Source of the DNA: Acidobacteria bacterium RIFCSPLOWO2_12_FULL_66_21 | GTDB lineage: Bacteria > Acidobacteriota > Vicinamibacteria > Vicinamibacterales > 2-12-FULL-66-21 | Reading direction: 5' to 3' | NCBI GenBank assembly: GCA_001767455.1 | Contig: MELC01000023.1 | Location: 41,531 to 75,818, forward strand | Length of the DNA stretch: 34,288 nt | Shown here: piece after piece, positions 1 through 34,288 of the stretch | Position numbering within the stretch: the first letter of the stretch is position 1 | How the letters are laid out: each line of letters starts with the position of its first letter | Program-made: the position numbers and the translations under genes | The notes under the pieces: generated by a model | What the model was told of the DNA's origin: nothing | Database searches by the model: none | Seen by the model: only the letters and a program-made list of their open reading frames with translations

Positions 1-123
1 GACGAGCCAGGCGGGGTGCAGGGGACCCCGCCGATAAAGAGCCGAGGAGCGGCGCGGGGCGTAGGGGCCCCGCAAGCGACGAGCCAGGCGGGTGCAGGGG
101 ACCCCGCCGATAAAGAGCCGAGG
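1..123. repeat. GC-rich direct repeat pair at left edge
   Basis: Two near-identical copies of a 46-47 base unit lie at 1-47 and 78-123, both ending in GATAAAGAGCCGAGG and differing by one G in a G-run. The 30-base spacer (48-77) contains GCGGGGCGT-A-GGGGCCCCGC, a strong palindrome. The spacer and second copy resemble the interior of the dispersed element at 31144-31293. A 19-base stretch at 43-61 recurs exactly at 16418-16436 inside the 3' end of the large M16 gene. The repeat continues past the window's left edge, so its full size is unknown. Confidence 0.8.
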
Positions 124-128
124 GGTAT

Positions 129-593
129 GTGAAGGCACTGCAGTTCCATTCGTGGCGCCGTTCGCTGGCGTTCTGGGTCGTCGCGCTGACCATTGCCGCG
201 GCGGCGGCGATGGCGTGCCGTCGAGGTGTGCCGGTGATTGACGTCGGCCCGAAGCCACTCGAGGTGGATGGAACGATCAGCGGGACCGTTCGCGGTCCCG
301 AAGGAACCAGCGCCGTCGCCGGCCGAACCGTGGCCGTCGTGAACGTCGAGACCGGCGAACGTCAAACGGTCGCGACGAGCATCACCGGCGGCTTCACCTT
401 CAAGGTGAAGCCGGGGCGATACCGCGTCGAGCTCGCGCTCCAGGATGGCGAGAAGGTGGTGAAGCAGCCGGGCGTCATCAAGGTGAACAAGAGCGACATC
501 GACGCGCACGCCGACTTCATCATCGGCGCCTCGTTGCATCCCCGCCTGCGCGCCCCGCGCTCCAACGACGGCCTGGGTTCAGCCATCGCCTAG
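129..593 (+). CDS. secreted or lipoprotein with carboxypeptidase-regulatory-like (Ig-fold) domain
   Basis: A 154-residue protein starting at GTG 129; the overlapping ATG at 127 runs straight into TGA. Residues about 12-29 are a hydrophobic export signal ending in AAAAAMACRR. The Cys could be a lipidation site, but the -3 position is not the usual Leu, so lipoprotein status is uncertain. Residues about 46-133 (DGTISGTVRGPEG, then GGFTFKVKPGRYRVEL) have the layout of a carboxypeptidase regulatory-like beta-sandwich: a G-x-V-x-G opening strand, a T/GGF turn and a PGRY-V closing strand. Such domains usually bind or decorate surface proteins; no enzyme motif is present. The start abuts the repeat at 1-123, and no good ribosome-binding site is visible. 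It is followed 60 bases later by the symporter unit, which seems to have its own promoter. Confidence 0.7.
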   Translation: MKALQFHSWRRSLAFWVVALTIAAAAAMACRRGVPVIDVGPKPLEVDGTISGTVRGPEGTSAVAGRTVAVVNVETGERQTVATSITGGFTFKVKPGRYRVELALQDGEKVVKQPGVIKVNKSDIDAHADFIIGASLHPRLRAPRSNDGLGSAIA

Positions 594-606
594 CCGGTCA
601 GTCGCG

Positions 607-634
607 CCGAACCCCGAGCCCCGAGCGCCGACAT
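607..634. repeat. short heptanucleotide array (CCGAGCC-type, 4 units)
   Basis: Four consecutive heptamers: CCGAACC, CCGAGCC, CCGAGCG and CCGACAT. They sit between the stop of the preceding gene (593) and the -10-like hexamer at 642. The same unit type (CCGAGCA, CCGAGTG, CCGACCA) ends the array at 2493-2545. Confidence 0.6.
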
Positions 635-641
635 CGTCAGT

Positions 642-647
642 TATACT
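642..647 (+). promoter_or_regulatory. -10-like hexamer TATACT, possible leaderless promoter
   Basis: TATACT ends six bases before the ATG at 654, so transcription would begin at or next to the start codon. No Shine-Dalgarno sequence and no convincing -35 hexamer are visible. The arrangement resembles those at 6353, 20196 and 25676. Confidence 0.4.
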
Positions 648-653
648 CCGCAG

Positions 654-770
654 ATGCCATCGGCCGATGCGTCCGACCGGCGCATGAGTCGCGTGTATCT
701 CCTTGCCATCGTCTGCGAGGCGGTGGTCATCGCCGCCCTCTGGGCGTTCGGCCGCGTCTTCTCTTCCTGA
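654..770 (+). CDS. small single-TM protein preceding the symporter (38 aa)
   Basis: ATG 654 opens a 38-codon frame ending at TGA 768-770. It encodes a polar N-terminus ([13 protein letters not shown]), one hydrophobic helix ([19 protein letters not shown], about residues 14-32) and the tail GRVFSS. It ends 16 bases before the symporter ATG at 787. An internal ATG at codon 11 (MSRVYLL) is an alternative start. The size, single helix and position directly ahead of a sodium:solute symporter recall the very small accessory subunits described for some symporters, but I cannot match it to a named family. A chance frame is possible; the clean TM segment with positive residues on one side argues for a real gene. 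Confidence 0.5.
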
Positions 771-786
771 CCTCACCGCCCAGCAG

Positions 787-2511
787 ATGCGCACATTCGA
801 CTGGCTCGTCGTCGCCGCGTACCTCGTCTGGATCGTGTACGACGGGTTGAAGCGGACGAAATCGGCCAACGAGGTGGAAGGCTATTTCCTCGCGAACCGC
901 AGCCTGCCGTGGTGGGCGGTCGGACTCTCCGTGATGGCCACGCAGTTGAGCGCCATCACTCTGGTCGGCGCGACCGGGCAGGGGTATGCCGACGGCATGC
1001 GCTTCGTGCAGTTCTACTTCGGGCTGCCCCTTGCGATGGTCATCCTGTCGGTGACCCTGGTGCCCTTCTTCTATCGCGCGCGCGTGTTCACCGCGTACGA
1101 GTATCTCGAGCGGCGGTTCGACCTGAAGACCCGCACGCTGGCGAGCGTGCTCTTCCTGATGTCGCGCGGGTTGTCGTGCGGCGTCATCATCGCCGCGCCG
1201 TCGGTCATCCTGTCCATCATCCTCGGCTGGAACCTGACGCTGACGATCCTGGCGATCGGCCTGCCGACGGCGATTTACACGATGCTCGGCGGCGTGCAGG
1301 CGGTCACGTGGACCGACGTCAAGCAGATGGCGGTGATCGTCGGCGGGCTCGTCGCCGCGGTGATCGCGCTCATTGTCGGCCTGCCGCACGAGGTCGGCAT
1401 CAGCCAGGCGCTGCACGTCGCGGGGGCGGCCGGACGTCTCACCGCCGTCGACTTCCGCTTCGACCTGAACCAGACCTATACATTCTGGTCCGGGCTCATC
1501 GGCGGCCTCTTCCTGATGCTGTCGTACTTCGGCTGCGACCAGAGCCAGGTCCAGCGGTATCTCACGGCCAAGTCGGTCGACGAGGGGCGCCACTCGCTGC
1601 TGATGAGCGCGTTCGTGAAGATCCCGCTGCAGGCGCTGGTGCTGCTCACCGGCGTCCTCGTCTTCGTCTTCTACCTGTTCAACCAGCCGCCGATGCTGTT
1701 CAACCGCGAGCACGCCGACAAGGTCCGGAAGAGCGTGCGCGCCGGGGAGTACGCGGCGCTCGACGCGGACTTCAGCCGGGCGTTCGAGAAGCGGCGGGAG
1801 GCCACGACCGCGCTCGCGGCATCGAACGAAGACGAGCGGGCCGCCGCCAGGCAGGCATTCGACGCCGCCGGCGCGGAAGTGAAGGGCATCCGCCTGCGCG
1901 CGGCGGAGATCGTCCGCGACGTGACCGGCGACGACAGATACAAGCAGGTCACCGGCGACACGCCCACACCCGACGTCAACTACGTCTTCCCGACGTTCGT
2001 GACGACGAGATTGCCGATGGGGCTGGTCGGTCTGATGATCGCCGCGATCTTCGCGGCGGCGATGTCGAGCATTGCCGCCGAGCTCAACTCCCTGGCGACG
2101 TCCACCGTCATCGATATCTACCGGCGCATGATCAGACCGGAGGGCACCGACGCGCACTACCTGCGGGTGTCGCGGCTCGCGACGGGATTCTGGGGACTCT
2201 TCGCCTGCGCCGTCGCGACGTTTGCGACCGGCCTGGGGTCGCTCATCGAGGTGGTGAACCGCTTCGGGTCGTTCTTCTACGGCTCGCTGCTCGGCGTGTT
2301 CGTCCTCGCCATCGCCGTCCGGCGCGCCAACGGCACCGGCGCGTTCGTCGGGCTCCTCGCCGGCATTGCCGCGGTCGCGACCTTCGCGCTGCATCCCTCC
2401 ACGAAGGGCGTGTCCTTCCTCTGGCAGAATCCTCTCGGCGTGATCGTCGTCGTCGCCGTCGGCACGGTCGCGAGCCTGGCGGCGACGGGCGGGAACGTAG
2501 AACGAACGTAG
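787..2511 (+). CDS. sodium:solute symporter (SSS family)
   Basis: A 574-residue inner-membrane transporter of the SSS/SGLT superfamily (Na+-coupled uptake; substrate not predictable). The start is placed at ATG 787 ([13 protein letters not shown]), which gives the usual first TM helix; upstream in-frame sequence is Arg/Ser-rich and unlike a transporter. Family hallmarks are the early [20 protein letters not shown] segment, [10 protein letters not shown], a [13 protein letters not shown] segment and the Na+-site helix [16 protein letters not shown]. About 13 TM segments can be traced. Between the helices near nt 1680 and 1990 there is a hydrophilic, Arg/Glu/Ala-rich insertion of roughly 90 residues, predicted helical, larger than in minimal SSS proteins. 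The last residues (NVERT) and the TAG stop are encoded within the heptamer array at 2493-2545. The deacylase follows 31 bases downstream. Confidence 0.9.
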
Positions 2512-2545
2512 AATGTAGAATACCGAGCACCGAGTGCCGACCATG
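2493..2545. repeat. heptanucleotide array drifting from GAACGTA to GAGTGCC
   Basis: Units in order: GAACGTA, a partial GAAC, GAACGTA, GAATGTA, GAATACC, GAGCACC, GAGTGCC, GACCATG. The sequence drifts step by step from one unit to another. The symporter's stop (TAG 2509-2511) lies in it, and the last unit contains the ATG (2543-2545) of the deacylase. Confidence 0.75.
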
Positions 2546-4120
2546 TCCCAAACACGTTATGGCTTACTCGTCGTTCTTCTGATCGGCGGCGCGCTGTCGG
2601 CACAGGCCCCGCGGTACGACGTGCTGATCGTCGGAGGGACGATCGTGGACGGGTCCGGCGGCCCGGGCCGGCGTGGTGACGTTGCGATCAAAGACGGGCG
2701 GATCGTGGCCGTCGGAGCCATCGACGCCGCCAGGGCCGCGACGACCATCGATGCGAAAGGGATGGTTGTCGCGCCGGGCTTCATCGACGTGCACACGCAC
2801 GCCGACGACATCGCGGAGCGCCCGCAGGCGGAGAACTTCGTCCGCATGGGCGTGACGACCGTCGTCGCCGGCAACTGCGGCGGGTCGGCGCTCGACATCG
2901 GCGAGGCGCTGGCGAAGATCAACGCCACGAGGGTCTCGGTCAACTACGCGACGCTCGTCGGCCACAACACGGTGCGGCGCGCCGTCATGGGCACGGCGGA
3001 TCGCGATCCCACGCTTCCGGAACTCGCGCAGATGAAGTCGCTGGTCTGGCGGGCCATGGCCGACGGCGCCGTGGGGTTCTCCACCGGCCTTCAATACGTT
3101 CCGGGGACGTATGCGAAGAGTCCAGAGATCATCGAGCTGGCACGGGTGGCCGCGAACGAGAACGGCATCTACGCGTCGCACATGCGCAACGAGGGCACCG
3201 CGCTCGAGGCATCGGTCGAAGAGACGATTCGCGTCGGCGAAGCGACCGGCGCGCGGGTCGAGATCTCTCACCTGAAGGTGGACAGCCCGAAGAACTGGGG
3301 CGCCAGCGCCAGGGCGCTCGCGCTCATCGACGTGGCGCGGACGCGCGGCATCGATGTCGAGGCCGACGAATACGCGTATACCGCGGCCAGCTCGAGCCTC
3401 GGCATCAGGTTTCCGGCGTGGGCGCTCGAGGGAGGGCAGGAGCAGATCGCCGCGCGCCTGAACGACGCCGCAACCTGGGAGAAGATCAAAGGCGAGATGC
3501 GCGGACTGCTCGCGGAACGCGGCCTCTCCGATCTCTCGTTCGCCGTCGTCGCCTCGCATCGGGCCGACCCGCTGCTCAACGGACTCTCCATCAAACAGAT
3601 CGCGGCGAAGCTGAAAGGATCCGAGACCGCCGATGCACAGCTCGAGACCGCCCGCGCGATGATGCTCGCCGGCGGCGCGTCCATGGTCTATCACTTCATG
3701 TCGGACGACGACGTCGAGCGGATCATGAGACATCCGCAGGTGGGCGTCGCGTCCGACAGCGGCGTCCTCGCCGCGGGGGCGGGCGTACCGCATCCACGCG
3801 GCTACGGCAACAACGCCCGCGTGCTCGGCGAGTACGTGCGCAAGCGGCACGTCATCTCCCTCGAGGAGGCGATCCGGAAGATGACGTCGCTCCCCGCAGA
3901 ACACTTCCGCTTCGCGAGGCGCGGGCTGCTGAAGGAGGGCTACGCGGCGGACGTCGTGGTCCTCGATCCCGCGAAGGTCGCGGATACCGCGACGTTCGAC
4001 AAGCCGCACAGCTACGCCACTGGGATCCCGTATGTGCTCGTCAATGGAGTGGCCGTGGTCGGCGCCGGTGCTCATACCGGCGCCCGTCCGGGCCGGACTC
4101 AGTCGCTCGTCGCGAAATAA
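2543..4120 (+). CDS. N-acyl-D-amino-acid deacylase (D-aminoacylase, amidohydrolase family)
   Basis: A 525-residue exported metallohydrolase that removes acyl groups from N-acyl-D-amino acids. ATG 2543 is chosen because it begins a normal signal peptide (MSQTRYGLLVVLLIGGALSA); a GTG nine bases earlier is possible. Visible hallmarks are YDVLIVGGTIVDGSG at the N-terminal beta-domain, the metal-binding GFIDVHTHADD (His about 84 and 86), the family-specific Cys in VVAGNCGGS (about 112), TGLQYVPG, SHMRNEG, EISHLK and VASDSG. The C-terminal beta-domain ends with ATGIPYVLVNGVAVV, typical of this family. Its 3' end overlaps by 22 bases the 3' end of the convergent anti-sigma gene. With the neighbouring symporter it suggests scavenging of D-amino-acid derivatives such as wall fragments; that link is inference. 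Confidence 0.92.
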   Translation: MSQTRYGLLVVLLIGGALSAQAPRYDVLIVGGTIVDGSGGPGRRGDVAIKDGRIVAVGAIDAARAATTIDAKGMVVAPGFIDVHTHADDIAERPQAENFVRMGVTTVVAGNCGGSALDIGEALAKINATRVSVNYATLVGHNTVRRAVMGTADRDPTLPELAQMKSLVWRAMADGAVGFSTGLQYVPGTYAKSPEIIELARVAANENGIYASHMRNEGTALEASVEETIRVGEATGARVEISHLKVDSPKNWGASARALALIDVARTRGIDVEADEYAYTAASSSLGIRFPAWALEGGQEQIAARLNDAATWEKIKGEMRGLLAERGLSDLSFAVVASHRADPLLNGLSIKQIAAKLKGSETADAQLETARAMMLAGGASMVYHFMSDDDVERIMRHPQVGVASDSGVLAAGAGVPHPRGYGNNARVLGEYVRKRHVISLEEAIRKMTSLPAEHFRFARRGLLKEGYAADVVVLDPAKVADTATFDKPHSYATGIPYVLVNGVAVVGAGAHTGARPGRTQSLVAK

Positions 4121-4605
4121 AGAGCGACTGGCGCGACGACGAGGCAGAGCACGAGCGTCGTCCATGCGAGCACGCTCGTGGGCGCCAGCGACTGCAAGGC
4201 AGTGAGGCCGGCGGGCGCGTGGACCGCGAGATCCTTGACGTCCGGGAGCGATGCCGCCCAGCCTCGCAACAGCGGCAGCGCGAACCCGCCGAATGCGGCA
4301 GCGAGCCCTGCCACGCAGGCGAAGGCGAGACCCTGGGCGACGACGATCGGACGCGCGGCGGAGCGGGCGGCGTCCTGGCGCGCGCGCATCTGGGCGCGCC
4401 ACCACATGACGGCGGACGTGGGGACCTCGGCCTCGACGCTCGCCGCTTCGTGTTCGCGCAGCAGCGGCAGCGCCACCGCGAGAACGTCCGCGCACACCTC
4501 GCATGACGCGACGTGCGCGCGCAGCTCCCCGTCCGAGCGATCCGGCCATCGATCGGAGGCGAGCGCGTCCAGCAGATCCCGTTCCCGCGCGCAGTCAGTT
4601 CTCAG
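4099..4605 (-). CDS. zinc-type membrane anti-sigma factor, apparent CTG start
   Basis: A 168-residue anti-sigma factor paired with the overlapping ECF sigma gene. The N-terminal cytoplasmic part has the H-x3-C-x2-C zinc anti-sigma signature, HVASCEVC, encoded around 4498-4515. Two TM helices follow (AQGLAFACVAGLAAAFGGFA and VLAWTTLVLCLVVAPVALYF), so it is an inner-membrane protein holding the sigma factor at the membrane. No ATG, GTG or TTG occurs in frame between the zinc motif and the upstream stop. The best start is CTG at 4605-4603, preceded by GAGGGAG six bases away, overlapping the sigma gene by 11 bases. A GTG at 4497 would delete the zinc motif, so it is rejected. The alternative CTG codons near 4575 have a weaker ribosome site. 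Confidence 0.8.
   Translation of the reverse strand: MRTDCARERDLLDALASDRWPDRSDGELRAHVASCEVCADVLAVALPLLREHEAASVEAEVPTSAVMWWRAQMRARQDAARSAARPIVVAQGLAFACVAGLAAAFGGFALPLLRGWAASLPDVKDLAVHAPAGLTALQSLAPTSVLAWTTLVLCLVVAPVALYFATSD
4100..4130. terminator. hairpin at convergent overlapping gene ends
   Basis: CAGTCGCTC (4100-4108) and GAGCGACTG (4122-4130) form a perfect 9-bp stem with a 13-base loop. It covers the stop codons of both the deacylase (+, ends 4120) and the anti-sigma gene (-, ends 4099). No T-run follows on either strand, so a classic intrinsic terminator is not proven. A shared bidirectional 3' stabilising hairpin is the modest reading. Confidence 0.45.
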
Positions 4606-5188
4606 GGCGCACTCCCTCGTCGGGCGCGTCGGCCCGCAGCAGCCCCGCCAGCTTCCGGCGGGCCCTGAACAGCAGCAGCTTGATGCTTCCCGTCGTCAGT
4701 CCGAGCGTCTCGCCAATCTCCCGGTGCGACGACCCCTGCGCGTACGCGAGCCAGAGCAGCTCGCGCTCGCGCGGTTTCAGCCGGCCGAACGCGCGCCGCA
4801 GATCCACGCGCTGCTCGGCGTGGCGCGCCACGTTCTCGTGCGACGGCAGCGCCGCGCAGTCGGTGTCGTCGATCCGGGAGTCGGTGGAGGCGGCGCGGCG
4901 GCGGTGCCGGTCGTGCACCAGGTTCGTCGCGATGCGGAAGAGGTAGTGGCGCCGGTGCGACTCGGATTCGTGCGCGACCCTGGCGCGCAGGAACCGGTAG
5001 TAGGTTTCCTGCAACAGGTCGTCGGCGACCTGGCGGTCGCCGGCGACCCGTGAGAGGTACACCCAGAGCGGTCTGGCGGTGCGGTCGTAGAAGGCGCGGA
5101 ACGCGTCTTCGTCCATCTCAAACGCAACTTCTCCGTCGTCGGCCTGTGCCTCGAGCCGTTCGAGTTCGGAGATCGTCACGTCACGCAT
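4595..5188 (-). CDS. ECF-family RNA polymerase sigma factor
   Basis: A 197-residue ECF (group 4) sigma factor that redirects RNA polymerase to stress or envelope promoters. Region 2 lies at about residues 27-95: FRAFYDRTARPLWVYLSRV, then ADDLLQETYYRFL (the DLLQET core-binding signature), and HYLFRIATNLVHDRHRR. Region 4 lies at about 135-180: LKPRERELLWLAYAQGSSH followed by the helix-turn-helix REIGETLGLTTGSIKLLLFR. ATG 5188 is chosen because it overlaps the upstream gene's TGA (ATGCGTGA); a further in-frame extension upstream reads as junk. It overlaps the anti-sigma gene downstream, so the three genes are translationally coupled. The linker between regions 2 and 4 is Asp/Ser-rich (STDSRIDDTD). 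Confidence 0.93.
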   Translation of the reverse strand: MRDVTISELERLEAQADDGEVAFEMDEDAFRAFYDRTARPLWVYLSRVAGDRQVADDLLQETYYRFLRARVAHESESHRRHYLFRIATNLVHDRHRRRAASTDSRIDDTDCAALPSHENVARHAEQRVDLRRAFGRLKPRERELLWLAYAQGSSHREIGETLGLTTGSIKLLLFRARRKLAGLLRADAPDEGVRPEN

Positions 5189-6110
5189 TGTCGGTAGTGG
5201 GCCGTTCCAGCAGCCCCAGCTTACGCGAGAGACCGTAGGCCGCGCCCGCGGAAACGATGAAACCGACACCGAGCGCCATGGTCACGATACCTACTACGAA
5301 GAAGAACTGGGCCGGTTCATCGACGAACCGCAGGCTGACCAGCAGGACCCCAAGGCCCGCGATGGCCAGGACCACGCCGGCCTGCAGCGACACCAGGATG
5401 CGCGACAATGGCGCGCCGAGCGGCCGCGCGTCGTCGTGCACCTGGATCGGCGCGGATTCCAGGAACTTGCGGCCCGCCGGCGTCTGGATATAGGCCATGA
5501 GCTCCTCGCTGGAGGCGAACCGATCGAGCAGCTTCGTGTGCACGTCGAACTGCACTTTCGACAGGCGGCTCCAGCGCCGGGAATCCACGACCATCCGAAT
5601 CAGCCAGATGAGGACGCCGGTCACCACCAGGAACACCATGAAGGCCGTGAAATCGCCGATCAGTCTGTCCATGTGCTGCACCTGCAGCTCTCTCGGGTCC
5701 CTCGTGCCGTAGCCCGAGGACACGTTGACGCGCTCCAGGAAGTAGCCCGGGTTGTGGGCGACCTCGGGGTGTTGCGCGAGGAACGCGGCAAGGGCCGGGT
5801 ACGTCGCCAGGTAGGCGTCGTTCGACAGCAGCGATGGATCCAGCTTCAGCACGCGGCCGAGCGAGGGCGGGTACTTGCCAAGCACCTCGTTCAGCTTCTC
5901 GCGCGTCTGTTCCGCGTCGGTGTCGGAGATGAGTCGAGGAGCCGGCTGCTCCGCGGACGGCTGACTCGCGGGCGCGCCGGCCGGGCGCTGGGCTGCCTGG
6001 GCCGCCGGCGGCAGCGACAGCAGCGCGGCAGCGGCAATCACGAGGACGAAAGATGGGCGAAAGGCTGCCTGCCCCGAGCGAGCGGCGCGAGTCGAAGGTG
6101 TACGAATCAT
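5181..6110 (-). CDS. three-TM membrane protein leading the ECF sigma operon, function unknown
   Basis: A 309-residue protein with a signal peptide (about 18-39, ending PPAAQAAQ) and a Pro/Ala-rich linker. Next come a periplasmic helical region (about 60-150) rich in NEVLGKYPPSLGRVLKLDP-type segments, a TM helix at about 152-174, a cytoplasmic segment at about 178-235 and two TM helices at about 240-262 and 268-292. The cytoplasmic segment contains LLDRFASSEELMAYIQTP and GRKFLESAP, a motif I associate with conserved hypothetical proteins beside ECF sigma genes; I cannot name a family. ATG 6110 has GAGGAG about ten bases upstream. Its stop overlaps the sigma start by 8 bases. Being first in the operon, it may be a sensor or an effector of the sigma system. 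That role is inference. Confidence 0.75.
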   Translation of the reverse strand: MIRTPSTRAARSGQAAFRPSFVLVIAAAALLSLPPAAQAAQRPAGAPASQPSAEQPAPRLISDTDAEQTREKLNEVLGKYPPSLGRVLKLDPSLLSNDAYLATYPALAAFLAQHPEVAHNPGYFLERVNVSSGYGTRDPRELQVQHMDRLIGDFTAFMVFLVVTGVLIWLIRMVVDSRRWSRLSKVQFDVHTKLLDRFASSEELMAYIQTPAGRKFLESAPIQVHDDARPLGAPLSRILVSLQAGVVLAIAGLGVLLVSLRFVDEPAQFFFVVGIVTMALGVGFIVSAGAAYGLSRKLGLLERPTTDNA

Positions 6111-6134
6111 CAGTATCAGCTCCTCACACAGCCA

Positions 6135-6160
6135 TTACGCAGGGGTCGGCGAGCGGTTAA
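6135..6160 (-). promoter_or_regulatory. candidate ECF-type promoter (TTAAC-N16-CGTAA)
   Basis: On the minus strand TTAAC (6160-6156) is followed, exactly 16 bases after the AAC, by CGTAA (6139-6135). AAC-N16-CGT is the usual spacing and core of ECF sigma promoters. It lies about 25 bases before the ATG at 6110, leaving room for the GAGGAG ribosome site. This position would allow the operon's own sigma factor to autoregulate it. Confidence 0.45.
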
Positions 6161-6200
6161 CCCTTCGACTCGCTTTCGCTCGCTCAGGGCGGCTCGACCA
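6161..6200. repeat. CCCTTCGAC...GCTCAGGGC dispersed-type repeat
   Basis: CCCTTCGACTCGCTTTCGCT, directly followed by CGCTCAGGGCGGCTCGACCA, resembles the imperfectly palindromic CCCTTCGAC-loop-GCTCAGGGC repeats scattered through many bacterial genomes (recalled, not searched). A related half (GCCCTGAGC) occurs at 9381-9425. It sits upstream of the candidate ECF promoter in the divergent region 6111-6365. Apart from this repeat and the two promoters, I see nothing else in that spacer. Confidence 0.55.
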
Positions 6201-6352
6201 ACAGGGTGTCATACACGGAGATGCCGGAGGGAGACAGCGTTGGCGATGATGGAGGGATTCGATGTGGCACGCGTCGTTGCGACGAGCCGTTTCATCGGTA
6301 CGGCGATTGTTGGCGCGTTCGCCGATCGATGCCTCGGCCGATGAATCAGTGG

Positions 6353-6358
6353 CATACT
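6353..6358 (+). promoter_or_regulatory. -10-like hexamer CATACT, possible leaderless promoter
   Basis: CATACT ends seven bases before the ATG at 6366. No Shine-Dalgarno sequence precedes the ATG and no clear -35 is seen, so transcription from this hexamer would give a leaderless mRNA. Confidence 0.35.
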
Positions 6359-6365
6359 TCCGCGC

Positions 6366-7946
6366 ATGCGCCTGACTACGCTCTTCGCCGCACTGATTAG
6401 CGCGACGCTCGCGGCGAGCGACACCTATCCGCCGCCCCGATTCGCAGACCCCGGCCGGGTGGCCAAACTGCAGTCGGCGATGCCGGAGATCGACCGCATC
6501 TTCCGAGCCTATGCCACCGACAAGAGAATCCCGGGGATGATCTGGGGCGTGGTGATCGACGGCCACGTGGGGCATCTGGGGTCCTTCGGGGTCCGCGACC
6601 GCGCCTCGCAGGCGCCGGTCACGCCGGACACCGCGTTCCGGATTGCGTCCATGACCAAGAGCTTCACGGCGCTCGCCGTGCTGAAGCTGCGCGACGATGG
6701 CCGGCTGTCGCTCGAGGATCCCGTGTCGCGGTGGATCCCGCAATTCGCGCGGATGGAGCGTCCCACGCGCGACACGCCGCCCCTGACCATCCGCCAGTTG
6801 CTGAGCCACAGCGCGGGCTTTCCCGAAGACAACCCGTGGGGCGATCAGCAGTTGAGCGCCACCGACGCCATGCTGGACGACTGGCTCGCCAAGGGCATTC
6901 CGTTCTCCACGCCGCCCGGCACGCGCTACGAATATTCCAACTACGCGTTCGGACTGCTGGGCCGGGTGGTGACGAACGCGGCCGGCGTGCCCTACGAACA
7001 GTACGTCCACGCGGAGATCCTGTCGAAGCTGCACATGGACGGATCCACGTTCCGGTTCGCGGACGTGCCGTCCGCGCGCCGCGCCATCGGCTACCGGCTC
7101 AAGCCGGACGGAACCTATGCGGAGGAGCCGCCGCTGCCGCACGGCGTGTTCGGGGCGATGGGCGGTCTGCTGACCACCGCCACCGATCTCGGGAAGTACG
7201 TCGCCTTTCACCTGTCGGCGTGGCCCGCGCGAGACGATGACGATCCCGGCCCGGTGCGCCGCGCCTCCGTGCGCGAGATGGCGCACTTGTGGACCCCGTC
7301 GAACCTGACGGCGCGACTCGTCAATGGCGAGCTGAAAGCCTCCGAGACCGGCTACGGCTTCGGTCTGCGCGTGACGTCGGACTGCCGCTTCGAACACATC
7401 GTGGCTCACGGCGGCGGGCTCCCGGGTTTCGGGTCCTACATGGCATGGCTGCCGGAGTACGGCGTGGGAATGTTCGCGATGGCGACGCTCACGTATTCGG
7501 GCCCGTCCGAACCGATCAGCCAGGCGTGGGACGCGATGCTCGCGACTGGCGGGCTGCGCAAGCGCGAGCTGCCGCCCACGACCCTGCAGACCGAGATGCG
7601 CGAGCGCATTTTGAACCTGTGGAAGCGATGGGACGACGCGGAGGCGAAGAAGATTGCCGCCGTGAACTTCTTTCTCGACGCGCCGTCGGCCGAGCGACAG
7701 GCGGAGATCCGCGTGCTCAAGAACGAGGTCGGCGAGTGCACGGACGCCACTCCTGTCACGCCGGAGAACTGGATGCGGGGACAGTTCAACGTGGCCTGCG
7801 CGAGGGGCACGGTCGGCGTGTTCTTCACGTTGGCCCCAACCGAGCCCCCCACCGTGCAGCACCTGGCGTTTCGGAAGCTGGCATCGCCGGCGGTACGGAT
7901 GGGTGCGCCGACCGGCGCGCCGGCGGGCGTGTCCTGCACGCGGTAG
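6366..7946 (+). CDS. serine hydrolase, beta-lactamase (class C/PBP-like) family
   Basis: A 526-residue exported serine hydrolase of the beta-lactamase/D-Ala carboxypeptidase/esterase family. A signal peptide (MRLTTLFAALISATLAASDT) precedes the catalytic domain. The three expected motifs are visible: S-x-x-K as SMTK (Ser95, Lys98), Y-x-N as YSN (190-192) and the H-x-G triad as HGGG (348-351). Additional hallmarks are LLSHSAGFPED, PGTRYEYSNYAFGLLG and AMGGLLTTATDLGKYVAF. The C-terminal 130 residues, after about 395, form a separate lipocalin-like or uncharacterised tail common in this family. The true substrate (peptide, ester or wall) cannot be predicted; most relatives are not antibiotic-resistance enzymes. 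Transcription probably starts at or beside the ATG. Confidence 0.9.
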   Translation: MRLTTLFAALISATLAASDTYPPPRFADPGRVAKLQSAMPEIDRIFRAYATDKRIPGMIWGVVIDGHVGHLGSFGVRDRASQAPVTPDTAFRIASMTKSFTALAVLKLRDDGRLSLEDPVSRWIPQFARMERPTRDTPPLTIRQLLSHSAGFPEDNPWGDQQLSATDAMLDDWLAKGIPFSTPPGTRYEYSNYAFGLLGRVVTNAAGVPYEQYVHAEILSKLHMDGSTFRFADVPSARRAIGYRLKPDGTYAEEPPLPHGVFGAMGGLLTTATDLGKYVAFHLSAWPARDDDDPGPVRRASVREMAHLWTPSNLTARLVNGELKASETGYGFGLRVTSDCRFEHIVAHGGGLPGFGSYMAWLPEYGVGMFAMATLTYSGPSEPISQAWDAMLATGGLRKRELPPTTLQTEMRERILNLWKRWDDAEAKKIAAVNFFLDAPSAERQAEIRVLKNEVGECTDATPVTPENWMRGQFNVACARGTVGVFFTLAPTEPPTVQHLAFRKLASPAVRMGAPTGAPAGVSCTR

Positions 7947-8057
7947 CGATGGCGCGTTCGCACGAAACCGCCTGCAGCATTGTCGTCGCCGCCGGCTGGA
8001 AGATCCCGGCGATCAGGGTATTCGGGGAACAACGGCGTCGTCACGGTGTCTGATCCT

Positions 8058-8255
8058 ATGGAATGTCTCGCGAGGTGCGATGTGACTGCACATGCTTTGA
8101 CCCATGAGGGAGAGGAACAGTCGACACGCAGGCGTGTGAGCAGGAACGGGGTGCTTCAGCTGAGCTGGCCCCACTTCTGGTTGCTGATCGGCATCCTCGG
8201 GATGATGCTCGCGCTCGTGGGCCTGGTTTTCTTCGCCCATCTATCGTCGTCCTGA
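8058..8255 (+). CDS. possible small single-TM protein (65 aa), start uncertain
   Basis: An open frame ends at TGA 8253-8255. Its C-terminal part has one clear TM helix (WPHFWLLIGILGMMLALVGL, then VFFAHLSSS). The ATG at 8058 has no ribosome-binding site. A GTG at 8136 would leave a 39-residue protein beginning VSRNGVLQL just before the helix and is an alternative. It ends six bases before the convergent aminotransferase stop. I do not recognise a family; a chance frame cannot be excluded, but the compact helix with a basic N-terminal flank (RRRVSR) looks deliberate. Confidence 0.4.
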   Translation: MECLARCDVTAHALTHEGEEQSTRRRVSRNGVLQLSWPHFWLLIGILGMMLALVGLVFFAHLSSS

Positions 8256-8261
8256 TCGACG

Positions 8262-9374
8262 TCAGAGCTGCTTCAGCTCCTTGCCGATCCGCCGGAGGCC
8301 CTCGCGCAGGAACTCCTCGGTCCCGCCGAGCCAGATGCGGAGGTGTCCCTCGAGGCCGACGTGCGATCCCGGGACGATCAGCGTCGATTGCTTGGCGCGG
8401 ATGCGCTCTGCGATTTCGACGCTCGGCGTGCCGCCGCTGTACTTGAGCAGACCGATCGCGCCGGCTTCGGGCTCGCGCCAGGTGAGGCGCCCGCCGAAGC
8501 TCTCCACCCATTCCCTCGCGATCGGAAGGTTCTGCTTGAGGATCTTCCGCGTGCGCGCGTAGCACTTCTCCCGGTTCTTCTTCATGACCGCGACGCGCGC
8601 GATGCGATCCGACATCTTGTTCGGACCGATCGTCAGGTAGTCGTGCTGCGTCCAGCAGGCCTCCGTCAGCCCCTTCGGCGCGACGATCCACCCGATGCGC
8701 ACGCCGGGGATGCCGTACGCCTTGGACAGTCCGCTCGTGACGATCACCCGATCGCTCATGCCCCAGAACGTCTTGGTGCGCGGACGATCGATCTCGGCGC
8801 CGAGATACACCTCGTCGGACAGCAGCCAGGCGCCCGTCGCCTCGCAGCGTTTGACGATCCGCGCCATGGCCTCGTCGGACAGCACGGATCCGGTCGGGTT
8901 GTTCGGGTTCGACAGGTAGAGGAGCTGCGTGTGCGGCGTCACGGCGCGCTCGAGCTCGTCCCAGTCCGGCTCCCACCCGGTGTCCTGGCGAAGGCGGAAG
9001 GTGCGGACGTCGGCGCCGAGACTGCGCGCGACGCCGGGCATCTGCATGTAGTTCGGCGCTTCCATGGCGAAGCCGTCGCCCGACCGGAGCTGCGACAACG
9101 CGATCAGGTAGTTCGCCTCGGACGTGCCGTTGGTCACTTCCACCTGATCGGCGGAGGCGCCGGGATACAGCGCGGCGATCCGCTGGCGCAGCTCGATCGT
9201 GCCGTTGCTCTGGCTGTAACCGAGCGGCTGGTCCAGGAACTCCTCGAGATCGAACCCCATCGCGACCAGCTCGCGCAGGGTCAGCGGCCGCACGCCGCTC
9301 TCGCTCATGTCGTAGTCGACGACGTTCTCCCACGTCGACTGCATCCGCTCCATCGCGAACAATTCGATTGGCAT
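8262..9374 (-). CDS. PLP-dependent aminotransferase, class I/II
   Basis: A 370-residue fold-type I aminotransferase. Visible hallmarks are TNGTSEANYL (cofactor phosphate loop, about 81-90), NPNNPTG (Asn about 157), LLSDEVY (Asp187, pyridine-N contact), SGLSKAYGIPGVRIGW (Lys218, the Schiff-base lysine) and a C-terminal LRIWLGG segment carrying the likely substrate-carboxylate Arg. The substrate is not predictable. ATG 9374 overlaps the dehydratase stop by one base (TAATG), which suggests coupled translation. It is the last gene of an operon with an exported peptidase and a threonine/serine dehydratase, consistent with catabolism of peptide-derived amino acids. The frame ends at 8262, beside the opposing small gene. 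Confidence 0.9.
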   Translation of the reverse strand: MPIELFAMERMQSTWENVVDYDMSESGVRPLTLRELVAMGFDLEEFLDQPLGYSQSNGTIELRQRIAALYPGASADQVEVTNGTSEANYLIALSQLRSGDGFAMEAPNYMQMPGVARSLGADVRTFRLRQDTGWEPDWDELERAVTPHTQLLYLSNPNNPTGSVLSDEAMARIVKRCEATGAWLLSDEVYLGAEIDRPRTKTFWGMSDRVIVTSGLSKAYGIPGVRIGWIVAPKGLTEACWTQHDYLTIGPNKMSDRIARVAVMKKNREKCYARTRKILKQNLPIAREWVESFGGRLTWREPEAGAIGLLKYSGGTPSVEIAERIRAKQSTLIVPGSHVGLEGHLRIWLGGTEEFLREGLRRIGKELKQL

Positions 9375-10372
9375 TATTTCGCTTGCCCTGAGCTCGTTCG
9401 ACTGGACGATCCTGAGTGCGTCGACGGGCGTCGCAGCTCTTCGAGCCTCTCCATGGCCATGTTGCCGCCGCTGACAATCGCGACGACCGGACTGCCGGCG
9501 GCGAGATCGTCGGCCATCCCGGCGAGCGCCGCGGCCACGCTGGCCGCGCCCGACGGCTCCGCGACGATCTTCGCCTTCGAGAACAGCCAGAGGACCGCGT
9601 CGACGATCTGCGGGTCGCTGACGGTCACGATCCGGTCGACGTATTTCTGCACGTGCGCGAAGGTCAGGTCCCCCGGCCGTACCGGCATGAGGCCGTCGGC
9701 AATCGTCTCCGTCTTGTCGAGCGTGACGGCGTGGCCCGCATCGACCGACGCTTTCATGGCCGCCGCGCCCGCGGGTTCCACGCCGACCACCTTCACGGCC
9801 GGGCGCAACTGCTTGATTGCGGCCGCCACGCCGGCGATGAGGCCGCCGCCGCCGATCGGCACCAGCACCACCCCCACCGACGGCAGCTGATCGAGGATCT
9901 CGAGCCCCGCCGTACCCTGGCCCGCGATGATCCACTCATGGTCGAACGGCGGCACCATCGTCAGCCCGCGCGCGGCCGCTTCCGCTTCCGCGCGCCGGCG
10001 CCGATCGATGGACGTGGTGCCGGCGAAAATCACCTCGGCGCCGAAGCCCTTCGCCCCTTCGACCTTGATGGCCGGGGCGGTCGTGGGCATGACGACGACG
10101 GCGGGCGCGCCGAGATGGCGGGCGGCGAGTGCCATCGCCTGCCCGTGGTTGCCCGACGAGAACGTGATCACGCCGCGCCGCCGCTGGTCGCCGGTCAGTT
10201 GCGCGACCATGTTGTACGCGCCGCGGATCTTGAACGCGCCCCCCGGCTGCAGGCTTTCGCACTTCAGGAAAAGCGGGGCGCCCGCCGCCTCCGAGACGTC
10301 CACGAGGGGCGTCACGCGCGCGACGGGCTTGACACGCTCCGCGGCCGCGCGGATGTCATCCAGGCTGACCAT
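9374..10372 (-). CDS. threonine/serine dehydratase (catabolic type, no regulatory domain)
   Basis: A fold-type II PLP enzyme of 332 residues that deaminates threonine and/or serine to the 2-oxo acid. The Schiff-base lysine sits in PGGAFKIRGAYN (Lys about 48). SSGNHGQAMALAA is the substrate loop and IGGGGLIAG the phosphate-binding Gly loop. There is no C-terminal ACT-like regulatory domain, so it is closer to the catabolic form than to the biosynthetic IlvA. ATG 10372 is preceded by AAAGGTGA; the in-frame GTG at 10378 is a less likely start. The enzyme proper seems to end near MAMERLEELRR. The last 17 or so residues (PSTHSGSSSRTSSGQAK) are low-complexity and encoded by repeat-like DNA, which also supplies the TAA stop overlapping the next ATG. 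Confidence 0.88.
   Translation of the reverse strand: MVSLDDIRAAAERVKPVARVTPLVDVSEAAGAPLFLKCESLQPGGAFKIRGAYNMVAQLTGDQRRRGVITFSSGNHGQAMALAARHLGAPAVVVMPTTAPAIKVEGAKGFGAEVIFAGTTSIDRRRRAEAEAAARGLTMVPPFDHEWIIAGQGTAGLEILDQLPSVGVVLVPIGGGGLIAGVAAAIKQLRPAVKVVGVEPAGAAAMKASVDAGHAVTLDKTETIADGLMPVRPGDLTFAHVQKYVDRIVTVSDPQIVDAVLWLFSKAKIVAEPSGAASVAAALAGMADDLAAGSPVVAIVSGGNMAMERLEELRRPSTHSGSSSRTSSGQAK
9381..9425. repeat. repeat-like sequence forming the dehydratase 3' end
   Basis: The segment GCTTGCCCTGAGCTCGTTCG and its continuation ACTGGACGATCCTGAGTGCG contain the GCCCTGAGC half of the repeat at 6161-6200, followed by a second diverged CCTGAG. It encodes only a Ser/Thr-rich tail with no enzyme-like features. 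Confidence 0.45.
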
Positions 10373-10379
10373 CAGCACA

Positions 10380-12878
10380 TCACCTTTGAACGGTCGTTGT
10401 CTTCGCGCCCGCGTTCTTCACGTACCTGTCGAGCCAGTTGACCATCTCGGAGATGACGTGAAGGTTGGTCTCGCGCGCAGCGTACCCGTGCGCCTCGTTC
10501 GGCAGCGTCACGTAGCGGACCGTCGCGCCGTGCCCCTTGAGCGCCATGTAGAGCCGTTCGGACTGGATCGGGAACGTGCCGGAGTTGTCGTCCGCCTCAC
10601 CGTGGATGAGGAGGATCGGCTCCTTGATCTTGTCCGCGTAGTTGAAGGGGGACATCTTCAGGTAGACCTGCGGGCTCTCCCAGTAGGTGCGCGTCTCGCT
10701 CTGGAACCCGAACGGCGTGAGCGTCCTGTTGTACGCGCCGCTGCGGGCGATGCCGGCGGCGAAGATGTCCGAGTGCGCGAGCAGGTTCGCCGTCATGAAC
10801 GCGCCGTAGCTGTGGCCGCCGACGCCGACACGCTTCGGATCCGCGATCCCGAGCTCGACGGCCTTGTCGATCGCCGCCTGCGCGCTCGCCACGAGCTGCT
10901 CGACGTAGGTGTCGTTTGCCGTTTCACCGGGGCCGACAATCGGCATGGTCGGGCCGTCGAAGATCGCGTACCCCTGCGTGAGGAGCAGCAGGTGCGACGC
11001 GCCGCCGACGGTCGTGAAGCGGTTCGGCGATCCCTGCACCTGGCTGGCCGCCGCGGCGTCGACGAACTCGCGCGGGTACGCCCAGACGAACATCGGCAGC
11101 CGCTCGCCGGGCTTGCGGTCGGCCGGCAGATAAATGGTGCCGCTGAGATCCACGCCGTCCTTCCGCTTGTAGGTGACGAACATCCGCTGGGCCGCGGTGA
11201 CCTGCGGATGCGGATCCTTGAAGGAGGTGACCGGCTGCGTCGATCCCGCGGTGAGATCGCGGATGTAGTAGTTCGGCGGATCGGTGCGCGTCTCGTACCG
11301 GGTCAGCAATTGCTTCGCGTCATCGGTCAGCAGTCCGGCGACCGTCTCGTAGCTCTTGTCGTCGGAGCGGAACAGCCGCTCGGTCGCGAGCGTGCTGAGG
11401 TTCAGCCGATCGAGGAACGGACGATCGCCTTCCTTCGACGCGCCCGCGCCCGCCAGGTAGATGGCGTCGCCAGCCTGCAGGATGGTTCCCTTCCCGGGAC
11501 GCATGAGCGGCGACCCCGGATTCGAGTACGCGTCCTGCTGCTTGCGATCCCACAGCTTGCGCGGCTCCGCCCAGTTCGCGTTCAGCACCCACGTCCTGAT
11601 CGTTCGTGTCTTCCTGTCCGTCTCGCTCAGGAGGATCGTGCCCTTCTCGGTCCAGCTCGCGCCGGCGTAGCGGTACTCGGTCTTTGCCACCTCCGAAGGC
11701 TCGCCCGTGAACGGCGCCTTCAGCGTCAGGACGCGGTCGCGGTTCGGGACGACGTTCTTGAGATCGCCCTTGTCGAGCGCTTCGACCCACGCCAGCGTCG
11801 CCGGCTCGACGGGCACCCATCGATAGGAGCGCGGCCCCGCGACCACGCCGTTGATGGGCACGGTGTCGCCCATCGGCACGTCGGCAATCGTGCGGACCTT
11901 CTCGCCGCGGCGGTTCCAGACTTCGACGTCCTGTGGAAAATCGCGCCACGGGACGAGGCGCGAGAAGGGCCGCTTCACCTTCTCGACCAGGAGGAACTGG
12001 CCGTTCGGCGAGACGCTGGAGCCGCCAATCATCGCGGGCTTGCCGACGGGGGTGTGCACCAGCGTCGTGGCATTCACAACCGCGAGCTGGCTCGTCATGT
12101 AGTACTCGAACAAGGCCTCGTCGTGCGCGCTCTTCAGCATGTCCTCGTAGGTGGCGACCGGTCCCGGCTTCCCGTAGTTCTCCTGGATGTTCGGCCCGGC
12201 CGGGATCTTCGGCTCCGGCGGCGCGGCGGCGCGCGGGCTCGGGACGAACGGACACACGAGCGCGCTGCTGTCGTCGAGCCAGTCGCACCCGCCGGCCAGT
12301 CCGTTGATGGCGGCGCGGGGGACGCTGCGCGCCTGAGCCGTGGCGACGTCCACGATATAGAGATCGATGCCGGTGTCGCGCGTGTTCGTGAAGGCGAGTC
12401 GCTTGCCGTCAGGCGAGAAGCTCAGCCCGCCGACCTTCGCGCCGGCGGGCAGGGCCACTCGACGGTCGGCGCCGCGGTCCATATACACGCGCACCGGCAC
12501 GGTGCTGGTCCGGCCCATGTTGTCGTAGACCTGCTGATCGCGCTGCACCATTTCTCCGCCGCGAATGCCCTTGAGGATCAGCCCCGTGCCGGCCTGCATG
12601 CGGTGCGGCCCGTTCGTGCGCGGGTTGACGCGCATGCCCGCGAGCCGCAGCATCGGCTGGGCGATCTCCGCGATGGGCGGCATGCTGTGCCGCGACATCA
12701 TCGCGATCGTGTCGTGCTTCGGACTGACGACGACCGTCGGCAGCAGACCCGCGTCGAGGATATCCACGATCGCCTGGGGGGGCGTCAGATAGCTCGACTT
12801 TGCCGGGGTTTGCGCGTAAAGGCCGGCGCCAAGGACGAGAAGGGCGGAAGTCGCCGCCGCGAGGTGCCTGGTGTGCAT
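10380..12878 (-). CDS. secreted S9-family serine peptidase (glutamyl-endopeptidase-like)
   Basis: An 832-residue exported peptidase of the prolyl oligopeptidase clan. A signal peptide (about 1-22, LVLGAGLYAQ) is followed by a long beta-propeller-like region with FSPDGKRLAF and VSPNGQFLLVEK repeats that gates substrate size, then the alpha/beta-hydrolase domain. The nucleophile is in GGHSYGAFMTANL (Ser about 690). The acid is in LIHGEADDNSG (Asp about 763/764) and the His in NEAHGY (about 797). The sequence around the nucleophile and the RSGAYNRTLTPFGFQSE stretch resemble the S9D glutamyl endopeptidases. ATG 12878 has a perfect AGGAGG at 12888-12883. It leads an operon with the dehydratase and aminotransferase, so peptide breakdown and amino-acid catabolism are probably linked. 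Confidence 0.92.
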   Translation of the reverse strand: MHTRHLAAATSALLVLGAGLYAQTPAKSSYLTPPQAIVDILDAGLLPTVVVSPKHDTIAMMSRHSMPPIAEIAQPMLRLAGMRVNPRTNGPHRMQAGTGLILKGIRGGEMVQRDQQVYDNMGRTSTVPVRVYMDRGADRRVALPAGAKVGGLSFSPDGKRLAFTNTRDTGIDLYIVDVATAQARSVPRAAINGLAGGCDWLDDSSALVCPFVPSPRAAAPPEPKIPAGPNIQENYGKPGPVATYEDMLKSAHDEALFEYYMTSQLAVVNATTLVHTPVGKPAMIGGSSVSPNGQFLLVEKVKRPFSRLVPWRDFPQDVEVWNRRGEKVRTIADVPMGDTVPINGVVAGPRSYRWVPVEPATLAWVEALDKGDLKNVVPNRDRVLTLKAPFTGEPSEVAKTEYRYAGASWTEKGTILLSETDRKTRTIRTWVLNANWAEPRKLWDRKQQDAYSNPGSPLMRPGKGTILQAGDAIYLAGAGASKEGDRPFLDRLNLSTLATERLFRSDDKSYETVAGLLTDDAKQLLTRYETRTDPPNYYIRDLTAGSTQPVTSFKDPHPQVTAAQRMFVTYKRKDGVDLSGTIYLPADRKPGERLPMFVWAYPREFVDAAAASQVQGSPNRFTTVGGASHLLLLTQGYAIFDGPTMPIVGPGETANDTYVEQLVASAQAAIDKAVELGIADPKRVGVGGHSYGAFMTANLLAHSDIFAAGIARSGAYNRTLTPFGFQSETRTYWESPQVYLKMSPFNYADKIKEPILLIHGEADDNSGTFPIQSERLYMALKGHGATVRYVTLPNEAHGYAARETNLHVISEMVNWLDRYVKNAGAKTTTVQR

Positions 12879-12901
12879 GTTGCCTCCTGAGGGAACGGCT
12901 G

Positions 12902-12907
12902 ATTCTA
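12902..12907 (-). promoter_or_regulatory. -10-like hexamer TAGAAT for the S9 operon
   Basis: On the minus strand TAGAAT lies 23 bases before the ATG at 12878, leaving room for the AGGAGG. The -35 region is poor. The rest of 12908-13082 holds no gene or repeat that I can recognise. Confidence 0.35.
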
Positions 12908-13082
12908 GCCCAGTTGGAGGAATCAGGCCCGGGCGCGGCTATCGCACCACGTTGGGGCAACGACCCTGGACGGGGAGGCTTGTCTCACAAACAGGAGAAG
13001 GGGAGGCCTAGTTAAGTTCAGTCAGTCAAAGGGCTGCGCTACAGGGAATTTGACGGCGTGCTGCCGGGCAGAACCCCACCGA

Positions 13083-13133
13083 TCGGCAATCGACAATCCG
13101 TCACTCGGCAATCGGCAATCGGAACTCGGCAAT
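13083..13133. repeat. heptanucleotide array of TCGGCAA type
   Basis: Units TCGGCAA, TCGACAA, TCCGTCA, (C), TCGGCAA, TCGGCAA, TCGGAAC, TCGGCAA lie just beyond the 3' end of the thiamine-binding-like gene. The array ends in CTCGGCAATGAC, the same string that contains the start codon of the sigma gene at 23100. Confidence 0.75.
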
Positions 13134-13146
13134 GACAGCCGCAGCG

Positions 13147-13443
13147 TCAAAGCTTCTCTTCGACGCTGCGCACCTTGTCGTCGAGGCTCTGATCGCGGTC
13201 GGCGCGAGTGCCCAGGCGGATCGTCGTGCTGACGCGCGGAGCCCCCATGGCGTGGACCGCCTCGTGGCACCGCTTCACCGCCGCGAACACCGTGTCCCAC
13301 TCTCCCTCGACATTGGTGCCGAAGGCATGGAGTTGCGGGCTCAGTCCCGCCTCCCGCAGCACGCGCTCGCACGCCGCGACATAAGCCGACAGCGATACGC
13401 CAACGCCAATCGGCACAATCGATACGTCCATCAGTACTTTCAT
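13147..13443 (-). CDS. MTH1187-family thiamine-binding-like protein
   Basis: A 98-residue cytoplasmic protein of the MTH1187/YqgV family (ferredoxin-like fold, related to the thiamine/HMP-binding YkoF domain). Recognisable parts are MKVLMDVSIVPIGVGVSLSA at the N-terminus, LSPQLHAFGTNVEGEWDTVF in the middle and HEAVHAMGAPRVSTTIRLGT near the C-terminus, the usual three blocks of the family. Its length matches the family. A GGAG precedes ATG 13443 at suitable distance. It is transcribed divergently from the M16 gene, with a heptamer array between them, and has no obvious functional tie to its neighbours. Confidence 0.88.
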   Translation of the reverse strand: MKVLMDVSIVPIGVGVSLSAYVAACERVLREAGLSPQLHAFGTNVEGEWDTVFAAVKRCHEAVHAMGAPRVSTTIRLGTRADRDQSLDDKVRSVEEKL

Positions 13444-13471
13444 CGCTCGGCGCTCCTGGAGCGATGATAAC

Positions 13472-13534
13472 TCGCAGTTCGCAGTTCGCAGTTCGCAGCT
13501 CGCAGCTCGCGGGTCGGGCCTCGGAGCTCCGGGG
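13472..13534. repeat. heptanucleotide array of TCGCAGT type, nine units
   Basis: Nine contiguous heptamers: TCGCAGT three times, TCGCAGC twice, then TCGCGGG, TCGGGCC, TCGGAGC and TCCGGGG. The array decays from left to right and ends three bases before a consensus TATAAT at 13538. The -35 position of that promoter would therefore fall inside the array. Confidence 0.85.
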
Positions 13535-13537
13535 GCA

Positions 13538-13543
13538 TATAAT
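13538..13543 (+). promoter_or_regulatory. consensus -10 TATAAT for the large M16 gene
   Basis: A perfect TATAAT lies 29 bases before the ATG at 13573, with a GGAG ribosome site in between. No TTGACA-like -35 is present; the expected position is occupied by the heptamer unit TCGGGCC. Confidence 0.5.
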
Positions 13544-13572
13544 CGTCTTTCCCCCGGTACTACGGAGACACC

Positions 13573-16443
13573 ATGCTTATCCGCCGTCGCCTGCAGATCG
13601 TCATTGTTGCGACCCTCCTGATGGGAGGTCCGGCGTGGATCGCCGGCCAGGCAGCCGCGCCCGCGAACCCGCAGACCGCGCCGCTCAACGAGATCATCCC
13701 TGTCGATCCCCGGATCACCACCGGCAGGTTTGCCAATGGACTCCGCTACTACATCCGGAGGAACTCGGTTCCGGTGAACCGCGCGGAGCTGCGACTGGTC
13801 GTGAACGCCGGCTCGATCCTGGAAGAGGACGATCAGGTGGGCCTGGCGCACTTCGTCGAGCACATGGCCTTCAACGGGACGAAGCACTTCCCGAAGCAGG
13901 ACATCGTCACGTTCATGGAGTCGATTGGGATGCGGTTCGGTCCCAGCGTGAACGCCTTCACGAGCTTCGACGAGACGGTCTACATGCTCCAGGTGCCGGC
14001 CGACAAGCCCGCCGTGCTCGATCGCGCGTTCCTGATCCTGGAAGACTGGGCGCAGGACGTGTCGTTCGACCCGGTGGAAATCGACAAGGAGCGCGGCGTC
14101 ATCACCGAGGAATGGCGTCTGCGCCGCGGCGCCGCCGCGCGCATCCAGGAGGCGCAGCTCCCGGTGCTCCTCAAAGGCTCGCGCTATGCCGAGCGCATTC
14201 CCATCGGCAAGATGGACGTCGTCCAGCACTTCAAGCCCGAGCGGCTGACGAAGTTCTACGCCGACTGGTACCGGCCTGAGCTGATGGCCGTGGTGGCCGT
14301 CGGCGACTTCGATCCGGCCGCGATCGAAGCTCTCGTGAAGACGCATTTCGGATCGATTGCACCGACCGCGGTTCCGCGGCTCAGGCCCACATACAAAGTG
14401 CCGCCGCAGCCCGGCACGCTGTACTCCATCGCGACCGACAAGGAGATTCCCGGCACCAGCATTGCCGTCTTCGCCAAGGGTCCGGCAAGAGATCAGGCGG
14501 CGGTCGGCGATTATCGCCGGCAGATTGTCGAACGGCTCTTCAGCGGCATGCTGAACGCGCGGTTCTCGGAGCTCGCGCAGAAGCCCGACCCGCCATTCCT
14601 CGGCGGAGGGACCGGCCGCTCGAACCTCGTGCGCACCGCCGAGATGTCCGCGCTGACGGCCGCCGTCAAGGAGAACGGCGTCGAGCGCGGCCTCGAGGCG
14701 CTCTTCAGCGAAGCCGAGCGCGTGGCGCGCTTCGGCTTTACGGCGACGGAGCTCGATCGCGAGAAGCGCGACAACGCGCGCGCCTTCGAGCGCGCCATTG
14801 CCGAGCAGAGGAACCAGCAGTCAGGCGCGCTGGCCGCGGAATACATCCGGAACTTCCTCCAGGGAGAGCCGATTCCCGGCCTGGCGTACGAGAACGCCCT
14901 CGTCCAGCGCTTCCTGCCGGAGATCACGCTGGCGGAGGTCAACGCGCTCGCGACGGACTGGCTGCCGCGCGACAATCGCGTCGTCCTGCTCACGGCGCCG
15001 CAGAAGGACGGCCTCGTCCTTCCCGACGAGGCGAAGCTCGCCGCGGTGATTGCCTCCGCCGCGGCGAAGGAGCTGAAGGCGTACGTCGACTCGTCGGACA
15101 CCGAGCCCCTCATCGGCACGCTGCCGGCCCCAGGGACCGTTGCGAAAACGAAGGCGAAAGACGGCTTCGGCATCACGGAATGGGAGCTGTCCAACGGGGT
15201 CAAGGTGGTCCTGAAGCCGACCGCGATCAAGGACGACGAGATTCTGTTCCGCGCGACGAGTCCAGGAGGCACGTCGCTCGTGAGCGACCAGGACTGGGTT
15301 CCCGCGAGCACGGCGGTCCAGGCGATCGCCGGCGGCGGGCTCGGACGCTTCAGCAACATCGAGCTGCGCAAAGCTCTTACTGGCAAGGTCGCGACGGTCC
15401 GCCCGACGATCGGCCTACTGGAGGAAGGGCTGTCGGGCAGCGCGGCCCGCAAGGATCTGGAGACGATGTTCCAGCTCATTCACTTGACGTTCACCGCCCC
15501 CCGCGCCGATCCTTCGTATTTCGGCGTGATCACGTCGGCGATGAAGACGGGACTCGCCAACCAGAAGGCATCGCCCGAGTACGCGTTCGCCGCGACGTTG
15601 CAGTCCACGCTGACGCAGAACCACTTGCGAGCGCGGCTGCCGACAGCGGAAACGATTGACCAGATGAACCTCGAGAAGTCGTTCGCGTTCTACAAGGATC
15701 GGTTCGCCGACGCGAGCGACTTCACGTTCGTGTTCGTCGGCAGCTTCGATCTCGAGACAATCGAGCCGCTCGTGAAACGGTACCTGGCCACGTTGCCGTC
15801 GACCGGACGCCGCGAGACGTGGAAGGACGTCGGCATCCGGCCGCCGAGGGGCGTCGTCGCAAAGCGCGTCGAGAAAGGGCTCGAGCCGAAGAGCCGGGCG
15901 GCCGTCGTGTTCACGGGGGAGTTCAAGGATGACCTGATGCAGCGGATCGCCGCTCGCGCGATGGCCGACGTGCTGCAGACCAGGCTGCGCGAGAGGCTGC
16001 GCGAGGAGCTGGGCGGCACGTACAGCGTGACCGTTGCCACCATCCTCTCGAGGCGGCCAGCGCAGGAATACAGCGTCGGGATTGAGTTCGGCTGCAGCCC
16101 CGATCGGACCGACGAGCTGGTCAAAGGTGTGTTCAAGGAGATCGAGGCGCTCAAGGCGAGCGGGCCGACCGAGAAGCAGGTCAGTGACGTCAAGGAAGCC
16201 ATGCTGCGCGACCAGGAGTCGAGCGAAAAGCAGAACACATACTGGCTCGGTCAAATCGTCCAGCGTTACCAGTACGGCGAGGACCTGGACACACTCTTCA
16301 AGATGGCGGAGTACTACAGGAAGATCGACGCGTCGAAGATCCAGGATGCGGCGCGCAAGTACCTGAACACGTCCAACTACGTCAAAGTGGCGCTCTTCCC
16401 GGAGGCAAAGCAGGAGGCGAGGAGCGGCGCGGGGCGACGGTGA
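13573..16443 (+). CDS. large secreted M16 metallopeptidase (pitrilysin/PqqL-like)
   Basis: A 956-residue exported zinc peptidase with tandem M16 halves in one chain. A signal peptide (about 1-29) precedes the catalytic half, which carries the inverted zinc motif HFVEH (His93, Glu96, His97) with the distal ligand in DKERGVITEEWR (Glu about 173). The second, non-catalytic half begins near residue 540 (ITEWELSNGVKVVLKPT) and ends with the ERLREELGGTYSV-type substrate-cavity segment. The organisation matches single-chain, periplasmic PqqL-type M16 proteins that degrade oligopeptides. The last residues (RSGAGRR) are encoded by DNA with a 19-base exact match to the left-edge repeat, so the tail may be repeat-derived. 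Confidence 0.92.
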   Translation: MLIRRRLQIVIVATLLMGGPAWIAGQAAAPANPQTAPLNEIIPVDPRITTGRFANGLRYYIRRNSVPVNRAELRLVVNAGSILEEDDQVGLAHFVEHMAFNGTKHFPKQDIVTFMESIGMRFGPSVNAFTSFDETVYMLQVPADKPAVLDRAFLILEDWAQDVSFDPVEIDKERGVITEEWRLRRGAAARIQEAQLPVLLKGSRYAERIPIGKMDVVQHFKPERLTKFYADWYRPELMAVVAVGDFDPAAIEALVKTHFGSIAPTAVPRLRPTYKVPPQPGTLYSIATDKEIPGTSIAVFAKGPARDQAAVGDYRRQIVERLFSGMLNARFSELAQKPDPPFLGGGTGRSNLVRTAEMSALTAAVKENGVERGLEALFSEAERVARFGFTATELDREKRDNARAFERAIAEQRNQQSGALAAEYIRNFLQGEPIPGLAYENALVQRFLPEITLAEVNALATDWLPRDNRVVLLTAPQKDGLVLPDEAKLAAVIASAAAKELKAYVDSSDTEPLIGTLPAPGTVAKTKAKDGFGITEWELSNGVKVVLKPTAIKDDEILFRATSPGGTSLVSDQDWVPASTAVQAIAGGGLGRFSNIELRKALTGKVATVRPTIGLLEEGLSGSAARKDLETMFQLIHLTFTAPRADPSYFGVITSAMKTGLANQKASPEYAFAATLQSTLTQNHLRARLPTAETIDQMNLEKSFAFYKDRFADASDFTFVFVGSFDLETIEPLVKRYLATLPSTGRRETWKDVGIRPPRGVVAKRVEKGLEPKSRAAVVFTGEFKDDLMQRIAARAMADVLQTRLRERLREELGGTYSVTVATILSRRPAQEYSVGIEFGCSPDRTDELVKGVFKEIEALKASGPTEKQVSDVKEAMLRDQESSEKQNTYWLGQIVQRYQYGEDLDTLFKMAEYYRKIDASKIQDAARKYLNTSNYVKVALFPEAKQEARSGAGRR

Positions 16444-16561
16444 TGCACGCGCGGTACGCCGTAGGCACGCGACGTTCTCGTGCTCACGAAGACGCGTCGG
16501 TGATCTCATTCAGCATCATTCGCTGACGCGCCGTCCCGCTGCACGTGCCGACGGCCTTTCA

Positions 16562-16597
16562 CACGAAGACCACGAAGTGCACGAAGGACACGAAGAC
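16562..16597. repeat. nine-base tandem repeat CACGAAGNN x4
   Basis: CACGAAGAC, CACGAAGTG, CACGAAGGA and CACGAAGAC are exactly contiguous. They lie in the 281-base gap between the convergent M16 and DinB genes; I see no gene in that gap. Confidence 0.85.
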
Positions 16598-16610
16598 AGC
16601 CTTCTTTCCT

Positions 16611-16677
16611 GCACCACGAGCGCGCCGCAAGGCAGGGCTAAAGCCGGCTAAAGCCCTGCGCACCACGAGCGCGCCGC
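16611..16677. repeat. 18-bp direct repeats flanking a GGCTAAAGCC hairpin
   Basis: GCACCACGAGCGCGCCGC occurs exactly at 16611-16628 and 16660-16677. Between them GCAGGGCT (16633-16640) and AGCCCTGC (16652-16659) form an 8-bp stem, enclosing part of a tandem GGCTAAAGCC. The structure may stop transcription from both convergent genes. Confidence 0.7.
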
Positions 16678-16689
16678 GGGGCGGGTTGC

Positions 16690-16718
16690 GCAGCCCTTTA
16701 GGGCACCTTTAGGGCTGC
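16690..16718. repeat. GCAGCCCT/AGGGCTGC hairpin
   Basis: Perfect 8-bp inverted repeat with an inner TTTAGGGCACCTTT. It is a relative of the hairpin at 16633-16659 read in the other orientation, and lies seven bases beyond the DinB stop codon. A role as terminator or mRNA 3'-end structure is possible. Confidence 0.6.
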
Positions 16719-16724
16719 CTCTCG

Positions 16725-17213
16725 TCAGCGGAGCGCTTTGCTGTAGAACAGATCGTGATCTCCAGGCGGCTCGAAGCCGGCGAGCCTGACCGCCAGCGCG
16801 ATCTGCGCCCAGTGGCGGATCTCGTGCACGAGGATGTGGAACAGCAGCTTGCGCGGTGTCATCGGCCACTGCTGCTCGCGGACTTCGAAGGTGCGGACCT
16901 GGTCCGCGACGTCGTCGTCGAGCTCGCCGACGTACTGCTCCAGCTCGCGGCGGACCGACGCGCCGTAATCGAACAGCGGCGGGACGTTGTTGGCGGTCAG
17001 GCCGGTGCTGTCCGACAGCCGATCGCCGGTGAGGCGCTGCAGGTGACGCCGCTCGACCAGGAAGATGTGATCGATCAGGCGGCCGACGGTCGGCAGGCGT
17101 CCATCCGGCTGCACCGGCGCCTCCATGGCCGACGGATTCGTCGTCAGCCATCGGCGCCACTTGTCGCGCTCCGCGCTGGTGTAACGCAGCAGTTCGTCGT
17201 ACGCGAGGTTCAT
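16725..17213 (-). CDS. DinB-family (DinB/YfiT-like) four-helix protein
   Basis: A 162-residue DinB-superfamily protein. These four-helix bundles bind a metal through three His; the pattern is visible as LIDHIFLVERRHL (His49) and HILVHEIRHWAQI (His130, His134). Most members are uncharacterised and some are thiol transferases. ATG 17213 overlaps the TGA of the upstream M16 gene (ATGA), so it is translationally coupled to a secreted peptidase pair. That coupling is unusual for a cytoplasmic protein, as no signal peptide is present. Length is normal for the family. Confidence 0.85.
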   Translation of the reverse strand: MNLAYDELLRYTSAERDKWRRWLTTNPSAMEAPVQPDGRLPTVGRLIDHIFLVERRHLQRLTGDRLSDSTGLTANNVPPLFDYGASVRRELEQYVGELDDDVADQVRTFEVREQQWPMTPRKLLFHILVHEIRHWAQIALAVRLAGFEPPGDHDLFYSKALR

Positions 17214-18643
17214 TTCATGACCTCGTCAATCGTGACCACGCGGATGGGTCCGAGCTTCAAGGCGGCGATCCCCGGCTCGATCTGCTTGCGATCCCCGACG
17301 ACGACGATCGCGAACTTGTCGGGCTGGATATAGCGTTCGGCGGCGCGCTGGACGTCGGCCGCCGTCACGGCCTTGACGCGGTCCGTGTAGGTGGAGAAGT
17401 AGTTCTCTGGCAGGTCGTAGACGAACATCTGCTCGAGCGAGGCCGCGACGCTGTCCGTCGTTTCGAACGCGCGCGGCAACTGCAGCGCGAGGTAGTTCGT
17501 CGCCTTCTCCAGCTCCGCGGTGGGGATCGGCGTGCGGATGTTCTGCAGCTCCTTGAAGAACTCGGTGAGCGATTCGGCGGTCTTGTCGGTCTGCACGCCG
17601 GCGGTCGCGGCGAACGGCCCGGCCCCCGCGCGCATGTCGAACGACGAGCGTGCGCCGTACGAGTACTGGTGCTCCTCGCGGAGGTTCTGGTTGAGCCGCG
17701 ACGTGAACGCGCCGCCGAGCACCGTGTTGAGCACGCGCAGCGCGAAGTAGTCCGGTGTCGAGCGCGGCACACCCACCCAGCCGATCGCGATCTGCGACTG
17801 CGCGGCGCCCGGCTTGTCCACGACGAATATCTGCCGGGCCGTCAACTGCCGCGCGGCGGATGGCGCTGCTGACGGAGGCGCGGCGCCGCTCCATTTGCCA
17901 AACGCCGCCTCGAGCCGCGGGAGGAGCGCGTCAGGAGAGACGTCGCCCGTCACGATCAGCACCGAGCTGGCCGGCACGTAATTGCGCGCGTGAAACTGGC
18001 GCAGCTCGGCGGCGGTGACACCCTTGAGCGCCGCGGCGGTGCCGATGGTCAAAGTCCCATACCGGTGCGACGGTCCGTAGACGAGCCGCGGAAACGCGAA
18101 CTGCACGAGCGCCTCGGGATCGTCCTGCACCTGGACGAGCGAGGTCAGCAGCTCCTCGCGCACCCGCTGCAGCTCCTTGTCCGGGAAGGTGGGGCGGAGC
18201 GCGACATCGGACATCATCGCGAGGGCGTCGTCCAGCCGGGCGACCGGCACGTGCAGATCGACGGACGTCTCGTCGAACGAGCCGGACGTCGAGAGGCTGG
18301 CCCCGAGGTACTCCACGGCATCGGCAATTTCAAGCGCGCCGCGCGTGCCGGCCCCTTCGTCGAGCATGTCGGCCGTCAGGCGCGCGAGTCCGAACCGTCC
18401 TCCGGGATCCGCGGACGCGCCGGCCTTGATCGCCAGCGTCACGCTCGCGACCGGCACCTTGTGCATCTCGACGATCCAGACCGGCAGCCCGTTCGAGAGC
18501 TGCCGCTTTACAACCGTCGGGACCTTGACGGCAGGAACCGGGCCGATGGGCGGCGGCGCGGAGCGGTCTGGCGCCTGCTGCGCGGCGAGGCCGCCCAGGA
18601 CGGCAAGAACAGCGATTAGCGTGACCGTCACACGTGCGCGCAT
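17210..18643 (-). CDS. M16 family protein lacking the zinc motif (non-catalytic partner)
   Basis: A 477-residue exported M16 homologue starting at ATG 18643 (signal peptide TVTLIAVLAVLGGLAA). An in-frame ATG at 18661 adds six residues and is equally possible, because both follow the duplicated string GGTTCTATG. At the place where active M16 peptidases have HxxEH, it reads FGLARLTADMLDEGAGTR, so all metal ligands are lost. Downstream structural features are kept: YGPSHRYGTLTIG, FHARNYVPASSVLIVTGD and the LREEHQYSYGARSSF segment. It should pair with the preceding, catalytically competent M16 protein as the non-catalytic half of a heterodimer, as in two-chain M16B enzymes. It lies 23 bases after that gene and overlaps the DinB gene. 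Confidence 0.9.
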   Translation of the reverse strand: MRARVTVTLIAVLAVLGGLAAQQAPDRSAPPPIGPVPAVKVPTVVKRQLSNGLPVWIVEMHKVPVASVTLAIKAGASADPGGRFGLARLTADMLDEGAGTRGALEIADAVEYLGASLSTSGSFDETSVDLHVPVARLDDALAMMSDVALRPTFPDKELQRVREELLTSLVQVQDDPEALVQFAFPRLVYGPSHRYGTLTIGTAAALKGVTAAELRQFHARNYVPASSVLIVTGDVSPDALLPRLEAAFGKWSGAAPPSAAPSAARQLTARQIFVVDKPGAAQSQIAIGWVGVPRSTPDYFALRVLNTVLGGAFTSRLNQNLREEHQYSYGARSSFDMRAGAGPFAATAGVQTDKTAESLTEFFKELQNIRTPIPTAELEKATNYLALQLPRAFETTDSVAASLEQMFVYDLPENYFSTYTDRVKAVTAADVQRAAERYIQPDKFAIVVVGDRKQIEPGIAALKLGPIRVVTIDEVMK

Positions 18644-18666
18644 AGAACCTCTGGAACCCATAGAAC

Positions 18667-20073
18667 CTACTTTTGCGGCTCGACGACGAGCTCGACGCGG
18701 CGGTTGAGCGGCAGCCAGGAAGCCGCGGCTGCCTGCACGTCGCTTGCGCCAAGCGCGCGATACCGTGACAAATCTTCGTTGAAGTAGTCGGGGTTGCCGG
18801 TGGAGAAATAGTAGGAGTTGAGCTGATCGCCTTTCCCGCCGAAGCCGCCGACACGCTCCATGCGGTTGTAGAACGACGCTTCGATCTGGTTGATCGCGCG
18901 CTCGAACTCGTGCGCCGCCGGCGCCGTCGTCTGGAGCCTGGCGATCTCCTCGTCCACGATCCCGCGGATCCGATCGACCAGCGCCTGCGTGGCGGTGCCT
19001 GCCTCAGGGGGCCTGGCCGTGACGACGATCTCGAATTGCGAACCGAGAGCGGACGAGGCCTGGAAGGCGCTGACGTCCTGCGCGATCCGGAGATCGTAGA
19101 CCAGCCGTTTGTACAGCCGCGAGTTCTTCCCGCCAGCCAGCACCTGCGACACGACGTCGAGCTCGGCGTCGCCCGGCGTGAAGAACGCCGGCGTAAGCCA
19201 GGACAGGTACAACCGCGGAAGCTGCACGCGATCCTGGATGCTCTTGCGCTGGACGCCGGTCAGCACGGGGCGCGGATAGGTGATGGGGGTGACGGGTTCG
19301 GTCCCCGGCTTGACGTCCGCGAACCATTTCTCGACGAGCCGCCGTGCCCCGGCCGGCTCGATATCGCCGGCCACCACCAGCGTGGCGTTCGACGGCTGGT
19401 AGTACCTCTTGAAGAATTCCACGACGTCCTGATAGCTCGCGGCGGTCAGATCTTCCATGTACCCGATGGTGGGCCAGCGATAGGGATGCCCTTCCGGGTA
19501 CAGCATCTTGTCGATTTCGATCTGCGCCATGCCGTACGGCGCGTTCTCGTAGCTCTGGCGCCGCTCGTTCTTGACGACATCGCGCTGACCGTTGACGCGC
19601 TCGGGCGACATCGCGTCGAGCAGGTAGCCCATGCGGTCCGACTCGAGGAACAAGGCGAGCTCGAGCGCGTTCGACGGCACGTCGATGTAGTAGTTGGTGC
19701 GGTCGGTCTGGGTCGAGCCGTTGTTCGTGCCGCCGGCCGTCTCGAGGAGCGTGTCGAACGCCCCCTCCTTCACGTGTCCCGAACCCTCGAACATCAGGTG
19801 CTCGAACAGGTGCGCGAACCCGGTGCGGCCCGGCTTCTCCCTCGCCGAGCCGACGTGGTACCACACGTTGACGCTGACGAGCGGGACCGTGTGGTCCTCG
19901 TGCAGGATGACGTGCAGGCCGTTGGCGAGCGTGAACTGGGCGAACGGAACGGTCAGCGGCGCCGGCCGTGTGGCCGCGGGCGCCTGCGCCCTCGTCGCCG
20001 TGGCCGCCAGCAGGACGAAAGAAGCCGCCAGCAGCGCCGGGCGGCGGGTCATCGTGGATCGGAAGGGACGCAT
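18667..20073 (-). CDS. secreted M16 metallopeptidase, catalytic subunit
   Basis: A 468-residue exported M16 peptidase. A signal peptide (about 8-30) is followed by the catalytic domain with HLFEH (His88, Glu91, His92) and a distal Glu in VVKNERRQSYEN (Glu about 170). Further family features are GTNNGSTQTDRTNYY, HPYRWPTIGYMEDL and a C-terminal GGKNSRLYKRLVYDL region. At about 470 residues it has only one M16 unit, so it needs a partner; the adjacent zinc-less M16 protein fits. ATG 20073 has a perfect AGGAGG at 20085-20080, whose first two bases coincide with the end of the dispersed element at 20084-20191. The promoter must therefore lie in or beyond that element. Confidence 0.92.
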   Translation of the reverse strand: MRPFRSTMTRRPALLAASFVLLAATATRAQAPAATRPAPLTVPFAQFTLANGLHVILHEDHTVPLVSVNVWYHVGSAREKPGRTGFAHLFEHLMFEGSGHVKEGAFDTLLETAGGTNNGSTQTDRTNYYIDVPSNALELALFLESDRMGYLLDAMSPERVNGQRDVVKNERRQSYENAPYGMAQIEIDKMLYPEGHPYRWPTIGYMEDLTAASYQDVVEFFKRYYQPSNATLVVAGDIEPAGARRLVEKWFADVKPGTEPVTPITYPRPVLTGVQRKSIQDRVQLPRLYLSWLTPAFFTPGDAELDVVSQVLAGGKNSRLYKRLVYDLRIAQDVSAFQASSALGSQFEIVVTARPPEAGTATQALVDRIRGIVDEEIARLQTTAPAAHEFERAINQIEASFYNRMERVGGFGGKGDQLNSYYFSTGNPDYFNEDLSRYRALGASDVQAAAASWLPLNRRVELVVEPQK

Positions 20074-20083
20074 ACGGTTCCTC

Positions 20084-20191
20084 CTAGACCGGGGCTCCGC
20101 CCCGGACCCCGGCTCGCGGGCGCGCCGTGCGCGCCGCCGTCATGCGGTAATGAGAACGAGACTCTCTCAAGCACCGCACAACGGCCTGAGG
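20084..20191. repeat. dispersed GC-rich element, copy A
   Basis: Starts CTAGACCGGGGCTCCGCCCC and contains CGGGCGCGCCGTGCGCGCCG. It closes with a degenerate hairpin, CCGTCATGCGGT (20137-20148) against ACCGCACAACGG (20173-20184). The reverse complement of 31144-31293 matches it end to end, except for an internal stretch of about 40 bases missing here. It fills the space between the divergent M16 and aminotransferase genes. Confidence 0.8.
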
Positions 20192-20195
20192 TTCC

Positions 20196-20201
20196 TATAG
20201 T
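20196..20201 (+). promoter_or_regulatory. -10-like hexamer TATAGT near the aminotransferase start
   Basis: TATAGT ends 12 bases before ATG 20214, which would leave a leader of only a few bases. It lies immediately beyond the dispersed element; a -35 is not evident. Confidence 0.4.
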
Positions 20202-20213
20202 CTATCAATCGAG

Positions 20214-21377
20214 ATGTTCTCTTCCCGCGTTCCCGGCGAGCTGGCTCCCAATCGCCTGACGCTTGCGATCGCGCGCGCCCGGGCGGCGGAACGGACGATC
20301 CTCGATCTGACGATCGCCAATCCGACCGTCGCGGGCTTCGAGTATCCCGGATCATTGCTGAAGACGCTGGCGGATACGGCAGCGTTACGCTACGAGCCGC
20401 GGCCCTTCGGCCTTCCGCCGGCGCGCGCAGCGGTCGCGCGCGACTACGGGCGCCGAGGCGTGGCCGTGAACGCGGATCGGATCGTGCTGACAGCCAGCAC
20501 GAGTGAAGCCTACTCCCATCTATTCAAGCTGCTGTGCGAGGCGGCGCGGGACGCGGTGATGATCCCGGTTCCGAGCTACCCGCTCTTTGAGCATTTGACG
20601 CGCCTGGACGGCGTGGGGTGCATTCCCTATCGGCTGGATTACCACGGCCGATGGACGGTCGAGCTGGATGGCATCGACAGCGCGTGGACGGATCGCGTCC
20701 GCGCGGTGTTGGCGGTGAGTCCCAACAACCCGACCGGGTCGGTGCTGTCCGCACTGGAGGCGGATGAGCTTGCGCGCCGCTGCGCGGCGCGTGGCGCGGC
20801 GCTCATCCTCGATGAGGTCTTCGCGGATTTCCCGCTGGACGCCGGGAGAGCGGCGGACGCTTTGCAGCCGTGGCCGTGCCTCACGTTCCGGTTGGGCGGG
20901 CTGTCGAAGTCCGCCGGTCTCCCTCAGGTCAAGCTTGGATGGATGGCCGTCGAGGGACCGGACGCGCTCGTGTGCGAGGCGCTCGCGCGGCTCGAATTGA
21001 TCTGCGACACGTACCTGTCGGTGTCCACGCCCGTGCAGGTCGCGGCGCCGGCGTTGATTGCCGGCGGAGCCGCCGTGCGGCAGGCGATCCTGGCACGAGT
21101 CCGGGCGAACTACGCGGCGCTCTCGCGGCTGGCCGGGGCGTACCCCGCCGTCGACTTGCTGCACGCCGACGCGGGCTGGTCGGCGGTCATTCGAGTTCCC
21201 TCCACGCGTTCGGAAGAGGATCTCGTCCTCGAGCTGCTCGAGCGGGACGGCGTGCTCGTGCACCCCGGCTTCTTCTTCGACTTTCCACACGAGTCCTTCA
21301 TCGTCGTCAGCCTGCTCGCCGCGCCGGCGGCATTCGAGGAAGGCGTCCGACGCCTGCTGGAGCGTGCCGTTGCCTGA
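20214..21377 (+). CDS. PLP-dependent aminotransferase, class I/II
   Basis: A 387-residue fold-type I aminotransferase distinct from the one at 8262-9374. Motifs in order are LTASTSEAYSHLF (cofactor phosphate loop, about 92-104), SPNNPTGSVLS (Asn about 171), LILDEVFADF (Asp200), GGLSKSAGLPQVKLGW (Schiff-base Lys232) and a C-terminal HPGFFFDF segment. The substrate is unknown. There is no ribosome-binding site before ATG 20214; a short or absent leader is likely. Its last 8 bases overlap the TTG start of malQ, so the two are translationally coupled. The pairing of an aminotransferase with a glucan-transfer enzyme has no obvious metabolic explanation. Confidence 0.9.
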   Translation: MFSSRVPGELAPNRLTLAIARARAAERTILDLTIANPTVAGFEYPGSLLKTLADTAALRYEPRPFGLPPARAAVARDYGRRGVAVNADRIVLTASTSEAYSHLFKLLCEAARDAVMIPVPSYPLFEHLTRLDGVGCIPYRLDYHGRWTVELDGIDSAWTDRVRAVLAVSPNNPTGSVLSALEADELARRCAARGAALILDEVFADFPLDAGRAADALQPWPCLTFRLGGLSKSAGLPQVKLGWMAVEGPDALVCEALARLELICDTYLSVSTPVQVAAPALIAGGAAVRQAILARVRANYAALSRLAGAYPAVDLLHADAGWSAVIRVPSTRSEEDLVLELLERDGVLVHPGFFFDFPHESFIVVSLLAAPAAFEEGVRRLLERAVA

Positions 21378-22947
21378 GCCCCTCGGCTCCGGCCGCCACG
21401 CCGGCGTGCTCGTGCCGCTGTTCTCGATCCCGTCGCGGGCGAGCTGGGGCATCGGCGAGATCCCCGATCTGCCGCGGTTCGCGCGGTGGCTGCGCTCCGC
21501 GGGCCTCGACATCGTCCAGATCCTGCCGGTGAACGAGATGGCGGACGGGCAGAACTCGCCCTACTCCGCGCTGAGCGCGATGGCGACCGATCCGATTTAC
21601 ATTGCCGTCGGGGAGATCGAGGAGTTCAGGGCGGGCGGCGGCGAGGCGTCGCTGTCCGGAGAAGAGCGCGCCGCGCTCGCCGCCGTGCGGGGCGGAACGC
21701 GTGTCGACTACGGGCGCACGCGCGCCCTCAAGTCGCGCGCCCTGCGCGCGGCATTCGACTGCTTCGAGGGACACGAGTGGCGGACGAGATCGGCGCGAGC
21801 GGAATCATTCCGCGGCTTCATGCGCCGCGAGGCGTGGTGGCTCGAGGGGTACGCGGTGTTCAGGGCGCTGCATCGCGCGAACGACTCGCGCTACTGGATC
21901 GAGTGGCAGCCAGGCGAGCGCGAGCGCTCGCCCGAGGCGATCGAATCGGCGCGCGCGCGCATGGGGCGCGAGATCCTCTACGACTCGTGGCTGCAGTGGA
22001 TCGCCGATGAGCAGTGGCTGCGCGCCCGCGCGGAGTCGGCGCCGGTTCGCATCCTGGGCGACTTTCCGTTCATGGTCAGCGGCGACAGCGCCGACGTCTG
22101 GTGGCGGCAGGACGAGTTCCGCATCGACGCGTCGGTTGGCGTGCCGCCCGACGCGTTCTCCGAAACGGGGCAGGACTGGGGACTGCCCGCGTATCGCTGG
22201 GACGTCATCCGCGAGCGCGGCTACGAGTGGCTGCACCAGCGCGCCAGGCGCTCGGTCGAGTTGTACGACGGCTTCCGCCTCGATCATCTCGTCGGCTTCT
22301 ACCGGACGTTCATGCGGGAGGGCGACGGCCGGGCGCATTTCGAGCCGGCCGACGAGCCATCACAGCTCACGCAAGGCGAGCGCGTGCTCGGGGTCGTGCG
22401 CGAGACGGGCGCGTTCATCATCGCGGAGGACCTGGGAACGGTCCCGGATTTCGTCCGCGCGTCGCTCGCCCGTCTTGCCGTGCCCGGCATGAAGGTCATG
22501 CGCTGGGAGCGCGAGTGGGATGCCGAAGGACGCCCGTTTCGCGCACCGGCCTCGTACCCCGCGGTCTCGGTGGCCACCAGCGGCACGCACGACACGGAAA
22601 CGCTGGCGGAATGGTGGGAGGCGGCCGATCGCGACGAGCGCCAGAAAATCGCCGAGCTGGCGCCGCTTCGCGACGCCGGTCTGACCGCCGACGAGCCCTA
22701 CTCCGACCGCCTTCGCGACGCGCTGCTCGATGCGCTGTTCGGCGCCGGCTCCAATATCCTTCTCCTTCCACTCCAGGACATCTTCGGCTGGCGGGACCGC
22801 ATCAACATCCCGGCCGTCGTCGATCGCATCAACTGGACCTGGCGGCTGCCCTGGGCGGTAGACGACCTCGCTTCGGAGCCGCAGGCGTCTGAACGGGCGC
22901 GGTTTCTGCGCGAGCTCGGCGAGCGGCATGGGCGGGGGGAAACGTAG
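21370..22947 (+). CDS. malQ: 4-alpha-glucanotransferase (amylomaltase, GH77)
   Basis: A 525-residue cytoplasmic GH77 enzyme that transfers 1,4-alpha-glucan segments in maltodextrin and glycogen metabolism. Start TTG 21370 is chosen because GGAG ends seven bases upstream and the protein then begins just before HAGVLVPLFSIPSRASWGIG, the normal N-terminus. A GTG at 21364 is too close to the ribosome site. Catalytic features are DGFRLDHLVGFYR (nucleophile Asp305), FIIAEDLGTVPDF (acid/base Glu353) and SGTHDTETLAEWW (third Asp, about 408); NSPYSALSA and GDSADVWWRQDEF are also typical. The stop TAG 22945-22947 lies inside the first unit of a GTAGAA-type heptamer array, so the tail (RGET) may be repeat-encoded. 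Confidence 0.93.
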   Translation: MPEPLGSGRHAGVLVPLFSIPSRASWGIGEIPDLPRFARWLRSAGLDIVQILPVNEMADGQNSPYSALSAMATDPIYIAVGEIEEFRAGGGEASLSGEERAALAAVRGGTRVDYGRTRALKSRALRAAFDCFEGHEWRTRSARAESFRGFMRREAWWLEGYAVFRALHRANDSRYWIEWQPGERERSPEAIESARARMGREILYDSWLQWIADEQWLRARAESAPVRILGDFPFMVSGDSADVWWRQDEFRIDASVGVPPDAFSETGQDWGLPAYRWDVIRERGYEWLHQRARRSVELYDGFRLDHLVGFYRTFMREGDGRAHFEPADEPSQLTQGERVLGVVRETGAFIIAEDLGTVPDFVRASLARLAVPGMKVMRWEREWDAEGRPFRAPASYPAVSVATSGTHDTETLAEWWEAADRDERQKIAELAPLRDAGLTADEPYSDRLRDALLDALFGAGSNILLLPLQDIFGWRDRINIPAVVDRINWTWRLPWAVDDLASEPQASERARFLRELGERHGRGET

Positions 22948-23015
22948 AAGGCAGAATGCGGAGTCCCAGCTATGGTCCGTGATTCTGTATTCTACGTTCT
23001 ACGTTCTGCGTTTCC
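22938..23015. repeat. inverted heptanucleotide array (GTAGAAC type)
   Basis: The left arm has GGAAAC then GTAGAAG, GCAGAAT and GCGGAGT. The right arm, read on the other strand, has GGAAAC then GCAGAAC, GTAGAAC, GTAGAAT and ACAGAAT. The arms can pair imperfectly across a central spacer. The unit is the same as the one at 2493. It contains the malQ stop codon. Confidence 0.8.
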
Positions 23016-23090
23016 GGCGCCCTTCCCCCACCTGACTGAAACATCCGGCGCGCTCCTGTGTTCGTCCAGTAGTGAGCGCAGGCAGCCGAC

Positions 23091-23105
23091 CACTCGGCAA
23101 TGACC
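23091..23105 (+). repeat. heptamer remnant containing the sigma start codon
   Basis: CACTCGGCAATGACC contains CTCGGCAATGAC, identical to the end of the TCGGCAA array at 13083-13133. The ATG in it (23100) is the start of the second ECF sigma gene. A weak ECF-like AAAC (23039-23042) and CGTC (23063-23066) lie upstream, but their spacing is too wide to claim a promoter. Confidence 0.45.
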
Positions 23106-23660
23106 GACACCGATCGGTTTGAGGCCTTCGTCCGCGAATTCCAGGACATGGTGTTCGCGACGGCCGTCCGCCTGCTCGGCGGCGCCGCCGAGGCGGAGGA
23201 CGTTGCGCAAACGGTGTTTCTGCGGGCGTTCGAGCGGTTCGACGCCGTCGGGACGAGTCCGCAGGCGGCGGGCTGGCTCAAGACCGTCGCCACGAACCTG
23301 TGCCTGAACTACCTGTCGCGCTACCGCGCGCGCTGGCAGTTCTTCAGCGAGCTCGATCCGCCGGCGGCCGGATCCCGCGCCGGCGTCTCGGACTCGTCCG
23401 GCTCGTTCGCGGCGTCGCTGGCGTCACCCGTGACGGCGATTGATCTGGACGAGGCGGATCGCCACGCCCGCCTGGAGCGGGCGTTGCGCGGACTGCCGGA
23501 TCATCAGCGCGTGCCGCTCGTCCTGTTTCACTTCGAGGCGATGAGCTACGACCAGATCGCGGCGGCGCTCGGCGTATCCCTGGGAAAGGTGAAGACGGAC
23601 ATCCATCGCGGCCGCGAGGCGTTGAAGAAGGAGTTGTCGATCCTTGATCGATCCCGTTGA
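23100..23660 (+). CDS. ECF-family RNA polymerase sigma factor
   Basis: A 186-residue ECF sigma factor. Region 2 (about 6-75) shows FEAFVREFQDMVFATAVRLL, EAEDVAQTVFLRAFERF and AAGWLKTVATNLCLNYLSRY. Region 4 (about 123-175) shows LRGLPDHQRVPLVLFHFEAM followed by the helix-turn-helix SYDQIAAALGVSLGKVKTDI. A Ser/Ala-rich linker separates the two. The start codon lies in a heptamer remnant and no clear ribosome site precedes it. The downstream membrane gene overlaps it by 17 bases and is presumably its regulator. It is a different subtype from the sigma factor at 4595-5188. Confidence 0.92.
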   Translation: MTDTDRFEAFVREFQDMVFATAVRLLGGAAEAEDVAQTVFLRAFERFDAVGTSPQAAGWLKTVATNLCLNYLSRYRARWQFFSELDPPAAGSRAGVSDSSGSFAASLASPVTAIDLDEADRHARLERALRGLPDHQRVPLVLFHFEAMSYDQIAAALGVSLGKVKTDIHRGREALKKELSILDRSR

Positions 23661-24054
23661 CCTGGAGCAGGTGCTCGATCGCGAGCTGAAGCAGCTTCCA
23701 CGGCCGCAGGCGCCACGGACGCTGCTGCCGCGCGTGATGGCGGCGGCGGGCCGGGCGCCCGCGCCGTGGTATCGGCGCCCGTGGATCGCGTGGCCGGCGG
23801 TCTGGCAAGTGGCTTCGGTGATCCTGATCGCGGGATTTGCCGGCGGTCTGGCATTTGTCCCCGTACCGTCACGCCTCGTCGATATCGGGCGGACGCTGAG
23901 CGGCGCGGCCGCGCTCATCCGCGTCGTCTCGCAGGTCTTCCTGCAGCCGATCGCCATGTATGTCCTGGTGCTGGCGATCTCGCTGTCGGTGGCCTGCGCC
24001 GCGCTCTGGTCCGCTCTCAATCGTTTCGCCTTTGGAGAGGCCTCACATCAATGA
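23644..24054 (+). CDS. putative membrane anti-sigma partner without zinc motif
   Basis: A 136-residue protein starting at TTG 23644, about ten bases after a GGAG in the sigma coding region. It has a short cytoplasmic N-terminus (IDPVDLEQVLDRELKQLPRP) and then two TM helices, about 52-72 (VWQVASVILIAGFAGGLAFV) and about 103-124 (IAMYVLVLAISLSVACAALW). No HxxxCxxC motif is present. Position and overlap with the ECF sigma gene, plus a soluble N-terminus long enough to hold a sigma factor, suggest an anti-sigma factor of non-zinc type; this is inference. It overlaps the next gene by ATGA at 24051-24054. Confidence 0.7.
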   Translation: MIDPVDLEQVLDRELKQLPRPQAPRTLLPRVMAAAGRAPAPWYRRPWIAWPAVWQVASVILIAGFAGGLAFVPVPSRLVDIGRTLSGAAALIRVVSQVFLQPIAMYVLVLAISLSVACAALWSALNRFAFGEASHQ

Positions 24055-25643
24055 GATGCAAACCGTCGCTCGCCGTCGCGCTCGCCTTTCCGCTGCTCCT
24101 GGCACTGAGCGGCAGTCTGTCGGCGGCGCAGCCGGAGGGCAAGATGCAGCCGGTGCGGCCGGCACGCCCGCCGTTCAAGGCGGTGGAGCCGCTGCCGCTC
24201 GAGCAACCGGATCGAAACTCACAGCGCGAGCCCGTGTTCCGAGTGCACCGTCCGGTCATCAGGGTCGGGCTGGACTACGTCGTCCCGGCTGGCACCGCGG
24301 TGTACGAGGTGCAGGATGTCCTGGGGGATGTGACGATCGACGGCCGGGTCGACCACGACGTGGTCGTGACCCTCGGATCCGCTCGCCTTGGCAGCACCGC
24401 TGTCATCAACGGTTCGCTCGTCGTGATCGGGGGAACGGCGACGATTGCCTCCGGCGCCCTGGTCCATCGCGATCTCATCGTGGTCGGCGGCGCGCTCGAG
24501 GCTCCCACGGATTTCTATCCGGACGGGACGCAGATGGTCATCGGCACCCCCGCCGTCGGGCGGGCGGTGAAGAGCGTGGTGCCGTGGTTGACGTGGGGCC
24601 TCCTCTGGGGACGCCTGATCGTGCCCAGCCTGGCGTGGGTGTGGGCGATCGTCGGGATCGTCTTGCTCGTCGGCCTGGCCGTCAACCTCGTCTTCAATCG
24701 TCCGGTGCGGGCGTGCGCGGACGCCATTCTGCAGAGGCCGCTCAGTTGCTTCCTTCTCGGGCTGTTCGTGCTGTTGCTGACGGTACCTGCGCTCGCGATC
24801 CTGGGCGCCTCGGTCATCGGCCTGGCCCTCGTGCCCTTCGTCCTGTGCGCCGTGATTGCCGCAGGCCTTGTCGGGAAGGTAGGGGTCGACCGGGCGATCG
24901 GCGGCACGGTCGTGACGGAGTCTTCGCCGGATAGCCGGTTCCAGTCCTTGCGATCCTTTCTGATCGGGTTTGCCGTGCTGTGCCTCGCGTACATGGTGCC
25001 GCTCGTCGGGATCGTGACCTGGGCGCTCACCAGCGTGCTCGGCCTCGGCGCGGCTGCAATCACGTTTCGCGTGGCGCTCAGAAAAGAGCATCCCGCACGC
25101 GCGCGAGTGCCGGAAGTCCGCGTGGCGCAGCCCGCCCCCGCTGCATATGCACAGGCTGTCTCAGCCGCGGAATTCGACGGGTCCGGGGTGCCGGTGGAGG
25201 CGGTGCCGGCGGAGGACGCGCCGGTCTCCGCTCCGCCGCTTGCGGCGGCCGGCCTCGCGGCATATCCGCGCGCGACCTTCCTCGACCGCGTTGCGGCCTT
25301 CGCGCTCGATTGCATTCTCGTGGCGATCGCGATCCAGGTGCTCGATCTCGATCATTACGGCGGCGCCTTCTTCCTGTGGCTCTTCGTGTATCACGCGGGC
25401 TTCTGGGCCTGGCGGGGAACGACGATGGGCGGGATCATCTGCGGCCTGCGGCTGACCCGCACGCAGGGAACCGATCTTCGCGTGATCGATGCCGTCGTGC
25501 GCGGCCTGGCGAGCGTTTTCTCGTTCGCCGCGCTCGGCATCGGCTGCCTGTGGATGCTGCAGGATCCCGAGCGCCAGATGTGGCACGACAAGATTGCCGG
25601 CACGCTCGTCGTGAAGGTGCCGCGACAGGTGCTGCTGGGGTAG
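24051..25643 (+). CDS. beta-helix (bactofilin-like) / multi-TM / RDD fusion membrane protein
   Basis: A 530-residue protein with an unusual domain order. A signal peptide (1-26) is followed by a proline-rich linker. A repeated short-strand region at about 85-165 (DVTIDGRVDHDVVVTLGSAR, INGSLVVIGGTATI, HRDLIVVGGALEA) has the periodicity of polymer-forming, bactofilin-like beta-helices. About four or five TM helices lie between 187 and 340. After a long Ala/Pro/Val-rich linker (350-405) comes a C-terminal RDD domain with the eponymous Arg413 (FLDRVAAFALDC), Asp420 and a late Asp in WHDKIAGT, plus three TM helices. It is the third gene of the second ECF operon, overlapping the previous one by ATGA. 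RDD domains are often linked to transport or ion exchange; the function here is unknown. Confidence 0.8.
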   Translation: MRCKPSLAVALAFPLLLALSGSLSAAQPEGKMQPVRPARPPFKAVEPLPLEQPDRNSQREPVFRVHRPVIRVGLDYVVPAGTAVYEVQDVLGDVTIDGRVDHDVVVTLGSARLGSTAVINGSLVVIGGTATIASGALVHRDLIVVGGALEAPTDFYPDGTQMVIGTPAVGRAVKSVVPWLTWGLLWGRLIVPSLAWVWAIVGIVLLVGLAVNLVFNRPVRACADAILQRPLSCFLLGLFVLLLTVPALAILGASVIGLALVPFVLCAVIAAGLVGKVGVDRAIGGTVVTESSPDSRFQSLRSFLIGFAVLCLAYMVPLVGIVTWALTSVLGLGAAAITFRVALRKEHPARARVPEVRVAQPAPAAYAQAVSAAEFDGSGVPVEAVPAEDAPVSAPPLAAAGLAAYPRATFLDRVAAFALDCILVAIAIQVLDLDHYGGAFFLWLFVYHAGFWAWRGTTMGGIICGLRLTRTQGTDLRVIDAVVRGLASVFSFAALGIGCLWMLQDPERQMWHDKIAGTLVVKVPRQVLLG

Positions 25644-25675
25644 GGCCCGTACTCTCCTCGCCCGCGCAAATGCGC

Positions 25676-25681
25676 TAGACT
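25676..25681 (+). promoter_or_regulatory. -10-like hexamer TAGACT before the glycosyltransferase triad
   Basis: TAGACT ends ten bases before ATG 25692; no Shine-Dalgarno sequence is present. The same hexamer is used before cydA. It would start the three-gene unit with almost no leader. Confidence 0.4.
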
Positions 25682-25691
25682 GCGGCTCGCC

Positions 25692-27011
25692 ATGCGCATT
25701 CTGCAGCTGACCGGCGGCGCCGGGCGGATGTTCTGTGGGAGCTGTCTGCGCGACAACACGCTGGCGGCGGCGCTCTCGGCGCGCGGCCACGACGTCGTGC
25801 TGGTTCCCATGTACACGCCGACGCGCACCGATGAGCCGAACGTCAGCCTCGACCGTGTGTTCTTCAACGGCGTCACGGTGTACTTCGAGCAGCATTCCTC
25901 GATGTTCCGCCGCGCCCCCGCGTTCCTCGATCGCCTGTGGGACGCGAAATGGGTGCTCCGTCTGGCCGAGTCCCGGCAGATCGAAGTGGACGCGCGGAGC
26001 CTTGGAGCGATGACGGTGTCGGTGCTTCGCGGCGAGCGCGGATTCCAGCGCAAGGAGATCGTCAAGCTGGTCGAGTGGGTACGCGCGCAGCGCCCGTTCG
26101 ACGTCATCAATCTGCCGTACTCGCTGCTGCTGGGGCTTGTCGGGCCGCTCAAGCGGGCGTTCGGGGTGCCGATCGGCTGCACGCTGCAGGGGGAAGATCT
26201 CTTCATCGATCGGATCGGCGAGCCGTGGCGGAGCGAGGCGCTCGCGCTGATTCGCGACGCGAGCGTGCATGCCGACCGCTTCATGCCGGTGAGCCGCTTC
26301 TACATGGACCGCGCGCCGGGATACTTCGGCATTCCACGCGACAAGATGCGGCTCGCGCCGCTCGGCATCAACCTGGCCGGGCACGCTCGTCCCCGGTCCG
26401 CTCCCAACCCGGGGCCGTTCACTGTTGGGTACCTCGCGCGGCTGGCGCCGGAGAAGGGGCTGCACATCCTGTGTGAGGCGTACCGCCTCCTGCGCGCGTC
26501 CCCGGCCGCCGGCGCGTCGCGGCTCGTGGTGGCCGGGTATCTGGCGCCTGAGTACAGAGCGTACTTCGAGCGTATCAGCGCCAGCATGCGGGCATGGGGC
26601 CTGGGTGGACAGTTCGAGTACATTGGCGAACTCGATCGCGATCAGAAGATCGCGTTTCTGCGCAGTCTCGACGTGCTGTCCGTGCCCGCCACCTACGACG
26701 AACCCAAGGGGATCTTCCTGCTGGAGGCGATGGCCAACGGCGTGCCGGTCGTGCAGCCGCGACGCGGCGCGTTCACCGAGATCGTCGAAACGACGGGCGG
26801 CGGCATCCTGGTCGAACCGGACAATCCGGAGGCGCTCGCCGACGGCATCGCGACGCTGTGGCGCGATCCGGCGCTTCGATCGCGACTGGGCGAGATGGGC
26901 GCAGCCGGCGTGCGCGAGCACTACAGTGCCGAGCACATGGCGAAAGCCGTCGAGGCGGTGTACGCGGAAATGGCGGATGTCCGGCGGCCCGCGCTGAATG
27001 CTGAAGGCTAG
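25692..27011 (+). CDS. GT4-type glycosyltransferase with N-terminal CGSC motif
   Basis: A 439-residue GT-B glycosyltransferase, family 4-like. The N-terminal acceptor domain begins MRILQLTGGAGRMFCGSCLR, with a striking pair of cysteines (Cys15, Cys18) where most GT4 enzymes have only the Gly-rich acceptor loop. The C-terminal donor domain has VGYLARLAPEKGLHILCEAY and the E-x7-E nucleotide-sugar motif in YDEPKGIFLLEAMANG. It is cytoplasmic, possibly peripheral at the membrane. Donor and acceptor are unknown. Its stop overlaps the ABC ATPase gene by 14 bases, so it belongs to a GT/ATPase/permease unit. The Cys pair may bind metal or be redox-active; this is inference. Confidence 0.88.
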   Translation: MRILQLTGGAGRMFCGSCLRDNTLAAALSARGHDVVLVPMYTPTRTDEPNVSLDRVFFNGVTVYFEQHSSMFRRAPAFLDRLWDAKWVLRLAESRQIEVDARSLGAMTVSVLRGERGFQRKEIVKLVEWVRAQRPFDVINLPYSLLLGLVGPLKRAFGVPIGCTLQGEDLFIDRIGEPWRSEALALIRDASVHADRFMPVSRFYMDRAPGYFGIPRDKMRLAPLGINLAGHARPRSAPNPGPFTVGYLARLAPEKGLHILCEAYRLLRASPAAGASRLVVAGYLAPEYRAYFERISASMRAWGLGGQFEYIGELDRDQKIAFLRSLDVLSVPATYDEPKGIFLLEAMANGVPVVQPRRGAFTEIVETTGGGILVEPDNPEALADGIATLWRDPALRSRLGEMGAAGVREHYSAEHMAKAVEAVYAEMADVRRPALNAEG

Positions 27012-27690
27012 TCATCTCACGAAGTCATACCCCACCCCGCGTGGTGAGCTGCGCGTGCTGTCGGATGTCTCGCTCGGGCTGCAGCGCGGAGATGCCGCGT
27101 GCATCATGGGTCCGTCGGGGAGCGGGAAGAGCACGCTCCTTTATCTGCTCGGCGCGCTCGAGCCGCCATCCTCCGGCACCGTGACGCTGGACGGGCAGGA
27201 TCCGTATGCGCTCGGCGAGCGCGAGCAGTCGGCGTTCAGGAACCGTCGCATCGGGTTCGTGTTTCAGGATCACGCGCTGCTCCCGCAGTGCTCCGTGCTC
27301 GAGAACGTGCTCACGCCGACGCTGGTCGCGCCGCCGGCGGAGCGCGAGGCCGCGCGGGACGCCGATCGTGCGCGCGAGATCCTCGATCGCGTCGGCCTGT
27401 CGGATCGGCTGGACCACCGGCCCGGTGAACTGTCGGGGGGCGAGAAGCAGCGGGTCGCCCTCGCGCGCGCGCTGATCCGGGATCCGTTGCTGCTGCTGTG
27501 CGACGAGCCGACGGGCAACCTCGATAGCGCCTCGGCCGACGCCGTCGCCAGCCTCTTGCTCGACCTGCACGCCCGCAACCAGACCATTCTCGTCGTCGTC
27601 ACGCACAGCGCGCCGCTCGCGGCGCGTTTTGCGAGCCGGTACACCATCGAGGGCGGCCGGCTGACGCGCGACAGCGCCCGTGCGCAATGA
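26998..27690 (+). CDS. ABC transporter ATP-binding protein (LolD/MacB/YbbA type)
   Basis: A 230-residue ATPase. Walker A is MGPSGSGKST (Gly38-Ser45), the Q-loop is VFQDHALLP (Gln90), the signature is ELSGGEKQR (145-149), Walker B is LLLLCDEPTGNLD (Asp169, Glu170) and the switch His is in VVTHSA (His203). The short form with PTGNLD places it among the type VII, mechanotransmission-type exporters that work with FtsX/MacB-like permeases. ATG 26998 overlaps the glycosyltransferase stop. The next gene overlaps by ATGA at 27687-27690, so all three proteins are made from one message. Confidence 0.95.
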   Translation: MLKASHLTKSYPTPRGELRVLSDVSLGLQRGDAACIMGPSGSGKSTLLYLLGALEPPSSGTVTLDGQDPYALGEREQSAFRNRRIGFVFQDHALLPQCSVLENVLTPTLVAPPAEREAARDADRAREILDRVGLSDRLDHRPGELSGGEKQRVALARALIRDPLLLLCDEPTGNLDSASADAVASLLLDLHARNQTILVVVTHSAPLAARFASRYTIEGGRLTRDSARAQ

Positions 27691-30600
27691 CGCCGCTTCA
27701 CCTTGCGCTCCGGAGCGCGGCCTACTACTGGCGCACGAACGTCGTGGTGATGTCGGGCGTCGCGCTGGCGGTATCCGTGCTGGCGGGAGCGCTCCTCGTG
27801 GGCGATTCGGTCAGAGGCAGCCTGCACGACATCGCGGTCGGCCGGCTCGGGCGCGCCGACTACGCGGTGTCGTCCTCCGGGTTCTTTCGCGAAGGGCTTG
27901 CCGGTGACGTCGCCGGCGCGGATCTGCGCTCGGCACCCCTGATCGTCGTCCGTGGCGCCGTCACCGCCGACAAATCCCAGCGGCGTGCCGGTGACGTGCT
28001 CGTGTACGGCATCGACGCGCGCTTCTGGACTTTCCACGGTCTCGCCGCGGTGCAGGGCACGGTCCTGTCGCCGGCGCTCGCTTCCGAGCTGGGACTCAGC
28101 CCCGGGGACGACCTGTTGATTCGCCTGCAGAAGCCGGCGGCGATCCCGATTGAGTCGCTGTTCGGGAGGAAAGAAGACATCGGCCGCACGCTGCGACTGA
28201 CCGCGGCGGCGGTCGAACCACGCGAGCGGCTTGGGGAATTCGCGCTCAGCCCGCAGCAGTCGGAGGTGCGCGCGGTGTTCGCGCCGCTCCGGCGAGTCCA
28301 GCGCGATCTCGGCGTCGCCGGGCGCGTGAATACGGTTCTTCTCGCAAGCGGGTCCGGAGACGCCGCGGTGGAAGCGCAAGTCGGCGCCGCCCTCCAGCTC
28401 GAGGATCTCGGCATCTCGGTGTCTGTGAGCGAGGATGCCCGCGCAGTCATCATCGAGAGCGCCGCGGGCATTCTCTCGCCGTCCATCGAATCGGCCGCGC
28501 GTGCCGCGGTGAGTGCGGCGGGCGCCCGAGTGGTGCCCGTGTTCACTTACCTTGCGAATACCCTCCGGCGGGGCAACCGGCAGATCCCCTACTCGCTGAT
28601 CACGGCGATCGACGTCGCCGCACTTCCGGCTTCAGCCAGTTCGTCGCAGCCCAGTCCCCCGGATCCGATCGTGCTCAACGAGTGGACGGCGCGCGAGCTG
28701 GGTGCGGGGCCAGGCGATCGGGTAGAAGTCGATTACTACCGATGGGATGCGCAGGAGGGACTGACGACCCACACGGCGTCGTTTACCGTCGATCGCGTCA
28801 TCCCCATCGCGGGTGTCGCCGCGGACGTGCGGCTCGCTCCCATCTACCCCGGCGTCACCACCGCGGCAAGCCTGGCCGACTGGGATCCGCCATTCCCCAT
28901 CGATCTGTCGCGGATTCGTCCGGCGGACGAGCGGTACTGGGGCGAGTACCGCACGACGCCGAAGGCCTTCATTCCGTTCGAGCGGGGTCGGGACCTGTGG
29001 CAATCGCGGTACGGCGCCGTGACGTCCATTCGCGTGCCCGTCGATCCCGAAGCGGCCGCGCAAACGGCCGCTCGCCTGGACGGGGATATGCGGCGGTCGC
29101 TCGGTTCACAATCAGCGGCGATCGGCGTGTTGCCCGTGCGACGGCTGTCGATCGCGGCATCCCGGGGCTCCACCGACTTCAGCGAGTACTTTCTCTATTT
29201 CAGCGTGCTGCTCGTCGTCTCGGCGATCTTGCTCGTGGTCGTGTTCTTCCGGCTTGGGATCGAGCAGCGGCTGCGCGACATCGGCATCCTGCGGGCGACC
29301 GGCTTTTCCGCCGGCGGCGTGCGGCGGCTCTTCCTGGTCGAATCCATCGCGCTCGCGGTCGCCGGATCCATCATCGGGATGGCCGGCGCGGCCCTGTACG
29401 CGTGGCTCGTCGTGCACGGGCTGCGCACCTGGTGGGCCGGCGCGGTCGGGACAACGCGGCTCGATATCCACCTGTCGTGGCTGTCGGTCGTGATCGGCGG
29501 CGCCGCCGGGACCATCGCCTCGGTCGCGTCGGTCGGGCTCTCGCTCCGGACGGTCGCGCGCATGTCGCCGCGCGCCCTTCTGCACGCGCGCAGTCTGGAG
29601 TCGCGCGGCCCGGGAGCGGCCCGGCAGACCCGCCGCGCGCAGCTCGCCGGCGCGATCCTCGCGGCATCCGCCGCCTCGATGATTGCCGCGGCATTTATCA
29701 TCCGCGGATACGAGACGGGCCTCTTCTTTGGATCCGGCGCGGCGCTCGTCGGCGCGTGCCTGTGCTTCCTCTCGGCATCGCTCGGTTCGACACGCAGACG
29801 GGCCGCCGTGGGACGCGGCGCGTGGGCGCTGTGCCGCCTCGGGTTCCGCGGCGCCGCCTTTCGCCGGACGCGAGCCGTTTCCAGCGTGGCGCTCATCGCG
29901 TCCGCGGTGTTCGTCGTTGTTTCGGTCGGAGCATTTCGTCATGGCGCCCGCCCGCCTCAGGGCGACCGCGCGTCGGGGACCGGCGCGTTCGCGCTGCTCG
30001 CACGATCCGGGCTGCCTCTCGTGCACGATCCGAACACCACGCAAGGCCGGCAGGCGCTGGGTGTCGGCTCATCGGATCTCTCGCGCGTGCGGTTCACCCG
30101 GTTCCGAGAGCGCCGAGGGGACGATGCGAGTTGCCTGAATCTGTACCGGCCGGCAAGTCCGACCATCGTCGCGCCCGAAGGGCGGTTCATCGACGAAGCG
30201 CGGTTCTCGTTCGCCGCATCCGTTGCCGCCACGGAGGAAGAGAAGAGGAACCCGTGGATCCTTCTGCGCGGGGCGAATCGCGCCGATGCGATTCCGGTCA
30301 TTGCCGACGCGACGTCGCTCGAGTACGTCCTGCACGCCTCGGTTGGCGACACGCTCGCGTTTGACGCGGCTGACGGCCAGCCGCTGCGCCTCCAGGTCGT
30401 GGGGGCCCTGCGCGACAGCGTGCTGCAAGGGGAGCTCGTGATGTCGGAAGAGCACTTCGTGACCCGGTTCCCGGCCGTGCAGGGCTACAGGTTCTTTCTG
30501 ATAGAGGCGCCGGACGCGCGCGGTGAAGCTGACGAGGCGGCCATTGCGGAGAGAGTCGAGCAGGAGTTCGCGCCGTTCGGGATGGACGCGGTCGCCACTG

Positions 30601-31016
30601 CAGACCGCCTCGCGGCTTTCCACCGCGTCGAAGACACGTACTTGTCCACTTTCCAGGCGCTCGGCGGGCTCGGCCTGGTTCTCGGGACGTTCGGGCTCGG
30701 CGCGCTGATGTTCCGCAACGTGCTCGAGCAGCGGCGCGAGCTGGCGGTGCTCGGCGCCGTCGGCTATCGCCCGCGGGACATCTCACTCGTGATGCTGGCC
30801 GAGGCCGCGCTGCTCGTATTCGCGGGACTCGGGACAGGCACTCTGTGCGCCGCGATCGCGGTCGCTCCGGCGTGGCTCCATCGCGGCGCCGTTCGTCCCG
30901 GACTCGACCTGGCGCTGCTGCTGGCCGGCGTGGCCTGCGCCGGGCTACTGTCATCGCTCATCGCGACGCGCGCCGCGCTGCGCGGCAAGCTTCTAACCGC
31001 GCTGCGAGAGGAGTAG
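27687..31016 (+). CDS. giant tandem FtsX/MacB-type ABC permease (YbbP-like)
   Basis: An 1109-residue inner-membrane permease made of two MacB_PCD-FtsX units. TM1 (about 19-40) is followed by a very large periplasmic region (about 45-498). Next come the first FtsX block (TMs about 503-525, 547-576, 598-620; cytoplasmic coupling segment RLRDIGILRATGFS), two middle helices (about 653-700) and a further TM at about 731-750. After a second periplasmic domain comes the last FtsX block (about 989-1100, RRELAVLGAVGYRPRDISLV). Ten TM segments in a tandem layout recall E. coli YbbP, but this protein is about 300 residues longer, mainly from the first periplasmic part. Such permeases move lipoproteins, lipids or peptides, or remodel the envelope; the cargo is unknown. 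Confidence 0.9.
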   Translation: MTPLHLALRSAAYYWRTNVVVMSGVALAVSVLAGALLVGDSVRGSLHDIAVGRLGRADYAVSSSGFFREGLAGDVAGADLRSAPLIVVRGAVTADKSQRRAGDVLVYGIDARFWTFHGLAAVQGTVLSPALASELGLSPGDDLLIRLQKPAAIPIESLFGRKEDIGRTLRLTAAAVEPRERLGEFALSPQQSEVRAVFAPLRRVQRDLGVAGRVNTVLLASGSGDAAVEAQVGAALQLEDLGISVSVSEDARAVIIESAAGILSPSIESAARAAVSAAGARVVPVFTYLANTLRRGNRQIPYSLITAIDVAALPASASSSQPSPPDPIVLNEWTARELGAGPGDRVEVDYYRWDAQEGLTTHTASFTVDRVIPIAGVAADVRLAPIYPGVTTAASLADWDPPFPIDLSRIRPADERYWGEYRTTPKAFIPFERGRDLWQSRYGAVTSIRVPVDPEAAAQTAARLDGDMRRSLGSQSAAIGVLPVRRLSIAASRGSTDFSEYFLYFSVLLVVSAILLVVVFFRLGIEQRLRDIGILRATGFSAGGVRRLFLVESIALAVAGSIIGMAGAALYAWLVVHGLRTWWAGAVGTTRLDIHLSWLSVVIGGAAGTIASVASVGLSLRTVARMSPRALLHARSLESRGPGAARQTRRAQLAGAILAASAASMIAAAFIIRGYETGLFFGSGAALVGACLCFLSASLGSTRRRAAVGRGAWALCRLGFRGAAFRRTRAVSSVALIASAVFVVVSVGAFRHGARPPQGDRASGTGAFALLARSGLPLVHDPNTTQGRQALGVGSSDLSRVRFTRFRERRGDDASCLNLYRPASPTIVAPEGRFIDEARFSFAASVAATEEEKRNPWILLRGANRADAIPVIADATSLEYVLHASVGDTLAFDAADGQPLRLQVVGALRDSVLQGELVMSEEHFVTRFPAVQGYRFFLIEAPDARGEADEAAIAERVEQEFAPFGMDAVATADRLAAFHRVEDTYLSTFQALGGLGLVLGTFGLGALMFRNVLEQRRELAVLGAVGYRPRDISLVMLAEAALLVFAGLGTGTLCAAIAVAPAWLHRGAVRPGLDLALLLAGVACAGLLSSLIATRAALRGKLLTALREE

Positions 31017-31033
31017 AAGGAGACGGTGCTTTG

Positions 31034-31139
31034 CCAACTCCCAACTCCCAATTCCTAACTCCCAACTTCAAACCTTGGGCGCTGAGCGTGGGAGCTTTGG
31101 AGTGTGGAGTTGGAAGTTGGGCGTTGGGAGTTGGGCGTT
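31034..31139. repeat. inverted heptanucleotide array (CCAACTC / GGGAGTT)
   Basis: The left half has six units: CCAACTC, CCAACTC, CCAATTC, CTAACTC, CCAACTT, CAAACCT (31034-31075). The right half has eight units of the complementary type, among them TGGAGTT, GGAAGTT, GGGCGTT, GGGAGTT and GGGCGTT (31084-31139). The halves can fold into a long imperfect hairpin just after the permease stop codon. Confidence 0.85.
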
Positions 31140-31143
31140 GTTC

Positions 31144-31293
31144 ACCCTTAGACCGTTATGCGGCGCGCGACGAGAATTTCGTTCTCGTTGCCGCATAACG
31201 GCGGCGCGCACGGCGCGCCCGTGAGGGAGCGGAGCGGGGCGTGGGGCCCCCGCGAGCGACCGAACCGGGGTCTGGGGCGGAGCCCCAGTCTAG
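31144..31293. repeat. dispersed GC-rich element, copy B, with near-perfect hairpin
   Basis: One end is a hairpin: CCGTTATGCGGC (31153-31164) pairs perfectly with GCCGCATAACGG (31190-31201), and inside it ACGAGAA (31170-31176) pairs with TTCTCGT (31182-31188). The other end is GGGGCGGAGCCCCAGTCTAG, directly touching the cydB stop codon (31294). It is an inverted relative of copy A at 20084-20191. Its interior resembles 48-123. No gene lies in 31017-31293. Confidence 0.85.
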
Positions 31294-32307
31294 TTAGTGA
31301 TACACCTGCCGCACCTTGCCACCCCAGACGCGGTAGATGTTCACGAGATAGACCGCAACGAGCGCGATGCCGCCGAGGTATACCCAGAGCGCGGTGCGCA
31401 GGCTTCCTTCGGGTGACGCGGAGTTGTAGATGTCCAGCGCGGGATGGGCACTGCCGGCCCGCGCGGGCAACAGCTCTGGATAGAGGCCCGCCGCGACCGA
31501 GGCGAGAATCGCCGCGATCAGGGTGGCGCCGGCAAGGAAGGCCCCCCGATCGTCGCCGCGCGTCCGGAAGTACGGGACGGCGATGGAGGCAAGCAGCCCG
31601 ACCAGTGGCGCGATGACCAGCACGGGATGTGCCGCGAAGTTGTGCGTGAAGTCAGGCCGGACGACGAAACTTGCGGCGACCATTGCGGCGAGGAGCGCCA
31701 CTGCCGGCCACCACAGGAGCCGCGCCGCGCTTCGTGCGCGCGCCTGCAGCTCTCCTTCGGTCTTCAGCGCAATCCAGTTGGCCCCATGCAGCGACAGCAC
31801 GGACACGCTGAGCAGGCCGCCGAGGATCGAGAACGGATTGAGGAGCAGCGCGAACGTCCCGCGGAACTCCCCGCTCGCGTCGAGCGGCACGCCATGGAGG
31901 ACGTTGCCCACCGCGACGCCGAAGAGCAGCGCCAGAAGAGCGCTTGCCACCGAGAAGGTCACGTCCCACGCGTGCCGCCAGAGATCCTGCTCGATCTGGT
32001 GGCGGAACTCGATCCCGAGTCCGCGCAGGAGCAGGAGCCACAACACGAGCATCAGCGCGAGATAGAAGCCGCTGAAGCTCGCCGCGTACAGGTGTGGAAA
32101 GGCCACCACCATCGAGCCGCCCGCCGCGAGCAGCCAGACCTCGTTGCCGTTCCACACCGGCCCGATCGCGTCGATGAGCGTGCCCCGCTCGCGCGTGTCG
32201 CGGCCGAGCAGCAGGTGAATCGTGCCGACGCCGAGATCGAACCCGTCGAGCACCGCGTAGCCCGCCAGCATCACGGTCAGCACCACGAACCAGAGTGAGT
32301 TGATCAT
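31294..32307 (-). CDS. cydB: cytochrome bd ubiquinol oxidase subunit II
   Basis: A 337-residue integral membrane subunit of the quinol-oxidising cytochrome bd oxygen reductase. It has the characteristic N-terminus MINSLWFVVLTVMLAGYAVL followed by DGFDLGVGTIH, then GPVWNGNEVWLLAAGGSMVV and the FRHQ segment, with about eight or nine TM helices. The subunit stabilises the haem-bearing subunit I. ATG 32307 overlaps the cydA stop (ATGA). No cydX-like small gene follows; the stop codon is immediately bordered by a repeat element. Length is in the normal range for short bd-type subunit II. Confidence 0.95.
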   Translation of the reverse strand: MINSLWFVVLTVMLAGYAVLDGFDLGVGTIHLLLGRDTRERGTLIDAIGPVWNGNEVWLLAAGGSMVVAFPHLYAASFSGFYLALMLVLWLLLLRGLGIEFRHQIEQDLWRHAWDVTFSVASALLALLFGVAVGNVLHGVPLDASGEFRGTFALLLNPFSILGGLLSVSVLSLHGANWIALKTEGELQARARSAARLLWWPAVALLAAMVAASFVVRPDFTHNFAAHPVLVIAPLVGLLASIAVPYFRTRGDDRGAFLAGATLIAAILASVAAGLYPELLPARAGSAHPALDIYNSASPEGSLRTALWVYLGGIALVAVYLVNIYRVWGGKVRQVYH

Positions 32308-33674
32308 GACCGCGCCTCCGCGACCGCCGCGCCCGTGCCGACGCTGCCGAGCGGCTCGTGCTCGTCTCCAGGCCCGCGGTTCACGATGCGGGCGAAGAGC
32401 AGGAGATACAGCAGTCCGACGACCAGATACAGTCCCAGGAATCCGAACAACGTGAAGTAGGTCATGCCCGCCGTCACATTGCGGGACGTCCCCTCGATGG
32501 AACGCTGCACGCCGTAGACGACCCACGGCTGCCGTCCGACCTCGGCGACCACCCAGCCTGCGTGATTCGCGATATACGGGAACGGCACGGCCAGCATCAG
32601 CACCCACAGCGTGCCGCGCGATTGAAAAAGCCGGCCACGCCACAGGAGGAGCGCGCTCAGCACGAGCACCGCGATGAAGATCGTGCCGAGCCCCACCATG
32701 ATGTGGTACGCGTAATAGACGATCTCCACCGGCGGCTGCTGGTCTGCCGGGATGTCGTTGAGCCCGACGACGCGCGCGCGGAAGTCCCCGTACACGAGAT
32801 AGCTGAGCGCGCCCGGCACCACAATCGGATCCATCAGCTCGCGCCGCTCGCTGTCGGGCATGCCGACGATCGCGATGCCCGCCCGTTCGGTCGATTGGAA
32901 CAGCCCTTCCATCGCCGCCATCTTCGCCGGCTGATAGCGCGCGATGTTCTCGCCGTGGAACGATCCGGTCGGAAAGAGCGACAGGCAGGCGAAGATCGCT
33001 CCCGCAATCACGCCGACGCGGACGAACAGGCGTCCGGACGCCTCGTGCCGCCGCGACAGCAGGTAGTACGAGCCGATGCCCGCCATCACCATGGACGCGA
33101 CGATCAGCGAACCCGAGATCACGTGCGGGTACTGCCACCGCGCGTACGGATTGCTCACGAGCTGCCAGAGACTGGTCAGCTCCGCGCGCCCGCCGTTCAT
33201 CCGGTACCCGACCGGATGCTGCATCCAGGCGTTGGTGGCGACGATGAAGAAGCCGGAGACGACCGCTCCGAGCGCGACCATGATCGACGAGAGCCAGTGC
33301 AGGCCGCGGCTCACGCGTTTTTCGGCGAACAGGAACACGCCGAGGAAGGACGATTCCGCGAAAAAGGCAAAGACGCCTTCCATGAAGAGCGTCTGTCCCA
33401 CCACGGGACCGGCGAGGTGGGAGAAGGCGGCCCAGTTCGTGCCGAACTGAAACTCCATCGGGATCCCGGTCACGACGCCGGTCGCGAAGGTGATCGCGAA
33501 GATGCGCGCCCAGAACCGGGCGGCGATGCCGTACGCGGGATCGCGCGTCCTCAACTCCAGCGTCTTGAGGACCGCTATCAGCACGCCCAGCCCCATCGTC
33601 AGGACCGGGAACAGATAGTGAAACATGATGGTGAACGCGAACTGCCAGCGGGCAGCCACGATCGCGTCAGCCAT
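32304..33674 (-). CDS. cydA: cytochrome bd ubiquinol oxidase subunit I
   Basis: A 456-residue haem-bearing subunit of the bd oxidase, which reduces oxygen with quinol at high affinity. The axial ligands are in place: His19 (FTIMFHYLFP, haem b595 type), His184 (QYPHVISGS) and Met326 (YYAYHIMVGLG) for haem b558. The proton-channel acids Glu99 (LFMEG) and Glu107 (FFAESS) and the quinol-loop residues Lys251/Glu256 (PAKMAAMEG) align with the E. coli numbering. GRQPW is also present. The shorter length than the E. coli protein (about 520) indicates the short Q-loop type. ATG 33674 has only a weak ribosome site. A TAGACT hexamer lies 33 bases upstream. Confidence 0.96.
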   Translation of the reverse strand: MADAIVAARWQFAFTIMFHYLFPVLTMGLGVLIAVLKTLELRTRDPAYGIAARFWARIFAITFATGVVTGIPMEFQFGTNWAAFSHLAGPVVGQTLFMEGVFAFFAESSFLGVFLFAEKRVSRGLHWLSSIMVALGAVVSGFFIVATNAWMQHPVGYRMNGGRAELTSLWQLVSNPYARWQYPHVISGSLIVASMVMAGIGSYYLLSRRHEASGRLFVRVGVIAGAIFACLSLFPTGSFHGENIARYQPAKMAAMEGLFQSTERAGIAIVGMPDSERRELMDPIVVPGALSYLVYGDFRARVVGLNDIPADQQPPVEIVYYAYHIMVGLGTIFIAVLVLSALLLWRGRLFQSRGTLWVLMLAVPFPYIANHAGWVVAEVGRQPWVVYGVQRSIEGTSRNVTAGMTYFTLFGFLGLYLVVGLLYLLLFARIVNRGPGDEHEPLGSVGTGAAVAEARS

Positions 33675-33707
33675 GGGCGAGCCAGCCTTTCGGGGCCTTC
33701 GGCCAAC

Positions 33708-33713
33708 AGTCTA
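33708..33713 (-). promoter_or_regulatory. -10-like hexamer TAGACT for cydAB
   Basis: On the minus strand TAGACT lies 33 bases before ATG 33674. At 17-base spacing the -35 position reads TTCCGC, only partly like TTGACA. It adjoins the recombinase fragment on the other strand. Confidence 0.35.
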
Positions 33714-33719
33714 CTGCCA

Positions 33720-33971
33720 CCACGGATTCCGCGGAAGCCGCCCGCCCTCCTTGGCTCAGCACTCAGTCGGGAGGATGTGGCTTCGGTGTTGTCACACCTG
33801 GAAGGCACGATGTGGATCATCGGCGTGTTGCTCTACGGATCGGGCCTGCGCTTGGAGGAATGTGTCGAGTTGCGGGTGAAGGATGTTGACTTCGATCGGA
33901 ATCAGATCACCGTCCGGCGCGGCAAAGGGCAGAAGGATCGAACGACGATGCTGCCGGCCGCGCTGGTCGAC
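33720..33971 (+). pseudogene. tyrosine recombinase (XerC/IntI-like) fragment
   Basis: An 84-codon stretch matches the middle of phage/integron-type integrases: RIPRKPPALLGSALSREDVA, then LLYGSGLRLEECVELRVKDV, which carries the first catalytic Arg, and ITVRRGKGQKDRTTMLPAAL, the beta-hairpin with the conserved Lys region. The N-terminal arm-binding and SAM-like domain is missing. After LPAALVDP the reading frame stays open to a TGA at 34107-34109 but loses all similarity, so the HxxR, His/Trp and Tyr residues are absent. It is a decayed or rearranged remnant and cannot be active. LLYGSGLRL and RVKDVDF are strongly reminiscent of integron integrases, but the diagnostic IntI insertion would lie in the lost part. 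Confidence 0.8.
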
Positions 33972-34288
33972 CCGCAGGGGACCGCTGGGCGTGAGAAGCC
34001 CGCTCGATCGCCTCTGAGTGTCGATAGCTGCGAGCCCCGGCGCGTATCCGCTGCACCGTTTTGGATCGCGGTCCCGCAACTGCTGCTCCCACGCCGGTTG
34101 CCGGCGTGAGGCTCGCCGGGCGCCGCATTACGCCGACCGCTGCTCCACGGAAAGTTGCGCGTAACCGCGTTCCGAGGGAATTCTGCAGATCGTGCTAGTG
34201 TCCCGTCCCAGTGGTTCGCGACACAATTCCCGGGCGGGGCATCCCGCCTCGCGGCGTTGCTCCTCGCTCACATACGGCCTGTATGCTC
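33972..34288. other. gene-free right end with repeat-like sequence
   Basis: No convincing gene is present. Frames here lack family features. GTGTC (34199-34203) and GACAC (34220-34224) form a small inverted repeat. The last 40 bases contain CATACGGCCTGTATG, a small palindrome, in a GC-skewed context (GCGGCGTTGCTCCTCGCTCA) that resembles repeated or transposon-flanking DNA. The window stops inside it. Together with the recombinase remnant this marks a rearranged junction. Confidence 0.4.

Follow-up and report, generated by a model that had tools for sequence, protein, structure and literature searches.

The stretch of DNA analysed here (the window; G000:C23:41531-75818, 34,288 nt) comes from the 6.5 Mb genome of Acidobacteria bacterium RIFCSPLOWO2_12_FULL_66_21. 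A sequence-only reading had placed an ECF sigma factor operon at 23100-25643, and all of its parts were found there on the plus strand, as a compact operon in the order ECF sigma factor, two-TM partner and 530-aa fusion protein. On its 5' side lies a 4-alpha-glucanotransferase gene within ORF 21058-22947 (PF02446, 1.6e-120), and on its 3' side a glycosyltransferase gene (25692-27011). The features of the locus are:

23037..23063, plus strand: predicted autoregulatory ECF promoter, TGAAAC-N15-GTGTTC, a fixed-spacing motif upstream of the sigma gene
23100..23660, plus strand: ECF sigma factor, 186 aa, regions 2 and 4 (Sigma70_r2, E 6.6e-13; Sigma70_r4_2, E 3e-15)
23644..24054, plus strand: two-TM zinc-less partner, putative anti-sigma factor, 136 aa, TTG start, 2 hydrophobic helices
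24051..25643, plus strand: fusion protein, 530 aa, with signal peptide, beta-helix, multi-TM core, cytoplasmic linker and RDD domain
24051..24128, plus strand: predicted signal peptide, aa 1-26, cleavage-like SAA|Q (hydrophobic N-terminus and [AVST]xAQ motif)
24252..24560, plus strand: bactofilin-like beta-helix domain, aa about 68-170, predicted extracytoplasmic (AF2, VIA-align, weak PF04519)
24558..25100, plus strand: multi-TM core, aa 170-350, about five TM helices (hydropathy, alternating K+R, profile A5)
25260..25640, plus strand: RDD domain, aa 404-530 (PF06271)

The fusion protein of the window and those of 13 relatives in the same order can be aligned over their full length, with 55 invariant columns. 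The sigma and partner genes overlap by 17 bases and the partner and fusion genes by 4 bases; the latter overlap is possible with some start codon in 13 of 14 members, the choice of start having favoured overlap. The ATG of the fusion gene (24051) sits inside a longer mechanical ORF (23766-25643). The nucleotide sequence shows three overlapping predicted genes behind one conserved promoter-like motif. Chance neighbours and a mis-called fusion were ruled out, as the genes travel together and the fused frame is stop-free in 14/14 aligned members. Phage origin was rejected, with no PHROGs match for the fusion or the partner at E<=0.01.

The sigma protein scores 78.2 bits against TIGR02937 (cut-off 42.9), contains only Sigma70 regions 2 and 4, which defines it as an ECF sigma factor, and has 59-68% identity to its 13 relatives. 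The SigW model gives it 94.6 bits, with a cut-off of 209. The partner has hydrophobic helices at aa 56-74 and 103-121, and the Hx3Cx2C motif is absent from its sequence, in agreement with the zinc-less, two-TM protein described earlier. Its N-terminus of about 50 aa carries a conserved LxxLPxPxAPxTLxPRV-like motif and could have room for two short helices. Pfam finds nothing at E<=1 in the window partner, and neither a common family nor an anti-sigma family match among 14 partner members. According to the excerpted text of PMC7406223, a class I anti-sigma factor is expected to have a recognisable ASDI domain, the zinc motif being optional. The partner is regarded as a putative anti-sigma factor.

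Besides the window, 24 fusion loci were examined (15 and 9 in two rounds; contig-end matches in G008 and G111 were left out). Sigma and partner genes are directly upstream of the fusion in 20 of these, comprising the 13 relatives and 7 further loci, five of which are outside the class of the window (four in family f37, genus g126, and one in f44). The remaining loci are L043, L145 and L148, which are cut by contig ends (L145 shows just the end of the partner), and L040, on a contig of sufficient length, in which the start of the sigma gene is joined to the end of the fusion by an apparent internal deletion, the promoter being kept. Gene order at these loci shows that the predicted unit is kept within the order and also in classes of the phylum beyond that of the window. 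The TM core (profile A5) was found at E<=1e-10 in 20 of the 193 genomes of the class, and the distribution is therefore patchy. A contig scan with six short peptide patterns yielded a single partial locus; it is on a contig named 'Acidobacteria bacterium' and has 63% identity over fusion residues 377-529.

Some part of the fusion was matched in at least 288 of 396 genomes of the phylum, many by RDD or strand repeats alone. Among the matches listed, 33 loci having the strand domain without RDD were hand-picked (L045, at a contig end, was omitted), and 24 of them have an ECF sigma ORF in the same orientation no more than 1.8 kb upstream of the strand domain; no such ORF was detected at the other nine (L134, L136, L152, L157, L158, L159, L161, L162 and L165). 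The co-occurrence with ECF sigma genes that had been proposed for checking is thus found with the RDD domain (20/24 loci) and without it (24/33). Ordinary bactofilin loci had an ECF gene in 0 of 31 cases, with 1.5 kb inspected on each side, less at contig ends. The genome of the window has an RDD-less operon of its own (L046, G000:C70), encoding a sigma factor (2452-2994), a two-TM protein (3121-3639) and a strand/TM protein (3636-4982). A FastTree phylogeny of the sigma factors, rooted at the midpoint and leaving out the sigma of L152, which is on the opposite strand, groups all 21 fusion operons in a single clade (support 0.902) that includes none of the 24 RDD-less operons; thus, RDD seems to have joined the module once.

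Each part that the sequence-only reading had assigned to the third protein, namely a signal peptide, strand repeats (at about aa 68-165), several TM helices and RDD, was found in the fusion. A signal-peptidase-like [AVST]xAQ pattern is matched within the first 80 residues of 12 of 14 fusion proteins. Five hydrophobic helices fall between aa 197 and 343, and alternation of K+R between loops places the strand domain outside and the 344-413 linker inside; this topology derives from hydropathy and charge counts, with the RDD helix at 440-458 placed by hand. PF06271 is matched by 14/14 members, and in the window protein it is the sole Pfam family found (aa 439-517, 56.6 bits, cut-off 24.1); no NCBIfam family scored above its cut-off for the fusion. 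R413, D420, D513, R467 and R484 are identical in 14/14 members, and we take the first three to be the R, D and D of the RDD family. The fusion is thus predicted to be an inner-membrane protein with its beta-helix facing the periplasm. The earlier suggestion that the strand region lies outside the inner membrane agrees with hydropathy, charge and the signal-peptide pattern, the only evidence on this point, whereas its placement at the surface was too strong. On the predicted topology the fusion was ruled out as a cytoplasmic bactofilin; a true bactofilin is encoded separately in the genome of the window, and in 58 of 60 genomes searched.

The strand region had been expected to form a beta-helix, and structure prediction models it as one. 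Of five single-sequence AF2 models of aa 63-172 only one is confident (pLDDT 81.9, pTM 0.75; the others have pLDDT 52.1, 35.8, 35.2 and 33.4), and it contains 11 strands with a rung spacing of 18-19 residues. The full-length AF2 model (pLDDT 50.9, pTM 0.31) was used only for the presence of strands in the same region. When 98 Foldseek candidates were aligned with VIA-align, the three solved bactofilins took ranks 1 to 3 (6ria, Z 12.4, rmsd 2.0, 88 residues aligned; 6rib, Z 12.2; BacA 2n3d, Z 10.1), ahead of the next candidate (Z 9.7, rmsd 11.8). The guide value of VIA-align for repeats is about 13, below which Z, here 12.4 at best, may mean merely a common arrangement. The top Foldseek match, a Thermus bactofilin, is below significance (E 0.92), and AF2 may lean toward bactofilins from its training set.

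Sequence comparisons tie the domain to bactofilins weakly. PF04519 finds nothing in the window fusion, either over its gathering cut-off or at E<=1, and is weakly matched by 6 of 14 members (best E 0.0034); hhalign against 20 local bactofilins gave 18% probability (E 0.0013, 28 columns). A profile search of solved chains returned 21 sequences at E<=1, which we take to be mostly beta-helix proteins, the best being 3r1w (E 0.0049), with bactofilins at E 0.23 and 0.28. Identity as a hexapeptide acyltransferase or carbonic anhydrase was rejected: such proteins are at the top of the profile search, but bactofilins lead the structural comparison, and shared beta-helix repeats may explain the profile matches. 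On the basis of the model we call the strand domain bactofilin-like in fold, and not a bactofilin.

The upstream regions of 21 loci were examined for a shared promoter, from 250 bases upstream to 60 bases downstream of the sigma start (that of L147 was moved to the sigma domain). The motif TGAAAC or TGCAAC (once CGAAAC)-N15-G[GT]GT is present in 19 of these, the window included, compared with a mean of 0.04 loci and a maximum of 1 in 300 dinucleotide shuffles of the 21 loci, several of which are closely related and so do not make 21 independent cases. L029 and L131 have the motif with a spacer of 16. Bacillus sigma-W also recognises a TGAAAC-type -35. The occurrence of this motif at fixed spacing makes it very likely, as far as sequence can indicate, that the fusion is an output of its own sigma factor, and the 'output' half of the earlier proposal of an output or sensor is backed to that extent.

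The site in the window is off consensus (TGAAACAT, GTGTTC). In the window genome, a pattern fitted to this site has no match but the site itself; the general consensus has none, and the consensus with one mismatch allowed has one (L187), which is not the operon's own. In 17 operon-bearing genomes (the rearranged copy in G032 included), the general consensus has 19 sites, spread over 12 genomes; 10 of the sites belong to the operons themselves, and the reversed control has 3. The strict consensus occurs in 162 genomes of the order at 9 sites in 7 genomes (control 1); 5 of the 7 bear the operon, and the other two, G124 and G125, have an exact consensus site with no fusion found.

Nine sites of the general consensus in the operon-bearing genomes are not the operons' own. 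Three of these precede HlyD/MacA-type adaptors (G051, Pfam-tested; G066 and G021, by similarity); single sites precede a PIG-L deacetylase (G051), a DUF4097 protein (G066) and, by our reading of the sequence, an FtsX-like permease (G014); and three (L171 in G021, L183 in G042 and L179 in G016) have no convincing gene downstream. The adaptor site is limited to family f11: of eight genomes encoding a close adaptor, three have the site and five (G014, G027, G034, G037 and G055) lack it, by which a general adaptor regulon across the order was ruled out. At E<=1e-40, no close adaptor is found in the genome of the window. YknX, a product of the yknWXYZ genes of Bacillus, is MacA-like. The adaptor sites in three genomes of one family are a hint of an envelope-stress response like that of Bacillus sigma-W. 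The conserved motif suggests that the sigma factor drives its own operon and few other genes, with the fusion as a principal product.

The extra targets and an RDD domain resembling the sigma-W response lead us to infer an autoregulated envelope-stress switch in which the fusion is effector and probably also feedback component, a reading that we favour tentatively and consider to have slightly short of an even chance of being correct. At rest, the short cytoplasmic N-terminus of the partner would hold the sigma factor at the membrane, from which membrane or periplasmic stress would release it. The freed sigma factor would transcribe its operon along with few further genes, which in some relatives include those for a DUF4097 protein and an HlyD/MacA-type adaptor. 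Once inserted in the inner membrane, beta-helix outside and pre-RDD linker inside, the fusion would protect the membrane as an effector that probably oligomerises; through its translational coupling to the partner, it would also let the partner recapture the sigma factor. This feedback is proposed from gene order and coupling alone, with the third components LiaF and RseB as parallels. The partner's failure to match any anti-sigma family, the off-consensus site in the window, the family-limited adaptor site, the lack of a close adaptor in the window genome, the sites in G124 and G125, and the nine RDD-less loci lacking a detected ECF gene were counted against the module reading.

Alternatively, the fusion could be an effector only, made under stress as a scaffold in the periplasm or to stabilise the membrane, without controlling the sigma factor; the partner alone would then be the sensor. 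Its place as third gene behind the promoter-like motif of the sigma factor would fit such a role, as would the resemblance of the identifiable extra targets to effectors; however, the pairing with ECF genes recurs without RDD and with a different sigma lineage, which suggests coupling beyond co-expression, and we consider this alternative somewhat unlikely. The fusion could also be a sensor, with the beta-helix detecting a periplasmic ligand or the state of the envelope and signalling through the TM core to the partner, much as CnrX and RseB serve as sensory components elsewhere. The predicted periplasmic domain, the conserved gene order and the 4-base coupling to the partner all favour a sensor, but neither a ligand pocket nor a partner interface was identified, and a sensor would have to be present before stress although its promoter is itself induced, unless basal expression were enough. 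A sensory role is judged unlikely.

The RDD domain could also be a monovalent cation/H+ antiporter with the beta-helix as an accessory, in keeping with the five residues identical in 14/14 members and with the antiport reported for a Halobacillus RDD protein in the portion of PMC5996927 consulted. Since the ECF gene is kept in the RDD-less form, transport by RDD cannot be central to the module, and SppI of B. subtilis, with the same conserved residues, is an inhibitor of the SppA protease (PMC7568657, in excerpt); transport is a very unlikely explanation. A further reading, which we regard as quite unlikely, is that the exported bactofilin-type fold would form a periplasmic polymer, built under stress and anchored to the inner membrane, whose assembly state the anti-sigma partner would read through the TM core and RDD domain. 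If this were true, a cytoskeleton-like scaffold would be both product and gauge of a stress response, and with the RDD-less form included, sigma switches reporting on scaffolds would be a class found across the phylum.

The module ties together RDD domains, extracytoplasmic bactofilin-like beta-helices and two-TM anti-sigma candidates, all of which are poorly understood. Since few promoter sites were found beyond the operon's own, a single deletion together with one promoter reporter could test what the fusion does, and, as the ECF association recurs in the RDD-less loci, the outcome would help to annotate a set of unexplained genes in the phylum. No description of a beta-helix/RDD fusion with an ECF sigma factor was found among the papers listed by the literature searches, and the groups of the 2021 ECF classification may already list the sigma factor or the operon; a 2021 ECF review (PMC8103513) mentions none of RDD, bactofilin and Acidobacteria.

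The locus resembles several known systems in part. The modelled beta-helix has the solved bactofilins as its best matches in VIA-align, but bactofilins are on the cytoplasmic side of the membrane, whereas the strand domain of the fusion is predicted to be extracytoplasmic and is unrecognised by Pfam in the window protein. LiaF and toastrack (DUF4097) proteins likewise act in a stress response and have TM helices and, outside the cytoplasm, a repeat domain rich in strands; the DUF4097 and LiaF models are absent among the Pfam families of 14 fusion members at E<=1. With ECF sigma factors paired with membrane anti-sigma factors (class I, or class II CnrY-like), the operon shares sigma regions 2 and 4, a short N-terminal segment of the partner before its TM helices, and a motif before the sigma gene; it differs in that the partner has two TM helices and belongs to no Pfam anti-sigma family. 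We know of no such third gene in those systems. The Bacillus sigma-W regulon is similar in its TGAAAC-type -35 and in having an RDD protein and yknWXYZ among its targets, and different in that few sites beyond the operon's own are found here and the SigW model is under its cut-off. In the portion of PMC3498285 consulted, both sppA-yteJ and yknWXYZ belong to the B. subtilis sigma-W regulon. YteJ (SppI) is an RDD protein that is likewise under an ECF sigma factor; it acts as an inhibitor of the protease SppA, which has a role in resistance to antimicrobial peptides (PMC7568657, as excerpted). To the RDD family, including SppI and the Halobacillus protein, the fusion is linked by its model match and its R/D/D residues, but here the RDD domain is C-terminal in a fusion with a predicted exported beta-helix and is encoded beside its own sigma factor gene.

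The genome that contains the window also encodes a second, paralogous operon, in which the third product, an exported strand-domain/TM protein, is without an RDD domain.

L046:2452-4982 (contig G000:C70): RDD-less paralogous operon encoding an ECF sigma factor, a two-TM protein and the exported strand-domain/TM protein

A further RDD protein of this genome (L002:40-1920, G000:C91) appears to have a zinc-ribbon-like CxxC...CxxC segment at its N-terminus. Within the window, the glycosyltransferase gene is directly followed on its 3' side by genes for an ABC ATPase and then an FtsX-type permease of 1109 aa (the two together at 26998-31016).

At L040:1977-3361 (genome G032) and L172, the start of the sigma gene is joined to the beta-helix end of the fusion gene by an apparent internal deletion, which may be real decay or an assembly fault; the promoter motif is retained.

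The fusion was not found in G124 or G125, and both genomes contain the exact promoter consensus, at nearly identical sites (L194 and L195, respectively) that may be coding sequence. Consensus-like promoters also precede genes for an exported PIG-L deacetylase in G051 (L169) and a DUF4097 toastrack protein in G066 (L185).
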